Origin: Singulisphaera sp. GP187
Lineage (GTDB): Bacteria > Planctomycetota > Planctomycetia > Gemmatales > Gemmataceae
DNA length: 64,000 nt
Reading direction: 5' to 3'
Assembly: GCA_945905925.1 (NCBI GenBank)
Contig: CAMDQN010000010.1
Coordinates: 1-64,000 of the forward strand
The position numbers and the translations under genes are program-made. Position 1 is the first letter of the stretch, and the number at the start of each line of letters is the position of its first letter. The notes beneath the pieces were generated by a model. The model was not told the origin of the DNA and searched no databases. It worked only from the letters and a program-made list of their open reading frames with translations. This document shows positions 1 through 64,000 of the stretch, piece by piece.

Positions 1-119
1 TGTTGGCAAAGGCTCAACGCCAGGAAGGTTCCTTCGGAACCATGAAGCTCTCACCCATCGCCAAAAAGCTACGCGAACTCATCGGGGAGAAAGACGCGAA
101 CTCAGCCGAGGGCGGCTGA
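1..119 (+). CDS. C-terminal fragment of a gene entering from the left edge
   Basis: A reading frame is open from the window edge (codons in phase with position 3) to a TGA at 117-119. It encodes about 38 residues ending KDANSAEGG, with a basic stretch before it (IAKKLRELIGEK). There is no recognisable domain. The stop is followed by a strong hairpin at 146-187, which fits the end of a transcription unit. It could also be a chance open frame, since high-GC DNA often stays open this long. Confidence 0.35.
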   Translation, partial: LAKAQRQEGSFGTMKLSPIAKKLRELIGEKDANSAEGG

Positions 120-145
120 GTTACAAGTCCACAGCGCAAGCCCCT

Positions 146-187
146 CCGAAGGGGAGCGCGCCGCATCGTCGGCGCGCTCCCCTTCGG
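146..187. terminator. Perfect 18-bp hairpin, TTTAGC/CCGAAGGGG repeat family
   Basis: Arms 146-163 and 170-187 are perfectly complementary (CCGAAGGGGAGCGCGCCG against its reverse complement) with a 6-nt loop. It is followed by GCGGCTAACC and then a T-rich stretch (CTTTCTTTT). It probably works as a terminator for the gene to its left. It also belongs to a family of intergenic palindromes seen at 21916, 25540 and 50617, which share CCGAAGGGG and CTAA cores. Confidence 0.6.
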
Positions 188-266
188 GTCTGCGGCTAAC
201 CCTTTCTTTTCCGCGCGCGCACGAGTACAAGGGTGAAAGTTCCCACCTCGAAGGAGTTCACACATC

Positions 267-2654
267 ATGCCCCGCCTCTCCCTCGCGCTCTTCGCGCTGT
301 TCAGCTTCGCGAGCGCCACACGCGCCGCGGACGTTCCCGTGATCGGTGATGTCGAAGGTCAACCCCTTGCGGCGAACGCGGGCCGCATCGTGAAGGCGCT
401 CGACTTCCTCGGCACGCCGCTTCCCGAAGATGCGAACAAGGCGCTGGCAAAGGCGATCGAAGACAAGGACGCGAAGAAGGTTCAGGAGGTTCTCGACAAG
501 CACGTGCTGTTCGCGATCACGATCAACCCGGAGGCGCGCATCAAGGTCGCGAAGGGACCGGGTAGTACGGCACTTCAGCAAGCGGGTTGGACGCCGGTTC
601 TTGTGAAGGTCATGAACGACAGCACCGTGAAGAAGCAACTCAAGATCATGAGTCCGCAGGCCGGCGACCGGTTCAGCGGGCGCGGCGACAAGAACCCGAA
701 AGACGACCCGAAGATCGCGGACCGGTTCCTCGGCGTCGAAGTGTTCACCGCGCCGCCGCTGACCGACACGCTCAGCGGGCTGAAGGTTGAATACGCCGTC
801 GTCCTCATCTACTCCGGGGAATCCGGCAAGCGCGAGGCGACGATCGGGTTCGACATCGGGCAAGGCAATCAGGACTTGGGATTCCGTGGCGAAACGCCGG
901 TGCTGTTCGAGGTAAAGCCGGCCATTGCGGTGAAGGTGAAGATCACCGACTTCGACGGCAAGCCGACGACCGGCCGGTTCCTCATTACCGACGCGAGCGG
1001 CCACGTGTACCCGCCACAGGCCAAGCGCCTCGCCCCGGACTTGTTCTTCCAGAAGCAAATCTACCGGCACGACGGCGAAACGATTCTCCTGCCGCCGGGG
1101 AAGTTCACCGTGCAGTACGGACGCGGGCCGGAGTACTCGCTGAAAACGGCGGAACTCGTCGTACCGTCGGTCAACGCGCGCCCACCGCAGTTCAACGCGA
1201 AGCTCGACCGGTGGGTGAACCCGGCCGACTACGGGTTCTTCAGCGGCGACCACCACATCCACGCCGCCGGCTGCGCCCACTACACGAACCCCACCGAGGG
1301 CATTCTCCCCGAACACATGTTCCTGCACGTCAAAGGCGAAGGGCTAAATGTCGGCTGCTGCCTCACGTGGGGACCGTGCTACGACTACCAGCGCAAATTC
1401 TTCGAGGCGAAGCCGTGGCAGAAGAGCGAACCGTTCACCGTGCTGAAGTACGACGTGGAAGTGTCCGGCTTCGGTTCCCAAGCTCTCGGCCACGTGTGTT
1501 TGCTGAATCTCCGCGACCAGACGTACCCCGGTTCCGACGGGACGAAGCTCAAGGGCTGGCCGACGTGGACGACGCCGCTGATGAAGTGGGGCAAGGATCA
1601 GGGCGCGGTGACCGGTTACGCACACTCCGCGAACGGCCTCGGCGTGAACCCGAAGGAAGCACCCAAGCGCCTGCTGGCGGCGCTCGATACGAACAACGAC
1701 GGCCTCATCAGCAAGACCGAAGCGAAGAACGGGTGGTGGCCGCTGCCGGAACCGTTCGCCACAATCGACGCCAACAACGACGGCGACCTTAGCCCGGCGG
1801 AACTGGCGAAGAGCGTTGAGCGTGCCCTCGACAAACTGCCGAACCTGAACATCCCGAACATGGACGGCATCGGCGCGCAGGAAATCTGCGTGACCACCGC
1901 ACTGGGCGTGTGCGACTTCATCAGCGCAATGGACACCGCGCGCGTCCTCGAATGGAACTGCTGGTACCACATCATGAACTGCGGGTTCCCGCTGAAGGCG
2001 AGTGGCGAAACGGACTTCCCGTGCATCAGCGGCAGCCGCGTGGGCCAAGGGCGCGTGTACGTGCAACTCGGCAAGAAGACCGACGTGGTCGATTACGGCG
2101 CGTGGTGCCGCGGGATCGCGCAAGGGCGATCTTACGTTTCCGACGGTTACGCGCACGCCCTCGAATTTGGCGTGAACGGCACCAGCCCCGGGTACGGCGA
2201 CGTGAAACTCGACAAAGCCGGCACGGTGAAGGTGTCCGCGAAGGTCGCGTTCGCGCGCGACGTCTCCTTGGGCACCGCGCCAGGCGCGCAAGTTCCGGTC
2301 GGCAACGTCCGCAAGGTCGAACTCGTGGTGAACGGGAAGGTGATCGCGTCGAAGGACATTGCAGCCGACGACAAGACGCACGATGTGGCGTTTGACGTGA
2401 GCATCGACAAGAGTTCGTGGGTCGCGATCCGCCACTTCCCGCAGATGCACACGAACCCGGTGAACGTGATCGTCGCGGACAAGCCCATTCGCGCGAGCAA
2501 GACGAGCGCGAAGTGGTGCATCGGCGTGATCGAGCAACTGTGGAAGGTTCGCGGGTCTGGGATCAAGGCCGAAGAACGCGCCGAGGCTGAGAAGACGTTC
2601 AAGAAGGCGATCGAGATGTACAAGAAGATCGCCGAGGAATCGGCAGACGAGTGA
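267..2654 (+). CDS. Secreted CehA/McbA-like metallohydrolase with inserted EF-hand pair
   Basis: 795 aa. The ATG follows a clear AAGGAG at 251-256. The N-terminus is a signal peptide (SLALFALFSFASATRA), so the product is exported. The central region carries GDHHIHAAGC near residue 327, resembling the metal-binding start of PHP/CehA-McbA hydrolases. Two calcium-type loops, DTNNDGLISKTE (from residue 474) and DANNDGDLSPAE (from 501), form an EF-hand pair inside the hydrolase region. A later segment with HIMNCGFPLKASGETDFP is followed by a C-terminal Ig-like/beta region. Families of this kind are common in planctomycetes; the substrate is unknown. Hydrolase assignment is by motif only; the exported location and EF-hands are clear. 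Confidence 0.75.
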   Translation: MPRLSLALFALFSFASATRAADVPVIGDVEGQPLAANAGRIVKALDFLGTPLPEDANKALAKAIEDKDAKKVQEVLDKHVLFAITINPEARIKVAKGPGSTALQQAGWTPVLVKVMNDSTVKKQLKIMSPQAGDRFSGRGDKNPKDDPKIADRFLGVEVFTAPPLTDTLSGLKVEYAVVLIYSGESGKREATIGFDIGQGNQDLGFRGETPVLFEVKPAIAVKVKITDFDGKPTTGRFLITDASGHVYPPQAKRLAPDLFFQKQIYRHDGETILLPPGKFTVQYGRGPEYSLKTAELVVPSVNARPPQFNAKLDRWVNPADYGFFSGDHHIHAAGCAHYTNPTEGILPEHMFLHVKGEGLNVGCCLTWGPCYDYQRKFFEAKPWQKSEPFTVLKYDVEVSGFGSQALGHVCLLNLRDQTYPGSDGTKLKGWPTWTTPLMKWGKDQGAVTGYAHSANGLGVNPKEAPKRLLAALDTNNDGLISKTEAKNGWWPLPEPFATIDANNDGDLSPAELAKSVERALDKLPNLNIPNMDGIGAQEICVTTALGVCDFISAMDTARVLEWNCWYHIMNCGFPLKASGETDFPCISGSRVGQGRVYVQLGKKTDVVDYGAWCRGIAQGRSYVSDGYAHALEFGVNGTSPGYGDVKLDKAGTVKVSAKVAFARDVSLGTAPGAQVPVGNVRKVELVVNGKVIASKDIAADDKTHDVAFDVSIDKSSWVAIRHFPQMHTNPVNVIVADKPIRASKTSAKWCIGVIEQLWKVRGSGIKAEERAEAEKTFKKAIEMYKKIAEESADE

Positions 2655-2659
2655 CCAGC

Positions 2660-2816
2660 GCAGTGGGCAGTGGGCAGTGGGCAGTGAGCAGAGAAGACAA
2701 ACACCAGTGAGCAAAGAGACAGCAAAACAAAACAAGCCGTGCGACTGCGGTCGCACGGCCTTTGCATTGTCTTTTCTGCCCACGACTCACCGCCTGCTGC
2801 CCACTGCTCAAGGCAG
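2660..2816. repeat. GTGGGCAGTGGGCAG inverted repeat flanking a terminator
   Basis: A left arm of tandem GCAGTGGGCAGT units (about 2660-2699) is answered by a right arm of TGCCCACTG-type sequence running into the end of the minus-strand gene (about 2769-2810). The arms also share AAGACAA/TTGTCTT. A second example of the same family lies at 54420-54517. The element sits between two convergent genes. Confidence 0.6.
2736..2776. terminator. Intrinsic terminator between convergent genes
   Basis: GCCGTGCGAC (2736-2745) pairs perfectly with GTCGCACGGC (2750-2759) around a 4-nt loop. It is followed by a T-rich tail (CTTTGCATTGTCTTTT). It lies between the CehA-like gene and the convergent STN/HEAT-type gene and most plausibly ends the plus-strand transcript. 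Confidence 0.65.
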
Positions 2817-4196
2817 CGGGATGTCCTTGAACTCGAACGTCACCTCGTGCGTGACCGTGTGCCATTCGGTGAGAACCAGGCGTGCCGGCGCGCCGAGCTT
2901 CACCGTGCCGGGCTGACCGGTGCGGCGATCGTTCGGCCCGAACATGATCGTCATTTGCAACCCGCCCGGGGTGTGGTTGCTCGTCTGCAACCCGTAGTTG
3001 TGATACCGGTTCCCCTTGTCGTCCATCAATTCAATGCGCTGCTGGATGTTGGAAGCCCACTGGTAATCGTCGCCGCGGCGCGGGTCCACCGGGATGCGGC
3101 TCTTCGCGGTCACGTTCACCAGATACACCTCCTTGTTGTTCGCGTCCGGGTCAACGGTAGTCACTTCCAGATCCGCCGTGCGCCCGGTGAACGATTGCTT
3201 CTTCACCTTGAGCGGGTCCGTCACCACCACTTCCGCCGACGTGCCCGATAGCAGTTCGATTCGCACGCGGCCCTTCAGGGTCTTGATGCTCGTCGCACCG
3301 CGATCACCGCGAACCAGGTTCGCGCTCATCGACATGTTGTGCGAGCGGCTGCCGCGGTTGTAGTACCCGGAGCGGTACTCGAAATCGTTGCGATCCCGCG
3401 GCGGCAGCATCGTGCCGCCCAGGTTGTCGGTGACGACCAGCAGTTCCGGTTGCGAGATCCCGAGCATCGGGTTCTTCGGCTCCGAGTTCACCTGGAAACT
3501 CAGACTCATGTACTCGCTGACGCGTTCGTTCCCGCCACGCTTGCTGATGTTGGAGAGCTGCACGCTGCGGTTCGACTGGATGTTGGTCGCGAGGAACCGG
3601 AACGGCCCGGCGTAGGCCACATAAGGGTTCATCGCGTCCTGGTTGTAGATGCGGACCGTATCGTCTTCGTACTCGGTGTACACGGTGAACCCGGCCGCGT
3701 TCGCGATGGTATCGATGGCCTGCCAGAACGGGGTGTTGTTGAACTCGAACGAGTGCTTCGCGTCGGACTGTTCGCCGAACTCCATCTTGTAGCCGGTCTG
3801 TTTGGCGATGTCGTCGATGATCTGTTTGGCGGTGCGGTCCTTCGCGTTGAGCGTGACCCGCTTGGGGGCGACGAGCCGGTCAAAGTCCATGCGCTTGACG
3901 AGGACCGCGAGCCGGCGTTGCACTTCCGGGTTGTCGGTGCTGAGGAGCACGCGGCGCATGTACGGCAGCGCCTTTTCGCCCTTCGCGGCGAGGTCGCGCC
4001 CGGCCTGTTCGCGGGTGCGCCAGTCTTCGGCGCCGAGGTCTTTGATCATCTGCTCGATGGCCGCGTCGCCCGGCCCTTCCGCGACCATCGGCATGGCGGC
4101 GGGCGCCCCGGGAGCGTAGTAGCGTTCTTTCCCCGCGACCGCACACGTCGCGACGATCAGCAACCCGAATACCGCGGTGATGGTTGTCGTTCGCAT
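2808..4196 (-). CDS. Exported protein with HEAT-like N-terminus and STN/secretin-like domain
   Basis: 462 aa from the ATG at 4196, chosen because AGAGG precedes it at a good distance; an in-frame TTG lies two codons upstream. There is a signal peptide (TTITAVFGLLIVATCAVAG). Residues around 35-85 form a HEAT-like helical pair (DWRTREQAGRDLAAKGEKAL). Then comes a segment VTLNAKDRTAKQIIDDIAKQTG resembling the STN/secretin N-domain fold, with FWQAIDTIANAAGFTVY. The C-terminal half is beta-rich with no motif I recognise. Similar two-part exported proteins occur widely in planctomycetes with no assigned function. Transcribed towards the terminator at 2736. Confidence 0.7.
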   Translation of the reverse strand: MRTTTITAVFGLLIVATCAVAGKERYYAPGAPAAMPMVAEGPGDAAIEQMIKDLGAEDWRTREQAGRDLAAKGEKALPYMRRVLLSTDNPEVQRRLAVLVKRMDFDRLVAPKRVTLNAKDRTAKQIIDDIAKQTGYKMEFGEQSDAKHSFEFNNTPFWQAIDTIANAAGFTVYTEYEDDTVRIYNQDAMNPYVAYAGPFRFLATNIQSNRSVQLSNISKRGGNERVSEYMSLSFQVNSEPKNPMLGISQPELLVVTDNLGGTMLPPRDRNDFEYRSGYYNRGSRSHNMSMSANLVRGDRGATSIKTLKGRVRIELLSGTSAEVVVTDPLKVKKQSFTGRTADLEVTTVDPDANNKEVYLVNVTAKSRIPVDPRRGDDYQWASNIQQRIELMDDKGNRYHNYGLQTSNHTPGGLQMTIMFGPNDRRTGQPGTVKLGAPARLVLTEWHTVTHEVTFEFKDIPLP

Positions 4197-4539
4197 GGGC
4201 AACCTCTGGGTCGGTCGAAGGAGTTAATCGGAGCGGGACGCGGGGATGGGTCTAGCCTACCAGCGGGCTTGGGCGCTCTCAAGGGTGCGGTGACGGAGCC
4301 GTTACGCGATTTTGTAAAGAAGTGTTCAAGCCTGACGCGGCCGTGGAATCGACGGTTTGGGCCGATCGTGCGGGTCGCGCCGCACTGCCGGCTTGTGCGA
4401 AATGCTACAAAGGCATGGGTGAGGACCGTGTGTATGCGAATTGGACAATCTGTACCGAACGCGCTTGATATGCCATCCGGGGGGGGCGCTACGATGGTGA
4501 GGTTGAAGTTGCACATCACCTCGGAAGGACGCCCCGCCC
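4197..4539. promoter_or_regulatory. Divergent intergenic region with a weak promoter candidate
   Basis: This 343-base gap separates divergent genes, so it should hold both promoters. On the plus strand, TTGGAC (4441-4446) and TGATAT (4466-4471) resemble -35 and -10 boxes, but the 19-bp spacing is long. An SD-like GGAAGGA stands before the ATG at 4540. There is a run of eight G near 4480. I see no other gene, repeat or operator. Confidence 0.25.
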
Positions 4540-7500
4540 ATGTCGCTCAACATTCGCAATCTGGCTGCGCGCCTGTTCCAGCGGTTCACAAAGCCGAGTA
4601 CGCTGAAGGCGCTGCCCAACCGGGCGCGGTTGAGCGTGACGGCGTTGGAGGATCGCGTGGTGCCAACGGCGGGGTCGGTGGTCAGCATCGAGGTCACGCA
4701 CGCGACCGAGGGCGGCGCTGCCGTGGTTCAACTCACGCGAACGGACACGACGGACTCCGCGACCGGTACGTTCACCTTGACCGGCACCGCGACCCCCGGG
4801 GTCGATTACTCCGAGTTCGGGAACTTCGCGTTCGCGCCAGAGCAAGCCACCTTCGTGCGGTCCTTCACCGCGCTCCCCGACGCGCTGGTGGAAGAAACTG
4901 AGACGGTGTACATCGCCCTGACCGCGGTCACCGGGTGTACCATCGGCGGGTTGGGTTACGACGTGGTGAACATCACCGACACCACGCCAGTGATTACGGT
5001 CGCGAAACTGTCGGACGCGGTGGAAAACGTCTCCGATGGCGCGTTCCGGTTCACGCGCACCGGCGATCTGACCGCGTCGCTGACGGCGAAGTACACAGCG
5101 GGTGGCACGGCCGGGGCCGGCATCGACTACACGGCCCTGTACACAGCCTCTTACGGAACGGTTACGTTCGCGGCCTCTTCTTCAACGGCTGATGTGACCG
5201 TAGCCGTTCTTGATGACAGCACGACAGAATACGACGAAGCCATCGTTGCGACACTGGAAAGCGACACCGGGTACGCGATTGGAGAAGCCAGCCAAGCGAC
5301 GGTCGTCATCGGGGACGATGAAACACCGTTGGTTCGACTTCAGACCGACGCGAACGCTCTCGAAGGTGTTTCGGATGGCCGCATCTGGTTCACGCGTCTG
5401 GGCGATTTGCGAGCCGAGTTGCCGGTTACCATCGAGGTCAGTGGCACAGCGGCGGAGGGGACGGACTTCACAGCACTCGGCACAACGGTAACGTTTGCGG
5501 CGGGCAACGCTTACGCTGTCTTGGATGTCGAAGCCCTCACGGATAGCGCCTACGACCCGGACGAAACCGTTGTCGTTACAATTCAGGCCGGGACGGGCTA
5601 CCAGTACGATATCGTTTACGCGACGACCCTCACGATTGAGGACGCAATCCCACTGGTCACGGTCGAGAAGATCACCGATGCGTGGGAGGACGGGCGCGAG
5701 GGCGCGTTCCTGTTCCGGCGAACGGGTGACCTCACCGCGTCGCTCACCGTGGACTACACGATCAGCGGGGACGCGACTGAAGAGGACGACTACGAGGAAC
5801 TCGCCGGTTCGATCGAGTTCGCGGCCGGCGCATCGGAAGCCGAGGTCGTGATAACGCCGGTGAACGATAGCAACGACGATCCGGGTGAAGTAGTCACGCT
5901 GACGATTGATGATACATCGAGTGAGTATGAAGTTGACACCCTGCACGCGGCCTCGCTGATGGTCGTAGACGACGAAACGCAACTCGTTACGGTTGCCAAG
6001 ATTTCGGACGGATTTGAAGGCGGCACAGGCGGGATGTTCCGGTTCACGCGAACAGGCGACATCAGCGCATCGCTCACGGTCAGTTACACCGCCACTGGAA
6101 CGGCCACGTCGGGGACCGACTACACGGCGCTCTCTGGGAGCGTCATGTTCGCGGCCACCGAAGCAACAGTCGACGTGCTCGTGACGCTCGGGAGCGACAC
6201 CTCGGCCGAAGACACGGAAACGATCATCGTGCAGGTGACCAGCGGCACGCTTTATGGCGCGGACCCGAACGCGATCGACGTCTCGTACCTCGTGGACGAC
6301 GACACGAACACAGGCAGGATTGGCGGTGTGGTGTGGACCGACGAAGACGGGAACGGCATCCGTGAAACGGGCGAAGATTTGGCAGTCGGGTTCTCGGTTA
6401 CCTTGCGCGACGAGCGGGGCAACCGCGTCTTCGAGACAGTGACCGATTCAAGCGGGGCGTACGAGTTCCGCGGGCTGGCAGAGGGAACCTACTTCGTTCG
6501 GTTCTACTCGCCACTTCTCTACTGGTTCGCCCCGGCCAACGAGGGGAGCGACGAATCCACCGACAGCGACGTGGACACGGACAGCGGCTACTCGGAAGCA
6601 ATCTCTCTGATCACGAGCGCGATGACGAAGACGAACGTTGGCGCGGGATTCGTGCTGACGGCGGCACCCGCCCCGAACGGTCCGACCATCAAGTTCACTT
6701 ATGACGACGGCACCGACTACAAAGAAGGGCCAGCACAAGATATTGGCAAGTCGCGGAACTTCCTCAAGGTCGCGAAGTGGTCTGATGCATTCAAGCACGA
6801 TACCACCGGGATCAATTCCAAAACCGTTTTGCTGGCGCCGAACGCTAAAGGCCTCGACTTTATTGACCGTGACCCAGATCGCTTCAACGTGCGCGTCTAC
6901 GATTCCGTCAAGTGGGGCGAGAAAAACCCTGACAACTCCTGGAAGAATCTCACGCTCACGGCAACGATTTCGACCTCGAATGAAACGGCTTTCGCTGCCT
7001 ACAACGATACGGAAACCAAAATCAGTTTGGTCCGAATCCCAGATCAGACGGGATGGTACTGGTCGGATTCACAAATCCTCGTGTCCAGCGAAGTTGATGA
7101 TAAGTATGACGATCCCATGACGTATTTTGGCAAGGACGATGTCAACTTTGATGTGACGAAGACGTACAAGAAGGGCGACTGGACAATCCCGATCTCGGAT
7201 CGAACGCACCGGATCGCGCTCGGGGGGACGGTCACCATTAAGTATGATACCGGAAACGTCAATGTCGGCACGAACGGCATTATCGAGGCAACGGGCAAGG
7301 TAAAGGTCGTCAAGCAGGTGACGGTGTCGCCACACTTCTTGACTGCCGGGCCCAACGCTCCGCGCACCGGCGAACCGTATGAGGACACGAACGATAACGG
7401 CATCCATGATGCGAAGGAAACCTATTGGGATGTCAACGGCGACAGGAAGTACACAGAGCAACTCGACGCAACGAACATGATGAAACGGTTCGACCGCGAC

Positions 7501-8118
7501 CTGAGTGTCGCCAACGAGGTTTATGCACAAGTGGGTCTACGGTTCGTGAAGGGGACGGGAGAGAAGACGGGCGTGTTCGAGGCTCCAATCGCAATCGGCG
7601 ACGGCGCGATCGTCCTCAGCAATCCTGGACCGATCGTCGGCGATCAAAAACTGACACCGAGTGAGAAAGCGATTCTCGTCGGTGGTAACATTCCGGCGGT
7701 CGCGAACAACAACCCGATCGCGGGCGCGTTTAATACCCTGAGTACGAAGGACGTTGAAGTCTACTACGTCCGCTCCGCTCCGCCAGACGACTGGATGCAA
7801 AATACGCCGAGCAATCCGCACCGCCGAGGTCATTCGTTCAGCTCTAACTTCTACAAGCAAATGAAAACGGTCGATCTCAACGACAGCCTCATCCTCTCGG
7901 AGATGGCCGATTACTACGTCCTCGCTCACGAGCTGTATCACGTCCTCGCGCAAGAGGGACATAGCGACAAGACGTTCCACTGGAATGTGTTCCGCGCGTC
8001 TCCGACTCAAATCAGCGTGACCACGGAGACGAAGATCACCGATAGCCGTCGGCTGACGCAAGCGCAACAGTTAATCGTTACCGATACCTCGAACAAGTAC
8101 GCGGAGAATCCGTCGTGA
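4540..8118 (+). CDS. Large extracellular Calx-beta / SdrD-B protein with HELYH metalloprotease-like end
   Basis: 1192 aa. The N-terminus has no ordinary signal peptide but the planctomycete-type leader RLSVTALEDRVVP. Five Calx-beta-like repeats follow (about residues 45-590; recurring FTRTGDLTASL and GTDYTAL). Next is an SdrD B-like domain (about 595-700; VWTDEDGNGIRETGE, DSSGAYEFRGLAEGTYF). The C-terminal part, residues about 700-1192, contains HELYHVLAQEGH at 1130-1141, a HExxH-like zinc-protease signature, plus a calcium-loop-like DTNDNGIHD. It is probably a surface or matrix protein, perhaps with peptidase activity. Catalysis is inferred from one motif. The next gene overlaps its stop codon. 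Confidence 0.8.
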   Translation: MSLNIRNLAARLFQRFTKPSTLKALPNRARLSVTALEDRVVPTAGSVVSIEVTHATEGGAAVVQLTRTDTTDSATGTFTLTGTATPGVDYSEFGNFAFAPEQATFVRSFTALPDALVEETETVYIALTAVTGCTIGGLGYDVVNITDTTPVITVAKLSDAVENVSDGAFRFTRTGDLTASLTAKYTAGGTAGAGIDYTALYTASYGTVTFAASSSTADVTVAVLDDSTTEYDEAIVATLESDTGYAIGEASQATVVIGDDETPLVRLQTDANALEGVSDGRIWFTRLGDLRAELPVTIEVSGTAAEGTDFTALGTTVTFAAGNAYAVLDVEALTDSAYDPDETVVVTIQAGTGYQYDIVYATTLTIEDAIPLVTVEKITDAWEDGREGAFLFRRTGDLTASLTVDYTISGDATEEDDYEELAGSIEFAAGASEAEVVITPVNDSNDDPGEVVTLTIDDTSSEYEVDTLHAASLMVVDDETQLVTVAKISDGFEGGTGGMFRFTRTGDISASLTVSYTATGTATSGTDYTALSGSVMFAATEATVDVLVTLGSDTSAEDTETIIVQVTSGTLYGADPNAIDVSYLVDDDTNTGRIGGVVWTDEDGNGIRETGEDLAVGFSVTLRDERGNRVFETVTDSSGAYEFRGLAEGTYFVRFYSPLLYWFAPANEGSDESTDSDVDTDSGYSEAISLITSAMTKTNVGAGFVLTAAPAPNGPTIKFTYDDGTDYKEGPAQDIGKSRNFLKVAKWSDAFKHDTTGINSKTVLLAPNAKGLDFIDRDPDRFNVRVYDSVKWGEKNPDNSWKNLTLTATISTSNETAFAAYNDTETKISLVRIPDQTGWYWSDSQILVSSEVDDKYDDPMTYFGKDDVNFDVTKTYKKGDWTIPISDRTHRIALGGTVTIKYDTGNVNVGTNGIIEATGKVKVVKQVTVSPHFLTAGPNAPRTGEPYEDTNDNGIHDAKETYWDVNGDRKYTEQLDATNMMKRFDRDLSVANEVYAQVGLRFVKGTGEKTGVFEAPIAIGDGAIVLSNPGPIVGDQKLTPSEKAILVGGNIPAVANNNPIAGAFNTLSTKDVEVYYVRSAPPDDWMQNTPSNPHRRGHSFSSNFYKQMKTVDLNDSLILSEMADYYVLAHELYHVLAQEGHSDKTFHWNVFRASPTQISVTTETKITDSRRLTQAQQLIVTDTSNKYAENPS

Positions 8119-8597
8119 AACTGTTCCTGCTCGACCTGCGCTGTGCTTACTTCCGGGTTCCGGCGGCAGCCGCGTGCGCGGTCGCAATGCTGTGGGTCGG
8201 AGGCGCGCAACGGCCCGAATCTCGCGCGGCCATCGGCACGCCCGGCGTCGAACCGGTGCCCGCGCCTGCGCGCTGGGACACCTACCCACCCGACACGCGC
8301 GACCGCGCCGAGGTGCGCGGGCGCCTGCTCGCTCAAGTGCGCTCCGGCATGACCCGCACACAGGTCGAGGCTATCCTCGGCCCGTCCGACAACCCGCGCG
8401 ACGCCGTGGACCGGGGCAGGGACGATAAGTTGTGGCTGTGCAAGCCGTACTGGTGCGTCCTCCCGCACTTGCGGCACGAGAAAGGCGGTGGCTCCTACAA
8501 CGTCTCTGTCGATTACGACGCTTCGGGGCCAGAACCGATCCTGGTCGATATCGTACGTGACATGCGGGATCACTTCCTGCCGGCATTCGCCCCGTGA
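8115..8597 (+). CDS. Small exported protein with SmpA/BamE-like motif
   Basis: 160 aa, GTG start overlapping the previous stop (GTGA), which suggests translational coupling to the Calx-beta protein. A hydrophobic N-terminal segment (VPAAAACAVAMLWVGG) could be a signal peptide or anchor. The segment VRSGMTRTQVEAILGPSD matches the start of SmpA/OmlA/BamE-like domains, followed by KLWLCKPYW. In other bacteria this fold occurs in outer-membrane lipoproteins. There is no lipobox here, so envelope location is likely but the role is open. Confidence 0.65.
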   Translation: MKLFLLDLRCAYFRVPAAAACAVAMLWVGGAQRPESRAAIGTPGVEPVPAPARWDTYPPDTRDRAEVRGRLLAQVRSGMTRTQVEAILGPSDNPRDAVDRGRDDKLWLCKPYWCVLPHLRHEKGGGSYNVSVDYDASGPEPILVDIVRDMRDHFLPAFAP

Positions 8598-8744
8598 ATG
8601 GGAAAGGCTCCGGCGGGACCGACACCGCCGCCCTCGTCTGGAACCTCGACAAGCCAAAATAGACCTTACCAACAGCGAACAACCCGGAGCGCCACCCCAA
8701 ACGTGGCGTTCCGGGTCGCAGTCGTTCGCGTTCCACGCTGTTCG

Positions 8745-9629
8745 TTACGGCTCGACCTTCTTGCCGCGGATCATCTCCTCGGTCGCGTCCAGAATCTCCA
8801 GCACCTGACCGTCGGTCAGGTCGTCGAGCTTCAACTCCCACCGCCGGACGATCCGCAAACGGTTGTAGATGATCACCGTTACCGGGGCGTCGCCGATCAT
8901 GAACGCGGTGATCGAATCGGACTTCTCCGGGTGCAGACCGAAAGGCACGTTCCCCACCTTCACCACATCCGCGTAGTTCTTCACCTCCAGAACCTTTGCG
9001 TCCCGCATGTCGTCGTGTGGGTACTCCCGGTCAACCATCACTTCTTTGTCATTCAGATTTTTCTTCTTCTCTTCTTCTTCCTTCTTTTCCTGCTCCGATC
9101 GCTCGGGAGTACCACAACTGCGGTACGTGCCCAGATCACTGGGAATCTTCACGAGGGGTTTATCGAGGAGGATGGGTTTCTTCTTGCCTTCGAGTTTCAG
9201 GAACATCGTGAACGCGGCCAACTTGTCGGCCCGGTTTCGCGGCTCCTGGACCAGCGCGTCGGCTCCCTTGATGAGTTTGCTCAGGCCGTCGGTGGCTTGC
9301 AACTTGTCGATCGCCACGGTGTCCCGCACGAACACCGCGACCATCGGCGACAGCCCGTGTTCACACACGAGACAGTGAATCTTGCCGGTGCGGTCGCGGG
9401 GGTCGCGGTCGTCGTCGTTCTTGGGCTGCGCCACCTTCGGCGAGAACCGGTTGTCCACCACCAACTGCGCGCGGAACGTGGCCGGCACCACGTTCGAGTG
9501 CCGGATCGCGGAAACGACGGAACACCCGGCCACGCGAACCGTCTGCTGCGGTTCCGGTTCCTGGGCACGCGCCGCGAACCCCGCCACCGCGAGCAACCCG
9601 GCCACAACCAACACGCGCGGAACCGTCAT
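8745..9629 (-). CDS. Exported protein of unknown function
   Basis: 294 aa from the ATG at 9629, selected because GGGAGG lies just upstream and a signal peptide follows (VPRVLVVAGLLAVAGFAARAQ). The frame is open further upstream, but that sequence does not look coding. A highly charged stretch EQEKKEEEEKKK occurs near residue 175; its DNA is unusually A/T-rich for this genome (9050-9100). Cysteines near residues 30, 75 and 165 could form disulfides. I do not recognise a family. It is convergent with the gene at 8115. Confidence 0.6.
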   Translation of the reverse strand: MTVPRVLVVAGLLAVAGFAARAQEPEPQQTVRVAGCSVVSAIRHSNVVPATFRAQLVVDNRFSPKVAQPKNDDDRDPRDRTGKIHCLVCEHGLSPMVAVFVRDTVAIDKLQATDGLSKLIKGADALVQEPRNRADKLAAFTMFLKLEGKKKPILLDKPLVKIPSDLGTYRSCGTPERSEQEKKEEEEKKKNLNDKEVMVDREYPHDDMRDAKVLEVKNYADVVKVGNVPFGLHPEKSDSITAFMIGDAPVTVIIYNRLRIVRRWELKLDDLTDGQVLEILDATEEMIRGKKVEP

Positions 9630-9839
9630 CGCGAGCCTCCCAACGACGTTCGGACTCCAAGTATCTTTAAGCGTGACGGCGCGCGCTGGTCGCGTCAAGC
9701 CCCCGGACCACCGCTCAGACGAGTTTGTCGCGCCTGCGCGCGGCATTTCCGCTGCTGACCTTCATTCCGCCCGCGCGCGCGGGTAAACTCCACCCCGTTA
9801 CGACTGACCCACCCTAGTTACCCCGTTCGGAGCAGGATC

Positions 9840-11000
9840 ATGGCAGAGAAGGCTGACAAACTGGAAAAGTCGAAGGACAAGCACGAAGGTCTGGCGAGCA
9901 AGGAACTGAAAACCGCGCTCGCGGCGATCGAGAAGGAGTTCGGGAAGGGGTCCATCATGTCGCTTGGCGACATGGGCGGAATGGACATCGACTGCATCTC
10001 GACCGGCTCGCTCAGTCTCGACCTCGCGCTCGGCGGCAAGGGTTTGCCCCGAGGTCGCGTGGTCGAAATCTACGGCGCCGAAGCCAGCGGCAAAACGACC
10101 ATCGCGCTGCACACCATCGCCCAAGCACAGAAGGCCGGTGGTGTGGCCGCGTTCATCGACGCCGAACACGCCCTCGACCCGAGTTGGGCGAAGCGCCTCG
10201 GCGTGGACCTCGACAATCTCCTCGTGTCGCAACCCGGCTACGGCGAAGAGGGTCTGCGGATCGCGGAGATGCTCATCAAGTCGAACGCGGTGGACATCAT
10301 CGTGGTGGACTCGGTCGCGGCCCTCGTACCGAAGAACGAAATCCAGGATAGCGAAATCGGTGACACGAAGGTCGGGCTGCAAGCGCGATTGATGAGTCAG
10401 GCGATGCGGATTCTGACGCCGCAGATTAACAAGAGCCGCACGTGCCTCGTGTTCATCAACCAGATTCGCCAGAAGATCGGCGTGATGTACGGCGACCCGA
10501 ACACCACGACCGGCGGTCTGGCGCTGAAGTTCTACGCGAGCGTGCGGATGGAAGTGAAGCGCGTCACGCACGTGAAGGACGGCGAGGACACCATCGGCGC
10601 CGAGACCCGCGTGCGCGTGGTGAAGAACAAGATCGCTCCGCCGTTCCGCAACGCGGAGTTCGAGCTGCTGCACGACCGCGGCATCGACTTTGAAGGCGAC
10701 GTGATCAAGTTGGCCTTGGAAGACGAGATCATCGACAAGAGCGGTGCGCACTTCTCGTACAAGGAGCAGCGTCTCGGCCAGGGTATCAAGAACGCGGTGG
10801 AGTTCCTGCGCGAGAACCACGCGGTGCGCGACGAGATCGTGGCGCTGGTGAAGGAGAAGAGGACGCCGAAGAGCGTGGACCCCGCGGCGCTGGAAGCGAG
10901 TGCCGCAGCGGAGGAGGCGGAAGCCGCCGCGGCACTCGCGGCGCTGGGGGAAGAGGTGGAAGCGCCCGTGAAGAAGAAACGCGGCAAGTCCGCGGAGTAG
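9840..11000 (+). CDS. recA: Recombinase RecA
   Basis: 386 aa, starting after GGAGCAGG. RecA binds single-stranded DNA and ATP to drive strand exchange and, where LexA exists, SOS induction. Visible motifs: Walker [10 protein letters not shown] (79-87), [13 protein letters not shown] (Walker B region), L2/DNA-binding region [20 protein letters not shown], and the conserved [18 protein letters not shown]. Length is normal for the family. The C-terminus is alanine/glutamate-rich, then ends with KKKRGKSAE, which is basic rather than the usual acidic tail. No LexA-type box was recognised in the 210 bases upstream. It appears to be monocistronic. Confidence 0.97.
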
Positions 11001-11007
11001 CGGTTCA

Positions 11008-11044
11008 GGCGATCCCCGCCCTTGTGGGTGGGGGTTCGCCTTTT
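11008..11044 (+). terminator. recA intrinsic terminator
   Basis: GGCGATCCCCGCCC and GGGTGGGGGTTCGCC form an imperfect GC-rich stem around TTGT. The stem is directly followed by TTTTCCGTTT. It starts 8 bases after the recA stop codon. Confidence 0.7.
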
Positions 11045-11101
11045 CCGTTTCCCGTGTGCTGTGGTAGCCTCCATGTTCCGCCCGTCGGCACGGAGGCCGC
11101 T

Positions 11102-12646
11102 GTGTTGTCTGAATCGCGTTCCGTCAATCGTTCGCTTCTTCTCGGTGCCGTTACCAACTGGGCGGCGTTCGCGGCCGTGCTCGCGGTCGCATTCTTTCTC
11201 ACGCCATACCTCACACACGGACTCGGTGGCCCGCGCTATGGCGTGTGGTGCGTTGTCGAAAGCGTCCTCGCGTACTTCACACTCTTTGACCTGGGTATCG
11301 CCGCGTGCCTCGTCAGGTTCGTCGCGAAACTCCACGCGACCGGTTCGCGCGCCGAACTGAGTAAGCTCGTCTCCGCGTGCTTGGGACTGTTCGTGCTGGC
11401 CGGCGCCGGCGTGATGCTCCTTGGCGGCGCGCTCGTGCCCTTCATTGCGCCCGGGTTGGAGCGCAAACTCGGTGAACCCAGCGACGTGCTTCCGTTCATG
11501 CTGCTCATGCTCGCGAACCTCGCGATCACACTTCCGCTGAGCGTGTTCCCAACGATCCTCGACGGTCTTCAGCGGTTCGGCACGAAGAGCGCCGTGCGGT
11601 TGCTCTGTCTCGCGCTTCGCGTTGGCGGAATCGTGTGGGTGATGGAAACACGCCCCGGACTGCTACCGCTCGCGTTCGTGTTCACCGTCGTCAACCTTCT
11701 CGAACACGCGTTGATGGCGCTCTGCTGTTTCCGCTTCCTGCCGGGGTTGCAGCTCTCGCAGAAGCTCATCGACCGGCCCACGCTAAACGCGGTGCGCGGC
11801 TACAGCATCGACGCGTTCCTCGCGATGGTCGCGGGGCGCATCACGGTGCAAACCGGCACGATCGTCGTGGGCGGGTTCCTCACGCTCGCGGTGGCCGGGC
11901 ACTACGCGATCGCGGCGCGGCTCGTCGACATGGCGAAGAACCTGCTCCGCGCCGCGACGACCACCCTCACGCCCGCGGTCAGCGAGCGCGAAGCCACCGG
12001 CGACCTCGACGGCGTGCGCCGCGTACTGCTGGACGGCACGCTCGCGGTGCTGTACCTCGTGCTGCCGATTCACTTGGGGTTACTCTTTTTCGGGGCGCCG
12101 TTTCTGGCGCGCTGGATGGGCGACAGCCAGTTCGCGGACTGGTGCTTCCCCGCGATGGCGATACTCTCCGCGACGCTCACCATTGGCGTGGCCCAATCTG
12201 TGGCTTCGCGCATCCTGTACGGCATGGGGAAACTGAAGCTCTTCGCGCGCCTCGCGCTCGTTGAAGCGGCAATCAACCTCGCGCTGAGTTTGGCGCTCGT
12301 GGGGCCGTTCGGGCTGGTAGGTGTGGCGGTCGCGGTCGCAGTGCCGAACGTGCTGTTCTGTGTGTTCGTGATCGGCTACGCGTGCCGCACACTCGACGTG
12401 AGCGTGTTCTGCTACCTGCGAACGAGTTGGCTGAAACCGCTGTGTGCGGCGACCGTTCCCGCGATCGTGTGGAGCTTCGTGACACCGGTCGAAGCGACGT
12501 GGCTTACGATCAGTTTTGGTGTCGTGGGCGGGTTGGCGCCGTTCGTCGCGGTGGTGATGATGCTCGAACTCGGTCCGCGCTTCGGAATTCTTCGCAGTGC
12601 TAACGCTCACTCGCCTCAATCAAAGCCGATAACTGCTGAGGCGTGA
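11102..12646 (+). CDS. Polysaccharide flippase-like membrane protein (MATE/Wzx-type)
   Basis: 514 aa from a GTG at 11102; a TTG at 11105 is an alternative, and I prefer these because the open frame upstream overlaps the recA terminator. The protein shows about 12-14 hydrophobic segments in pairs (AAFAAVLAVAFFLTPYL, LFVLAGAGVMLLGGALVPFI, IAINLALSLALVGPFGLVGVAVAVAV), the layout of the polysaccharide biosynthesis/MOP exporter group. It would move a lipid-linked sugar across the inner membrane. No sugar operon surrounds it, so the substrate cannot be guessed. Its 3' end overlaps the convergent DUF167 gene by 47 bases. Confidence 0.75.
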   Translation: MLSESRSVNRSLLLGAVTNWAAFAAVLAVAFFLTPYLTHGLGGPRYGVWCVVESVLAYFTLFDLGIAACLVRFVAKLHATGSRAELSKLVSACLGLFVLAGAGVMLLGGALVPFIAPGLERKLGEPSDVLPFMLLMLANLAITLPLSVFPTILDGLQRFGTKSAVRLLCLALRVGGIVWVMETRPGLLPLAFVFTVVNLLEHALMALCCFRFLPGLQLSQKLIDRPTLNAVRGYSIDAFLAMVAGRITVQTGTIVVGGFLTLAVAGHYAIAARLVDMAKNLLRAATTTLTPAVSEREATGDLDGVRRVLLDGTLAVLYLVLPIHLGLLFFGAPFLARWMGDSQFADWCFPAMAILSATLTIGVAQSVASRILYGMGKLKLFARLALVEAAINLALSLALVGPFGLVGVAVAVAVPNVLFCVFVIGYACRTLDVSVFCYLRTSWLKPLCAATVPAIVWSFVTPVEATWLTISFGVVGGLAPFVAVVMMLELGPRFGILRSANAHSPQSKPITAEA

Positions 12647-12899
12647 CCCCGCGAACGAGGATCACCTTGTTCCGGTTCGTCGGACCGCTCAACAACTCAA
12701 TCTGCGACCGCTGAAGGTTGAAGTGTTCGCGTAACAGCGCGAGCACCGCGTCGTTCGCGCGTCCGTCTTCGGGCGGGGCAGTCACCGACACGCGAAGCGC
12801 ACCGGCGCGTTCGCCAAGCACCGCGTTCCGCTTCGCCTTCGGCTGCACGCGAACCGCGAGTGCCGCGCCCTCCGCGTGCGGTGTGACCGTGGGTGACAT
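12600..12899 (-). CDS. DUF167 (YggU-like) small protein
   Basis: 99 aa. The sequence follows the DUF167/YggU family closely: LAVRVQPKAKRNAVLG at the N-terminus, LRVSVTAPPEDGRANDAVLALL in the centre, and LLSGPTNRNKVILVRG near the end. The family is small, single-domain and widespread, with unknown function; in many bacteria it lies next to yggT, which is not present here. The gene runs convergently into the flippase gene and overlaps its 3' end. Confidence 0.9.
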   Translation of the reverse strand: MSPTVTPHAEGAALAVRVQPKAKRNAVLGERAGALRVSVTAPPEDGRANDAVLALLREHFNLQRSQIELLSGPTNRNKVILVRGVTPQQLSALIEASER

Positions 12900-13016
12900 C
12901 TCCGAAACCCTCTCGACGAGCGCGAATTACATTTCGCCTAAGTTGACAAGCGTTCACTATTCGCACAGAGTTCGATTGTCGGCTCGTTCACACGTCGCGC
13001 TCGTGGAGGGCACGAT

Positions 13017-14504
13017 ATGAGTACCCACGTCACCGGACCAATCTGCGGTTCTCCGCGTGCCCCTCACGCCGGGGATTCGCACCTCAGAGTCGCGTTCTCG
13101 CGGTTTGAAATCAACGACTTCATCCGCTTGTGTTTCACCGATTCGCACGGCATACCGATCGTTCAGGCGCCGGTTCACGCCGAGTTGCAACAGTTCCTCA
13201 GCGACCACCCGAAGGCGCTGGTCGAACTACCACGCGACCACGGCAAGAGCTTCCAGTTGTGTTGCCGCGTGCTCTGGGAACTCGGGCGCGACCCCGGCTT
13301 GCGAATCAAGATCGTGTGCGCGACGGACACGGTCGCGGCCGAGCGCAGTCGGTTCTTGCGCGACAGCATCAACCAGAACGCGGCGCTTCGAAAGGCGCTG
13401 CCGCAGTTGCGTCGAGGTCATCCGTGGGCCGCTGAAGGGTTCACGATCTCTCGCCCGGCGAACGCGATCGGCCCGAGCGTCGCGGCGTTTGGTGTGGGTG
13501 CGGGTAGCACCGGGACGCGAGCCGATCTGCTCATCTGCGACGATGTCGTTGACGTTCGCGCGTTGCACAGTCGCGCCGAGCGCGATCGCGTCTCGGACTT
13601 CTTCACCAACAACCTCATGAACTTGCTCGAACCGCACGGACGGTTCTGGGGGCTGTGTACACCGTGGCACTCTGACGACCTCAACGCCCGCCTCAAGAAG
13701 AACGGCGCGTACGCGCTGTTCCGGCGCGCGATCGGTCCCAACCTTGAACCGGTGTGGGCCGAGAAGTGGCCGCCGGAACGCCTGCGGGCACGCAAAGCGG
13801 AGATCGGGAGCGCGTCGTTCGCGCGCGGTTACCGGCTCGTGCCGATCGCGGACGAAGAGACACCGATCCGCGCCGCGTGGGTACGGTTCTGGAGCGAACC
13901 AGCCGACTACGACACGGTGTTGCTCTCGGTCGATCCGGCCGTGAGTTCCTCCGCGAAGGCGGACTGCTCCGCGCTCGCGGTGTTGGGCCGCGTCGCGGGA
14001 AGACCTCTCCCCCTAACCCCCTCCCCTAAGAAGGGAGGGGGAGTCGATCAAAGCCCCTCCCTTCTTAGGGGAGGGGTTGGGGAGGGGTTCTGTGCGCCGG
14101 AAGTTCGCGTTCTCGCATGTACCGCGAGACGCGTGCCGGCGCCGGAGTTGGTCGCTCTCATCGACACCTTCGACCGGTTGTGGAACCCGGCGGTGATCCT
14201 GTTCGAGACGAACGCCGCGTTCCTCGGCATCAAGGACTTGCTCGCCCGCCACACCCGGTTCGGCCCGAAGTTGAAGAGCGTAACGCAGTCGGCGGACAAA
14301 GGCTCGCGCGTGTCCGCGTTCAGTGTCGCGGTGGAGAACGGCGCGTTCCGGTTGCTGGGCGATGGAGGCGTGGTCGATGTCGGGCAGCGCGAGTTGTTCG
14401 AGCAGATGACGACGTTCCCCTTCGGCGAACACGACGACCTGCTCGACGCCGCCGCGACCGGCTGCGCTTACCTGCTTGATCGAAGAGAGCCGCGGGTGTG
14501 GTGA
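13017..14504 (+). CDS. Terminase large-subunit-like ATPase/nuclease carrying an in-frame repeat insertion
   Basis: 495 aa. An N-terminal ATPase has a Walker A-like LPRDHGKSF (about residues 72-80), the following helix KIVCATDTVAAERSRF, and a Walker B-like ADLLICDDVVDVR. The C-terminal part has LLSVDPAVSSSAKADCSAL, EYHDDLLDAAA-like HDDLLDAAATGCAY and LFETNAAF, matching the RNase H-like terminase nuclease. In phages this protein packages DNA into capsids. No portal, capsid or small terminase gene is nearby, so it is probably a domesticated or remnant gene. Residues about 330-358 come from a dispersed palindromic repeat (14004-14090) lying between strands of the nuclease domain; the frame stays open through it. 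Confidence 0.8.
   Translation: MSTHVTGPICGSPRAPHAGDSHLRVAFSRFEINDFIRLCFTDSHGIPIVQAPVHAELQQFLSDHPKALVELPRDHGKSFQLCCRVLWELGRDPGLRIKIVCATDTVAAERSRFLRDSINQNAALRKALPQLRRGHPWAAEGFTISRPANAIGPSVAAFGVGAGSTGTRADLLICDDVVDVRALHSRAERDRVSDFFTNNLMNLLEPHGRFWGLCTPWHSDDLNARLKKNGAYALFRRAIGPNLEPVWAEKWPPERLRARKAEIGSASFARGYRLVPIADEETPIRAAWVRFWSEPADYDTVLLSVDPAVSSSAKADCSALAVLGRVAGRPLPLTPSPKKGGGVDQSPSLLRGGVGEGFCAPEVRVLACTARRVPAPELVALIDTFDRLWNPAVILFETNAAFLGIKDLLARHTRFGPKLKSVTQSADKGSRVSAFSVAVENGAFRLLGDGGVVDVGQRELFEQMTTFPFGEHDDLLDAAATGCAYLLDRREPRVW
14004..14090. repeat. Family A palindromic repeat inside the terminase-like gene
   Basis: Left arm 14004-14041 (CCTCTCCCCCTAACCCCCTC... ending AAGAAGGGAGGGGG) and right arm 14054-14090 are near-perfect inverted copies around a 12-base centre. 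Each arm is itself weakly palindromic around CCCTAAGAAGGG. It is read in frame as PLPLTPSPKKGGG then SPSLLRGGVGEG. The same family recurs at 16181, 27758, 35682, 36274 and 39194. Confidence 0.9.
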
Positions 14505-14567
14505 ATCGAATAAGCAGCCGCGTACACCGAATAGCATCACGTTCCACTGCTCACGAGGAGATCGCCA

Positions 14568-14810
14568 ATGGGAGTCGCTGTTTGGATTGGCTTGTTCCTC
14601 CTCTCTTCGCTGTTCTGGGCGTGGCTCCTCTTTTGGGGCGGAGCCGACTGGCTCGAAGGGTCGTGGCTCGCGGCGGTGTTCGTCCACTTTCGGGCGATGG
14701 AATGGACGGCCGAGGGCATCCGGCTCTTCGCCGGTCTGATGTGGCTCGGCGAGGGTATCTGGTTTGCGATCGGGCTGTTCGTCCCGGAGGTGCGGCTGTT
14801 CAAGCTCTGA
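14568..14810 (+). CDS. Small hydrophobic membrane protein
   Basis: 80 aa, starting after GAGGAGATCGCCA, a good ribosome-binding site. It has two or three hydrophobic segments (WIGLFLLSSLFWAWLLFWGG; LFAGLMWLGEGIWFAIGLFV) and is rich in tryptophan. No family is recognised. It lies just upstream of the M50-like gene, about 10 bases apart, so the two may be co-transcribed and share a membrane role. Confidence 0.6.
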   Translation: MGVAVWIGLFLLSSLFWAWLLFWGGADWLEGSWLAAVFVHFRAMEWTAEGIRLFAGLMWLGEGIWFAIGLFVPEVRLFKL

Positions 14811-14820
14811 CCGTGCGCTT

Positions 14821-15444
14821 GTGTTACCGAACTGCTCGGAGTACCGTGGCGCGATCGACTACCGTTTGTGGGAGACGGCGATTCGGGTGCGACAAATTAT
14901 CCTGATCGGCTCGACAGTTCTCGGTTCGTGGCTGGGAATGCAAGCGGTCCACGAACTCGGTCACTTCTGCGGGGCGGCGCTAACCGGCGGTCGCGTGGAA
15001 CGCGTCGTGTTGCACCCGCTCACCATCTCGCGAACTGACTTGGCCGAAAACCCGGCACCGCTGTTCGTCGTGTGGGCCGGTCCGATTGTCGGTGTGGTTC
15101 TGCCGCTCCTCGTTTGGTTGGTGGCGACCGTCGCGAAAATGCCGGGCGCGTTCGTTCTGCGGTTCTTCACCGGCTTCTGCTTGCTCGCGAACGGTCTGTA
15201 CATTGGTGTCGGTTCGTTCGACCGCATTGGCGACTGCGGCGAAATGCTGCGCCACGGTTCCGAACGCTGGCACCTTTGGGTGTTCGGGCTGTCAACGGCT
15301 CCGGTCGGGCTGTTGCTCTGGCACCGGCAAGGGCCGCACTTCGGGTTGGGCAGTGCAAAGGGCGCCGTGAGCCACGGCGCGGCAATCGGATGTCTGGTCG
15401 CGTTCGCGGTGTTGGTGATTCTCGGATTGATCGTTGGTGAGTAG
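14821..15444 (+). CDS. M50 / site-2-protease-like membrane protein
   Basis: 207 aa from a GTG at 14821; no ribosome-binding site decides the start, and a GTG at about 14888 is possible. After a first hydrophobic segment comes AVHELGHFCGAAL, the HExxH zinc motif embedded in a membrane helix as in site-2 proteases. Next is FVVWAGPIVGVVLPLLVW, reminiscent of the M50 pattern where a G/P-rich segment follows. Three more hydrophobic segments follow, with SFDRIGDCGEML in the loop, which may hold the third metal ligand D. An intramembrane protease role is inferred; the family also includes inactive members. Confidence 0.65.
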   Translation: MLPNCSEYRGAIDYRLWETAIRVRQIILIGSTVLGSWLGMQAVHELGHFCGAALTGGRVERVVLHPLTISRTDLAENPAPLFVVWAGPIVGVVLPLLVWLVATVAKMPGAFVLRFFTGFCLLANGLYIGVGSFDRIGDCGEMLRHGSERWHLWVFGLSTAPVGLLLWHRQGPHFGLGSAKGAVSHGAAIGCLVAFAVLVILGLIVGE

Positions 15445-15538
15445 CCCGCGATATAGCGAAAACAATGGACCCGCGGCGCGCGTTCGCGGCAATAATGGCG
15501 TCGGCAATTCGCCCCTGATGTTGAGGGAGGATCACACC

Positions 15539-16159
15539 ATGTTCACGCGAACCGTTCTTGTCCTGGCCGCGGCTGGTCTGTTCACGGCGCCCGCCTTCGC
15601 ACAGAAGAAGGCGGAACTACAGGACTTCCCGTTCTGGACCGCCCCGAAGACCCCACATGCAAAGGCGTTCGTGCCAGGGCTTCAGGCGGCACTCGAACTC
15701 ACCCCAGAGCAGGTCGAGAAGATTCTCGCTGCCCGCACCGCGACCGTGGACAGCCCGGAGGTTCGCGCGCTGAAATCGAAGAACGACCCAAACGCCACCG
15801 CCGACGAACTCGCGACCGCGACCGCCAAGCGCGCCGAGGCGACCGAGAAACTCTTCAAGGAAGTCGAAGCGATTCTCACGAAGGATCAGAAGTCGCTAAT
15901 CGAGAAGATCAACGACGGGTACGCGAAAACCGCGGCCGAAGTGGGCGAGGGCTTTCAGGCGAATTTCGCCGCTGCGAAGGGCAACGCGGAAGAGATGGCA
16001 AAGGCGCGCAAGGAATACGGCGAGGCTGTGGTCGCCGCGTTCGACAAGAAGCTCGACGGGATTCTGAGTACCGATCAGAAGACCGCGGTGAAGAAGGCCG
16101 CCGAAGTGGAAGCGAAGCGCGCCGCGGAAAACAAGGACAAACCGAAACCCAAGAAGTGA
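15539..16159 (+). CDS. Small periplasmic helical protein (Spy/CpxP-like pattern)
   Basis: 206 aa, ATG at 15539 after GGGAGG. A signal peptide is clear (VLVLAAAGLFTAPAFAQ). The mature protein is almost entirely charged and helical, with the phrase ELTPEQVEKILAARTA and a second ILTKDQKSLIEKI, a pattern seen in LTxxQ-type periplasmic proteins. It ends in a lysine-rich tail KDKPKPKK. No catalytic motif is visible. It stands alone, followed by a large inverted repeat that may end transcription. Confidence 0.6.
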   Translation: MFTRTVLVLAAAGLFTAPAFAQKKAELQDFPFWTAPKTPHAKAFVPGLQAALELTPEQVEKILAARTATVDSPEVRALKSKNDPNATADELATATAKRAEATEKLFKEVEAILTKDQKSLIEKINDGYAKTAAEVGEGFQANFAAAKGNAEEMAKARKEYGEAVVAAFDKKLDGILSTDQKTAVKKAAEVEAKRAAENKDKPKPKK

Positions 16160-16180
16160 GAAGCATTGAGAGCCAAGAGA

Positions 16181-16319
16181 AGAACCTCTCCCCCCAACCC
16201 CCTCCCCTAAGAAGGGAGGGGGAGAAGAACCAAGAGGCGTGTCGGAAGTCGCGAGCGCAAGCGAGACGATCCTTTCTCCCCCTCCCTTCTTAGGGGAGGG
16301 GGTTGGGGGGAGAGGTTCT
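16181..16319. repeat. Family A repeat: perfect 45-bp inverted repeat
   Basis: Left arm 16181-16225 and right arm 16275-16319 are exact reverse complements over 45 bases, around a 49-base loop. It lies between convergent genes, so it could also end transcription from both sides. It is the cleanest copy of the family. Confidence 0.95.
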
Positions 16320-16324
16320 TCTCG

Positions 16325-16798
16325 TCACTTCGAGTCCAGTTTAAACTCCAGCACGTTGTCGCCGGGCGTAATGGTCTGCCGGAGTGTGGTCTGGGAGTTG
16401 TACTTGCTGGGGATCACCGGCACGCGCTCGTCGATCATCCCGCTTTCGTCCGAACTGCTCATGCTCTTCACCCTCCGACCTGTCTTCTTTGAACACTCGA
16501 TCTCGACCTTGTACTCCCCAGCAGACGGCCCGTCCGCTCCCGCGATCACGAACGTTCCGTCTTCCTGGATGATCCCTTGCGCCTGCAACTGACCGGGTCC
16601 GACCGGGAGGAACACGATGACCCCGCCCGGAGCCGGTTGGCCGTCCAGAAAGACCTGCCCGGTTACCCGCACGCGAGGCGGGTTGGGACCGTCGTTCTTG
16701 TTCCCGCACCCGACAACTCCGACACAGAGCAAAACCCAGAGAATCCCTCGCGTGGGAATGCCGCCCACGACGCCGCGAGTCACCAAAATGCCAGCCAT
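16325..16798 (-). CDS. Lipoprotein with carboxypeptidase-regulatory-like domain
   Basis: 157 aa. The N-terminus is a lipoprotein signal (ILWVLLCVGVVGCG, lipobox VVGC). The mature part has RVRVTGQVFLDGQPAPGGVIVFLP and DGTFVIAG, then GEYKVEIEC, the transthyretin-like pattern of carboxypeptidase-regulatory domains that is abundant among planctomycete lipoproteins. It would be anchored in a membrane facing the periplasm; the role is unknown. In this phylum such genes commonly follow DUF1559 genes, and a DUF1559 gene lies just upstream here (same strand, 101 bases away), so the pair is probably an operon. Confidence 0.8.
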   Translation of the reverse strand: MAGILVTRGVVGGIPTRGILWVLLCVGVVGCGNKNDGPNPPRVRVTGQVFLDGQPAPGGVIVFLPVGPGQLQAQGIIQEDGTFVIAGADGPSAGEYKVEIECSKKTGRRVKSMSSSDESGMIDERVPVIPSKYNSQTTLRQTITPGDNVLEFKLDSK

Positions 16799-16899
16799 GA
16801 ACGGATTCTCCCCTGTGCGGTGAACGGTGAGACAAGGCGCGGTTGCGTGAACCGACGTTGTGGCGCACGTGCGTCACAACGAGAGCGAATCACAGACCG

Positions 16900-17835
16900 T
16901 TACGGCAGTTGGGCGACCTCGCCACCCGCCGGGCTGGCAGCCGCTTGCCAGGCGATCACATCGACGTTGTTGGACACGAACCGCACGGACCCGTCCATCA
17001 TCACCAGGTTCACGCCGTTGGTGTGGGTGCTCTTGGCGGTGAGTTGGTACGTGCCGAAGTTCCCGGTTCCGACACAGGGCGTTCCGGGGCCCGCGGCGCA
17101 CCGCTCGGTGCGGTCGCTCACGTTCGCGTTCGGCAGGAAGCTGTGCGTGTACTGAACGCACCCGGTGTCCGCGAACAGCGCGCCGCGCGAGTCGTTGTTT
17201 GGCGACTTGCGGATCTCCGACACCCCCGCTGTGTTTGAAGTCCCGTCCGTTATCTTTCCGATCGAAATCGGAAAGTTGCCGTGAAGGAACACGCCTCGGA
17301 CCGTGAGACCGGGTTGGTAGCCACCGGCGGCGGTGGTGGTGGGGATGGTGCGGTTCCACGTCCCGATGCCAATGTTGGCGGCGTAGTTCCCGCGGGCACC
17401 GAAGTCCTGGGCGGTGTTGAAGGTGGGCGCGTCGATGTCCGAGGGGCACAGGAACATCGGCAGCTTGTTCGCGCGCACCGTCTGGTTGGGGGCCTGCCAC
17501 CACGCGGACGTGCCGACGAACTGCTTGAACACGTTGTCCTGTTCCATGTGCGGCAGAATCTGGAGGATCCACGACCCAAAGAGCCTTGAGTCGCCATCGC
17601 CCCCCGCTGGGTCCGCGATTTGGCCGTAGGGGAAGCGTTCGACCGCACCGTGATAATTGTGGAGCGCCAGTCCGATCTGCTTGAGGTTGTTCGTGCATTT
17701 CATGCGGGCGGCGGCCTCGCGCACCTTCTGCACCGCGGGGAGGAGCAGTCCAATTAGAATGGCGATAATCGCGATGACGACGAGTAACTCGATCAACGTG
17801 AACCCGCGTCGCGGGCGCCGGGAGAGCGGCCTCAT
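16900..17835 (-). CDS. DUF1559 prepilin-like protein
   Basis: 311 aa. The N-terminus is a textbook type IV prepilin/pseudopilin leader, RRGFTLIELLVVIAIIAILI, followed by GLLLPAVQKVREAAARMKC, which is diagnostic of the DUF1559 family. The C-terminus has the usual HTNGVNLVMMDGSVRFV block. DUF1559 proteins have expanded hugely in planctomycetes; they are thought to be pseudopilin-like but the exact structure they build is not known. The signal should be cleaved by a prepilin peptidase between G and F. The lipoprotein gene lies downstream. Confidence 0.92.
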   Translation of the reverse strand: MRPLSRRPRRGFTLIELLVVIAIIAILIGLLLPAVQKVREAAARMKCTNNLKQIGLALHNYHGAVERFPYGQIADPAGGDGDSRLFGSWILQILPHMEQDNVFKQFVGTSAWWQAPNQTVRANKLPMFLCPSDIDAPTFNTAQDFGARGNYAANIGIGTWNRTIPTTTAAGGYQPGLTVRGVFLHGNFPISIGKITDGTSNTAGVSEIRKSPNNDSRGALFADTGCVQYTHSFLPNANVSDRTERCAAGPGTPCVGTGNFGTYQLTAKSTHTNGVNLVMMDGSVRFVSNNVDVIAWQAAASPAGGEVAQLP

Positions 17836-17987
17836 GACGAACCTCGATGGATGTTTGAAAGAGCAACGAAGCCAAAACGCGACGTTTCACCACGGGCGCG
17901 TCTGACGAATCTAAGTAGAATGTTCGCATCCGGCTTCAACACTGTCAACGACTCTCCGACCGCCCACTGATCGCTCATGAGCCTCTC

Positions 17988-18554
17988 ATGCAACTCGAAG
18001 CCCTCGACCCGGAAAACGTGTTCGTCGTTCACGACTTCATTTCGCGCCCGGAGTGCGAGCAGTTAATCGCACGCAGCGAAGCCATTGGCTACGTCGCGGC
18101 GGGCGTGGGCGGCGAACTGGTTCCGCAACTGCGCAACAACGCGCGCGCGTTCCTCGAAGACGCGACGCTCGCTGCGTGGCTGTGGCAACGGCTCGCACCG
18201 GTGCTGCCCGCGAGCCGCGCCGATTGGGACGCGTGCGGCCTACACGAGCGGTTCCGGTTCTACCGCTACGACACCGCCGAGCAGTTCGCCCCGCACCTCG
18301 ACGGTTGCGTTTCACGTGACAACGGCGAGGAAAGCAAACTCACGTTCATGATCTACCTGAGCGACGTGGACGAGGGCGGCGAAACGGTGTTCTTCGCGCC
18401 CGGTAGCGACCAACAACGCTTCGCGGTTCGGCCGGTCGCGGGTAAGGCGCTCGCGTTCGAGCACCTTCAACTTCACGCGGGCGCGAGCGTGGTGCGCGGG
18501 CGCAAGTACGTGCTGCGAACCGACGTGATGTACCGGCCGCGCGAGAAGAAGTAA
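17988..18554 (+). CDS. 2-oxoglutarate/Fe(II)-dependent oxygenase, prolyl 4-hydroxylase type
   Basis: 188 aa. The double-stranded beta-helix core shows the iron ligands: HLD in EQFAPHLDGC, and the distal H in FEHLQLHAGASVVRGRKYVLRTDVMY, with the 2-oxoglutarate-binding R/K nearby (GRKYVLR). The phrases FRFYRYDTAEQF and LTFMIYLSDVDEGGETVFF are typical of the prolyl 4-hydroxylase alpha-subunit-like group. It would hydroxylate an amino-acid side chain or small molecule using O2 and 2-oxoglutarate. The substrate is not predictable. It is a cytoplasmic single-domain protein with no operon partners. Confidence 0.88.
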   Translation: MQLEALDPENVFVVHDFISRPECEQLIARSEAIGYVAAGVGGELVPQLRNNARAFLEDATLAAWLWQRLAPVLPASRADWDACGLHERFRFYRYDTAEQFAPHLDGCVSRDNGEESKLTFMIYLSDVDEGGETVFFAPGSDQQRFAVRPVAGKALAFEHLQLHAGASVVRGRKYVLRTDVMYRPREKK

Positions 18555-18688
18555 CGCCGCGGGAGTTGCATTCGCCCGGCCGCGAATCGATTCGCGGGCC
18601 GCACGTCTTGAATCCACCTGCGCGAAACGCTCCACACCAGACGAACAATTCAGCGATCACTTTCTGGCTCGTTCCCTTCACCTCCAAT

Positions 18689-18735
18689 CCGCCGCAAACG
18701 CTCCCCTTCGGGTCGCGGCTAACCACTTTTCTCCA
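18689..18735. repeat. Single arm of the TTTAGC / CCGAAGGGG repeat family
   Basis: The stretch reading CGCTCCCCTTCGGGTCGCGGC followed by TAACCA is almost the same as the right arm at 170-200 (CGCTCCCCTTCGGGT..GCGGCTAACC). The left arm is missing. It stands immediately upstream of the ABC-ATPase/acetyltransferase gene. A separate short palindrome, GCGAATCGATTCGC, lies at 18582-18595. Confidence 0.55.
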
Positions 18736-18749
18736 AAAGGGAATCGCAC

Positions 18750-19934
18750 ATGCTCGCGCCGATCACCATTCGTTACGACTTCCGGCCGAAGCGCCGGAGC
18801 CTCGCGACTGCGGCCGTCGCGGACCTGTTCGGGCTGCACGAACAGGAACCACCGCACACCGTCTGCGAAGACCTCTCGCTCGACATTCAGTCGGGCGACC
18901 TCGTACTATTCGTCGGGCCGAGCGGCAGCGGGAAGTCGTCGCTGCTGCGAGCGGTCATGGCGCAACTCGGCGCGATCGATGCCTTCGCGCGGCCGTTGCC
19001 CGAGGTACCGCTCATCGACACTCTGTCGGGAAACATCGAAGACCGACTCGCGGCGCTCGCGGCGTGCGGATTGTCCGAGGCGCGATTGCTCCTTCGCATG
19101 CCCTCGGAACTGAGCGAAGGACAGCGCTACCGGTTCCGGCTCGCGTTCGCATTGGCGAGCGGCGGTGCTCCCTGGATCGCCTGCGACGAGTTTACCGCGA
19201 CGCTCGACCGCACACTCGCGACGGTGGTCGCGTTCAACGTGCGGAAACTGGTTACACGCACCGGCGTCGGGCTGCTCGCGGCCACAACGCATGAGGACGT
19301 GATCAAAGACCTCTCGCCGGATGTGTTGGTGCGCTGTCGCGGGGACGGAGAGATCGAGGTCGAGCGCCGGGTGCGGCAAAGGCGAAGCGTCTCCTTCATT
19401 CACGAACTGCAACTCACCGATGGCGCCGCGCGCGACTGGCCGTACTTCGCGCGGTGGCATTATCGCGGCCGACGGCTCGCCTTCGTGAAGCGCGTGATTC
19501 TGCTGTGGCACCGCGAAGAACCGGTCGGCATCTGCGTGTTCGCGACACCGGCCGCGAGCCTCTCACTCCGCACGCGGTTCTTCGGCTTAACCGACCCGCG
19601 CTCACCGGTCGCGCTCGCGGCGCTCAATGAGCGTCTCTGGCTGCTTCAACGCGTGGTGCTGCACCCGACGTATCGCGGCGCCGGCATCGCGTCGCAGTTC
19701 GTTCGGCGTGCGTGCAGTCTGTGCCCAATCGACTGGATCGAAACGCTCACCGCGATGGGCCGCGCGAACCCGTTCTTCGAGCGTGCCGGGTTCGTGAAGG
19801 TCGGTGCCATCGCGCGCACCGGCGACGCGGGGCAGTTCGGGCCGCGCGCCGGGATCGCGGCGGAGACGGCGCGGAAGAGCCGGTTCAGCGACCCGGTGTA
19901 CTACACGTTCGACAACCGTTCGCGGACGCGCTAG
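18750..19934 (+). CDS. ABC-type ATPase fused to GNAT acetyltransferase (COG2401-like)
   Basis: 394 aa; AAGGGA precedes the ATG. The N-terminal half is a short ABC ATPase: Walker A GPSGSGKSS (56-64), signature LSEGQ (121-125), Walker B WIACDEF (142-148). The C-terminal half is GNAT-like, with RVVLHPTYRGAGIAS (about 301-315) as the acetyl-CoA-binding loop and NPFFERAGFVKVG near the end. This combination corresponds to the group described as ABC-type ATPase fused to a predicted acetyltransferase (COG2401); its function is unknown. The protein is soluble with no membrane partner, so transport is unlikely. The signature Q and both Walker motifs are intact. Confidence 0.85.
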   Translation: MLAPITIRYDFRPKRRSLATAAVADLFGLHEQEPPHTVCEDLSLDIQSGDLVLFVGPSGSGKSSLLRAVMAQLGAIDAFARPLPEVPLIDTLSGNIEDRLAALAACGLSEARLLLRMPSELSEGQRYRFRLAFALASGGAPWIACDEFTATLDRTLATVVAFNVRKLVTRTGVGLLAATTHEDVIKDLSPDVLVRCRGDGEIEVERRVRQRRSVSFIHELQLTDGAARDWPYFARWHYRGRRLAFVKRVILLWHREEPVGICVFATPAASLSLRTRFFGLTDPRSPVALAALNERLWLLQRVVLHPTYRGAGIASQFVRRACSLCPIDWIETLTAMGRANPFFERAGFVKVGAIARTGDAGQFGPRAGIAAETARKSRFSDPVYYTFDNRSRTR

Positions 19935-19979
19935 CGCCGAATCCGTATCGTGTCCCGCAACGCGATCCCGGAGCCGCAC

Positions 19980-20087
19980 ATGAACAAGCTCGCCAAGCAC
20001 GCGGGTCTGATCCTGCTCACCATCTTCGCAGTGCCCCTTATTATCGCGACGCCGTTTATGCTGTTTGGGTTCCTGGGGAAGCCATAA
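19980..20087 (+). CDS. 35-aa single-pass membrane peptide
   Basis: ATG at 19980 after CCGGAGCCGCAC (GGAG as ribosome-binding site). The peptide is MNKLAKHAGLILL... ending GFLGKP, with a positively charged start, one membrane-spanning helix (LILLTIFAVPLIIATPFMLF) and a short tail. It lies 45 bases after the ABC/GNAT gene and 44 bases before the aldo/keto reductase. No family is recognised. Size and composition fit small membrane proteins, but a chance open frame cannot be excluded. Confidence 0.45.
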   Translation: MNKLAKHAGLILLTIFAVPLIIATPFMLFGFLGKP

Positions 20088-20131
20088 GACGCGACGCCAC
20101 GAACGGCGGGACGCCATTGAGGGATCACACC

Positions 20132-21118
20132 ATGAAACACCGGAAGTTCGGCGCGGCGCGCGTGTCAGAAGTCGGGCTGGGCTGCTGGCAGATCGGTGGC
20201 GACCAGTGGGGCTATGTCGCGGAAACGGACGCGCTCGACGTGTTGCGCGCGTCGGTTGAAGCGGGCGTAACACTCCTCGACACCGCCGACGTGTACGGTG
20301 CCGGACACAGCGAAGAACTGATCGGCCGTTTTCTGAAGAATTACAAGCGCGAAGACTTCTTCATCGCGTCGAAATTCGGGCGATTCCCGCGACCCGGCTG
20401 GCCCGGCAACTTCGACCCGAAGACGATCCGCGAACACACCGAGAACTCACTCAAGCGACTCGGCATCGAGCGACTCGACCTCACACAACTCCACTGCCTG
20501 CCGATAGAGCAACTCAAGCACGCCGAAGTGTGGGATACCGTTCGCGCGCTGAAACAAGAGGGCAAGATTGCGCGGTTCGGGGCGAGCGTCGAATCCACAG
20601 TCGAAGCGGAAGAGTGCCTCAAGCACCCAGACTGCGCCTCGCTGCAAATCATCTTCAACATCTTTCGGCAAACACCAGAAATCTCTGGCCTGCTCGACCG
20701 CTGTCTGAAGCAAGGTGTCGCGGTCATTGTGCGATTGCCACTCGCGTCGGGACTGCTCGCGGGGAAGTACACGCCGACAACCACGTTCAGCCCTGAAGAC
20801 CACCGCAACACCAACCGCAACGGCGAGCGGTTCAACGTCGGCGAGACGTTCGCGGGTCTGGGCTTCGAGGGCGGACTGGCGATGGTCGAGAAGTTGAAGC
20901 CACTCGTGCCGAATGGCTACACGCTGCCGCAACTCGCGCTGAGGTGGTGCCTCGATCACCCCGCGGTGACGACAATCATCCCCGGTGCGAGAAACCGCAC
21001 ACAGGCACAAGCAAACGCCGCTGCGAGCGACATTCCGCCGTTGTCGGCCAACGCGCTGGCGAACTTGCGCGAGTTCTTCCTGAAGGATGTGAAGCCCGCC
21101 GTGCGTGGCCCGGACTAG
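20132..21118 (+). CDS. Aldo/keto reductase
   Basis: 328 aa from the ATG at 20132 (SD GAGGGAT). Motifs of the AKR (beta/alpha)8 barrel: RKFGAARVSEVGLGCWQ at the N-terminus, the catalytic Asp/Tyr segment LLDTADVYGAGHSEELIGRFLK, FFIASKFGR with the catalytic lysine, HCLPIEQL where the catalytic His is expected, and IIPGARNRTQAQANA for NADP(H) binding. It would reduce carbonyl compounds with NAD(P)H in the cytoplasm. The substrate is unknown. The frame is open well upstream, but that part overlaps the GNAT gene and lacks coding character. Confidence 0.93.
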   Translation: MKHRKFGAARVSEVGLGCWQIGGDQWGYVAETDALDVLRASVEAGVTLLDTADVYGAGHSEELIGRFLKNYKREDFFIASKFGRFPRPGWPGNFDPKTIREHTENSLKRLGIERLDLTQLHCLPIEQLKHAEVWDTVRALKQEGKIARFGASVESTVEAEECLKHPDCASLQIIFNIFRQTPEISGLLDRCLKQGVAVIVRLPLASGLLAGKYTPTTTFSPEDHRNTNRNGERFNVGETFAGLGFEGGLAMVEKLKPLVPNGYTLPQLALRWCLDHPAVTTIIPGARNRTQAQANAAASDIPPLSANALANLREFFLKDVKPAVRGPD

Positions 21119-21156
21119 GCGCGGCGTCCTCCAGGTCGAACGCTACACGGCGGTGC

Positions 21157-21186
21157 TTGTCGGTTGACGGGCGCAATTAGTATGAT
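21157..21186 (+). promoter_or_regulatory. Candidate promoter for the respiratory cluster
   Basis: TTGTCG (21157-21162) and TATGAT (21181-21186) resemble -35 and -10 boxes with 18-bp spacing, preceded by TAG as a partial extended -10. The CRP-like palindrome at 21196 would then lie just downstream of the start site. This is a guess based on consensus only. Confidence 0.3.
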
Positions 21187-21195
21187 TCCGATGGG

Positions 21196-21215
21196 TTTGT
21201 GAAAGGTTTCACAAA
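21196..21215. promoter_or_regulatory. CRP/FNR-family-type operator upstream of actA
   Basis: TTTGTGAAA and TTTCACAAA form a perfect 9-bp inverted repeat around GG. It contains TGTGA-N6-TCACA, exactly the consensus recognised by CRP-type regulators, 33 bases before the actA start codon. Position relative to the candidate promoter would suggest repression, but the promoter is uncertain. Confidence 0.55.
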
Positions 21216-21248
21216 GTCAGCAATTGGCCGAATTCCGGGAGCGCGAGC

Positions 21249-21914
21249 GTGCCGGCGATCTTCTCGCGATCACTCGAAGGTCACGCACGCCAGGCTGGTG
21301 TCGGCTTGGCGGTCGCGGTCGCGCTCGTTGTGACGGGGTGGTACTACTACGCGATGCCGAGTTACACTCGCGTCGGCTACACGCCGGAACAACCGGTGCC
21401 GTTCTCGCACGAGTTGCACGCTGGCAACCTCGGCATGGACTGCGCCTATTGCCATCAGTCGGTGTTCGAGTCGCCGCACGCGAGCGTTCCGAGTTCGCAG
21501 ACGTGCATGAACTGCCACAATCCGAAGAAAGCGAACGTGAAAGGCAACAGCCCACTGCTCGCGCCCGTGCGGACGAGCTTCGACACCGGCAGGCCGGTCG
21601 AGTGGAAGAAGGTTCACAAGCTTCCAGAGTATTCCTACTTCAACCACGCGGTCCACGTGAATAAAGGCGTGTCGTGCGTCTCATGTCACGGGCAGGTGAA
21701 CGAGATGGTCGTGGTGCGACACGACAAACCGCTCACGATGGGCTGGTGCCTCCAGTGCCACGCCGACCCACACACGCACTTGCGAGACGTGAAGGACGTG
21801 ACCAACCTGAAGTGGAAGCCCGAAAGCGGGAAGACCGTGAGCGAAGTGGGCGCAGCGATCCAGAAGGACTTGAAGGTGGCCCCGCCGATGAACTGTCAGG
21901 GGTGCCACAGGTAA
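21249..21914 (+). CDS. actA: Alternative complex III pentahaem cytochrome c subunit ActA
   Basis: 221 aa, GTG start after GGGAG. One N-terminal membrane helix (GVGLAVAVALVVTGWYYYA) holds the protein at the membrane with the haem domain outside. Five CxxCH haem sites: C65 (CAYCH), C86 (CMNCH), C143 (CVSCH), C167 (CLQCH), C216 (CQGCH). Five haems plus the next genes match ActA of alternative complex III, which takes electrons from quinol oxidation to cytochrome c or directly to an oxidase. First gene of a collinear cluster reaching ccoI at about 37.0 kb. Confidence 0.92.
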   Translation: MPAIFSRSLEGHARQAGVGLAVAVALVVTGWYYYAMPSYTRVGYTPEQPVPFSHELHAGNLGMDCAYCHQSVFESPHASVPSSQTCMNCHNPKKANVKGNSPLLAPVRTSFDTGRPVEWKKVHKLPEYSYFNHAVHVNKGVSCVSCHGQVNEMVVVRHDKPLTMGWCLQCHADPHTHLRDVKDVTNLKWKPESGKTVSEVGAAIQKDLKVAPPMNCQGCHR

Positions 21915-21915
21915 C

Positions 21916-21973
21916 CGTTTAGCCGCGACCCGAAGGGGAGCGCGGCGCTGACGCGTTCCCCTTCGGCTAAACG
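21916..21973. repeat. TTTAGC-family palindrome between actA and actB
   Basis: CGTTTAGCC and GGCTAAACG form the ends. Inner arms CCGAAGGGGA and TCCCCTTCGG pair as well, with a short unpaired CGCGA on one side. The hairpin begins two bases after the actA stop. It could reduce read-through or protect the actA mRNA end while allowing partial transcription onwards. Confidence 0.8.
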
Positions 21974-21988
21974 AAGAACCAGGTTCAC

Positions 21989-24900
21989 ATGGACCAGCAA
22001 TCCTATTATCGCAGCCTCGAACACCTGGCAAGCACGCCAGAGTTCAGGGCGTTCGCGTCGGAAGAGTTCCCCGGCTTCGCCAACGTGTACGACGAACTCG
22101 GCGAAGCAGAACCGCTCGATGAGGACCCCGAAGCCGCACACCTGAATAGACGCAAGTTCCTCGCGCTGTCGGCCGCGGCGCTCGGCCTCGCGGGTCTGGC
22201 CGGGTGCCGACGCCCCGACATTCAGATCCTTCCGTTCTCCGCCGTTCCAGACGAACAAGTCGGTCACATCGTTCCTGGCAAACCTACCTTCTACGCGACC
22301 AGTATCCCGCGTGCCGGCGGCGCGCTTCCGGTACTCGTGGAGAGCCACGACGGGCGCCCCACGAAGATCGAAGGCAACCCGCAGCACGCATGCAGCCTCG
22401 GCAGTACCGACGCACACGCGCAGGCGTCGGTACTCGACCTCTACAGCCCCGATCGCGTGATGTCGGACAAGTACCCCGGCGTGATGGAAGGCCGGGCGGC
22501 GCGGAAGTGGGAAGACTTCGACCGGTTCGCGCGCGGCGAAGCCGAGACGCTCGCGAAGGAGAAGGGCAAAGGCTTCTACGTTCTCACGGAACAGGCGCCC
22601 GCGCCGGCGGTGCGGGCACTGCGCGACGCGATCAAGGGCAAACTGCCGCTCGCGTCGTGGCATAGCTACGAGGCGGTGGACACATCCGAATTGCTGAAGG
22701 GCGCGGAGGCGGCGTTCGGCACGAAACTGGTGGCGCGATACCGGTTCGACTGGGCGGATCGCGTTCTCGCGCTGGATAGCGACTTCCTCGGCAGTGAAGC
22801 CGATGGCGTGTTTCATTCGCGCGGGTTCGCGGCCAAGCGGAAAGACCTACCGCACATGAACCGGCTGTACGTCGTGGAATCGACGTGGACAGTCACCGGT
22901 ACGATGGCCGATCACCGGTTGCGGCTCCCGGCTTCGCAAGTCGGGGCGTATCTACTCGCACTTGCAAAGGAATTGCAGACCACACACGCGAAGGCGTTCA
23001 AGAAGTTGGACGTGGTACCGGAGATGCCGCACGGCGAAGTGTCCTTCCCCGCAAAGTGGGTGAAGGCGGTCGCGGCAGACTTCGCTCAACATGCCGGGAA
23101 GGGCCTCATCGTAGTTGGTCCGCGACAGCCGGCGTGGGTTCACGCGGTCGCGCACTCGTTGAACGACGCGCTCGGGAACTACGCGGCGGGCTTGGCCGAG
23201 TTCCGCGATCCGCCCATCGAGCAAACCGACAAGTCGCTGACGGACCTCGTCGGGGAGATGGCATTGGGCCGCGTGGGCACGTTGCTCATTGTGGGAGGCA
23301 ATCCTTCGTTCAATGCGCCGAGCGACCTCCGCTTCAACGAGGAACTTCAGAAGGTTGCCCAGAAGCTCAGGCTCGGGCTGTTCTTCGACCACACGTCCGA
23401 AAAGTGCGACTGGCACCTCCCGCTCGCGCACTTCCTCGAAGGCTGGGGCGACACCGAAGCCGGCGACGGTTCGTTGTGCTGCGTGCAACCGCTAATCGCG
23501 CCACTGAACAGCGGCAAGAGCGGGAGCGACGACGCGGCCCCGCCCCCGCGCGGTGGTCGTACCGTGTTGGAAGTGCTCGCGCTGCTCACGCAGGCGCCCG
23601 GTGCGGACGGCAAACCGGTAACTTCTTACGGCGCCGCGCAGAAGGCTGGTTACGGTTACGTTCGGCGAGCGTTCGCGGATCGCAGCGGACTGGCGATCAC
23701 GGCACCGACATTCGACGAACAATTCAACCGCTACAAGCAGGTTGGGTTCTTCCCGGTCGATGTGGACAAGGCGAAGGCGATCGGCTTCGCGAAGCATGAC
23801 GAGAAGGTTCGCGCGCCGAAGGGTGTGGGCGCGAATAAGGCGGGCGTGACCAAATCGCTGGCGACGTATCTGCCCGAGAAAGAACCGCCCGACGCACCTG
23901 CGCCCGTGCCTATACTCGTGCCCGTTCACGTGCCTTCACGGGACGACATCGAAGTCACGTTCCACGCGTCCTACGCGCTCGGCGACGGCCGGTTCGCGAT
24001 GAACCCGTGGCTTCAGGAGATGCCCGACCCGATCACCAAACTCGTGTGGGACAATGCCGCTCTCCTCAGCCCCGCGACCGCACGCGTGTTCGACATCACG
24101 CCGGGCGATGTCATTGAGGTTCGACGCGGCGAATCGGCGATCAACGTGCCCGCGTTCGTGCTGCCGGGACAGGCAGATTACTCGGTCGCGCTCAGCTTCG
24201 GGCAGTTCGGCGACATGCGGATTTCGCACGTCCCCTACGGTGGCGGAACGGACGTGTTCCCACTGCGTCGTTCGACCGCCCTTCACACCGCGACCTATTG
24301 CAAACTGAAGAAAACCGGCCGCAAGGTGGACGTCGTTACCACGCAAGAGCACGGCGTCATCCCCGAAGGCCGCGACATCGTGCGCGAGGTAAACTCGCCT
24401 TCTGTTAGCCACAAGCCGAAGGCGAGCGTCCACCACGCTCACGACTTAAAGGTAGGCATCGCCCCTGATGCACACATCACGGAAGAGATGCTGAAGAAGG
24501 AGTTCCAGGGCGGCTACGGGAACAAGCAGCAACCGCCAGCGCCGGCGCGCGAGAAGCAAGAAAGATTCCCGCTCGACCTCGCGCGGCCAGAGTTGCTCGA
24601 CAGCCAGTTCCAATGGGGAATGGTGATCGACCTCTCGGCTTGCACCGGTTGTACCGCGTGCATGCTCGCGTGCCAGGCCGAGAACAACATTCCGGTCGTT
24701 GGTAAGCACGAAATCAAGCGCAACCGCGAACTGCACTGGATCCGCATCGACCGCTACTTCTCGTCACCCAACGGCAAAACCGCAGAGGAGAACCCGCGAA
24801 TCGTGTCGCAACCGGTCGCGTGCGTTCACTGCGAAGCCGCACCGTGCGAACAGGTGTGCCCGGTGAACGCGGCCGTTCACAGCCCCGAAGGCTTAAACCT

Positions 24901-25531
24901 GCAAGTCTACAACCGGTGTATCGGGACGCGGTACTGCTCGAACGCGTGCCCGTACAAGGTGCGGCGGTTCAACTGGTTCGACTTCAACAAGCGGAAGTTG
25001 GACGAACTTCGCGTGCCGACACCGTTCGCGAGCGGCGGCACGAGTTTCGTCGATAGTGGCGTTCCCGAAACGCTCAAGATGCAGAAGAACCCGGACGTGA
25101 CCGTTCGCATGCGCGGCGTGATGGAGAAATGCACATACTGTGTGCAGCGCATCGAACGCGGAAAATATGGGGCGAAGATCGCCGCGACGGAAGTGGCCCA
25201 GGACCGACGCACCATCGAAACGGACAACAGCTACCGGACCGCGGACGGTTCGCTGTCGTCGTACAAGATGCCGAAGAACCCGAAGTCGGCCGGCTACGAT
25301 CTCGACGCGCTCGGTCGCGTGATTGTTCCCGATGGTGTCATCGTGACCGCATGCCAGTCGGCGTGCCCGTCGCAAGCCATCACCTTCGGCAACCTACTCG
25401 ATCCGAATAGTAAGGTGGCGAAGCAGAAATTGAAGGAGAGCGAGTATCTGCTGTTGGGCGAACTGAACACGAAGCCGCGCACGAGCTATTTGCCCAGGAT
25501 CAGGAACATTAATCAGGACATGTTGGGCTAA
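21989..25531 (+). CDS. actB: Alternative complex III ActB (molybdopterin-oxidoreductase-like plus Fe-S domain)
   Basis: 1180 aa. A twin-arginine-type segment [13 protein letters not shown] (54-66) follows a soluble stretch, the internal position normal for ActB. Residues about 70-830 resemble a molybdopterin oxidoreductase chain; ActB1 in known complexes has lost the cofactor. The C-terminal part is a ferredoxin-like ActB2 with cysteine groups at 885-895 ([11 protein letters not shown]), 945 on ([14 protein letters not shown]), 977 on ([12 protein letters not shown]), 1048 (CTYC) and 1122 (CQSACP), enough for four clusters. Fusion of B1 and B2 is the common arrangement. It should carry electrons from the quinol site to the ActA and ActE haems. 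Confidence 0.93.
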
Positions 25532-25539
25532 ACGGCCAT

Positions 25540-25595
25540 CGTTTAGCGCCGGACCCGAAGGGGTCGCATTGGCCCTCCGGGACCAACGCTAAACG
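25540..25595. repeat. TTTAGC-family palindrome between actB and actC
   Basis: CGTTTAGCG (25540-25548) pairs with CGCTAAACG (25587-25595); inner parts pair less exactly. A second overlapping pairing, GCTAAACG (about 25527-25534) with CGTTTAGC, takes in the actB stop codon. It separates actB from the actC start at 25621. Confidence 0.75.
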
Positions 25596-25620
25596 AGGGC
25601 AAACGAGGGCGTTTTCGACG

Positions 25621-27753
25621 ATGGCTGCTGACCCACGCACACACGAGGCGCACACCGGGTCGAAGTTCCCGGACCCGCTGCCGCGCATCCCGCTCGTGTG
25701 GGGTCCGGCCGACTACGACTCGGTATCCGCCCAGATCAGCGAAATCACCGAGAAGCCGCAACCGTACTGGTGGTGGCCCGCGTTGCTCATCACGTCGTCA
25801 CTGCTGTGCGGCGGCGTGCTAGCCGCAACATACTTGATTTCGACCGGTGTAGGCGTGTGGGGCAGCAACGTCCCGGTCGCATGGGCGTTCGATATCACGA
25901 ACTTCGTGTTCTGGATCGGTATCGGGCACGCTGGCACACTTATATCCGCGATCCTGTTCCTGTTCCGACAGAAGTGGCGCACATCAATCAATCGTTTCAG
26001 TGAGGCGATGACGCTGTTCGCTGTGATTTGCGCGTTCATCTATCCAGGAATCCACGTCGGCCGGTTCTGGTACGTCTGGTTCTCAATTCCGCTCCCCAAC
26101 GCGAACCATATCTGGCAGAACTTCCGTTCGCCGCTATTGTGGGATTTCTTCGCGATCTCAACCTATTTCACAATCTCACTCATCTTCTGGTACATCGGTC
26201 TCCTGCCCGATCTCGGCACGCTCCGCGATCGGGCCAAGAGCCGCACGCGCCAGATGATATTCGGTTTCCTGTCGCTCGGCTGGCGCGGCAGCACGCGCCA
26301 CTGGCGTCACTACGAAGTCGCGTATTTGATGCTCGCGGGTCTCAGCACGCCGCTGGTGTTGAGCGTTCATTCGGTCGTGAGTTTCGACTTCGCCACGTCG
26401 CTGATTCCGGGGTGGCACACAACCATCTTCCCGCCGTACTTCGTCGCGGGGGCGATCTTCGGTGGGTTCGCGATGGTGCTGCAATGTATGATCCCGGCTC
26501 GAGCCGCATATAAACTCGAAAACGTGGTGACGATCAAGCACATCGATGTGATGTGTAAATTCATCCTCGCAACTGGAACGCTCGTCGGCTACGCGTACTG
26601 CATGGAGCTGTTCATCGCGTGGTTCTCCGGGAACCCGTATGAATGGCAGACTTTCAAGAACCGCGCGTTTGATGGAGATTACACGTGGGCCTACTGGGTG
26701 ATGATGACGTGTAATCTCTTCATCCCGCAAGTGTTCTGGATCAGATGGTGTCGTCAGACGCCGTGGTTCGTACTCATCATCGTCACGTTCGTGAACGTCG
26801 GGATGTGGTACGAGCGGTTCGTTATCATCGTGCAGTCGCTCCACCACGACTTCCTGCCCGGGTCGTGGGGGCAATTCCACCCGACGTGGGTGGACTGGTT
26901 GCAGATGATCGGGGACTTCGGATTGTTCTTCACGTTCACACTGCTGTTCATTCGGTTGCTGCCGATGGTCGCCATTGCCGAAGTGAAGGGCGTGCTGCCG
27001 ATGGCAAACCCGCCTTACTCCCACCTCGACGAAGAGGCCGCGGGTCACCCCATCCCGCCGTCCGAGTTCCACCCCGACGAGAGTTACCTCAAGGGCGAAG
27101 ACGGCGAGTACCCGACGCCGGATCACGCGCTGGCCGCGTCTTACGGCCTGCCATCGCGACCGGCCACGGAAGTGAAACCATCGCCGGAACCGGTGCCCGC
27201 GTTCATTCCGAACCCCGGCGGCACGGGCAAGCCCTGGGGTGTGGTCGCGGAGTTCGCCAACGGGAGCGACCTGCTCGAAGCCGCGAAGCGGGCGCTCGCA
27301 GCGGGCTACAAGCACCTGGACGCGTGGACGCCGTTCTACATCCACGGGATGAAGGAAGCGATCGGCCGCACGCGGAGTCGCTTGCCTCTGTTCACGCTCG
27401 CAGGCGCGCTCACCGGCCTCGCCACCGCCGCATCACTGCAGTTCTACCTGATGGCGTACTACTACCCGACCATCGTGGGCGGGAAAGAATACCGATCGTG
27501 GGAAGCGTTCGTGCCGGTGCTGTTCGAGATGACGGTGCTGTTCGCGGGGTTCTTCACGCTATTCGCGCTGATCGGGCTGTGTGGCCTGCCGAAGTTCTTC
27601 CACCCGCTCGACAGTCACCCGACGTTCGGCCGCGCCACACAAGGCGGGTTCTTTCTGACGATCGAGGCCGCGGACGCGAAGTTCAACCCGGATGAAACGC
27701 GTGCGTTTCTGGAGTCGCTCGGCGGCAAGCACGTGGCGGTGGTGGAGGCGTAA
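25621..27753 (+). CDS. actC: Alternative complex III ActC fused to ActD
   Basis: 710 aa. Residues about 1-470 are an NrfD/PsrC-like quinol-binding membrane subunit with about ten helices (for example [39 protein letters not shown]). From about residue 520 the sequence becomes the ActD (DUF3341) type: [38 protein letters not shown], two helices, and a C-terminal [24 protein letters not shown]. In many bacteria ActC and ActD are separate genes in this order; here there is no stop between them, and a proline/glutamate-rich linker joins the two. ActC is expected to oxidise menaquinol and may move protons. Confidence 0.9.
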
Positions 27754-27757
27754 AGGC

Positions 27758-27900
27758 AACCTCTCCCCCAACCCCCTCCCCTAAGAAGGGAGGGGACAAG
27801 CGGTGGGACTCGCGCCGCACCTTGTGAAACCGTGAGCGGCAGCGAACGGATGCCTTTTTCCCCCTCCCTTCTTAGGGGATGGGGTTGGGGGAGAGGTTCT
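27758..27900. repeat. Family A palindromic repeat between actC/D and actE
   Basis: Left arm 27758-27795 (AACCTCTCCCCCAACCCCCT... to AAGAAGGGAGGGG) and right arm 27861-27900 are inverted copies with one clear mismatch (GGGGATGGGG in the right arm). The loop is about 65 bases. The repeat fills nearly all of the actC/D-actE spacer. Confidence 0.9.
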
Positions 27901-27915
27901 TCAAGGTTCACACGT

Positions 27916-28776
27916 ATGTACTCGATCGACCCGAACGCGTTCATGAACACGGTGCTGGCCGTGATTGTCGGCATCGCCGTGCTGCTGCTCGGCGTGACCG
28001 TGTTTGCGTCGTGGCTCGGCAAGCGCGGGCGCGTGATGTCGTACCTGTACATGTTCACCGCGCTGTTCGGCACGTTCAGTTTGGCGGTGGTGGTGCTGGG
28101 CTTCCGCGGGCAGAAGAGCGACTCGCGCCCGTGGCACCTGTTCCTCGACATGAAGTATCAGGCGAAGTACACGAGCCAGGGGCAAAGCAAATACTTCGCG
28201 GACGGCCGCAGCAACCGGTTGCCGCCGATGGACACGATTCCGTTCGACGGCACCGACTACGCGGCCGACGCGGGCCGTCACGACACCCCGAACCCGGACT
28301 TCCTGAAGGCCGACAAGCGGTACTACTTCGGCATCGCGGACACCAGCGCGAAACGCCCCGACGGCACGGTCGCGGGGCCGAAGTGGGAAGCCGGCAAGTT
28401 GACCGGCGAGGGCTACTTCGTGAACAACATCCCGCCGCAAGCGGTCGAGAAGGCCAGCGGGTGGGAGCCGCTCCTGAAACGTGGTCAGGTTCAGTACAAC
28501 CGGAACTGCGCGGTGTGTCACGGCACGAGCGGGCGCGGGGGCAGCGGTGAACTCGCTTACGGCATCGTCGGCGCTTACGGCCTGAGTGTCCCGCCCGCGA
28601 ACGTGCTTACGCCAGAAGTTCAGGCCCAAGCCGACGGGCAGTTGTTCAACACCGTGGTGAACGGCAAAGGCGCGATGCCCGGCTACGGTCATCAGATCAA
28701 GGACGTGATGGATCGGTGGGCAATCGTGGCTTACGTGCGCGAGTTGCAGTTCGCGTATGGAAATCCACTAAAGTAG
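27916..28776 (+). CDS. actE: Alternative complex III monohaem cytochrome c ActE
   Basis: 286 aa from the ATG at 27916 (AAGG nearby); the open frame upstream runs through the repeat and is not used. Two N-terminal helices (FMNTVLAVIVGIAVLLLGVT; YMFTALFGTFSLAVVVLGF) precede a periplasmic cytochrome c domain with CAVCHG at 198-203 and a distal methionine candidate in KGAMPGYGHQI. Position after actC/D and a single haem fit ActE, although this protein is longer than the usual ActE and has two helices. Its TAG stop lies within a TAGGAC-type palindrome (28773-28826). Confidence 0.85.
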   Translation: MYSIDPNAFMNTVLAVIVGIAVLLLGVTVFASWLGKRGRVMSYLYMFTALFGTFSLAVVVLGFRGQKSDSRPWHLFLDMKYQAKYTSQGQSKYFADGRSNRLPPMDTIPFDGTDYAADAGRHDTPNPDFLKADKRYYFGIADTSAKRPDGTVAGPKWEAGKLTGEGYFVNNIPPQAVEKASGWEPLLKRGQVQYNRNCAVCHGTSGRGGSGELAYGIVGAYGLSVPPANVLTPEVQAQADGQLFNTVVNGKGAMPGYGHQIKDVMDRWAIVAYVRELQFAYGNPLK

Positions 28777-28826
28777 GACGGGCTTCCAGCCTGTCCCATC
28801 AATGACAGGCTGGAAGCCTGTCCTAC
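28773..28826. repeat. Family E palindrome overlapping the actE stop codon
   Basis: GTAGGACGGGCTTCCAGCC... (28773-28795) pairs with 28804-28826 over 23 bases with one mismatch, around an 8-base loop. The first bases of the left arm form the last part of the actE stop codon region (TAG at 28774-28776). Confidence 0.9.
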
Positions 28827-28842
28827 AAAAACACAAAAGCCG

Positions 28843-30120
28843 ATGAGCAGCGTGAGCATTCCCAACGACGGCGATAGTGGCACCCCGCCACTCACATACC
28901 CCGCAGGGCTACCGGATAGCGTCGCGCCGGTTGGCGACGCGCTCGCGGGCGGCGTTCGCGTCCTCATCGCGGTCGTGCTCGGCACAGGACTGCTGCTCCT
29001 CGTCGGGCTGTTCGCGAACCCAAAACAGTTCTACCACTCGTACCTGTTCGGCTACGTGTTCGCGCTCGACATCGCCCTCGGGGCGCTGTTCTGGACGTTG
29101 ATCCACCACGTCGCGGATGCCGGTTGGTCGGTGGGGCTGCGGCGCGTCTTCGAGAACATCAACCGCGCGATCCTGCCGCTCGCGGTGTTGTTCGTGCCAG
29201 TACTGGTCGGCACACTCACGGGGAAACTGCACGCGTGGTACAACTTCGTTCACGCCGAAGCGCCGAACGACGGGCACTTGCAACACCTGTGGCATGTGAA
29301 GCACGTGTACTTCAACACGTGGTTCTTCCTGGCGCGGCTCGCGATCTACTTCGCGGCGTGGATCGGATACTCGGTCGCGATGCGAAACTGGTCCGTGAAG
29401 CAAGACGCGGTGGGCGGAATCGCGCTGACGCGAAAGATGCAATGGTGGGCGCCGTCGGGTGTCGCGTTACTCGGCCTCACAAGCACGTTCTTTGCGTTCG
29501 ATATCCTGATGAGCCTCCAATACTCGTGGTTCAGCACCATCTTCGGCGTGTACTTCTGGGCCGGCGGGATTCGCGGCTCGCTCGCCACGGTGGTGCTGGT
29601 CGTGCTGTCGCTCCGCGCCGCGGGGTTTCTGCGGAACACGATCACGATGGAACACCTCCACGATGTCGCGAAAATCATGTTCGGGTTCACGGTGTTCTGG
29701 GCGTACATCGCGTTCGCGCAATACTTCCTGATCTGGTATGGGAACGTGCCCGAAGAAACGCAGTTCTACCTGCTCCGCCGCAACGGGAGCTGGTACATGC
29801 TGAGCATCCTGTTGCCGATCCTGTACTTCGTGGTGCCGTTTTTCCTGCTGCTCCCGCGAGCGCACAAGCGGTCCCCGTTCTGGCTCGCGCTCATCAGCGC
29901 GTGGATTCTGGTGATGCACGCATATGATCTCTACTGGCAAGTGATGCCGGTGTTGCATCAAGACACGGCTCACTTCCACTGGCTGGACGTGGCCGCACCG
30001 GTGTGCATGTTCTGCGTGGTGCTGCTGTCCGCCGTGTGGGGCTTCATGAACCTGCCGCTGATCCCCATTCGCGACGCGCGCCTGAACGAAGCCATTGGAT
30101 ACGAGAACGAGACGCCTTGA
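28843..30120 (+). CDS. actF: Alternative complex III ActF (second NrfD-like membrane subunit)
   Basis: 425 aa. About ten membrane helices (VRVLIAVVLGTGLLLLVGLF, ALDIALGALFWTLIHHVADA, AWIGYSVAMRNW, HDVAKIMFGFTVFWAYIAFAQ, SILLPILYFVVPFFLLLP). It is an NrfD-like protein shorter than ActC and without its extension, as expected for ActF, the paralogue that may form a second quinone or proton path. The soluble N-terminus is about 35 residues. It sits directly downstream of actE. Confidence 0.88.
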   Translation: MSSVSIPNDGDSGTPPLTYPAGLPDSVAPVGDALAGGVRVLIAVVLGTGLLLLVGLFANPKQFYHSYLFGYVFALDIALGALFWTLIHHVADAGWSVGLRRVFENINRAILPLAVLFVPVLVGTLTGKLHAWYNFVHAEAPNDGHLQHLWHVKHVYFNTWFFLARLAIYFAAWIGYSVAMRNWSVKQDAVGGIALTRKMQWWAPSGVALLGLTSTFFAFDILMSLQYSWFSTIFGVYFWAGGIRGSLATVVLVVLSLRAAGFLRNTITMEHLHDVAKIMFGFTVFWAYIAFAQYFLIWYGNVPEETQFYLLRRNGSWYMLSILLPILYFVVPFFLLLPRAHKRSPFWLALISAWILVMHAYDLYWQVMPVLHQDTAHFHWLDVAAPVCMFCVVLLSAVWGFMNLPLIPIRDARLNEAIGYENETP

Positions 30121-30122
30121 AC

Positions 30123-30160
30123 GGCCGTCGTTTAGCGTTGGTCCCGCAGGGGGCCAAAAG
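30123..30160. repeat. Single arm of the TTTAGC family after actF
   Basis: The sequence CGTTTAGCGTTGGTCCCGCA followed by GGGGGCC is close to the arm at 30804 (CGTTTAGCGTTGACCCCGCA). Short internal pairing (GGTCCC/GGGGGCC) is weak. It begins just after the actF stop. Confidence 0.5.
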
Positions 30161-30193
30161 CAGCGATGACGAGATGCGAGACGCAGGGCCACC

Positions 30194-30571
30194 ATGAGTA
30201 GCAGTCCCAACAACGCTGCGTCCCAAGACGCCCCAACCTTCCCTTTTATTACGGTGGGTCTGGCTGCGGGCGTGCTGTTCGCGTTCCTGTTCCTCATGTG
30301 GTTCGTGACGACGCTGCCGAAGGCGCCGGACACCTTGAATCCGGAAGCGGCGGGCGAACCCAAACCGGACGCTGCGGCGAAGCTCGACGAGGTGAACGGG
30401 CGGAACGAGGCGGCGCTCAACGGGGTCGGCGCGAAGATGTCGCGCGAGAAGGCGCGCGGGGAACTGCTCGGCACGCTCAAAGGGCCGAACGACAGGATGC
30501 CGTTCCCGACTCCCGAGCCACTTCCGCCATCGAAGAAGGACGAGCCGAAGAAAGAGGAGAAGAAGCCGTGA
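30194..30571 (+). CDS. Small single-pass membrane protein in the ActG position
   Basis: 125 aa. A short N-terminus, one membrane helix (FITVGLAAGVLFAFLFLMWFV) and a charged, lysine/proline-rich tail (DEPKKEEKKP). No motif is recognised. It lies where the small ActG subunit is found in some alternative complex III operons and just before ccoS, so it may belong to complex III or to oxidase assembly. Its stop overlaps the ccoS start (GTGA), pointing to coupled translation. The family assignment is open. Confidence 0.6.
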   Translation: MSSSPNNAASQDAPTFPFITVGLAAGVLFAFLFLMWFVTTLPKAPDTLNPEAAGEPKPDAAAKLDEVNGRNEAALNGVGAKMSREKARGELLGTLKGPNDRMPFPTPEPLPPSKKDEPKKEEKKP

Positions 30572-30792
30572 CCCCGCCCGATATCGCCCTCCTCGCGACC
30601 GTTGTCGGGTCGATCGTGCTGTTCGGTGGCGCGGCCGCAATCGCGCTCGGCTGGGCATTCCGCGACGGTCAGTTCGACAACTTCGATCAAGGCTCGAAGT
30701 CGATCTTTGGCCCTGACGAACCCGTCGGCGAAGCGACCGATGCGTTCCCTGGGATAAACGTTGAAGTCGAAGAAGCCACTGCGCCGTGGTGA
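30568..30792 (+). CDS. ccoS: cbb3 oxidase maturation protein CcoS-like
   Basis: 74 aa, GTG start overlapping the previous stop. One helix (IALLATVVGSIVLFGGAAAIALGWAF) is directly followed by RDGQFDNFDQGSKSIFGPDE, which matches the CcoS/FixS hallmark WALRSGQFDDLEG...RIL. CcoS is needed to insert cofactors into cbb3 oxidase and is normally beside ccoI; here it comes before ccoN instead. The extension after the motif is longer than usual. Confidence 0.8.
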   Translation: MTPPDIALLATVVGSIVLFGGAAAIALGWAFRDGQFDNFDQGSKSIFGPDEPVGEATDAFPGINVEVEEATAPW

Positions 30793-30798
30793 ACCTAC

Positions 30799-30832
30799 CG
30801 CCGTTTAGCGTTGACCCCGCAGGGGTCGCGCG
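30799..30832. repeat. Single arm of the TTTAGC family before ccoN
   Basis: CCGTTTAGCGTTGACCCCGC then AGGGGTCGCG. The internal GACCCC and GGGGTC can form a small hairpin. It fills the gap between ccoS and ccoN. Confidence 0.5.
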
Positions 30833-30856
30833 AACTCGCAACGAGATCGACCCGAC

Positions 30857-32335
30857 ATGCCCGTGATGACCGCACCCGAACCAGTCCGGCACGACCGCGT
30901 GAAGTCCGCGGCCGAGCGCGCCGCGATCGACGCGTCGTGCCGCGGACCGGTACTGGTCTTCGCGTCCAGCGCGGTGTTTTGGCTGCTCATGGGGTCGATG
31001 CTAGCGCTGATCGCGTCGTTCAAGTTGCACATCCCGTACTTCCTCACCGGCAGCCCGGAACTCACCTTCGGCCGCGTGCGGATGGCGCACCTCCAGTCAG
31101 TCGGCATCGGCTGGGCGTCGCTCGCGGCGGTCGCCGCTTGTTTGTGGCTCATGTGCAGGCTGTCGCGCGCCGAACTGATGTACCCGAAGATGCTCTACCT
31201 CGCGGGCGCCTTGTGGAATATCGGCGTGTTCCTCGCGGTGTTCGGCATCATCTTCGGCGCCGGGCAGTCGGTGGAATGGCTCGACGCGCCGCCCTACGCG
31301 CCGCCGTTCTTCGTCGCTGCGCTGGGTATTGTGTCGGCGTGGACGGTCGCGGTGTTCCGGCGGCGCCGCGAACCGCACCTATACGTCACGCAGTGGTACA
31401 TTCTCGGTGCGATCTTCTGGTTCCCGTGGCTCTATCTGGTCGCGCAATTCACGATCTTCTGGGCGCCAGTGACCGGCGTGGTGCAGCCGATCGTGAATTG
31501 GTGGTTCGGGCACAACGTGTTAGGCTTGTGGTTCACGCCGGTCGCGCTCGGCAGCGCGTACTATCTGATTCCGAAGATCATCGGCAGGCCGATTCACAGC
31601 TACTACCTGAGCATCATCGGGTTCTGGTCGCTCGCGCTGTTCTACTCGTGGGCGGGAATGCACCACCTGATCGGTGGCCCGATCCCGGCGTGGCTCGCGA
31701 CCGCGAGTACCGTCGGTAGCATGATGATGTTCATTCCCGTGCTCGCGGTGGCAATCAACCACCACATGACGCTGCTCGGGCACTTCCACCGACTACGGTA
31801 CAGCCCGGCACTGCGGTTCACCGTGTTCGGCGCGATCGCGTATACGCTGGTCAGCTTCCAGGGGTCGCTGATGGCGCTGAAGGAAGTGAGCAAGACGGCC
31901 CACTTCACACACTACATCGTCGCGCACGCGCACCTCGGCGCGTATGCGTTCGTCACGATGATCTTCTTCGGCCTCTTTTATTACATGATCCCCAGGCTCA
32001 CCGGGCGCGAGTGGGTCAGTAGTGTGTTGATCCGCATTCACTTCTGGTGCGCCGCGGTGGGCATCACGACGTACTTCGCGGCGCTCTCAATTGGTGGGTG
32101 GTGGCAGGGTCGCATGATGAACAATCCCGATATACCGTTCGCGCGGATCGTGATGTACACGCAGCCGCACCTGTTGACGCGATCGCTCGCGGGGTTGTTG
32201 CTCACGACGGGGCATATCGCGTTTGCGATCTCGTTCGTGATGAACCTGGCTGGGTGGGGCAAGCAGCGCAGCGGCGGCCCGACGCTCTTCGTGGAACCGC
32301 AAGCGACCTACCCCCCCGGCCCCCCTTCCCTTTAG
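30857..32335 (+). CDS. ccoN: cbb3-type cytochrome c oxidase subunit I, CcoN
   Basis: 492 aa, about 12 helices. The catalytic residues align by spacing with known CcoN: H78 (haem b), H219 (CuB; WFGHNVLGL), Y263 (cross-linked tyrosine six residues before), H269-H270 (CuB; GMHHLIGG), H357 (haem b3) and H359 (haem b) in VAHAHLGAY. The 50- and 88-residue spacings equal those in the Pseudomonas stutzeri enzyme as I remember them. It reduces O2 to water. The last residues, TYPPGPPSL, and the stop codon are supplied by a dispersed repeat at 32306-32355, so the original end was probably different. Confidence 0.95.
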   Translation: MPVMTAPEPVRHDRVKSAAERAAIDASCRGPVLVFASSAVFWLLMGSMLALIASFKLHIPYFLTGSPELTFGRVRMAHLQSVGIGWASLAAVAACLWLMCRLSRAELMYPKMLYLAGALWNIGVFLAVFGIIFGAGQSVEWLDAPPYAPPFFVAALGIVSAWTVAVFRRRREPHLYVTQWYILGAIFWFPWLYLVAQFTIFWAPVTGVVQPIVNWWFGHNVLGLWFTPVALGSAYYLIPKIIGRPIHSYYLSIIGFWSLALFYSWAGMHHLIGGPIPAWLATASTVGSMMMFIPVLAVAINHHMTLLGHFHRLRYSPALRFTVFGAIAYTLVSFQGSLMALKEVSKTAHFTHYIVAHAHLGAYAFVTMIFFGLFYYMIPRLTGREWVSSVLIRIHFWCAAVGITTYFAALSIGGWWQGRMMNNPDIPFARIVMYTQPHLLTRSLAGLLLTTGHIAFAISFVMNLAGWGKQRSGGPTLFVEPQATYPPGPPSL

Positions 32336-32355
32336 GGAGGGGCCGGGGGGTAGGT
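32306..32355. repeat. Family A variant palindrome forming the 3' end of ccoN
   Basis: ACCTACCCCCCCGGCCCC (32306-32323) pairs with GGGGCCGGGGGGTAGGT (32339-32355), with CCTTCCCTTTAGGGAGG in the centre. It resembles the GGGAGGGG family but with GGCC in the arm. The TAG within CCCTTTAGGG closes the ccoN frame. Confidence 0.8.
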
Positions 32356-32370
32356 TCTTCGGAGGCAAAG

Positions 32371-33189
32371 ATGGATCGCGGGATGGTGATCTTCCTGGGC
32401 GCGCTGCTCACGTTCTCGTCGAGCTGGCTGGGACTGGTCGTATTCCCGTTCCAGCAACTCGGGAACGAACAGCCGTACACCAAGGAAGAAGGCGACGTGC
32501 CGTACCCGCAACCCCTGCAAGGGCTGGCGCTCGCGGGCATGAGAGTCTATCAACACAACGGCTGCATGTACTGCCACACGCAACAGGTGCGCAGCGTCAA
32601 ATTCGGCGACTGGTGGGACGCGAACGGCGAGTACCGTACCGGGGCCGACATCCGGCGCAGTTACGGTCTGCGGCGCACCGTGTCGCGCGATTACATCTAC
32701 GACAACCCGACCATGCTCGGCACGATGCGCACAGGCCCAGACCTCGCCAACATCGGCGTGCGGAACCCGTCCGAACCGTGGCACCACACGCACCTCTTCA
32801 ACCCGCGATCCGCGAACGCGTGGAGCATCATGCCGTCGTTCGCGTTCTTCTACACCCGCGAAAAGATCGTCGGCAATCGCAGTGACAAAGCGTTGTCACT
32901 AGCGCGAGAGTGGACCGTCGATCCCGGTTACCGGTGGCGCCCCAGCGCGAAGGAATGGAACGCAATCCTCGCGAACCACGGCGACGTGCTGGTCGCGCAG
33001 TGGACCGCGGGCCAACCGGCTTCGATCGACATCAAAACGCCGGAAGGCAAGATGCGGCTGTTGGAGTTCTGGCTCACGACGCCGGAAGAAGAGTATCAAG
33101 TGATTCCGAACGCGGACAGCGAGGCGTTGGTCGCGTATTTGCTGGCGCTGCGAAAGGCCGAGTTCCCGCTGCCGGAGGCGAACGAATGA
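32371..33189 (+). CDS. ccoO: cbb3 oxidase monohaem cytochrome c subunit CcoO
   Basis: 272 aa from the ATG at 32371, with GGAGG at 32361-32365. An N-terminal helix (MVIFLGALLTFSSSWLGLVVF) anchors a cytochrome c domain with CMYCHTQQVR at residue 65 and the CcoO block RTGPDLANIGVRNPSEPWHHTHLFNPR, then SIMPSFAFFY with the axial methionine. It carries electrons to CcoN. One of four AGTGACAA-N4-TTGTCACT palindromes lies at 32881-32900, encoding SDKALSL. The stop overlaps ccoP (ATGA). Confidence 0.93.
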   Translation: MDRGMVIFLGALLTFSSSWLGLVVFPFQQLGNEQPYTKEEGDVPYPQPLQGLALAGMRVYQHNGCMYCHTQQVRSVKFGDWWDANGEYRTGADIRRSYGLRRTVSRDYIYDNPTMLGTMRTGPDLANIGVRNPSEPWHHTHLFNPRSANAWSIMPSFAFFYTREKIVGNRSDKALSLAREWTVDPGYRWRPSAKEWNAILANHGDVLVAQWTAGQPASIDIKTPEGKMRLLEFWLTTPEEEYQVIPNADSEALVAYLLALRKAEFPLPEANE

Positions 33190-34067
33190 GTACGCCGAAC
33201 CCGAACGACGGCCCAATCAACACCGACGCGCCGGTGGTTCCGACCGGCGGCGACTCCGTTCAAGACTTGCACCGTTCGCACATGACACAGATGAACGACC
33301 CGGTGATGCTCACCGCGGACGGCGTGGACGACAACCCCGAGGGTCGCGACGAAGCCGGCGCCGGCGGCTCCGATTCCGTACAGGGCATGCATGGCGTGTT
33401 GATGCGCGAACAGGCCGAGCCGCGTGACGGGTTCGAGCCGGTGCCGTTCTGGGTTGCGATCGTGTGCGGCGCGCTGCTCATGTGGGGCGGGTATTACATC
33501 GGCGCGAACTCCGCCGACTTCCGCGCCGACGTGTACGACGAACCGAACCCGGTGGCGCTGCCGGTCGCTGCGGTCGCACCCGAACCCGACCCGCAAACGG
33601 TCGAGGAACTCAAAGCGATCGGGAGCAAGAAGTACCTCGCGATTTGCGCCGCGTGCCACCTGCCGGAAGGAGTCGGAAAGCCGGCCGAGAACATCCCGCC
33701 GCTCGACGGTTCCAACTGGGTCGCCGGCGATCAGGCGGGCGCGGCGCGATTGTCGCGCATCGTCCTGTACGGTTTGAAAGGGCCGATCGAGGTGAAGTCG
33801 ACGGTGGCACCGCGAACGTCCTGGGGCGCCGCGGCGATGCCCGCGCACTCCGAGCAGTTGAAGGACTACGAGATCGCGGGCGTGCTGACCTACGTTCGCA
33901 ACACGTGGTCGAACAAGGCCGACCCTGACGACAAGAAACCCGCGATCACGGCCGCGATCGTGCGCGCCGCCCGCGCAAAGGACGGGAAGCGAGACTCAGT
34001 CACGACCGCCGAGCTGCTGGACAAGTTCCCGCGCGACTACGCCGATCCTCCCACGCCGAAGAAGTGA
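33186..34067 (+). CDS. ccoP: CcoP-like monohaem membrane cytochrome c
   Basis: 293 aa, ATG overlapping the ccoO stop. A long polar N-terminus (about 90 residues) precedes one helix (FWVAIVCGALLMWGGYYIG). A single cytochrome c domain follows with CAACHLPEGVG at 154 and a methionine ligand candidate in WGAAAMPAHSEQLKD. Canonical CcoP has two haems and a short N-terminus; here only one CxxCH is present, so this is a reduced or different CcoP. The C-terminus is lysine-rich. Position and coupling leave little doubt that it serves the oxidase. Confidence 0.85.
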   Translation: MSTPNPNDGPINTDAPVVPTGGDSVQDLHRSHMTQMNDPVMLTADGVDDNPEGRDEAGAGGSDSVQGMHGVLMREQAEPRDGFEPVPFWVAIVCGALLMWGGYYIGANSADFRADVYDEPNPVALPVAAVAPEPDPQTVEELKAIGSKKYLAICAACHLPEGVGKPAENIPPLDGSNWVAGDQAGAARLSRIVLYGLKGPIEVKSTVAPRTSWGAAAMPAHSEQLKDYEIAGVLTYVRNTWSNKADPDDKKPAITAAIVRAARAKDGKRDSVTTAELLDKFPRDYADPPTPKK

Positions 34068-34222
34068 AGTCGGCGCGCGACAACCAAGTTCCCATTTCGG
34101 CTCGAGGGAAGTCACAATCCCGATGAAGTCGGAGGGCGAAAGGTTCGCACCGCGAACCAAACCATTCGCCCGTTCTCTTCACTTCCAAATCCTGATACCT
34201 GTCTCCTGCCACCTTCACACCA

Positions 34223-36988
34223 ATGCCTACCTGCGCAAACTGTAACGGGCCAATCACCGGAAGCGGGCACGCTGGCCGTGCCGCCGACCGCACCGCACCG
34301 CTGTACTGCTGCTTCGGGTGTCTCCGCATTGGTGAGCAGTCGTGCGCGGAAACTTCGTGTTGTGGGACTTCTCCCGCGAACGCTCGCGGCACGTCGGGCG
34401 GTCTGGGGCTTTGCCTCGGAATCGGTGTGCTGGTCGTCGGGCAGTCGATGATCTTCGGCCTCGCGCTGAACCTCCACGACGATGTACCCCTGCCGGTCCG
34501 TGCCTTCACGCAGTGGGCGATCTTCGCGGGCACGGTGCTAGTCGCACTGCTCCTCGGCGGGCCTCTTGTTCGTACAGCGTGGCGCGAACTCCGCCGCGGC
34601 CGGCTCACCATCGAAGCACTTTTTTTGCTCACGATGACCGGCGCGCTCGGCGCGTCGCTACAAGCACACGTCACCGGTCGCGGGAAGGTCTACTTCGAGG
34701 TCGTGTCGGTTCTGCTCGTCGTTTACACGCTCGGGAAGGTGATCGGCTCGCGTTCAAAGGCCGCGGCGCTGGCGAGTTCGCGCGCCTGGAGCAATCGACT
34801 TTGTGCGTGCCGGCTCGTGGACGAAGCGGGTTTCACGCGGCACACACCGGTCGCGGAAGTGCGAGTTGGTGATGTGGTCGAAGTGCGCCCGGGCGAACTG
34901 ATCGCTGTTGACGGCGTGATTCGCGAAGGCGTCGGGTTCGTATCGGAAGCTATCGTGAGCGGTGAGCCGTTCGCGGTGGTGCGCCGCCCCGGGGATCGTG
35001 TGCTGGCCGGGTCCGCGTCGTTCGACGCGATGTTTCGTATTGTCGCGACCACTTTCGGCACCGAGCGCGAAATCGACCGCTTGCTCGCGACTGTTGAAGA
35101 GGCGAGGGCGAGTGACAAGCCGTTGTCACTGCAGGGCCGTGCCGACCGACTGGGTCGGTGGTTCCTTCCGCTGGTGGTGTTCGTCGCGCTCGGGACGTTC
35201 GCGTTCTGGACGTTCTTCACCGGGTGGGAATCCGGGCTGTTCAACGCGATGTCGGTGCTGCTGGTCGCGTGCCCGTGCGTGATTGGTTTGGCGACTCCCG
35301 TTGTGATCTGGTCCGCGCTCAACCGCCTCGCGGAACGCGGCGTGATCGTGAAGAGCGGTGACGCCATCGAGCGTCTCGCAACGGTCAGTCGCGTGATGTT
35401 CGACAAGACCGGCACGCTGACCGAAGACCGCTTCGCGCTCGTGGACATCGAGACGACTTCAACCGGCACGGAACGCGCAAAGTTGCTCGGCTGGCTTTCG
35501 CTCGTGCAGGCGCGGAGCAACCACCCGGTCGCGAAGCCGTTTGCGGAGTTGCCACGACCGTTCGCGCCGGGCGAAGAGCCGCGTGTGATGTCCCTCGTGG
35601 CTGTGCCCGGTTGTGGCGTGGTCGCGGAGTTGGTGGAAGTGGATGGAAGACGTCACGAGATCAAGATTGGCATCGGCGCAGACCTACCCCCCCAACCCCC
35701 CTCCCTAAAGGGAAGGGGGAGTAAGACAATTCACGTCTCCGTTGACGGCGAACTCGTGGGAGTCGCTTCGCTGGCGGAACGCTTGCGCGATTCCACGCCG
35801 CTAGCAATCGCACACTTCGCGCGACTGGGGCTGTCAGTCGAAGTGCTAACCGGTGACGCGCCAGAACGCGCGGAATCGCTCGGCCTTCCTTCTGCGCGCG
35901 GCGGGATGCTCCCGGACGACAAACGCGCGGCCGTCGAAGGTGGGCGAGTGTTGTTCGTCGGAGACGGCATCAACGATGCCTCGGCGCTTGCGGTGGCGCA
36001 CGTCGGTGTTGCGCTCTCAAGTGGGACCGACCTCGCGGTCAGCGCGGCCCCCGTTACGCTCTACGGCTCCGACCTTCGCGCGCTGCCGTGGGCCATCGAA
36101 CTGAGCCGCGACGCCGTGCATGCCGTGCGAGTGAACCTCGCTCGCGCGGTGATCTACAATCTCGTCGGCATGACGCTCGCCGCGTCGGGCGTGCTTCACC
36201 CAGTCGTTGCGGCGCTGTTGATGGTGGTGTCGAGCCTCACGCTGATATTCTCGTCTACGCGGGTGGGGCGCGAAGAACCTCTCCCCCCAACCCCCTCCCC
36301 TAAGAAGGGAGGGGGAGCAGAACCAAACACAGAGGCGCGAACGCTGTCTTCTGTTTTAAGCCCCTCTCTTCTTAGGGGAGGGGTTGGGGAGGGGTTGCTT
36401 TCCTTCACCCACGCCGTTGCGTTCGCGCTGCAAGGCGGCGTCTTCCTGCTGCTCCTCGCGCCGTTGCGAGACCCTCTCGTGGCCGCGATCACCGTCGGCG
36501 CGTTCGCGCTCGCGGGGGCCGCGATTGCGTTCCTGTGGCACCGCTACGTGTTCCCGCACTGGGCGGACATGTGCTTCGGAATGCTCACGCTCGGCAACCT
36601 CGGAATGCTGCTCGGTTGGTGGGCCGACAACAGCTTCGCGGCTTTGCACGACCACGGTTGCTGCCTATGCGTAGAAGCCATGCGCGGCGGCGTGATGAAG
36701 CCGTGGATGTGGGTCGGCATGGTGGCGTTCGCGAACGTCGCGATGCGATGGCTCGGGCGAGGCTCGGTGACAACCCGTTGTCACTCGGTCGCGATGTGGA
36801 CCGGCGGGAACGTCGGCATGGTGTTGGGAATGCTCGTGGGCGGATGGTGCGCGGCGCAGCTCCAGACCGCGAACATGACTGTTGCGGTTGCGGCCAGCTT
36901 CGCAGGAATGACGTTCGGGATGCTTGTGGGCATGCTCGCGGGAACGGGCTTCTGCGAGCGGGCCTACACGTACTTCTTGACGAAGTAG
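34223..36988 (+). CDS. ccoI: Copper P1B-type ATPase CcoI with two in-frame repeat insertions and an extra C-terminal membrane domain
   Basis: 921 aa. The N-terminus is cysteine-rich (CANCN, LYCCFGCLRIGEQSC, CC) as in FixI/CcoI. P-type ATPase motifs: CPC 350-352 in the membrane, DKTGTLT from D394 (phosphorylated Asp), and GDGINDASAL from 580. It loads copper for the oxidase. Residues about 487-500 (LPPQPPSLKGRG) and 684-725 (PLPPTPSPKKGGG ... SPSLLRGGVGEG) are translated family A repeats. The usual ATPase ends near residue 683; the rest, about 195 residues, is an unusual region of helices rich in Met, Trp, Cys and His (WADMCFGMLTLGNLGML, HDHGCCLCVEAM). Two AGTGACAA-type palindromes also lie inside. 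Confidence 0.92.
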   Translation: MPTCANCNGPITGSGHAGRAADRTAPLYCCFGCLRIGEQSCAETSCCGTSPANARGTSGGLGLCLGIGVLVVGQSMIFGLALNLHDDVPLPVRAFTQWAIFAGTVLVALLLGGPLVRTAWRELRRGRLTIEALFLLTMTGALGASLQAHVTGRGKVYFEVVSVLLVVYTLGKVIGSRSKAAALASSRAWSNRLCACRLVDEAGFTRHTPVAEVRVGDVVEVRPGELIAVDGVIREGVGFVSEAIVSGEPFAVVRRPGDRVLAGSASFDAMFRIVATTFGTEREIDRLLATVEEARASDKPLSLQGRADRLGRWFLPLVVFVALGTFAFWTFFTGWESGLFNAMSVLLVACPCVIGLATPVVIWSALNRLAERGVIVKSGDAIERLATVSRVMFDKTGTLTEDRFALVDIETTSTGTERAKLLGWLSLVQARSNHPVAKPFAELPRPFAPGEEPRVMSLVAVPGCGVVAELVEVDGRRHEIKIGIGADLPPQPPSLKGRGSKTIHVSVDGELVGVASLAERLRDSTPLAIAHFARLGLSVEVLTGDAPERAESLGLPSARGGMLPDDKRAAVEGGRVLFVGDGINDASALAVAHVGVALSSGTDLAVSAAPVTLYGSDLRALPWAIELSRDAVHAVRVNLARAVIYNLVGMTLAASGVLHPVVAALLMVVSSLTLIFSSTRVGREEPLPPTPSPKKGGGAEPNTEARTLSSVLSPSLLRGGVGEGLLSFTHAVAFALQGGVFLLLLAPLRDPLVAAITVGAFALAGAAIAFLWHRYVFPHWADMCFGMLTLGNLGMLLGWWADNSFAALHDHGCCLCVEAMRGGVMKPWMWVGMVAFANVAMRWLGRGSVTTRCHSVAMWTGGNVGMVLGMLVGGWCAAQLQTANMTVAVAASFAGMTFGMLVGMLAGTGFCERAYTYFLTK
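35682..35720. repeat. Family A half-element inside ccoI
   Basis: A single arm: GACCTACCCCCCCAACCCCC followed by CTCCCTAAAGGGAAGGGGGA, itself weakly palindromic around CCCTAAAGGG. It is read in frame as DLPPQPPSLKGRGS, in the nucleotide-binding domain of the ATPase. Confidence 0.85.
36274..36397. repeat. Family A palindromic repeat inside ccoI
   Basis: Left arm 36274-36315 and right arm 36361-36397 are inverted copies, with a 45-base centre. The whole element is open in the ccoI frame, giving PLPPTPSPKKGGG and SPSLLRGGVGEG, the same peptides as in the terminase-like gene (14004). It lies at the joint between the ATPase core and the C-terminal membrane domain. Confidence 0.9.
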
Positions 36989-37755
36989 TACGCGGCCATC
37001 CCGAAGCCGACCACGATGACGGCGTAGCGGACGTGGCTCGTGGGCAACCGGCGCGCGACCCGCGCCCCGGTGTAGCCGCCCAGAATCGCGGCCACGGCCA
37101 TCGCCGGCGCGTATCGCCAATCGACCAGATCGGCGCGAACGAACACCACCACGCTCGCCGCGTTGATCGCCGCCGCCAGACACGTCTTCACCGCGTTCAT
37201 CCGGTGGATGTTGCCCACGCCCATGAAGCCCAGCGCGCTGAGCATGAGGATGCCGATCCCCGCGCCGAAGTACCCGCCGTACACCGCGACCAGGAACTGA
37301 AAGCCAATCACGAGCGCCTGCGTCACCCAGTTCGGTTCGTGGTGTTCCGGTTGCGAGCCTTCCGCCGCGGCTCGCGCTTTAACCCACTTCGAGAGCGGCG
37401 CCTGCACCACGAATAGCACCGCGGCCGTGAGGATGAGCCACGGCACGAGCACGTCGAACAACTCCTTATTCTTCCCCACCAGCCACGCGCCGAGGAACCC
37501 GCCCGCGATGCTCGGCGCGATCATCCGCAACACGAACCGCCGACACTCCCACAACTCTTTGCGATACCCCACCGCGCCAGCAAACGACCCCGGCAACAGC
37601 GCGACGGTACTCGTGGCGTTCGCCATCGCCCCGCTGAGCAGCGCCGCGAGCGCGGGGAATGTGAGTAGCGTCCCGCCGCCCGCGACGGAGTTCATCACCC
37701 CCGCGAGGAACGCACAGGCGCACAGGAACGCATACGTCCAGAAGTCGTCAGGCAT
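36964..37755 (-). CDS. TSUP-family permease (TauE/SafE-like)
   Basis: 263 aa with about eight helices. The N-terminus FLCACAFLAGVMNSVAGGGTLLTFPAL is the TauE/SafE family signature; the second half repeats it with VYGGYFGAGIGILML. Such permeases export or import sulfite, sulfoacetate or other small organic acids across the inner membrane. The 3' end overlaps the convergent ccoI by 25 bases. Substrate not inferable from context. Confidence 0.9.
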   Translation of the reverse strand: MPDDFWTYAFLCACAFLAGVMNSVAGGGTLLTFPALAALLSGAMANATSTVALLPGSFAGAVGYRKELWECRRFVLRMIAPSIAGGFLGAWLVGKNKELFDVLVPWLILTAAVLFVVQAPLSKWVKARAAAEGSQPEHHEPNWVTQALVIGFQFLVAVYGGYFGAGIGILMLSALGFMGVGNIHRMNAVKTCLAAAINAASVVVFVRADLVDWRYAPAMAVAAILGGYTGARVARRLPTSHVRYAVIVVGFGMAAYYFVKKYV

Positions 37756-37775
37756 CCAGAGATGATAGAGCGCGC

Positions 37776-37815
37776 GTGGTCAACGTTTAGCGTTCGCCCT
37801 GGAGGGGCGAAAACA
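37776..37815. repeat. Single arm of the TTTAGC family
   Basis: AACGTTTAGCGTTCGCCCTG then GAGGGGCGAAAAC. The inner CGCCC and GGGGCG can pair. It lies between the permease gene and phnX. Confidence 0.5.
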
Positions 37816-37824
37816 CCTCGCGGG

Positions 37825-38640
37825 TCAGGGACGTTCACTTTTGGCGAGACGTGCGTTCAGTTCAGCCAAGAGAGCGGGTAAGTTGCTGATGCCTTCAATC
37901 ATGGCGTGCGCACCGGCGGCGCTGTATCGCTTGGCGATGCTCTCTCGCCGCGCGTTCAAGTCCCCCGTGGGTAGCGTCTTCAGTTCCGCTTCGCTCAAGC
38001 CCATTTCGTTACTCGAATCGACCACGCCCACACTCCAGCACCCGGCATTGCAGCCGTCCTCGATGTCGATGACGGTGTCACCCACCTTCACCACGGCTGA
38101 AGGTGGATACACACTCAACGATTCCAGGCACCGAAAAATCATCCACGGGGCCGGGCGCCCCGCAGGGACATCATCCGCACAGATGTTGAAGTCCGGCGAG
38201 TACCCCTGGCGCTTCGCCGCCGCGAGTACGACATCAGCCGCTTCGCGGAAGTAACCCGTCGTGGCGGCGATCTTGATTCCCTTCGCACGCAACTCGTTCA
38301 TCACCTCCGGCACGCCCGCGATCAAGTCGCTGTACTTCTCGGCGGCTTCCACTTGTCGCGGGGTCACGTCGCGGTAGAGCGATTCCACGTCCGATTCGAG
38401 CCATTCGCGGCCGACCGCGGCGCGCCACTTTCCGCCCACGCTGTCCGTGCGCAGCATCGCACGGATGTGATCCTTCTTGTGCAACCCCATCGGTCCGCGC
38501 GCCTCCGCGAGCGTGACACTCACGCCCTTCGTGGCGAACGACGTTACGAACGCGCCGGCTGGGGCGAGACACCCGTGGTCGATGGTGGTGCCCGCCCAGT
38601 CGAACACGACGAGCTTGATTTCAAGTGGGTTGGTCGGCAC
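37825..38640 (-). CDS. phnX: Phosphonoacetaldehyde hydrolase (phosphonatase)
   Basis: 271 aa, GTG start overlapping the upstream HD gene by 20 bases. A haloacid-dehalogenase fold: nucleophile motif VVFDWAGTTID, phosphonatase cap segment ARGPMGLHKKDHIRAML with the Schiff-base lysine, ATTGYFR, and VKVGDTVIDIEDGCNAGCWSVGVV. The FDWAGT sequence and MGxxKxxHI distinguish PhnX from other HAD enzymes. It splits phosphonoacetaldehyde into acetaldehyde and phosphate. The transaminase PhnW that makes its substrate is not in the window. Confidence 0.95.
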   Translation of the reverse strand: MPTNPLEIKLVVFDWAGTTIDHGCLAPAGAFVTSFATKGVSVTLAEARGPMGLHKKDHIRAMLRTDSVGGKWRAAVGREWLESDVESLYRDVTPRQVEAAEKYSDLIAGVPEVMNELRAKGIKIAATTGYFREAADVVLAAAKRQGYSPDFNICADDVPAGRPAPWMIFRCLESLSVYPPSAVVKVGDTVIDIEDGCNAGCWSVGVVDSSNEMGLSEAELKTLPTGDLNARRESIAKRYSAAGAHAMIEGISNLPALLAELNARLAKSERP

Positions 38641-39190
38641 GGAGCGAAGCCTCCAGGTAGGTTCGGAAGTGTGCGAACGGCAGCGTAACGAAGTTCACGA
38701 CCTTCGCGCGGTCGTCGTATTCGCGGACCTTCGCGGCGGCGTCGAAGTGCGGGTCCATCTCGAACGTGCGGATTTCGTCCGCGCTCATCAGGCCACCTTG
38801 AAGCTCCAGACTACGCACCGACGCGGGCGAGAGGATACCGGGGTAGTCCGGGTGCTTGCCGCTCGCGAGGTAGCGCTTCGCGGGAACGTGCAGCCGAACC
38901 GGTTCGGTAACTGCGGCGCCGAATGCGCGCGCCAGGAAATGCGCGCCGAGGTCTTCGTGCCGGTCGTTGAGGCCGTGTTCGAGGTGGTCCTCGCCGTGGC
39001 CGTGCAACAGGTGGCCGATGTCGTGCAGCAGCGCCGCCGCGATCAGTTCCGGGGGTTGGCCGTCCTGCTCGGCAAAATGGGCGGCTTGAAGCGCGTGTTC
39101 GAGTTGCGTCACGGCTTCGCCGTGGTACTCGGACCCGCCGCGTTCCGCGAACAGGCGGTCGATGCGGGTCATCACGTCAGCGGGTGTCAT
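38621..39190 (-). CDS. Phosphonate-degradation HD-domain oxygenase (PhnZ-like)
   Basis: 189 aa from the ATG at 39190. HD-domain metal ligands are visible: H in QLEHALQAA, HD in ALLHDIGHLL, H in HGEDHLEHG, and D further on. YHGEAVTQLEH carries the Y and E that in PhnZ close over the active site. The family includes oxygenases cleaving 2-amino-1-hydroxyethylphosphonate with a di-iron centre. The neighbour phnX strengthens a role in phosphonate use, although PhnZ usually works with PhnY. Its ribosome-binding site (GGAGGGG) comes from the repeat that begins 4 bases upstream. Confidence 0.85.
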   Translation of the reverse strand: MTPADVMTRIDRLFAERGGSEYHGEAVTQLEHALQAAHFAEQDGQPPELIAAALLHDIGHLLHGHGEDHLEHGLNDRHEDLGAHFLARAFGAAVTEPVRLHVPAKRYLASGKHPDYPGILSPASVRSLELQGGLMSADEIRTFEMDPHFDAAAKVREYDDRAKVVNFVTLPFAHFRTYLEASLRADQPT

Positions 39191-39193
39191 GTA

Positions 39194-39317
39194 AGAACCC
39201 CTCCCCAACCCCTCCCCTAAGAAGGGAGGGGCTTCAGACAGAAGACACAACCCTCCCCTGTCTGCTGTTTTGCTCCCCCTTCCTTCTTAGGGAAGGGGGT
39301 TGGGGGGATAGGTTTCT
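39194..39317. repeat. Family A palindromic repeat abutting the HD oxygenase start
   Basis: Left arm 39194-39232 (AGAACCCCTCCCCAACCCCT... to GAAGGGAGGGGC) and right arm about 39272-39317 (GCTCCCCCTTCCTTCTTAGG ... GGATAGG) are inverted copies with several mismatches. On the minus strand the end of the element reads GGTTGGGGAGGGGTTCTTAC directly before ATG, giving that gene its Shine-Dalgarno sequence. Confidence 0.85.
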
Positions 39318-39424
39318 TCCGCCCACCTTTACGAACTGGCGCGTAGACCCTTGCTCTGGTGCGTTCGTTCCCGATAGTATCGAAGCCTGGAACCATTTCC
39401 CGTCGTCGGAACCGGTGCTGCCTC

Positions 39425-40873
39425 ATGACCGTCGAACTCCGCTGCCCGGAATGCCGGGCCAAACTCCGCCTGCCCGAAGCGCCCGATGCCGGCACGGAGG
39501 TCGAGTGCCCCAAGTGCGGCACCGTGTTTGCCGCGCCGGAACCCGAGTCCGCGGATGACGACGCGCCCAAGAAAAAGAAGAAACCCCCGCGCGACGCGGA
39601 CGATGACACCGACGAGAAGCCCAAGAAGGGGGCCAGGGACGAGAGTGAGGCGGACGAGAAGAAGAAGAAAACCAAGGCGAAGGGCGCGGCCGACGCAAGC
39701 CCGAACGCGCCCAAGAAGCGCAAGTCCAAGAAGAACAAGACCAGCAACACCGCGCTCTTCGCGGTCCTCGGAGCCGGTCTCCTGATGCTGGTGTGCGTCG
39801 GCGGGATGCTGATCTGGTTCTTCTCGCGCACGTCCAAGTCCGTCGAGATGATGTACTACCTGCCCGAAGACACCAACTCGGTACAGGGGCTGAACCTGGG
39901 CCACGCACAGAAGTACCCGGAGTTCTACAAGAGCGTCTCCGGCAGTTTCAAGGACAACGAGTTCAAGTTCGCCGGCGACGCTCTCGCCAAGGCGATCGGG
40001 GTCGCCGACATCGACGCGGTCATCGACTACATCGTATTCGGCTCGTCCGACAAGAGCGGCAGCGCCGTGGTGATTCGCACCAAAACTGAGTTCGACCCCG
40101 CGGCGCTCGCCAAACTGCCCGGTGCGGAACCGAAAACGCTCGGCGGCAACACGTATTACCTCGTCACTCCATTCAAGGGTGGGGGCAAGTTGCGCGTGTT
40201 CGCGCCCACCAGCCGGCTCATCGTGTACTGCCCGGGAAGCTCAGCGGAGTTGCCCGACGCGGTGTTTCAGAAGATGCTCAACGGTCACGCCGACAGCAAG
40301 GAGAAGACGATCGGGGTGCGGTCGGGCGAACTGGGCAAGCGGGTCACGCGTGGCACGTTCTGGGGCATGACCGTCTACGAGGCCGACAAGAGGCCGGCGG
40401 CGCCCACCGGTAATGCGCCCGACGACGCCGATGGAAAAGTGGCGCTAGCCCGCATGCTGGGCGAAACGCTCGGCGGTGCGAAGGGATCTGGATTCAAGGC
40501 CAGCATCGGCAGCCGCGAGGTTCGGTTCGAGGCCATCGTGTGGTGTTCCGACGGCGAGAAGTCGTCGAGCATGTCCAAGAAGTGGAAGGAGAGCGAACTC
40601 GGCAAGGGCGACGAGGGCACCCCGCCGCGGTGGTGGAAGTCCGAGATCGAGGGTATCGGTAACAAGAAGATCTCGGCGCAGATGCTCGCCAACCTCGGAT
40701 TCGGTTCGTCGGGCGAACTCTTCTACGCCCGGTCCGCTGTGGAAACAGAGGTTCTAAAGGACGCGATCAGCTCGCTGGCGACCAAAGTCACGGGCACTGA
40801 TCCCAACGCACCCGCGATCCCGGCGCCGAAGCCGCGACGCCGCGTGTGGGTTCGCCGGCGGGTATGCCGGTGA
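39425..40873 (+). CDS. Zinc-ribbon membrane protein of unknown function
   Basis: 482 aa. The N-terminus is an MJ0042-type zinc ribbon (LRCPECRAKLRLPE, VECPKCGTVF). A long lysine/aspartate-rich linker follows (about residues 45-110), then one helix (TALFAVLGAGLLMLVCVGGMLIWFF) and a 340-residue domain outside with no motif I know. The protein is probably anchored with the zinc ribbon in the cytoplasm. Genes with this layout are numerous in Gemmata-type genomes. It overlaps queC by ten bases. Confidence 0.75.
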   Translation: MTVELRCPECRAKLRLPEAPDAGTEVECPKCGTVFAAPEPESADDDAPKKKKKPPRDADDDTDEKPKKGARDESEADEKKKKTKAKGAADASPNAPKKRKSKKNKTSNTALFAVLGAGLLMLVCVGGMLIWFFSRTSKSVEMMYYLPEDTNSVQGLNLGHAQKYPEFYKSVSGSFKDNEFKFAGDALAKAIGVADIDAVIDYIVFGSSDKSGSAVVIRTKTEFDPAALAKLPGAEPKTLGGNTYYLVTPFKGGGKLRVFAPTSRLIVYCPGSSAELPDAVFQKMLNGHADSKEKTIGVRSGELGKRVTRGTFWGMTVYEADKRPAAPTGNAPDDADGKVALARMLGETLGGAKGSGFKASIGSREVRFEAIVWCSDGEKSSSMSKKWKESELGKGDEGTPPRWWKSEIEGIGNKKISAQMLANLGFGSSGELFYARSAVETEVLKDAISSLATKVTGTDPNAPAIPAPKPRRRVWVRRRVCR

Positions 40874-41559
40874 CCGGACCGCACCCGGTGTGGCCACCGA
40901 CTAACCCCGGCACGGCACTTGCCGTTCTCGTCAGCGGTGGGCTGGACAGCGCTGTGCTTCTCGCCGAAGCCGTTCGCGCGTACCCCGCCGTGTTCCCGCT
41001 CTACGTCCGCGCTGGGCTGTACTGGGAACCGATCGAGCGCGAGTACCTCGACCGGTTCCTCGCCGCGATCCACGCTCCATCACTTCGCCCGCTCCGCGTC
41101 TTCGACGAACCCGTTCGCGATGTCTACGGCGAACACTGGAGCGTTTCGGGTCAGGGCGTGCCCGGCGCCGACACGCTCGACGAGGCGGTTTTTCTTCCCG
41201 GGCGGAACGTGCTGTTGCTCGCAAAGCCGCTCATCTGGTGCCACATGAATGGCGTGCCGGAAGTCGCGACCGCACCGCTTAGGTCGAACCCGTTCCCCGA
41301 CGCCACCCCGGAGTTCTACGACGACTTCGCCAGGATCGTGAGTGCCGCCATCGACGGGCGTGTCCGCGTGTTGCGCCCGTATTCCGCGTTACATAAAGTA
41401 GACGTGTTACGGCGCGGGGGCGGGTTGCCGCTGCAACACACGTTCTCGTGCCTGCGGCCAGTGAACGGTTTGCACTGCGGCGCCTGCAACAAGTGCGCGG
41501 AGCGCCGTGCGGGCTTCGCCAACGCGGAGATGCCCGACCCGACGCGGTATGCAATCTGA
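40864..41559 (+). CDS. queC: 7-cyano-7-deazaguanine synthase QueC
   Basis: 231 aa from ATG 40864 (an in-frame start 18 bases upstream is possible). It has the ATP pyrophosphatase loop LVSGGLDSAVLL and the zinc-binding end FSCLRPVNGLHCGACNKCAERRAGF. QueC converts 7-carboxy-7-deazaguanine and ammonia to preQ0, the precursor of queuosine. The sequence is diverged in the middle from classical QueC (for example PGRNVLLLAKPLIW), but the motifs are intact. queD follows on the same strand; queE is not in the window. Confidence 0.87.
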   Translation: MPVTGPHPVWPPTNPGTALAVLVSGGLDSAVLLAEAVRAYPAVFPLYVRAGLYWEPIEREYLDRFLAAIHAPSLRPLRVFDEPVRDVYGEHWSVSGQGVPGADTLDEAVFLPGRNVLLLAKPLIWCHMNGVPEVATAPLRSNPFPDATPEFYDDFARIVSAAIDGRVRVLRPYSALHKVDVLRRGGGLPLQHTFSCLRPVNGLHCGACNKCAERRAGFANAEMPDPTRYAI

Positions 41560-41569
41560 GGCGACCCCA

Positions 41570-41669
41570 CACGTCAGTGCGGGGGTGTTTTGTGTTGGGG
41601 CACTCGTGCGAACACCCCTCGCACTGACGTGCGAACACCCGCGCACTGGCGTGCGGGGTTCGCCAAAAC
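41570..41669. repeat. Family C palindrome between queC and queD
   Basis: CACGTCAGTGCGGGGGTGTT (41570-41589) pairs with AACACCCCTCGCACTGACGTG-type sequence (41611-41631) with small mismatches. A third related copy, GCACTGGCGTGCGGGG, follows at 41642-41658. The repeat fills most of the queC-queD gap. Confidence 0.85.
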
Positions 41670-41698
41670 ATCCCGGCCGTTCGCTATCGAGGTGATCG

Positions 41699-42169
41699 AT
41701 GTTCCGAGTGACGAAAGAAATCCACTTCTGCTACGGGCACCGATTGCTCTACTACGCGGGCAAGTGCCGCAACCTGCACGGGCACAACGGGAAGGCCGTC
41801 ATCACGGTCGAAACCGAGTCACTCGACAATCTCGGCATGGTTGTGGACTTCACCGAGATCAAGCGCGTCATCGGCAAGTGGATCGACGACACGCTCGACC
41901 ACCGGATGCTCCTGCACCGCGACGACCCGATCATCGCGGAGTTGGTAAAGCAGGGCGAGCCGTTCGTGGAACTCGACGCGAACCCCACCGCGGAAACCAT
42001 CGCCCGGCTCATCTACGACCGCGCCATCGCGCATGGGCTGCCGGTCACCGAGGTGACGCTCTGGGAAACGGAGAACTCGTTCGCGACCTACCGGCCCACG
42101 CCCGGCGTGTCGACCCCGACTGTGAACATGCGCGAGGTGACCGCCACGCGAGCAAGGGTAGAAACTTGA
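41699..42169 (+). CDS. queD: 6-carboxytetrahydropterin synthase QueD
   Basis: 156 aa, GAGG before the ATG. QueD family motifs: FCYGHRLLYYAGKCRNLHGHNGK, where the three histidines bind zinc and the cysteine is catalytic, DFTEIKRVIGKWIDDTLDHRML with the catalytic D/H, and EVTLWETENSFATY with the substrate-binding glutamate. It converts dihydroneopterin triphosphate to 6-carboxytetrahydropterin, the step before QueE and QueC in queuosine synthesis. Pairing with queC supports the assignment. Confidence 0.93.
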   Translation: MFRVTKEIHFCYGHRLLYYAGKCRNLHGHNGKAVITVETESLDNLGMVVDFTEIKRVIGKWIDDTLDHRMLLHRDDPIIAELVKQGEPFVELDANPTAETIARLIYDRAIAHGLPVTEVTLWETENSFATYRPTPGVSTPTVNMREVTATRARVET

Positions 42170-42215
42170 AAGACCCTTGCTCGCGCGGCGGGCTGGTAGG
42201 CTGAACCTTTTCCCG

Positions 42216-42255
42216 CGCTCCCATATCCTGTCTCAACGAACCTGATATGGGAGCG
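42216..42255 (+). promoter_or_regulatory. Leader hairpin covering the pheS ribosome-binding site
   Basis: CGCTCCCATATC (42216-42227) pairs perfectly with GATATGGGAGCG (42244-42255) around a 16-base loop. The Shine-Dalgarno-like GGGAG (42249-42253) lies in the right arm, 7 bases before the pheS ATG at 42261. Pairing would hide the ribosome-binding site. Confidence 0.6.
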
Positions 42256-42260
42256 AGAAG

Positions 42261-43301
42261 ATGGCCGACGTGACACCCCTGGACGAACTCAAACAACTCG
42301 TGGAGCAAGCCCTCGCGGAGCTCCAACAGTGCGCGGACGAGGCCACTCTGCGAGCCTGGAACACGAAATACTTTGGCGACAAGGGCGTGATGAAGTCCGC
42401 GATGTCGAACCTCGGAAAGATTCCGAAGGATCAGAAGCCGGCCTACGGCGCGGAACTCAATCGCATCAAGGACGTGCTGACAAAGGCTTACGACGCGGCA
42501 CTCGCTGAGAAAAAAGAGACGGCGCTTCAAGTTAGCCTCACAACGAACCCGCTCGACGTGACGCTTCCGGGGCGCGGGCGAACACGCGGACGCCTGCATC
42601 CCGCGACACAAATCCTGCGGCAAATCTACGCAATCTTCGCGGACCTGGGGTTCCAGGTGTACCGCACGCACGAAGTCGAAACTGACGAACTCAACTTCGA
42701 GTTCCTGAACATGCCCGCGCACCACCCGGCACGCGACATGTGGGACACGTTCTTCACCACCACGCCGGGCGTGGTACTGCGCACGCACACGTCGCCGGGG
42801 CAGATTCACGTGATGCGTGAGGCTGCGGGCAAGCCGATTCGCGTGATCCTGCCGGGCATGTGCTACCGCAACGAGGCGATCAGCACGCGAAGCGAGATTC
42901 AGTTCTATCAGGTGGAAGGGTTGGTGGTCGGCGAGGGCGTGACGATGGCCGACCTGAAGGGCGTCATTACCGCGTTCGCGCGGCGGATGTTCGGCCCAGA
43001 GCGGCAGGTGCGTATTCGGAGCAGTTACTTCCCATTCACGGAGCCGAGCATCGAGGTGGACATCGACTGGCCGAAGGACGATCCAAACCGCGACCGGCTC
43101 ACGAAGGGCACCGGCTGGCTCGAAATCCTGGGTGCGGGGATGGTTCACCCGAACGTGCTGCGGGCGGGCGGGTACGACCCGCAGAAGGTAACCGGCTTCG
43201 CGTTCGGGATGGGTCCGCAGCGGATGTTGATGCTCAAGCACGCGATCGACGACATCCGCTTGTTCTGGCAGAACGATCAGCGGTTCCTTAAACAGTTTTG
43301 A
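42261..43301 (+). CDS. pheS: Phenylalanine-tRNA ligase alpha subunit
   Basis: 346 aa. An N-terminal coiled coil (about residues 1-90) is followed by the class II catalytic core: TLPGRGRTRGRLHPATQILR, motif 2 region RDMWDTFFTT and LRTHTSPGQIHVM, CYRNEAISTRSEIQFYQVEGLVVG, and motif 3 GFAFGMGPQRMLMLKH. All are standard for PheS. It pairs with PheT to charge tRNA-Phe; pheT does not follow here, and a zinc-ribbon gene comes next, so the two subunit genes are separated. Confidence 0.97.
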   Translation: MADVTPLDELKQLVEQALAELQQCADEATLRAWNTKYFGDKGVMKSAMSNLGKIPKDQKPAYGAELNRIKDVLTKAYDAALAEKKETALQVSLTTNPLDVTLPGRGRTRGRLHPATQILRQIYAIFADLGFQVYRTHEVETDELNFEFLNMPAHHPARDMWDTFFTTTPGVVLRTHTSPGQIHVMREAAGKPIRVILPGMCYRNEAISTRSEIQFYQVEGLVVGEGVTMADLKGVITAFARRMFGPERQVRIRSSYFPFTEPSIEVDIDWPKDDPNRDRLTKGTGWLEILGAGMVHPNVLRAGGYDPQKVTGFAFGMGPQRMLMLKHAIDDIRLFWQNDQRFLKQF

Positions 43302-43325
43302 GTCTCGAATCTCTCGGAGTGTTCG

Positions 43326-43808
43326 ATGCCGGTCGTTTATCACTGCCCGCACTGTCGGCAACCGGTCAATGTCCCCGACGCCATGCTTGGTCAGGCGGTC
43401 AGTTGTCCGAAGTGCCGCGGTGCGTTCCAGACGCAACCGCTTGCCACGCCCGTCCAACCGCAACCGCTCTCCCTGGACGACGAAACAACCGACTCCGGCG
43501 GCGCGTTCGAGAAACTCGACGACGCGCCCGCGCGAGGGCGTGCGGGGTCGCGGTATCGCAAGCAACAGAAGGGGATGCCGCTTCCGAACCTGTTGGCGAC
43601 CATCGCGGTCGTGATCGGGAGCGCAATTACGATGGCGTACAACCAGGCCACCCGGCGACCGGGACAGGGCTTCGACGGGACGGGCGCACTGATCGCTGGT
43701 GTCGTCGGCGGCGTGTGCGCCGCGGTCGGCTTCGGGATTGGAAAGCTCATCGAAGCGAGCAAAACGAACGAACGCCCTCGGCGCGGCCGGAGCGACGAGG
43801 ACGACTGA
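43326..43808 (+). CDS. Small zinc-ribbon membrane protein
   Basis: 160 aa; CGGAG before the ATG. The N-terminus is an MJ0042-like zinc ribbon (YHCPHCRQPVNVPD, VSCPKCRGAF). A polar linker is followed by two hydrophobic segments (LLATIAVVIGSAITMAY; GALIAGVVGGVCAAVGFGIGKL). Function unknown. It follows pheS by 24 bases and could share its transcript. Confidence 0.7.
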   Translation: MPVVYHCPHCRQPVNVPDAMLGQAVSCPKCRGAFQTQPLATPVQPQPLSLDDETTDSGGAFEKLDDAPARGRAGSRYRKQQKGMPLPNLLATIAVVIGSAITMAYNQATRRPGQGFDGTGALIAGVVGGVCAAVGFGIGKLIEASKTNERPRRGRSDEDD

Positions 43809-43932
43809 AAGCCTCGCGATCGATCGGGCAACACCCGAAACCGGTTACTTTCGGCAACCGCATAACTTGTGGGCAGTCCCGGCGACGGGTACACTCCAAC
43901 AATCGCAATTCACTTCCGACGCAGGTTCCACG

Positions 43933-46359
43933 ATGAGCGTCCCTGAGGTCCGCTGCCCGGCCTGCGCCGCCCGGGTCAGTGCCGCGGCCGGAGAATCGGG
44001 GCGGCACTGGTGTACCGCGTGCGACACGGTATTTGAACTCCACGAGGTGCCGCCCGATTTGGCGGAAATCCCGGACGAGTCGACCGCGTCTCGCGTTTCC
44101 TCCAAGTCTCGAGGTCGGAACCGCGGAGCGACTTCCTCCCGCCGCGCTCTCGTTTTCGCTCTGGCGGGCGTCGGGCTGTTGGGGTTGGTTGGGGGGGGGG
44201 TCGTGGGGTACTTCGCGCTCAAGAAGGATCCACCGAAGAACGAGGAAATCGCAACCCGGCCACCGCCCCAAGAGGAACCGCCCAAAGTGGTCGTTCCCCC
44301 CAAAACGGAACCGACGATCACCCAGCCACCGCCCAAGATCGTGGAACCACCGAAGCCCAAGCCACCGACCTTCGAGGAGATCGTCCGTCAGGTCAAAGGC
44401 GCGACCGTGTACATCCGCGTAACCCACAGACCGGGACAGGTCGCCACGGGCACCGGGTTCTTCGCCGGTAAGCCGGGGTTCGTCGTGACGAACGCTCACG
44501 TCGTCGGGTACGAGCAAAAAAGACCTCGCCCGACGGGTCGGGTCGAGGTGGTCGTCAACAGCGGGGAGCAGAACGAACGCACCCTGTCTGCTCAGCTGTA
44601 TGGGGTGGATATTGAGTCGGACCTCGCGCTCCTCCAGGTCGAGGGCGAAGCGTTGCCCACCCCGCTCACGTTCGGAAAGGCCGCTGACCTCGTCGAGACG
44701 AATGAAGTGGTCATCTACGGCTACCCGTTCGGCGAGTTGCTGGGGAAAAATATCTCGGTCAACAGGTCAACCGTGTCGAGTCTCCGCAAGGAGGGCGGGA
44801 AGCTCGTGGTGGTGCAACTCGCGGGCGGGCTGAACCCCGGCAACTCCGGTGGCCCGGTGACGAATGCGAAGGGCGAAGTGATCGGCGTGAGCGTGGCGAA
44901 GCTCCGCGGCGCGGAGACTATCGGGTTCGCAATCCCGGCCGAGGACGCGGACTGGTTCGTCAAGCGTCAGCACCGTATCGGCGGGGACGCGGTCGTGATC
45001 GGGCCGAATCCCGTCATCCCCAATCCGGTTATCCCGAACCCGGTCCTCCCGCCCGTGGACTTGGTTCTCCCGCCCGTGAAACCGATCCCGATCCCGCCGG
45101 CCGATGTGCCCGCGGCTGGCGCCGAGATCAAACTCCCCTCTGAGGGGGATGTGGTGTGCGTCGGTGGCGGAGGCCGGCTCCTGATTATCAACTTGCCGAA
45201 GGTGAAGCAGATCGCGGTCTTCGACGTGAGCGAGGCGAAGGTAGTCAAGTACCTCCCCGCGGCGTCCGAAAAGGTACTCCTCGCGTCCGGGATGGACAAA
45301 CTCCTCGTCGCTTACCCGGAGACGAACGTCATTCAGCGGTGGAGCTTGACGACGTTCGAGAAGGAGTTAACGGCCACCCTCCCGGGCACCGCGGGTTTAA
45401 CAACGAGCAACATCGCGATGGGGAACGCGTCGAACGGCCCGCTCCTGGTCCAGGGGATCGACTGGCCGCGGCTCGGGGAGTGGTACTTGTTCGACGTGAT
45501 CACCATGAAGGAGGTTAAGGGCGGCCCCGACCGGCATGGCACACTCGCGTGTAGTCAACGGGGTGACAAGGTGCATGCGAGCAGCGACGGCCGCACGATC
45601 GTCGTCAACCGCCCGAACGGCGGGGCGAGCATCGTGTCGGTGCGCGGCGCTCAATGGACCCATGTCCCCGCGTCGTGGCGCGACCGGTGGCCCGCATTTC
45701 CGTCCGCGGACGGGAACACCGTTTACGGGGTGGGCGAGATGTGTACACCGGGCGGCAAACGCATCGGCGAGCAGGCCGGGCGCGGCACCCGGTACTACGT
45801 CCCCGCGGTTCATGGACCGCTCGTGCTCACGATCACCGACAAGGTGGACGTTCACGACACCAAACGCGGTTTCAGTCTGGCGGTCCACGCTCCGCGAGAC
45901 ATCAGCCCGATGTTCCACCTGCCGACGTTCGAGCCGATCCGAACGCTGTTCGTCCCGAACGTGGGGTGGGCCATCGACAGCCACGTCTTCTTCATCCCGC
46001 AGGCAAAAGTCGTCGCGGTGCTGCCGCGAGCCTCGGACAAGATCATGCTGTACAAGGTGGATGTGGACGCGGAACTCGCGAAGACCGAACTCGACTACCT
46101 GTTCGTCGCGTCGCAGCCGCCGCTGGCAACGCCCGGCAAGAAGTTCGAGTACCAGATCGACGCGAAGGCGAAGAAAGGCGGACTGAAGTACAAAATCGAC
46201 TTCGGCCCAGACGGGTTGGTGGTTGGGACCGACGGAAAGGTCAACTGGGATGTGCCCGCCGACTTCGCCAAGCCGGTAAACGTCGCGATCACCGTTTCCG
46301 ACAAGAGTGAGCAGGAAGTAATCCACACGTTTGAACTGACCCCGGGCGCGGCGAAATGA
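43933..46359 (+). CDS. Membrane-anchored trypsin-like protease with beta-propeller-type C-terminus
   Basis: 808 aa from ATG 43933. Layout: zinc ribbon (RCPACAARVSAAAG...HWCTACDTVF), one helix (LVFALAGVGLLGLVGGGVVGYFAL), a proline-rich linker, then a HtrA-like trypsin domain with catalytic H189 (TNAHVVG), D230 (ESDLALL) and S305 (GNSGGP), and a proline-repeat NPVIPNPVIPNPVLPP. The rest shows WD/YVTN-like strands and a C-terminal putative Ig domain (PGKKFEYQIDAKAKKGG). A protease catalytic triad is complete. It is probably an envelope protease whose target is unknown. The ECF sigma gene converges on it. Confidence 0.82.
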   Translation: MSVPEVRCPACAARVSAAAGESGRHWCTACDTVFELHEVPPDLAEIPDESTASRVSSKSRGRNRGATSSRRALVFALAGVGLLGLVGGGVVGYFALKKDPPKNEEIATRPPPQEEPPKVVVPPKTEPTITQPPPKIVEPPKPKPPTFEEIVRQVKGATVYIRVTHRPGQVATGTGFFAGKPGFVVTNAHVVGYEQKRPRPTGRVEVVVNSGEQNERTLSAQLYGVDIESDLALLQVEGEALPTPLTFGKAADLVETNEVVIYGYPFGELLGKNISVNRSTVSSLRKEGGKLVVVQLAGGLNPGNSGGPVTNAKGEVIGVSVAKLRGAETIGFAIPAEDADWFVKRQHRIGGDAVVIGPNPVIPNPVIPNPVLPPVDLVLPPVKPIPIPPADVPAAGAEIKLPSEGDVVCVGGGGRLLIINLPKVKQIAVFDVSEAKVVKYLPAASEKVLLASGMDKLLVAYPETNVIQRWSLTTFEKELTATLPGTAGLTTSNIAMGNASNGPLLVQGIDWPRLGEWYLFDVITMKEVKGGPDRHGTLACSQRGDKVHASSDGRTIVVNRPNGGASIVSVRGAQWTHVPASWRDRWPAFPSADGNTVYGVGEMCTPGGKRIGEQAGRGTRYYVPAVHGPLVLTITDKVDVHDTKRGFSLAVHAPRDISPMFHLPTFEPIRTLFVPNVGWAIDSHVFFIPQAKVVAVLPRASDKIMLYKVDVDAELAKTELDYLFVASQPPLATPGKKFEYQIDAKAKKGGLKYKIDFGPDGLVVGTDGKVNWDVPADFAKPVNVAITVSDKSEQEVIHTFELTPGAAK

Positions 46360-46401
46360 CCAGGCGTGTGACCCGGTCGGTGACGGGAGGGGCGGGGCGA
46401 C

Positions 46402-47148
46402 TCACTCCGCCGGTGTTTCCGACTTCGGCTTCGCCCCGGTCTTCGGCTCCGGGAGCGGGTTCATCTTCGCTTTCGGCTTGGTCGGCTTGGTCGGCTTGAT
46501 CACCACGATTGGGGGAGCGGGCTTGGCTGCTTTCTCGCGCGGGTCGGGCATGCTGGAACCGGCCGCGGTTGCGGTCGCTCGCAACTTCTTGCGCGCGCGC
46601 GACAACACCGCGCCGATCGTGTTTACCGGCACATCGGTTTCCGTGCTGATCTCTTCGTAAGTCCGGCCTTCGAGGTAGTAGAGACGAACGATCTCGCGAT
46701 CCTTCCCGGAGAGCCTGCGAAGCAACTTCTCGACCTCCTCCAAACTTTCCATGCCCTTTAGCGCGGCCGGTGCGTCATCCGGCTCCGGTTCGGTCAGGCG
46801 CGACTCGCCACGCTTGATCGCGTCCTTCACCTTCTGGCGCTGAACCAGTTGGTGAATGCAGATGCGCCGCGCGATGACGGTCAGGTACGTTGCTAGACTG
46901 GACTGCTTGCGGAACTCGCGGAGCACCCGGAAGTTATTGGCGACGATCTGGAGCAATACTTCGGCGGCAATGTCTTCGACATCTTCGGGGGCGACGCGGG
47001 CACTCCGCAGGTGTGCGGTGTAACCGATGGTGTGGTAGATGAGGCTGAGGAACCGGTCCACGAAGTCGTTCCACGATCCAGCCTCGCGGTTCAGGCACCG
47101 TTTGAGCAGGTCGCGATCCACCGCGGTGAACGGAGTATCGTCGTTCAC
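46402..47148 (-). CDS. ECF-type RNA polymerase sigma factor with proline/lysine-rich tail
   Basis: 248 aa from a GTG at 47148 (GAGG nearby); ATG at 47250 is an alternative that would add 34 residues. Sigma region 2 is at AEVLLQIVANNFRVLREFRKQ then ATYLTVIARRICIHQL, and region 4 at LEEVEKLLRRLSGKDREIVRLYYLEGRTYEEIS then VNTIGAVLSRARKKL. The tail after residue about 190 is unusual for an ECF factor: a KPTKPTKPKAK repeat of about 50 residues. It should direct RNA polymerase to a small regulon; there is no anti-sigma gene beside it. Confidence 0.88.
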   Translation of the reverse strand: MNDDTPFTAVDRDLLKRCLNREAGSWNDFVDRFLSLIYHTIGYTAHLRSARVAPEDVEDIAAEVLLQIVANNFRVLREFRKQSSLATYLTVIARRICIHQLVQRQKVKDAIKRGESRLTEPEPDDAPAALKGMESLEEVEKLLRRLSGKDREIVRLYYLEGRTYEEISTETDVPVNTIGAVLSRARKKLRATATAAGSSMPDPREKAAKPAPPIVVIKPTKPTKPKAKMNPLPEPKTGAKPKSETPAE

Positions 47149-47295
47149 GCCTGAGACCTCGGGTCGGAGAGTAGGACGTGTCCAACAGCGTAAGCCTTGC
47201 CGGTGTGAGTCTTTCACAACGTCCAGCGGCGGTTCCGTCCGTTTGCTCATTATACCCGCCGCCGCGACCGATACAACCGAACCCAAATGGCCACA

Positions 47296-48774
47296 TTACA
47301 GCGTGAGAAACCGCTGAAGGAACGGCCGCAGTGTCTCTTCGGGGTAGAGCACCCACGGGTAATCGCGGCGCCGAAGGATCGCGTTCGCGTCCACTTCGCT
47401 CCGCACGCGGCGCAACTCTTCTTCCGCTTCCGACACTCCTTTCGCGACCCCGGTCCGCAACCGCTCTTTGACGCGATGAAGCTTTCGGAACCATTCGCGC
47501 CGCGCCGCGTGGTCACCGCGTGGCGGTTCGTTCGCGGTGAGTGCGGAGTGTTCGCGAACCAGTTCCGTGTCGGCACCGGGGATCGCCTGCGGGTTCCATC
47601 GCAGGTCACGCACGCGGCGATCCGCGCGTGTGAGGTCATTCGCCGTCGAAGGAAACGCGGGCAGCGGAAGGTGAAGCGTTGCGGAGAGCACCTGATACGC
47701 GGGCGGTGTAATGCCGAAGTAGTCGCGGATGATGGTGTCGGTGACTTCGTCGTACTTCCCGCCGCCGATGCCGTGAATGAAGAAGTCACCGAGGCACACG
47801 CGAGCGAACAGCGTGAGAGTCAGCGCCCGTGGGCGGAGTTTGGTCACGTCGCTCGAAGCCGTCGCACGCTGACGTTTGCCTTCGCCCGTGCGAACCCAGA
47901 ATGGCGCTTCGCCTTCCGCGAGGTCCGGTGCCGGGTGATTGGCGCTGCGGATACTGTTCGCGTCGCGGTACGTGCGAATCGCCGTGTTGTACGCCAGACG
48001 GAATCGCGGAAGATCGTTGAGGATGTGCTGTGCGAATCGCGCGAACGCCGACGTTTGCGACAACCGGCTAACGGGCAGTTCAAGGTTGTCGCAGCCCCAC
48101 TCGCGTTCAAAGTGCTGACGAGTTGCAGTGAATCGTTCACCAATTCGCGAGTCCAGATCTTGATGAACGGCTTCGTGCCATGCTCTCCAGAGCAGTGGTT
48201 CGTAACCCCAGTTCGACCACAACGCTTGCGCTCGATCCGCAAACGAGTCGAACACGCAAACGTGTTCCGCGTCTTCAACGCCGCGGTCTTCGTAAGAGAT
48301 TTCGCCGCTAAAGGTGTCGAACGCGAGGCTCTCCAGGCGCACGGAAGCCGGGTCGCGGTCGGTGAACACCGGGAAGCGGAGCGAGGTGCTTTTGAGTGTG
48401 TCGTTATCGACGACGAGGTGAAGTGGGATGCCGCCGATCTTCTTGGCGAGGCCGTTGAGCGCGAAGTTCTTCACCCACACGCCGGAGTGCGACAACTCCG
48501 GCTGGTGCCCCGCGAGAAGAAGCGGCGCATTATCAGAGCCGCGACCGTGAGGGAGCGAACGATCACACGCTCCCTCACGGTCGCGGCTCTGCGCCAACTC
48601 CAGCACTTCGCGACGAGCCAATGCACGCAGTTCGCGAAGTGGAAGCCCGCCGATGATCACGTCGTCGCGGTCGAGCAGCTTGCGGTTCGCTTCGACCAGA
48701 GCCGGGATCGCGTCGAACGCGGGTTCTGCCAGCACAGCGCCGTATGCGGTGGGCACGCGATACTGATGCGCCAT
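47296..48774 (-). CDS. Uncharacterised protein with a BshC-like segment and a translated palindromic repeat
   Basis: 492 aa, ATG at 48774 overlapping the glycosyltransferase stop (TAATG). The frame extends upstream, but that is a shadow of the glycosyltransferase. Residues 63-80 (SRDREGACDRSLPHGRGS) are the translation of a perfect 23-bp palindrome at 48535-48590. Right after it comes LLLAGHQPELSHSGVWVKNFALNGLAKKIGGIPLHLVVDND, whose layout recalls the BshC segment TGQQxGLF...K...LA...PVFW.A.EDHD of bacillithiol synthesis. The resemblance is weak and the rest is unfamiliar. Coupled to the upstream glycosyltransferase gene. Confidence 0.6.
   Translation of the reverse strand: MAHQYRVPTAYGAVLAEPAFDAIPALVEANRKLLDRDDVIIGGLPLRELRALARREVLELAQSRDREGACDRSLPHGRGSDNAPLLLAGHQPELSHSGVWVKNFALNGLAKKIGGIPLHLVVDNDTLKSTSLRFPVFTDRDPASVRLESLAFDTFSGEISYEDRGVEDAEHVCVFDSFADRAQALWSNWGYEPLLWRAWHEAVHQDLDSRIGERFTATRQHFEREWGCDNLELPVSRLSQTSAFARFAQHILNDLPRFRLAYNTAIRTYRDANSIRSANHPAPDLAEGEAPFWVRTGEGKRQRATASSDVTKLRPRALTLTLFARVCLGDFFIHGIGGGKYDEVTDTIIRDYFGITPPAYQVLSATLHLPLPAFPSTANDLTRADRRVRDLRWNPQAIPGADTELVREHSALTANEPPRGDHAARREWFRKLHRVKERLRTGVAKGVSEAEEELRRVRSEVDANAILRRRDYPWVLYPEETLRPFLQRFLTL
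48535..48590. repeat. Family B palindrome inside the 492-aa gene
   Basis: AGAGCCGCGACCGTGAGGG... (48535-48557) and its exact reverse complement (48568-48590) form 23-bp perfect arms around a 10-base loop. On the minus strand the element is read in frame as SRDREGACDRSLPHGRGS. No second copy was found in this window. Confidence 0.95.
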
Positions 48775-49511
48775 TAGCGCGACCCTGGACACGGGCAACG
48801 CGAAGTTGTGCGCACCGCGGGCAGCACGTCGCGCTCGGCCGCGGCGAGTACCTCGCGGTAGTACGCAAGCCGCTGCTCGGGGTCGTTCATCACGCCGCCA
48901 AACGCACGGTTCGGATCGAGGTACAACCTGGGAACGCCGATCTCCTTCACGCGAAGCTCCTGGCGCGCCGCCTGCACCCACAGTTGAAGCGGCATCCCCC
49001 AGCCGCGTTCGGTGATGTTCAGTTTTTCGAGCGCGCCTCGCCGGTAAGCCTTGAAGCCGCAGAACGCGTCCGTCAGGTTCAACCCGTAGCGATCGTTGAT
49101 CTCGCGCGTGACGGCCGCGTTGATGAACCTGCGGTCCGTTGGTGCAGGCGTGTCTTGGCGGAAGTCGCGGAAGTAACGCGAGCCGGACACGATGTCGCAA
49201 TCGTGAATGGCTTCGAGCAACACCGGGATGCGTTCGGGTTCGTGTTGCCCGTCGCAGTCCATTGTCACAAGCACGTCGAAGTCGCGTTCGAGCGCGATGC
49301 CGAATGCCGAAATAAGTGCCGCTCCGTATCCGCGATTGGCCGGGTGGTCGATCCGCAGAAGCCCCGGTTCGGTGTCGAGCATCGCCGCGGTGCCGTCGGT
49401 GGAGCCGTCGTTGACGACGAGAATGTCGGGGCTGTATCGGCGCACTTCGGCCAGCACATTCGCGACGTGCTGAACCTCGTTGTAAACCGGAATCGCGGTG
49501 AGAATGCGCAT
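48774..49511 (-). CDS. Family 2 glycosyltransferase
   Basis: 245 aa. GT2/GT-A fold: ILTAIPVYNEVQHVANVLAEV, ILVVNDGSTDGTAAML, RIDHPANRGYGAALISAF, and metal-binding VLVTMDCDGQHEPERI. It lacks C-terminal membrane helices, so it is a soluble transferase similar in core to dolichol-phosphate-mannose synthase. Donor and acceptor are unknown. The downstream 492-aa gene begins at its stop, so the two are probably one operon. Confidence 0.9.
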   Translation of the reverse strand: MRILTAIPVYNEVQHVANVLAEVRRYSPDILVVNDGSTDGTAAMLDTEPGLLRIDHPANRGYGAALISAFGIALERDFDVLVTMDCDGQHEPERIPVLLEAIHDCDIVSGSRYFRDFRQDTPAPTDRRFINAAVTREINDRYGLNLTDAFCGFKAYRRGALEKLNITERGWGMPLQLWVQAARQELRVKEIGVPRLYLDPNRAFGGVMNDPEQRLAYYREVLAAAERDVLPAVRTTSRCPCPGSR

Positions 49512-49659
49512 GAGATGCCTTCGTGACGCGGTGCGAACGAACTACCGCATTCTACCCGGATACCACGTACCAAAACAAACAACCAGAAGTGACCAATCTT
49601 TCAGCACGGTTGCCGCCGGTCGCGCTTCACGGTTACTTCGCTGTTGGCGCGTCCGCGGG

Positions 49660-49690
49660 TCGCCCCTCCGGGTCGAACGCTAAACGGCGT
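49660..49690. repeat. Single arm of the TTTAGC family before the prenyltransferase gene
   Basis: GGGTCGCCCCTCCGGGTCGA then ACGCTAAACGGCG, the reverse-complement orientation of the arms near 37776 and 30804. It lies in the 222-base divergent gap between the glycosyltransferase and prenyltransferase genes, where I see no clear promoter. Confidence 0.5.
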
Positions 49691-49733
49691 TCGAGTGCTT
49701 TATGGGGGCGCTGCAAACCAATACCAAGACACC

Positions 49734-50615
49734 ATGCCAACCGTCGCACGCAAGCTGCTGGAATTGATCCGCTTCAGCCATACCATCTTCGCGCTGCCGT
49801 TCGCCGTCCTCGCGGCGGCACTCGCGTGGAAGGACGAACCGTTCCGCTGGCAGGACGGCGTTGGCATTATCCTTTGCATGATGTTCGCGCGAAGTGCGGC
49901 GATGGCGTTTAACCGCGTCATGGACCGCCGCATCGACGCGGCCAACCCACGGACGGCAGCGCGACACTTACCGGCCGGCACGCTCAGCGTGGGCGTCGTG
50001 TGGGCGTTCACGGTCGCGTGCTGTGCCGCGTTCGTCGCGTCCACGTTGCTGTTTTTCGTGCGCGAACCGTCAAACCCGTGGCCCCTCTACGGCTGCGCGC
50101 CGGTGCTGCTGTTCGTGTTGGGGTACTCGCTCGCGAAGCGGTTCACCAGCCTCGCACACTTCTGGCTTGGCCTGGCACTCATGCTCGCGCCGGTCGCGGC
50201 GTGGATCGCGGTGAAGGGGCTAACCGATATGACCGTACCGCTGTTGCTCGGCGGTGCGGTCGCGTTCTGGGTCACTGGGTTCGACATCCTCTATGCCTGC
50301 CAGGACGCGAAGTTCGACACGGACGCGGGGCTGCATAGCATCCCGGCGCGGTTCGGCATTCTGAAAAGTCTGCGCATTGCGGCCGTGTGCCACGCAGTGA
50401 TGTTCGGGCTGTTGGTGGGGCTGTCCTTCGCGTCGCCGCACCTCGGTGCGGTGTTCCTCGTGGGGTTGGGTGCGGTCGGCACGCTGCTCGTGTACGAACA
50501 CCGACTCGTGCGCCCTGACGACCTCACGCAGGTAAACCGCGCGTTCTTCCACGTCAACGGCGTGATCAGTTTGGGACTGCTCGCAGTGGTGCTGGTGCAG
50601 TTGGCGGTGAAGTAG
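49734..50615 (+). CDS. UbiA-family prenyltransferase (menaquinone/ubiquinone-type)
   Basis: 293 aa, about eight helices. Two prenyl-diphosphate-binding sites are intact: NRVMDRRIDAANPRTAARHLPAG (NxxxDxxxD) and CQDAKFDTDAGLHSIPARFG (DxxxD). The start LELIRFSHTIFALPFAV is typical of UbiA/MqnP-like enzymes. It attaches a polyprenyl chain to an aromatic acid in the inner membrane. Planctomycetes use menaquinone, so an MqnP-type role is likelier than UbiA proper, but the sequence alone does not decide. Quinone synthesis fits the respiratory cluster in the same window. Confidence 0.88.
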   Translation: MPTVARKLLELIRFSHTIFALPFAVLAAALAWKDEPFRWQDGVGIILCMMFARSAAMAFNRVMDRRIDAANPRTAARHLPAGTLSVGVVWAFTVACCAAFVASTLLFFVREPSNPWPLYGCAPVLLFVLGYSLAKRFTSLAHFWLGLALMLAPVAAWIAVKGLTDMTVPLLLGGAVAFWVTGFDILYACQDAKFDTDAGLHSIPARFGILKSLRIAAVCHAVMFGLLVGLSFASPHLGAVFLVGLGAVGTLLVYEHRLVRPDDLTQVNRAFFHVNGVISLGLLAVVLVQLAVK

Positions 50616-50616
50616 C

Positions 50617-50699
50617 GTTTGGTGTTCGGTTAGCCGCAACCCCGAAGGGTGCGCAACGCACACGCTCGCCTTCGGCTTGCGGCTAACTAAACACCAAAC
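50617..50699. terminator. Long TTTAGC-family palindrome between convergent genes
   Basis: TTTGGTGTTCGGTTAGCCGC... (50617 onwards) pairs with ...GCGGCTAACTAAACACCAAA (to 50699), with a CCGAAGG/CCTTCGG inner stem and a few mismatches. It exactly fills the gap between the prenyltransferase and kinase genes, so it could end transcription from both directions. Confidence 0.75.
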
Positions 50700-50700
50700 A

Positions 50701-52128
50701 CTACTTCCGCAACAGCAGAATCACGATCCCCAGAAGCGCCAGGACGAGTGCGACCGGAAGCGATGTCGGACCAGTCGGCTGAGGCTGAGGTGACGCCGCC
50801 GGGACTGGGTCCGGGCGGTGCTGTGGTTGAGTGTCGTCGCCGTTCGCGGACGCGGTCGGTTCGTTGTACGGCGAAGGCCACTCGGGCGGAGTGTTCGACG
50901 CGACCGCGATCTTCGTCGAATCCGACGCGATGTCGCCGTCACGAGCCTTGCACAGCGACGACGAACCACCCGCGCCGGTCCGCATCGCGGCCACCATGAT
51001 CGTCGAGCGAGACCCAGAAGGACCGCGAGCCAGCGCGACCCGGGCTGGCTGTTCCGGCATCCACAGCGGGGCCGGCGGCGGCACATCCCCACTGTCGAAC
51101 GGGGCCAGCGCCTCGAACACGTCGTTGACCGTCTGGAACCGGTCCGCCGGTCGCTTCTGCAACATCCGATGAACCACGGCGGCCAACTCCGCCGGCACCT
51201 CCGGTCGCAACCGCGAGATCGGCACCGGCTCCTTGATCTGCTGCCACACCAGCTTCTGCGCGGTCCGCCCTTCCGGGAACAACGGGCGCCCGGCAAGCAG
51301 GAAGTACAGTGTCGCACCCAGCGAATACACGTCGGCTCGCGCGTCCACCTTCGAGCTGTCCACCGCTTGCTCCGGCGCCATGTAGTCCGCGGTGCCCAGA
51401 ATGTTCTTGTTGTCGAGTTGTTGCGTGAGCAGCGTACCCGCGTCGGCCTCGGACCGCACCAGACCCAGGTCCAGAATCTTCACCACGCCGGTGCGGTCGA
51501 GCAGCAGGTTCGCCGGCTTGATGTCGCGGTGAACGAATCCCATCTCGTGGGCGTTTTGAAGCCCGAAGGCGACCTGCCGCGCGTAATGACACGCGGCCGT
51601 CACGTCGATCGGCCCCAACTGCGTTACCAGCGTCTGGAAGCTCAACCCATCCACGTATTCCATCACCAGATAAAGGATCTTCCCTTCCTGGCACAGGTCG
51701 AAGACACGGACGATATTCGGGTGGTCGAGGGTGCCGGCGGCGCGGGCCTCGCGAAAGAACCGCTCCTTGGCCACCGGGTTGTTCTCGAAGGCGTGCGGCG
51801 TGAGCACCTTGAGCGCGACGAGCCGCCGCATGTGTCCGTGTTCAGCGAGGTACACCTGCCCCATCTCGCCGGCGCCGAGTTGATCGAGAATGAGGTAACT
51901 GCCGAGGTGGAATCCCTTGTACTTCCCCGCGGCCAGTTTGTCGGCGTGGAACCCGGTGATCAGACCCGCGTTGACGAGCCGGTCGAGCATCGCGACCGGT
52001 GTGGTAAGGTGACCGTTGGGATCGGAGGTCTGGAGGCCCGCGAGGAACCCTTCCAAACGGTCCACCGGCACCAGCCCGCTCTTGCGGAGCCGGTCGAGCA
52101 GTTCGGTAACGCTGGTCGGCGCGGGCAT
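50701..52128 (-). CDS. Serine/threonine protein kinase with C-terminal membrane anchor
   Basis: 475 aa. A helical N-terminal part (about 1-75) precedes a kinase domain: LGAGEMGQVYLAEH (glycine loop), VALKVLTP (lysine), HRDIKPANLLLDR (catalytic loop), KILDLGLVR (DLG instead of DFG), MAPEQ and AVVHRMLQKRPADRF. Then comes a proline-rich linker with low-complexity, and a final helix LPVALVLALLGIVILLLRK that anchors it. Catalytic residues are intact. A near-paralogue lies upstream (52484), probably a tandem duplication. Confidence 0.93.
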   Translation of the reverse strand: MPAPTSVTELLDRLRKSGLVPVDRLEGFLAGLQTSDPNGHLTTPVAMLDRLVNAGLITGFHADKLAAGKYKGFHLGSYLILDQLGAGEMGQVYLAEHGHMRRLVALKVLTPHAFENNPVAKERFFREARAAGTLDHPNIVRVFDLCQEGKILYLVMEYVDGLSFQTLVTQLGPIDVTAACHYARQVAFGLQNAHEMGFVHRDIKPANLLLDRTGVVKILDLGLVRSEADAGTLLTQQLDNKNILGTADYMAPEQAVDSSKVDARADVYSLGATLYFLLAGRPLFPEGRTAQKLVWQQIKEPVPISRLRPEVPAELAAVVHRMLQKRPADRFQTVNDVFEALAPFDSGDVPPPAPLWMPEQPARVALARGPSGSRSTIMVAAMRTGAGGSSSLCKARDGDIASDSTKIAVASNTPPEWPSPYNEPTASANGDDTQPQHRPDPVPAASPQPQPTGPTSLPVALVLALLGIVILLLRK

Positions 52129-52209
52129 ACGAACCGGGAGTGGACCGGGCGATCGGGATCAGGGTAACACGCCACAGACCCGCGGACGGACGATCTTCAA
52201 ACGGTCGAG

Positions 52210-52485
52210 TTACCGACCCGCGAGCGCGGCCAGGGCCACAACACCAGCGGTCACGGTTGTGAGGGCGAACACCAACCCGACGATCTGGACGATCTGGCGC
52301 CCGGCCTGCGGGACGCAGCGCACAGACGCCACGACCGGTGCCGGTGCTTGCGTGGCGCGCGGAACCGGGTCGGGCGCGAGCGGCGAGGCGAAACCGGGCG
52401 TCGTACTCTCGTCCGGCCCGAGCGCGAACGGCACCGACGGCGGGGTCCCCGCACCGGCCTCACCGAGGAGTACGCTGTTCGCGTC
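52210..52485 (-). pseudogene. Displaced C-terminal tail of the second kinase (other frame)
   Basis: Directly past the TGA of the second kinase, the frame shifted by one base reads DANSVLLGEAGAGTPPSVPF..., then a proline/alanine-rich linker and a membrane helix (IVGLVFALTTVTAGVVALAAL) ending at a stop at 52210. Codon third positions are strongly GC-biased, as in real genes here. It matches the linker-plus-anchor layout of the neighbouring kinase. It is probably part of the same gene, separated by a frameshift between 52484 and 52518. Confidence 0.6.
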
Positions 52486-53656
52486 AGCGGCCGCCCGGAA
52501 CGGGCGGCGTTGTGCCTTTCAACGGCGTGGGCCAGAGGCTCATTTTGACGATCCGCAGCGTGTTGGGGAGCGGGTCGTGGTCGGTCGCGCAGGCGCGGGC
52601 CGTGCTGTCCGACGACGCGCGGAACAGGCGCCCAGGGAACTCCGATCCCGGCTTCGCCCACGGGCGAAACGCGTCTGCCATCGCGACCGGGGTCGCGTAC
52701 CGGGCCGCCGGGTCGCGGGCCAGGAGCCGGTGAACGGCCTCGGCAAGCTCCAGAGGCAGGTCCGGGCGCAACTGGTGGAGCGGGTGCGGGTCGGTGGTCT
52801 GCTTGGCCCGTAACTTCCAGGCCACGTCATTGCCCGGATACGGCGGGTGACCCGTGAGGAGGAAGTACAGCGTCGCGCCCAGGGCGTAGATGTCCGCGCG
52901 GGTATCCACTTCCGAACTGTCCACCTGTTCCGGGGCCAGGTAGTCGAGCGTCCCGAGGATCACGTCGTTGCCGTGGGTCTGCGAGTGTGTGTCGTCGTGA
53001 GTGAACCGGACGATGCCCAGATCCAAGATCTTCACGGCCCCGCGCCGGTCGATCAACAGGTTGGCCGGCTTGATGTCTCGGTGAACCAGTCCCACGGACG
53101 CGGCCCGCGCTAATCCGTCAGCCACCTGCACGGCGACAGCCGCTGCTTCGCCCGCCGCAAACGTGCCGCTGCGCGCCACGGCCTCTTGCAAACTCACCCC
53201 GTCCACGTGTTCCATCACGAGGAACGGCGGGTCGTGGGCCATGTCCACGTCGAACACGGTTATGATGTTCGGGTGGTTGAGGGTCGCGGCGGCGCGGGCC
53301 TCGCGCACGAATCTCCTTCGGGCGCCAGGGTCCGCACGCAGCGAGTCCGAGAGTACCTTGACCGCAACGCGTTTCCCGAGCAACGCGTGTTCGGCCAGGA
53401 ACACGTGGCTCATGCCGCCGCGCCCGAGCCGGTCGAGGACGCGGTAGTTCCCAAGCCATAGCGCGGCGCCATTTCCGACCGCGACTTCGCCAGACTGGAA
53501 CTCGGTGAGCAACCCGTCGGCCACCAGCCGCGCCAAAGCCGCCGGCGCGCTGGCCAGCGCGTGCCGGTCCGCGAACGCCGCCAGTTGCGCCGGCTCCACG
53601 AGCCGGTCGCGGCGGAGCGAGTCGAACACATCCTGTACGGTTTGCGGCCCGGTCAT
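52484..53656 (-). CDS. Serine/threonine protein kinase, apparently frameshifted before its anchor
   Basis: 390 aa from ATG 53656 (a TTG three codons upstream is possible). Kinase motifs: LGRGGMSHVFLAEHALLGKRVAVKVL, HRDIKPANLLIDR, KILDLGIVRF, LAPEQVDSSEVDTRADIYALGATLY and AVHRLLARDPAARY. The layout equals the first kinase: N-terminal helical part, kinase, proline-rich linker. It stops at 52484 without a membrane anchor; the missing anchor is in the next frame just downstream (52210-52485). Either a true frameshift mutation, a sequencing error or programmed frameshifting. The kinase domain itself is complete. Confidence 0.87.
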   Translation of the reverse strand: MTGPQTVQDVFDSLRRDRLVEPAQLAAFADRHALASAPAALARLVADGLLTEFQSGEVAVGNGAALWLGNYRVLDRLGRGGMSHVFLAEHALLGKRVAVKVLSDSLRADPGARRRFVREARAAATLNHPNIITVFDVDMAHDPPFLVMEHVDGVSLQEAVARSGTFAAGEAAAVAVQVADGLARAASVGLVHRDIKPANLLIDRRGAVKILDLGIVRFTHDDTHSQTHGNDVILGTLDYLAPEQVDSSEVDTRADIYALGATLYFLLTGHPPYPGNDVAWKLRAKQTTDPHPLHQLRPDLPLELAEAVHRLLARDPAARYATPVAMADAFRPWAKPGSEFPGRLFRASSDSTARACATDHDPLPNTLRIVKMSLWPTPLKGTTPPVPGGR

Positions 53657-53808
53657 GGGTGCCAACGAAGCGGGGGATTCTTGCAGGATAGAACACGTTT
53701 CGGCCGACTCGACATTTCCAGATGTTCCGGTTGCTGGGTCGGGCGCGTGTTCTATGGTTGCGCGGCTTCCGCTCTGAGTCCACTTGAATGCGCCAAAGGA
53801 ATTAGTCC

Positions 53809-54414
53809 ATGCGCCGCTCGCTTCTGTCGTCTGCCCGCTGTGCGGACGGTCCGTCGGTCCGTCGCGGGGTCGCCGCTGTCGAACTGGGGCTTGTGTTCAT
53901 GTTCTTCGTGATCCCGCTGATGATCGGTATCTGGGAAGTTGGACGTCTGGTTCAGGTTCAGCAGATCGTGAGCAACGCTACCCGCGAGGGGGCACGCCTG
54001 TCGGCCCAGGCGTACACGATCAACAGTTCTGGAACCCCCACGCAGATCAAGGTAACGGTCGGCTCGGTGAACGTGAAGGACGCCGTGTACGCCTACCTGT
54101 ACGCCGCGGGCTTGACGAACCTCCAGTCCAGCGACGTCACCGTGACGTTCGCGTTCACGAGCGTCCGCACTACCGACTACGTCCCGACCTCGACCGACCC
54201 GGTCGGCACCAGTTACCCGGCCGGCACCAGCCCACCGGACCCGTGCTTCGGGGAGAAAGGGATGACCTTCACCGTTACCGTTTCCATCCCCTGGGACAAA
54301 GTGCGGTGGGTGAATTTGGGTCTGATCAACCCAACGACCGTGACGTTCACGGTCTCCTGGCAGATGTTGACCGACGAGCGGTTCCAGGTCAACACGATGC
54401 TCCCGACATGGTGA
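53809..54414 (+). CDS. TadE-like pilus-assembly protein
   Basis: 201 aa. RRGVAAVELGLVFMFFVIPLMIGIWEVGRLV followed by IVSNATREGARLSAQAY is the TadE signature: one N-terminal hydrophobic helix with a glutamate, then NATREGAR. The rest is an extracellular beta-rich domain (VTVGSVNVKDAVYAYL, FTVTVSIPWDKVRW). TadE-type minor pseudopilins work with the Flp/Tad secretion machinery. A second member follows 113 bases downstream; no tadA/B/C/Z genes are in the window. Confidence 0.85.
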   Translation: MRRSLLSSARCADGPSVRRGVAAVELGLVFMFFVIPLMIGIWEVGRLVQVQQIVSNATREGARLSAQAYTINSSGTPTQIKVTVGSVNVKDAVYAYLYAAGLTNLQSSDVTVTFAFTSVRTTDYVPTSTDPVGTSYPAGTSPPDPCFGEKGMTFTVTVSIPWDKVRWVNLGLINPTTVTFTVSWQMLTDERFQVNTMLPTW

Positions 54415-54419
54415 TTTGA

Positions 54420-54517
54420 GAGTGGGCTGTGGGCTGTGGGCAGAAGACGAGAGAAGCGGCGATATCTCCTCCTTCTCGTCTTTCACTGCCCACTGCCCAC
54501 TACCTACGGCCCACTAT
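54420..54517. repeat. Family G inverted repeat between the two TadE-like genes
   Basis: GTGGGCTGTGGGCTGTGGGC (about 54422-54441), then AGAAGACGAG, is answered by CTCGTCTTTCACTGCCCACTGCCCAC (from about 54475). It is the same family as at 2660-2816 and fills the gap between the two genes. Confidence 0.6.
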
Positions 54518-54526
54518 GAGGTTCCC

Positions 54527-55102
54527 ATGCTCGCCACCCGACTCCACCGCGCCCGACGCCGTCGCGGGATGACCGTCGTCGAGTCCGCGATGGTTCTGTC
54601 GGTGTTCCTGCTGCTACTGTTCGGCATGTTCGAGTACTGTCGGTTCCTGATGGTGCTGCACGTCACCAACAACGCGACCCGCGACGGCGCCCGTTATGCC
54701 GTGGTGAACGTGGACAAGCCGAGTACCTTCAACAACACCAACTACACGGACGCGTCGGGCAAGACCTACCTATCCATCGAGAATTTCACCACGGCCCGGA
54801 TGGCGGGCGTGGAGAAACACATCGAGGGCTACCGGGTCGCGGCCTACGCGGTCGATCCGACCGGGCTGACCCTGACCCCGCCGGTCGTGCGGCCGAAGGC
54901 CGCGTCCACCGCGCCCCCGGGGGTCTACCCGGATCCGTTCAACGCCTCCGACGCGAACGCGGTCCCGTGGAACACAGCCGTCTTCATCGAGAAGATCGCC
55001 GTCACCGTTGACGGGAACTACCGCCCGCTCCTGCCCACGTTCCTGATGATGCCCACCCTCATCCCCGTGAAGACGACCGCGATCATGGGGAGCGAAGGAT
55101 AG
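54527..55102 (+). CDS. Second TadE-like pilus-assembly protein
   Basis: 191 aa from ATG 54527. RRRRGMTVVESAMVLSVFLLLLFGMFEYCRFLMVLHV then NNATRDGARYAVVNVD gives the same TadE signature as the previous gene. The extracellular part is different. The tandem pair suggests that both are minor pilins of one apparatus. The frame is open further upstream through the repeat, but the leader and length favour this start. Confidence 0.83.
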   Translation: MLATRLHRARRRRGMTVVESAMVLSVFLLLLFGMFEYCRFLMVLHVTNNATRDGARYAVVNVDKPSTFNNTNYTDASGKTYLSIENFTTARMAGVEKHIEGYRVAAYAVDPTGLTLTPPVVRPKAASTAPPGVYPDPFNASDANAVPWNTAVFIEKIAVTVDGNYRPLLPTFLMMPTLIPVKTTAIMGSEG

Positions 55103-55104
55103 TT

Positions 55105-55220
55105 TTGTCGGGTGGGTCAAGGCTTTGCGCGGGCCCGCCAGCGCTGAGCTAACGCAAGAACGTTTTCTCGTGTTGGTGTCGCCGTGGCGGGCCTGCGCAA
55201 AGCCTTGACCCACCCGACAA
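55105..55220. repeat. Family F large inverted repeat
   Basis: Arms 55105-55140 (TTGTCGGGTGGGTCAAGGCT...GCCCGCCA) and 55185-55220 are inverted copies over 36 bases with one mismatch, around a 44-base centre. It fills the gap between the second TadE gene and the convergent gene at 55224. No other copy was seen in this window. Confidence 0.95.
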
Positions 55221-55223
55221 GAA

Positions 55224-55652
55224 TCACATAACGAAGGGTGGTTGCCCGGAGCGCGCCCGCAGGCGGTTCACGGCGCCGAGGATCATGCGCCGCGTCACGA
55301 GCCATCTCTGAAACCGGTGCTTGCCGGGAAAGCTAATCAGTAGCACTCCCATTAGAACCGTGAGCAGCCCCTGACCGGGAACGCCCGGCAGCGAGAGCAC
55401 CGCGCCCAGCGCGATCAGGAAATAGCCGATCGCGTTCCGCGTCAGAACGAAGAGCCACTTCAGGATCGGGTGTCGGTCGATCGGTCGCTGCGCGTCGGGG
55501 TTGATGAAGTAGTCGGCCGGCAAGCGATTGAGTACGTAGCCGACGATCGGCAGGCTGAGTGCCGCCATCCCCACAGCCAGCCCGACGCTCAGCGCGACCA
55601 GGTGCCATTCGGTCCAGCCGTCCGGTAATCGGCTCGATAACCATTCCGGCAT
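55224..55652 (-). CDS. Small membrane protein with PGPGW-like segment
   Basis: 142 aa from ATG 55652. Two or three helices (WHLVALSVGLAVGMAALSLPIVGYVL; LTRNAIGYFLIALGAVLSLPGVPGQGLLTVLMGVLLISFPG). The run SLPGVPGQGLLTVLMGVLLISFPGK resembles the PGPGW family of small membrane proteins of unknown role. The longer open frame upstream overlaps the divergent gene at 55723 and is not coding. Confidence 0.65.
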   Translation of the reverse strand: MPEWLSSRLPDGWTEWHLVALSVGLAVGMAALSLPIVGYVLNRLPADYFINPDAQRPIDRHPILKWLFVLTRNAIGYFLIALGAVLSLPGVPGQGLLTVLMGVLLISFPGKHRFQRWLVTRRMILGAVNRLRARSGQPPFVM

Positions 55653-55722
55653 GTGAAGTGCCTCCCTACTCAACCGCCCGTATTCTACCACAGCCGCGAG
55701 TGCGAACGGGGACTGTGCGAAT

Positions 55723-56346
55723 ATGACGCCCGAAACGGAAGTAATCGCGTGCCCGGCGTGCAAACACCTGGTGCGTGTGCCGCTCGACTGGCTCGGCACA
55801 CAGGTGCAGTGCCCGGAGTGCAAGGCGATGTTCCGCGCCCCAGTGCGCGTGGACGGCAAACTCACGGACGCGGAATTACTGTCACGCCCGGCTTCGGCAG
55901 ACACGCCGAAGCCGCAACCGCGAGCGGACATCATGCTCCTGCTCCCGGCGTTCGGGCTGCTCCTGTGTGGCGCGATTGGGGTGATCGTGAACGGCTGGTT
56001 TCTCACCGTGGTGTTCGACGCGAACGCGGGAAAAGAGTGGGCGGGGAAGCAAGTCGAGGCGCTGCGAAAGATGGGGGTTGGGGCCGACGAACCACCGGAA
56101 AAGCAGGTCGATCAGTTGCTCCGTCAGTTCCAGTGGGTTCTGCCGGTATCGCTGGTGGTGAGCGTGGTCGTGTTCGCCGGCGGGCTGTCGATCACCTTCC
56201 GGCGGAACTACCGGCTCGCGCAGGTGGCGTGCGTGCTCGCGTCGCTGAACTTCGCGCACCTGTGCTGCGTGCCAGGGGCGATCGCGGGGCTGTGGGGGTT
56301 GCTGATGCTCGGGTCGGCCGAGGGCCGCGAACACTTCCAGCGGTAA
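55723..56346 (+). CDS. Zinc-ribbon protein with membrane helices
   Basis: 207 aa. The MJ0042-like zinc ribbon VIACPACKHLVRVPLDWLG then VQCPECKAMFRAP is followed by four hydrophobic segments (IMLLLPAFGLLLCGAIGVIV, FQWVLPVSLVVSVVVFAGGL, YRLAQVACVLASL, CCVPGAIAGLWGLLMLGS). Function unknown. One of at least four genes in this window that begin with this ribbon. Confidence 0.72.
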   Translation: MTPETEVIACPACKHLVRVPLDWLGTQVQCPECKAMFRAPVRVDGKLTDAELLSRPASADTPKPQPRADIMLLLPAFGLLLCGAIGVIVNGWFLTVVFDANAGKEWAGKQVEALRKMGVGADEPPEKQVDQLLRQFQWVLPVSLVVSVVVFAGGLSITFRRNYRLAQVACVLASLNFAHLCCVPGAIAGLWGLLMLGSAEGREHFQR

Positions 56347-56406
56347 CGCACGGGCGAATCTGCTATCATGACTGTTTGTCTTTTCCGCCCCGCGAACGAG
56401 TTACCG

Positions 56407-57516
56407 ATGTCCCGCTCTGGACGACCGACCGACGACAAGCCGCTTCCGGCGCTCTACGCCATGACGCACGGCGGAATTGAATCCACCGCAGCCGAAGAGA
56501 TCACACGCGACATCGGCGGCGAGGTAAAGAAGACCGCGCGCGGTCTCGTCGTGTTCCGCATGGACAACCTGAGTGACAAGGTGTTGTCACTGCGGACCAC
56601 GGAAGACGTGTTCTTGATGGCGTGGGGTTCTGATTCGCTCACGTACAAGTCGGACGACCTCGAAACGCTCAAGACCTGGACCGCGCGCAAACCGGACTGG
56701 GAACACCTCTTCAAGTTACACCACAAGATCAGGCCGAAGACAAAAGGCCGCCCGACGTACCACATCGTCTGTCAGATGCAGGGCGAACACGGGTTCCGCC
56801 GCGCCGACGCGCGGGCGGCTTTTATCGAAGGCCTGGCCGGCAAGATTCCGCAAGGCTGGCACTACAGCAACGAAAACGCGTGGCTCGAAATCTGGCTGAC
56901 GATCTACAGCAAAACCGCGGTGTGCGGCGTGCGGCTGAGCGACCGCTCGATGCGGCACCGGACGTACAAGCTCGACCACATCCAGGCGTCGTTGCGGCCG
57001 ACCATTGCTGCCGCAATGGTGCGGCTCGCGGGGATCGGGCCGGAGATGACCGTGCTCGACCCATTCTGCGGTGCGGGCACGATCATGGCCGAAGTGATTA
57101 CGGTGGCCGAGAAGCGGAGCAAGGCGGGTGCGGTGCGCGTCATTGGCGGCGACATCGACCCGAACGCGGTGTTCGTCACGTCGCAGAACTTGCAGACCGT
57201 GGGCCGCGCCGATCTCGCTCGCTGGGACGCGACCGCGCTGCCGCTGGGAAGCGAATCGGTGGACCGGATCGTGTCGAACCCGCCGTTCGGCAAGCAGCTC
57301 TCGTCGATCGAGAAAATCGGGCCGTTATACGAAGCGGCGGCGGAGGAGTGGAATCGCGTGCTGAAGCCCGGTGGCCGTGCGGTGTTGCTGGCGATGGAGA
57401 TCGAAGGGTTGAAGCGCGTGTTGCAGAGTCACCGGTGGTCGCAAGTGCGGCAGACCCGTGTGCGGTTGCAGGGTCTGCCCGCCGTGCTGACCGTGTGGAA
57501 CAAGCCGCTGACGTGA
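56407..57516 (+). CDS. THUMP-domain RNA methyltransferase (Trm14/RlmL type)
   Basis: 369 aa from ATG 56407 (an ATG at 56368 is in frame). Residues about 15-160 form a THUMP RNA-binding domain; the rest is a class I methyltransferase with DPFCGAGTIMAE at 218 (SAM-binding) and SNPPFGKQL at 290-298 (the NPPF/Y catalytic motif of N2/N6 methyltransferases). The closest families methylate guanine N2 of tRNA or 23S rRNA. The target is not settled. An AGTGACAA-N4-TTGTCACT palindrome at 56572-56591 encodes SDKVLSL. Confidence 0.9.
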   Translation: MSRSGRPTDDKPLPALYAMTHGGIESTAAEEITRDIGGEVKKTARGLVVFRMDNLSDKVLSLRTTEDVFLMAWGSDSLTYKSDDLETLKTWTARKPDWEHLFKLHHKIRPKTKGRPTYHIVCQMQGEHGFRRADARAAFIEGLAGKIPQGWHYSNENAWLEIWLTIYSKTAVCGVRLSDRSMRHRTYKLDHIQASLRPTIAAAMVRLAGIGPEMTVLDPFCGAGTIMAEVITVAEKRSKAGAVRVIGGDIDPNAVFVTSQNLQTVGRADLARWDATALPLGSESVDRIVSNPPFGKQLSSIEKIGPLYEAAAEEWNRVLKPGGRAVLLAMEIEGLKRVLQSHRWSQVRQTRVRLQGLPAVLTVWNKPLT

Positions 57517-57557
57517 CGCCGTTGCTTTTCAACGATCCGCAACTGAGCCAAAACCAG

Positions 57558-58250
57558 TCAGGACTTGACGATTGCGCACTTCGGCAACGCCTTCCTGAGT
57601 TCCTTGATGCCCGCGCCCGTCAACTGCGTGCCGTCCAGGTCGAGTTTGGTGAGGTTCGTGAGTGCCGAGAGTTCCTTCAGACCCGCGTCCGTCACCTGCG
57701 TGGATCGCAGGTGGAGTGTGGTGAGGTTTTTGAGTGCAGAGAGTTCCTTCAGCCCCGCGTCCGTCACTTTCGTGTCGCTCAGGTGGAGTGTGGTGAGGTT
57801 CGTGAGTGCTGAGAGTTCCTTCAACCCCGCGTCCGTCACCTTCGTGTCGCTCAGGTAGAGTGAGGTGAGGTTCGTGAGTGCCGAGAGTTCCTTCAGCCCC
57901 GCGTCCGTCACCTGCGTGCGGTTCACATCGAGTTTGGTGAAGTTCGTGAGTGCTGAGAGTTCCTTCAGCCCCGCGTCCGTCACCTGCGTGCCGCCCAGGT
58001 GGAGTGTGGTGAGGTTCTTGAGTGTTGCGAGTTCCTTCAGACCCGCGTCCGTCACCTGCGTGCCGCGCAGGTCGAGTTTGGTGACCGGTTTACCGGGTGC
58101 CTCTTCGTCGCGGGTGACCTGCCCACCCAACTTCTCCACGAACGCGACGGCGACTTCCTCGGCGCCTGCGTCCTCAGTGACGGGGGCCGGTGCAGGACGT
58201 GCGCACCCCACAGATACCATCAGCAGGATCACCAGCATCAACCGCGACAT
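57558..58250 (-). CDS. LRR lipoprotein, 7 repeat units
   Basis: 230 aa from ATG 58250. The N-terminus MSRLMLVILLMVSVGCARPAP is a lipoprotein signal (lipobox VSVGC). After a short segment VAVAFVEKLGGQVTRDEEAPGKP come seven 24-residue leucine-rich units of the type LTxLxLxxTxVTDAGLKELSALxN, ending with KALPKCAIVKS. It would be exposed from the membrane as a binding protein. First of three tandem paralogues reading the same way, with nearly identical leaders. Confidence 0.9.
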   Translation of the reverse strand: MSRLMLVILLMVSVGCARPAPAPVTEDAGAEEVAVAFVEKLGGQVTRDEEAPGKPVTKLDLRGTQVTDAGLKELATLKNLTTLHLGGTQVTDAGLKELSALTNFTKLDVNRTQVTDAGLKELSALTNLTSLYLSDTKVTDAGLKELSALTNLTTLHLSDTKVTDAGLKELSALKNLTTLHLRSTQVTDAGLKELSALTNLTKLDLDGTQLTGAGIKELRKALPKCAIVKS

Positions 58251-58400
58251 GGTTTCCCCTCGCACCGGGTGCATGAACGTCCGATACCGCCCCGATGCTA
58301 CCACGCCTCGAGACGACTCACGTGCGTGAATTGGGGAAACGGGTTCGGGGCGAGACCGACCACTCAACCCCACTCAAGAACCACTCCCTTGAGAAACTAC
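58251..58400 (-). promoter_or_regulatory. Conserved leader shared by the LRR paralogues (copy 1)
   Basis: About 150 bases upstream of the 7-unit LRR gene match the upstream regions at 59508 and 61846 almost base for base. All contain CACGTGCGTG and a stretch GGTTTCCCCTCGCACCG before the start. The conserved part probably holds the promoter. An in-frame extension also stays open across it, so it might be coding, but the lipoprotein signal favours the start used. Confidence 0.5.
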
Positions 58401-58424
58401 GATCCGCAACTGATCAAAAACCAG

Positions 58425-59507
58425 TCAGAACTTGGAGATTTTGCACTTCGGCAACGCCTTCTGGAGTTCCATGATGCCCGCGTCCGTCAACTGCGTCCTG
58501 CTCAGGTAGAGTGTGGTGAGGTTCTTGAGTGCTGAGAGTTCCTTCAGCCCCGCGTCCGTCAACTGCGTGAAGTTCAGGACGAGTGTGGTGAGGCTCTTGA
58601 GTGCTGAGAGTTCCTTCAGCCCCGCGTCCGTCACCTTCGCGCCGCTCAGGTCGAGTGTGGTGAGGTTCTTGAGTGCTGAGAGTTCCTTCAGCCCCGCGTC
58701 CGTCACCTGCGTGCCGCCCAGGTTGAGTGAGGTGAGGTTCGTGAGTGCTGAGAGTTCCTTGACGCCCGCGTCCGTCACCTGCGTGCCGTCCAGGTAGAGT
58801 GAGGTGAGGTGCTTGATCGCTGAGAGTTCCTTCAGACCCGCGTCCGTCACCTGCGTGTAGCTCAGGTTGAGTTTGGTGAGGTGCTTGAGTGCTGAGAGTT
58901 CCTTCAGCCCCGCGTCCGTCACCTTCGTGAAGCCCAGGTAGAGATATTTGAGGTTCTTGAGTGCTGAGAGTTCCTTCAGTCCCGCGTCCGTCACCTTCGT
59001 GTCGTCCAGGTTGAGTTCGGTGAGGTTCGTGAGTGCCGAGAGTTCCTTCAGCCCCGCGTCCGTCACCTGCGTGTGGTCCAGGTTGAGTGAGGTGAGGTTC
59101 GTGAGTGCTGAGAGTTCCTTCAGCCCCGCGTCCGTCACCTGCGTCCTGCTCAGGAAGAGTTGGGTGAGGTTCTTGAGTGCTGCGAGTTCCTTCAGCCCCG
59201 CGTCCGTCACATTCGTCCCGTACAGGTAGAGATATTTGAGGTTCTTGAATGCCGAGAGTTCCTTCAGACCCGCGTCCGTCACATTCGTGACGCCCAGGTT
59301 GAGTCCGATGACCGGTTTACCGGGTGCCCCTTCGTCGCGGATGACCTGCCGACCCAACTTCTCCACGAACGCGACGGCTCCGTCCTCAGTGATGGGGCCC
59401 GATGGGGCCGGCGGGGCCGGCGGGGCCGATGGGGCCGATGGGGCCGGTGCAGGACGTGCGCACCCCACGGTTACCATCAGTAGGGTCACCAGCATCAACC
59501 GCGACAT
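58425..59507 (-). CDS. LRR lipoprotein, 12 repeat units
   Basis: 360 aa from ATG 59507. Lipoprotein signal MSRLMLVTLLMVTVGCARPAP, then an alanine/proline/serine-rich stretch (APSAPSAPPAPPAPSGP) and VAFVEKLGRQV. Twelve 24-residue LRR units follow, ending KALPKCKISKF. It is the middle member of the tandem LRR set. The DNA units resemble those of both neighbours, which allows unequal exchange. Confidence 0.9.
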   Translation of the reverse strand: MSRLMLVTLLMVTVGCARPAPAPSAPSAPPAPPAPSGPITEDGAVAFVEKLGRQVIRDEGAPGKPVIGLNLGVTNVTDAGLKELSAFKNLKYLYLYGTNVTDAGLKELAALKNLTQLFLSRTQVTDAGLKELSALTNLTSLNLDHTQVTDAGLKELSALTNLTELNLDDTKVTDAGLKELSALKNLKYLYLGFTKVTDAGLKELSALKHLTKLNLSYTQVTDAGLKELSAIKHLTSLYLDGTQVTDAGVKELSALTNLTSLNLGGTQVTDAGLKELSALKNLTTLDLSGAKVTDAGLKELSALKSLTTLVLNFTQLTDAGLKELSALKNLTTLYLSRTQLTDAGIMELQKALPKCKISKF

Positions 59508-59660
59508 GGTTTCCCCTCGCACCGCGTGAATGAACGTCCGATACCGCCCCGATGCTACCATGCTTCGAGACGACTCACGTGCGTGAATTGGGGAAACGGG
59601 TTCGGGGCGAGACCGACCACTCAACCCCACTCAAGAACCACTCCCCCTAGAAACAACGAT
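59508..59660 (-). promoter_or_regulatory. Conserved leader shared by the LRR paralogues (copy 2)
   Basis: Matches the block at 58251 over nearly its full length, including CACGTGCGTG and CGGGTTCGGGGCGAGACCGA. The bases at 59640-59680 also match 58378-58430 (ACGATCCGCAACTGA then AAAACCAGTCAG), the 3' ends of the neighbouring paralogues, so the duplicated unit includes gene plus flanks. Confidence 0.5.
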
Positions 59661-59682
59661 CCGCAACTGAGCTAAAAACCAG

Positions 59683-61845
59683 TCAGTCCGTCAAGATGTC
59701 GCACTTCGGCAACGCCTTCTGGAGTTCCTCGATCCCCGCGTCCGTCACCTGCGTGCCGTACAGGTCGAGTCTGGTGAGGTTCTTGAGTGCCGAGAGTTCC
59801 TTCAGCCCCGCGTCCGTCACCTGCGTGAGGCCCAGGTGGAGTGAGGTGAGGTTCGTGAGTGCTGAGAGTTCCTTCAGCCCCGCGTCCGTCACCTTCGTCC
59901 CGTACAGGTAGAGTGTGGTGAGGCTATTGAGTGCTGAGAGTTCCTTGATGCCCGCGCCCGTCACCTTCGTGTCGTACAAGTAGAGCATGGTGAGGTTCTT
60001 GAGTGCTGAGAGTTCCTTGATGCCCGCGTCCGTCACCTTCGTGCCGCCCAGGTTGAGTTCGGTGAGGTTCTTGAGTGTTGCGAGTTCCTTCAGCCCCGCG
60101 TCCGTCACATTCGTGCCGTTCAGTTCGAGTTTGGTGACGTCTTCCGGTTTGGCGGGTCGTTTCTCGTCTTCGCCTGTCGCCAGAGTGAGGGTGTGGAGCA
60201 GGTTGATCTCTCGCAACACCGCCAAATTCCGGTCCGTCACCTGCGTGCCGTACAGGCCGAGTTCGGAGAGGTTCTTGAGTGCTGCGAGTTCCTTCAGCCC
60301 CGCGTCGTTCACCTTCGTCCTGTTCAGTTCGAGTGTGGTGAGGTTCTTGAGTGCTGCGAGTTCCTTCAGCCCCGCGTCCTTCACCTTCGTCCTGTTCAGT
60401 TCGAGTGTGGTGAGGTTCTTGAGCGCTGCAAGTTCCTTCAGACCCGCGCCCGTCACCTGCGTGCCGCTCAGGTCGAGTTTGGTGACGTCTTCCGGTTTGG
60501 TGGGTCGTTTCTCGTCTTCGCCTGTCGCCAGAGTGAGGGTGTGGAGCAGGTTGATCTCTCGCAACACCGCTAAAGTCCGGTCCGTCACCTGCGTGCCGTA
60601 CAGGTCGAGTTTGGTGAGGTTCTTGAGTGCCGAGAGTTCCTTCAGACCCGCGTCCGTCACCTTCGTGCCGTCCAGGTCGAGTGTGGTGAGGTTCTTGAGT
60701 GCCGAGAGTTCCTTCAGCCCCGCGTCCGTCACCTGCGTGGATCGCAGGTGGAGTGTGGTGAGGTTCTTGAGTGCCGAGAGTTCCTTCAGACCCGCGTCCG
60801 TCACCTCCGTGCTGCTCAGGTAGAGTGTGGTGAGGTTCTTGAGCGCTGAGAGTTCCTTCAGACCCGCGTCCGTCACCTCCGTGTCGTCCAGGTTGAGTGA
60901 GGTGAGGTTCTTGAGTGTGGCGAGTTCCTTCAGCCCCGCGTCCGTCACCTGCGTGGATCGCAGGTGGAGTGTGGTGAGGTCCTTGAGTGTGGCGAGTTCC
61001 TTGATGTCCGTCACCTTCGTGCTGCTCAGGTTGAGTGTGGTGAGGTTCTTGAGTGCTGCGAGTTCCTTCAGACCCGCGTCCGTCACCTTCGTTTCGCCCA
61101 GGTTGAGATTGGTGAGGTTCTTGAGTACTGCGAGTTCCTTGATCCCCGCGCCCGTCACCTGCGTTTCGCCCAGGTTGAGTGTGGTGAGGTCCTTGAGTGC
61201 AGAGAGTTCTTTCAGCCCCGCGCCCGTCACCTGCGTCCCGTACAGGTCGAGTGTGGTGAAGTTCGTGAGTGCTGCAAGTTCCTTCAGCCCCGCGCCCGTC
61301 ACCTTCGTTTTGCCCAGGTCGAGTGTGGTGAGGTTCTTGAGTGCTGCGAGTTCCTTCAGCCCCGCGTCCGTCACCTGCGTGCCGAACAGGTCGAGTCTGG
61401 TGAGGTTCGTGAGTGCCGAGAGTTCCTTCAGCCCCGCGTCCGTCACCTTCGTGTTGCCCAGGTCGAGTTTGGTGAGGTTCTTGAGTGCCGAGAGTTCCTT
61501 CAGCCCCGCGCCCGCCACCTCCGTGCCGTGTAGGCTGAGTTCGGTGAGGTCCTTGAATGCTGAGAGTTCTTTCAGCCCCGCGTCCGTCACCTTCGTCCAG
61601 TACAGGTGGAGTGTGGTGAGGTTCTTGAATGCTGCGAGTTCCTTCAGACCCGCGTCCGTCACCTTCGTCCCGTACAGGTGGAGTGTGGTGACCGGTTTAC
61701 CGGGTGCCTCTTCGTCGCGGGTGACCTTCCCACCCAACTTCTCCACGAACGCGACAGCCTTGTCTTCCGCGTCGTCGGCTCGAACCGGGGCGGACGAACA
61801 CAGGATCACTCCCAACAGGAGAACGCACAGCATCAACCACGACAT
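59683..61845 (-). CDS. LRR exported protein, 26 repeat units, with an internal duplication
   Basis: 720 aa from ATG 61845. The leader LMLCVLLLGVILCSSAPVRADD has a normal signal peptide rather than a lipobox at the end, unlike its paralogues. It has 26 LRR units of 24 residues, except unit 10 (VTDIKEL), which lacks three residues. Units 16 and 20 share an unusual block VTDR..LAVLREINLLHTLTLATGEDEKRP..PEDVT, nearly identical DNA at 60133-60227 and 60480-60574, showing a recent segmental copy. It is the largest of the three tandem genes. Confidence 0.9.
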   Translation of the reverse strand: MSWLMLCVLLLGVILCSSAPVRADDAEDKAVAFVEKLGGKVTRDEEAPGKPVTTLHLYGTKVTDAGLKELAAFKNLTTLHLYWTKVTDAGLKELSAFKDLTELSLHGTEVAGAGLKELSALKNLTKLDLGNTKVTDAGLKELSALTNLTRLDLFGTQVTDAGLKELAALKNLTTLDLGKTKVTGAGLKELAALTNFTTLDLYGTQVTGAGLKELSALKDLTTLNLGETQVTGAGIKELAVLKNLTNLNLGETKVTDAGLKELAALKNLTTLNLSSTKVTDIKELATLKDLTTLHLRSTQVTDAGLKELATLKNLTSLNLDDTEVTDAGLKELSALKNLTTLYLSSTEVTDAGLKELSALKNLTTLHLRSTQVTDAGLKELSALKNLTTLDLDGTKVTDAGLKELSALKNLTKLDLYGTQVTDRTLAVLREINLLHTLTLATGEDEKRPTKPEDVTKLDLSGTQVTGAGLKELAALKNLTTLELNRTKVKDAGLKELAALKNLTTLELNRTKVNDAGLKELAALKNLSELGLYGTQVTDRNLAVLREINLLHTLTLATGEDEKRPAKPEDVTKLELNGTNVTDAGLKELATLKNLTELNLGGTKVTDAGIKELSALKNLTMLYLYDTKVTGAGIKELSALNSLTTLYLYGTKVTDAGLKELSALTNLTSLHLGLTQVTDAGLKELSALKNLTRLDLYGTQVTDAGIEELQKALPKCDILTD
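60133..60574. repeat. Internal 95-bp duplication within the large LRR gene
   Basis: The blocks 60133-60227 and 60480-60574 are almost the same base for base (both begin GGTGACGTCTTCCGGTTTGG and end with CTCTCGCAACACCGC), 347 bases apart. Four LRR units separate them. The block is not an LRR and marks one duplicated segment. Confidence 0.85.
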
Positions 61846-61972
61846 GGTTTCCCCTCGCACCGCGTACATGAACGTCCGATACCGCCCGATGCTACCACGC
61901 CTCGAGACGACTCACGTGCGTGAATTGGGGAAACGGGTTCAGGGGCGAGACCGACCACTCAACGTGGGCGAC
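61846..61972 (-). promoter_or_regulatory. Conserved leader shared by the LRR paralogues (copy 3)
   Basis: Upstream of the 26-unit gene, the same leader as at 58251 and 59508 recurs with CACGTGCGTGAATTGGGGAA and GACCGACCACTCAAC. The match ends near 61972, where the following DUF1553 gene begins to differ. Confidence 0.5.
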
Positions 61973-61978
61973 CCACCC

Positions 61979-64000
61979 TCAATCCGCGAAGAGAAACTCG
62001 TTGGTGTTGAACAGCACGCGACACAGGTTCGCCAGCCCGTGCTTGTCCGAGTAGGTCGCGAACAACTTCGCTTCGTCGGCCGTTGGCGATCGGCCCCACA
62101 CCAGACGACAACCAAACTCGATCTGCTTCGCGCGCTCCGCGGAGTGCTTCTCCAATCGATCCGCCATCGCCCGCGCGTGGACCAACACGAACTCGTTGTT
62201 CAACAGCGAGAGCGCCTGCGGCGCGGTGACGGATTCCGAGCGTTTTGGCGTGAGTGCGTTCGCATCGGCACCGTCAAGGCATTCGACGAGCGGGTCCGGC
62301 AGCGTACGGAACACGAACCGGTACACGCTCCGCCGGTGGCCCTCTTTCCGGTCCCAATCGAACTTGCCGTAGTCCACCATCGGCGTGACGTGAATGCCTG
62401 GTTTCAGGTCGAACTGCCGGTCCGACGGACCGCCCGCGGTGCGATCGAGTCGGGCGCTTACCATCAAGATGGCGTCGCGGACCTGCTCCGCATCCAGTCG
62501 CGTGCGGTTTTGCCGCCACAGCAGTTTGTTGTCTTCGTCGGTCTTCCCGCCTTCTGCTCGTGACACGGAAACCTGCTTGTAGGTCGCGCTCGTCACGATG
62601 AGCCGGTGCAGGTGCTTGAGCGAACCGCCCCCGACCTTGCGGTCGGGGTTCGCCAGCTCACTTGCGAGGAAGTCGAGTAACTCAGGGTGCGTGGGCTTTG
62701 TGCCCATCTTTCCGAAGTCGTTCGGCGATGCGGCAAGGCCCGCGCCGAAGTGCCACTGCCATACGCGATTCGCCATCACACGCCACGTCAGCGGGTTGTT
62801 CGCGTCCGTTAACCACTTCGCGAGTGCCGCGCGCCGGTCGCCCTCGGGGTGGTCTTTGGGAAGGTTCAATTCGCCCGGTAGTTTCGGCAGAAGCGATAGC
62901 GTTCCCGGCTCGACCTTTTCGCCGGGCTTGCGGATGTCGCCGCGCTTCAACAGCCTGACTTCGCGCGGCGTCGCGGTGGGCTTGTGGCTCCCGTCGGGCG
63001 CGAAGTTCGGGGCCGCCGCATACACCATCGCGGGCGCGGGAATCGCCGCGAGTTCCGCGATCACTTGCTCCTTCAACACGAAAAGTGCGAGTTCGCGAAC
63101 CTGCGTTTCCGTGCGTTTCGCGGCCGGTGTTGCGAGGACCGTGCGCAAGGAAGGCGGAACCGCGACCACCTTCACCGGGGGCGCCGCGTCCGTGATCGAG
63201 AGTCGGAAACGTCCAATGAGGTGCCCGCCGCCGTGCAGTTGTTCGAGCGCGAACGTGAGTTCCGTTTCGCCGTCGCCGACCGGTTCCGCGAACTCGAACA
63301 CCGCTTCATGCGGCTTGCCGACCTGCGGGTAGATGCCCCACGCTGTCGCGGGCTTGCCGTCGATCGCGTGCGCCGCGGTCCAGCCGGTCTGATCGAAGTC
63401 CGCGGTCGCGGAGCGAACCTTCACCGGCTTTGGCTTCTCGCCGTTCGTGATGGTGACGGCGAACTCGCTCAGGTGAAGATTGCCGTTATCCTGCCGACCC
63501 GGTCCGCGATGCGGAAGCGAATCATCCGTAAGCAACTCAAGACGCACCGCGGTGACTCGCTTCCCCTTCACGCGAGTCACGAGTGTGTACGTGTCCTTCT
63601 CCGGGCGGTTGCCCTCGGCGCGAATCGAATCGTCCTTCTGCTTTACAAGTGTCGAACCGCTGGCAGCGATCTTCGTGAACTCCGGCACGGTCCACGCGAT
63701 CCCGGCCCCGGTGTTCCGCGCCTCCCACGCCGCAACCGCCTTCTTCAACTCCGGCGTATCGAGTTTCAGCGCCGGGTCGTTCTTCGCGAAGGCGGCAATG
63801 GCGACTTGCAGTTCCTTGCGTTTCTTGCTCGCGGCGGCGTCCAACTCGAACGGCACCTCTCCGCGCCCGACGCCCGCGAACACCGCTTGCAGTTTGAAGT
63901 ATTCTTCCTGCGAAATCGGATCGAACTTGTGATCGTGGCAGCGCGCGCACTGCACCGTTAAGCCCGTGAAGGTGTTGAACACGGTGGTGACGATGTCGTC
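61979..64000 (-). CDS. DUF1549/DUF1553 planctomycete protein, cut at the window end
   Basis: About 673 residues are visible; the frame is open to the window edge, so the N-terminus lies outside. The visible start DDIVTTVFNTFTGLTVQCARCHDHKFDPIS contains CARCH, the haem-c-like motif where DUF1549 proteins are conserved. The C-terminal half carries the DUF1553 block NPLTWRVMANRVWQWHFGAGL, DFGKMGTKPTHPELLDFLA and RRSVYRFVFRTLPDPLVECLDGADAN, ending with LLNNEFVLVHARAMADRL. Members are secreted and multidomain in planctomycetes and often pair with a DUF1501 gene. Function not established. Confidence 0.9.
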   Translation of the reverse strand, partial: DDIVTTVFNTFTGLTVQCARCHDHKFDPISQEEYFKLQAVFAGVGRGEVPFELDAAASKKRKELQVAIAAFAKNDPALKLDTPELKKAVAAWEARNTGAGIAWTVPEFTKIAASGSTLVKQKDDSIRAEGNRPEKDTYTLVTRVKGKRVTAVRLELLTDDSLPHRGPGRQDNGNLHLSEFAVTITNGEKPKPVKVRSATADFDQTGWTAAHAIDGKPATAWGIYPQVGKPHEAVFEFAEPVGDGETELTFALEQLHGGGHLIGRFRLSITDAAPPVKVVAVPPSLRTVLATPAAKRTETQVRELALFVLKEQVIAELAAIPAPAMVYAAAPNFAPDGSHKPTATPREVRLLKRGDIRKPGEKVEPGTLSLLPKLPGELNLPKDHPEGDRRAALAKWLTDANNPLTWRVMANRVWQWHFGAGLAASPNDFGKMGTKPTHPELLDFLASELANPDRKVGGGSLKHLHRLIVTSATYKQVSVSRAEGGKTDEDNKLLWRQNRTRLDAEQVRDAILMVSARLDRTAGGPSDRQFDLKPGIHVTPMVDYGKFDWDRKEGHRRSVYRFVFRTLPDPLVECLDGADANALTPKRSESVTAPQALSLLNNEFVLVHARAMADRLEKHSAERAKQIEFGCRLVWGRSPTADEAKLFATYSDKHGLANLCRVLFNTNEFLFAD

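Follow-up and report, generated by a model that had tools for sequence, protein, structure and literature searches.

A palindrome within a terminase-like gene

The window analysed here, 64,000 nucleotides at the start of contig CAMDQN010000010.1 of Singulisphaera sp. GP187, contains a terminase-like gene whose reading frame runs through a long palindrome. This raises the question of where the palindrome came from and how the gene remains readable around it. Our answer, in which we have high confidence, is that a mobile element of a family that we call A inserted in frame and free of stops into a loop of the terminase, and that such loops, together with intergenic spacers, are refilled by unrelated palindromic families in related species.

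The 495-residue protein has no match in Pfam. Its identity as a terminase was instead found by PHROGs (PHROG 38, terminase large subunit, E 3e-68), and T7-type maturase/terminase ATPases in the PDB match it by profile with an E value of 3e-15. The gene and the parts of its palindrome are as follows.

13017 to 14504, plus strand: terminase-large-subunit-like gene, 495 aa, carrying the element (open reading frame; PHROG; PDB profile match)
14003 to 14043, plus strand: left arm of family A (subtype A1), an outer tail followed by the inner hairpin CCCCTCCCC-TAAGAA-GGGAGGGG (inverted repeat; arm consensus)
14044 to 14050, plus strand: variable bases between the arms, 7 nt (inverted-repeat map)
14051 to 14091, minus strand: right arm of family A (subtype A2), inverted, 100% complementary to 39194-39234 (consensus)

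Both arms lie within the gene as the initial annotation had placed them, the reading frame crosses the palindrome without a stop, and nothing indicates a frame error in the sequence. The translated insert reads RPLPLTPSPKKGGGVDQSPSLLRGGVGEG. The cores of the two hairpins are 13 nt apart, which assigns the element to the short class (13-25 nt), and as single-stranded DNA the palindrome is predicted to fold with -38.3 kcal/mol (z = -6.5 against shuffles). The insertion site is a variable loop in the nuclease part of the terminase, probably a strand-turn-strand connection; the turn is deduced from the sequence alone, because the AlphaFold model of the protein (pLDDT 47) is too poor for placing the loop.

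The inserted residues are absent from related terminases

Twelve congeneric terminase orthologs were aligned. The loop, which lies between the conserved motifs VLGR and EVRVL, measures only 9-24 nt in 7 of them. The nearest ortholog (L037 of the sister genome G005; protein 90% identical) has an ordinary short loop and lacks exactly 90 nt, and the flanks of the insert are conserved in orthologs without the palindrome. The PHROG 38 alignment is interrupted at residue 326 of the window protein and runs from 34 to 462 in the element-free ortholog (E 1.6e-73), where it covers both the ATPase and the nuclease parts. The short loops and the unbroken PHROG match in the G005 protein show that the residues of the insert are extra. 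The initial annotation had expected about 29 added residues, to be absent from homologues lacking the palindrome; the absence was borne out, and the net gain relative to G005 is 30 residues.

Four of the congeners carry palindromes of three other kinds at the terminase loop, all in frame: family B in G011, family C in G008 and G015, and one belonging to neither B nor C in G012. Since unrelated hairpin elements occupy exactly the same protein loop in relatives, the same spots have been filled repeatedly by different elements.

Family A is dispersed through the genome as paired hairpins

The core of family A is a nearly self-complementary 23-mer. With up to 2 mismatches, it matches the 6.47 Mb genome 271 times, counted by strand, whereas the reversed control gives no match. 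For this draft genome of 251 contigs, the genes near the elements were studied at a sample of loci holding 61 family A clusters. An inverted pair of two arm subtypes, A1 with AGAACCTCTCCCCCCAAC and A2 with AACCCCTCCCCAA, makes up 54 of the 61. The pairs measure 85-151 bp in total, have inner distances of 13-25 or 36-66 nt and share the outer consensus AAG-AACC. No flanking direct repeat beyond 200 permutations was detected in 41 copies, and TA ends are absent. The initial annotation had also reported intergenic copies, and the window contains several besides a second in-frame one:

16177 to 16323, strand not assigned: intergenic family A element, a 50-bp perfect inverted repeat (inverted-repeat map)
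27758 to 27898, strand not assigned: intergenic family A element, with a family J hairpin in the corresponding spacer of G005 (inverted repeat; synteny with G005)
36266 to 36403, plus strand: second in-frame family A element of the window, in a P-type (E1-E2) ATPase gene, open reading frame 34223-36988 (pair scan; Pfam)
39194 to 39324, strand not assigned: paired family A element, with coding signals of opposite strands to either side (inverted repeat; codon model)

The core is multicopy in only three genera of its taxonomic family, and its named matches are mainly Gemmataceae and Gemmata records, which places the window genome in that group. Exact cores were also seen at L324 and L328, in rumen metagenome bins labelled Bacteroidaceae and Prevotellaceae, where contamination, chance or transfer may be responsible. 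Family A is most likely a dispersed, REPIN-like palindromic mobile element with two inverted hairpin arms and no target duplication. Its mobility is suggested by presence and absence between sister species.

Two other repeat features of the window were noted. Long arrays of a 72-bp repeat (24 codons) at 57450-61900, in blocks separated by near-identical spacers, look like leucine-rich-repeat-type genes on the minus strand. At 55105-55220, a 56-nt inverted repeat (82% complementary, 4-nt loop) is unlike the families studied.

Family A lies in frame in many genes

At least 21 of the 54 pairs (39%) lie in frame and free of stops, flanked on both sides by coding segments that agree in strand and frame; the count was made with a simple codon model trained on the same DNA, which missed one probable in-frame copy (C9:23123). 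In-frame insertion in the manner of Rickettsia palindromic elements (RPE), as first proposed for the terminase, thus extends to many genes of the genome. According to Pfam, the hosts include genes for a P-type ATPase, a UPF1-like helicase, UvrA, a dihydrolipoamide acyltransferase and an M16 peptidase, and further ones for QueG, UbiD, a CobW GTPase and two DUF1553 proteins. At most 3 other pairs look like gene disruptions. With a chance of 0.11 that a family A sequence is both in frame and open, 21 of 24 in frame gives p ~1e-17, and this strong bias indicates that purifying selection acts. Pooled across ortholog pairs, dN/dS was 0.147 upstream of the element and 0.143 downstream. As the downstream value is as low as the upstream one, selection sees the protein beyond the element. 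The element would accordingly be translated as part of the host proteins, as judged from these sequence comparisons, and the insert is presumably neutral to protein function.

In 12 of 20 host genes the element lies between or outside Pfam domain matches. The acyltransferase element sits in the linker between the lipoyl and E3-binding domains, and another family A element lies at the junction of the chalcone-synthase N and C domains. Such positions, like the in-frame bias, favour an explanation by tolerance alone, in which insertion is random and selection spares only the elements in the few permissive loops and spacers; neither site preference nor replacement would then be needed. We give this explanation a little less than an even chance, and the sister genomes provide the evidence that counts against it.

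The same loops and spacers hold unrelated families in sister genomes

For 20 further host genes, a search of G005 and G017 for the orthologous loops gave 32 readable sites. A palindromic element was present in 27: family A in 12, an A-like element in 3 and an unrelated family in 12 (8 paired palindromes and 4 single hairpins). The remaining 5 had no clear element. Another family thus occupied 12 of the 20 sister loops without family A, yet these proteins have almost no insertions elsewhere, with only 2 indels of at least 10 residues in 13,086 aligned residues outside the loops; tolerance alone does not readily account for this. The helicase loop holds A in the window genome, F in G005 and G in G017. 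For three genes surveyed across the genus, 33 of 45 loops were palindromic at p < 0.05, with several families represented, and 2 of the 45 were not readable through, namely the acyltransferase of G001 (two stops) and a helicase copy of G006 (frame change). The G001 acyltransferase (L261, G001:C2:926500-927700) carries an A-like element, and its two in-frame stops imply a broken gene or a sequence error. The families at reused sites are true dispersed repeats, with up to 346 matches for B and 225 for G in one genome.

Intergenic sites behave in the same way. Nine sister sites, stemming from eight intergenic family A elements, were tested, and all 9 were palindromic, three with A and six with another element; 2 of 9 queries had no two-sided syntenic sister match, and 2 were matched in both sisters or only in the second. 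The spacer at 27756, syntenic with G005, is occupied by A in the window genome and by a J hairpin in G005. Protein tolerance is irrelevant at such sites, so their reuse weakens the idea that tolerance is the whole explanation, but does not remove it, because spacers are short and hairpins are common there.

Replacement at the level of the site is an alternative that we consider plausible, again falling slightly short of an even chance. Existing elements would attract or shelter newcomers that nest within and displace them, leaving different families in different species. Two loops, that of GT87 in G017 and that of the amine oxidase in G005, contain family F nested inside A, and A-like arms are stacked in the helicase loops of G001, G002 and G003. 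These two nested and three stacked cases show that one element can land in another, and the occurrence of reuse in both coding and intergenic sites agrees with replacement. Many refilled sites, however, contain one clean family with no remnant of another, the helicase loop with its A, F and G in three sisters being an example. A perfectly clean empty site is rare, because the elements lack sharp ends and small hairpins occur even in some of the short sister loops.

Other families, but not family A, flank RAYT genes

The genus has many Y1 transposase genes, and several of RAYT type are flanked by families B, D, E, J and K (B at L107, L119 and L138, D at L063, E at L062, J and K near other Y1 genes). 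Family A flanks 0 of 43 Y1 genes examined, a subset of those in the genus, and the idea that a detected RAYT has family A as its REPIN was therefore rejected. It is possible that a RAYT acting in trans or another enzyme mobilises family A.

The Y1/RAYT genes L107, L119, L138, L063, L062, L104, L109 and L120, each amid its own palindrome family, amount to a rich planctomycete collection of REPIN-RAYT pairs. Family D (GTTTAGCG...CCGCAGGGG) has copies in the window at 30128-30152, 30801-30825, 37783-37807 and 49663-49687; its RAYT-like gene L063 lies elsewhere in the window genome. An inverted pair of the RAYT-linked family B at 48537-48588, inside the open reading frame 47287-48777 (plus strand), is probably another in-frame insert.

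Relation to known palindromic elements

RPE and Wolbachia palindromic elements are hairpins of about 100-150 bp found in frame in many conserved genes and also between genes, and one locus can be occupied by different RPE groups in orthologous genes (PMC2229807, PMC3767692). Family A resembles them as a palindrome of similar length with both in-frame and intergenic copies, and by analogy it appears to work as they do. It differs in being GC-rich, in its paired hairpins and in its free-living planctomycete lineage, whereas RPE are defined by sequence homology to the RPE families and by their confinement to Rickettsiales. As far as can be judged from GC content, host and architecture, family A is not an RPE by descent.

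For RPE-4, RPE-6 and RPE-7, hotspots and a common origin were named as alternatives, and the authors favoured common origin (PMC3767692). The corresponding reading here, that a single ancient insertion diverged beyond recognition and so left different inserts at one site, has that precedent and the gradation of A and A-like arms into each other in its favour. The families sharing sites here are clearly unrelated, in contrast to the RPE case, and several are transposase-linked, which makes common origin unlikely. The cores of A, B, F, G and J are unrelated and each recurs in many places; several families have their own Y1 genes, and copies match their own family, not each other. We regard a single diverged insertion as very improbable. 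That the repeat is not really in the gene but a product of annotation or assembly can practically be dismissed: the genome is a draft with repeats and a G005 contig breaks at an element (C15_10142), but the same in-frame pattern recurs in more than 20 genes, separately assembled congeners, including single-contig genomes, carry equivalent inserts, and selection continues downstream of the element.

Family A shares with REP, BIME and REPIN elements and their RAYTs a high copy number, inverted hairpin pairs and the lack of a target duplication. It differs from REPINs and REPs in that the conserved 5' GTAG/CGTC foot tag is absent and none of the 43 Y1 genes examined is a cognate RAYT flanked by it. 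Most REPs lie outside genes, but about 39% of the family A pairs sampled are in frame within them. Intragenic REPs have been catalogued in Opitutus terrae, Rickettsia and others, and REPs have been placed in Planctomycetes too (PMC3733652). The recB genes of Xanthomonas campestris and X. oryzae carry different REPs at about the same coding site, and other genes in that study have REPs at different sites (PMC3733652). The recB case resembles ours in that two REPs occupy about the same coding site in orthologs, but it concerns one gene in two species, whereas reuse is the rule here, in 20 genes as well as at sites between genes.

Prokaryotic MITEs (Correia/NEMIS, ERIC, RUP) are short, non-autonomous elements with terminal inverted repeats, some of which are read in frame (PMC2229807). 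Family A also has inverted ends. It was rejected as a classic MITE, having neither enriched target-site duplications nor TA ends, and a search for a parent insertion sequence found none. A literature search of open papers found no report of in-frame elements in Gemmata. In-frame REP and RPE insertion and hints of site sharing are already known; the scale, the lineage and the reuse of sites by multiple families are new here.

A model for insertion and refilling

In the proposed model, a hairpin pair would be copied to a new site without duplication of the target, transposition being the presumed route, and one family A copy would have jumped into the variable loop of the terminase nuclease part. 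Gene-breaking insertions would be lost, whereas an insert would be kept if it lay in a flexible loop and had a suitable length and frame. The terminase insert would owe its survival to a length and stop-free frames that leave the gene readable, and it would be translated as an unneeded surface loop. A filled site may then stay open to more elements, with newcomers either inserting independently or landing in an older element and replacing it; some of the families are RAYT-linked. More tentatively, and at rather less than even probability, unrelated families may recognise or shelter in the same sites, so that fixed loops and spacers act as a rotating dock in which in-frame replacement steadily yields new surface loops on conserved proteins.

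In-frame palindromes have so far been seen as a peculiarity of Rickettsia and Wolbachia, with scattered REP examples. Here, in-frame palindromic insertion is a genus-wide process in a free-living lineage and involves many element families. Since it is unrelated families that share a loop, the finding bears directly on whether the RPE-4, RPE-6 and RPE-7 sites are hotspots or one diverged insertion (PMC3767692). It also provides a list of loops that can accommodate 20-50 foreign residues, of use in studies of protein evolution and in tag placement.
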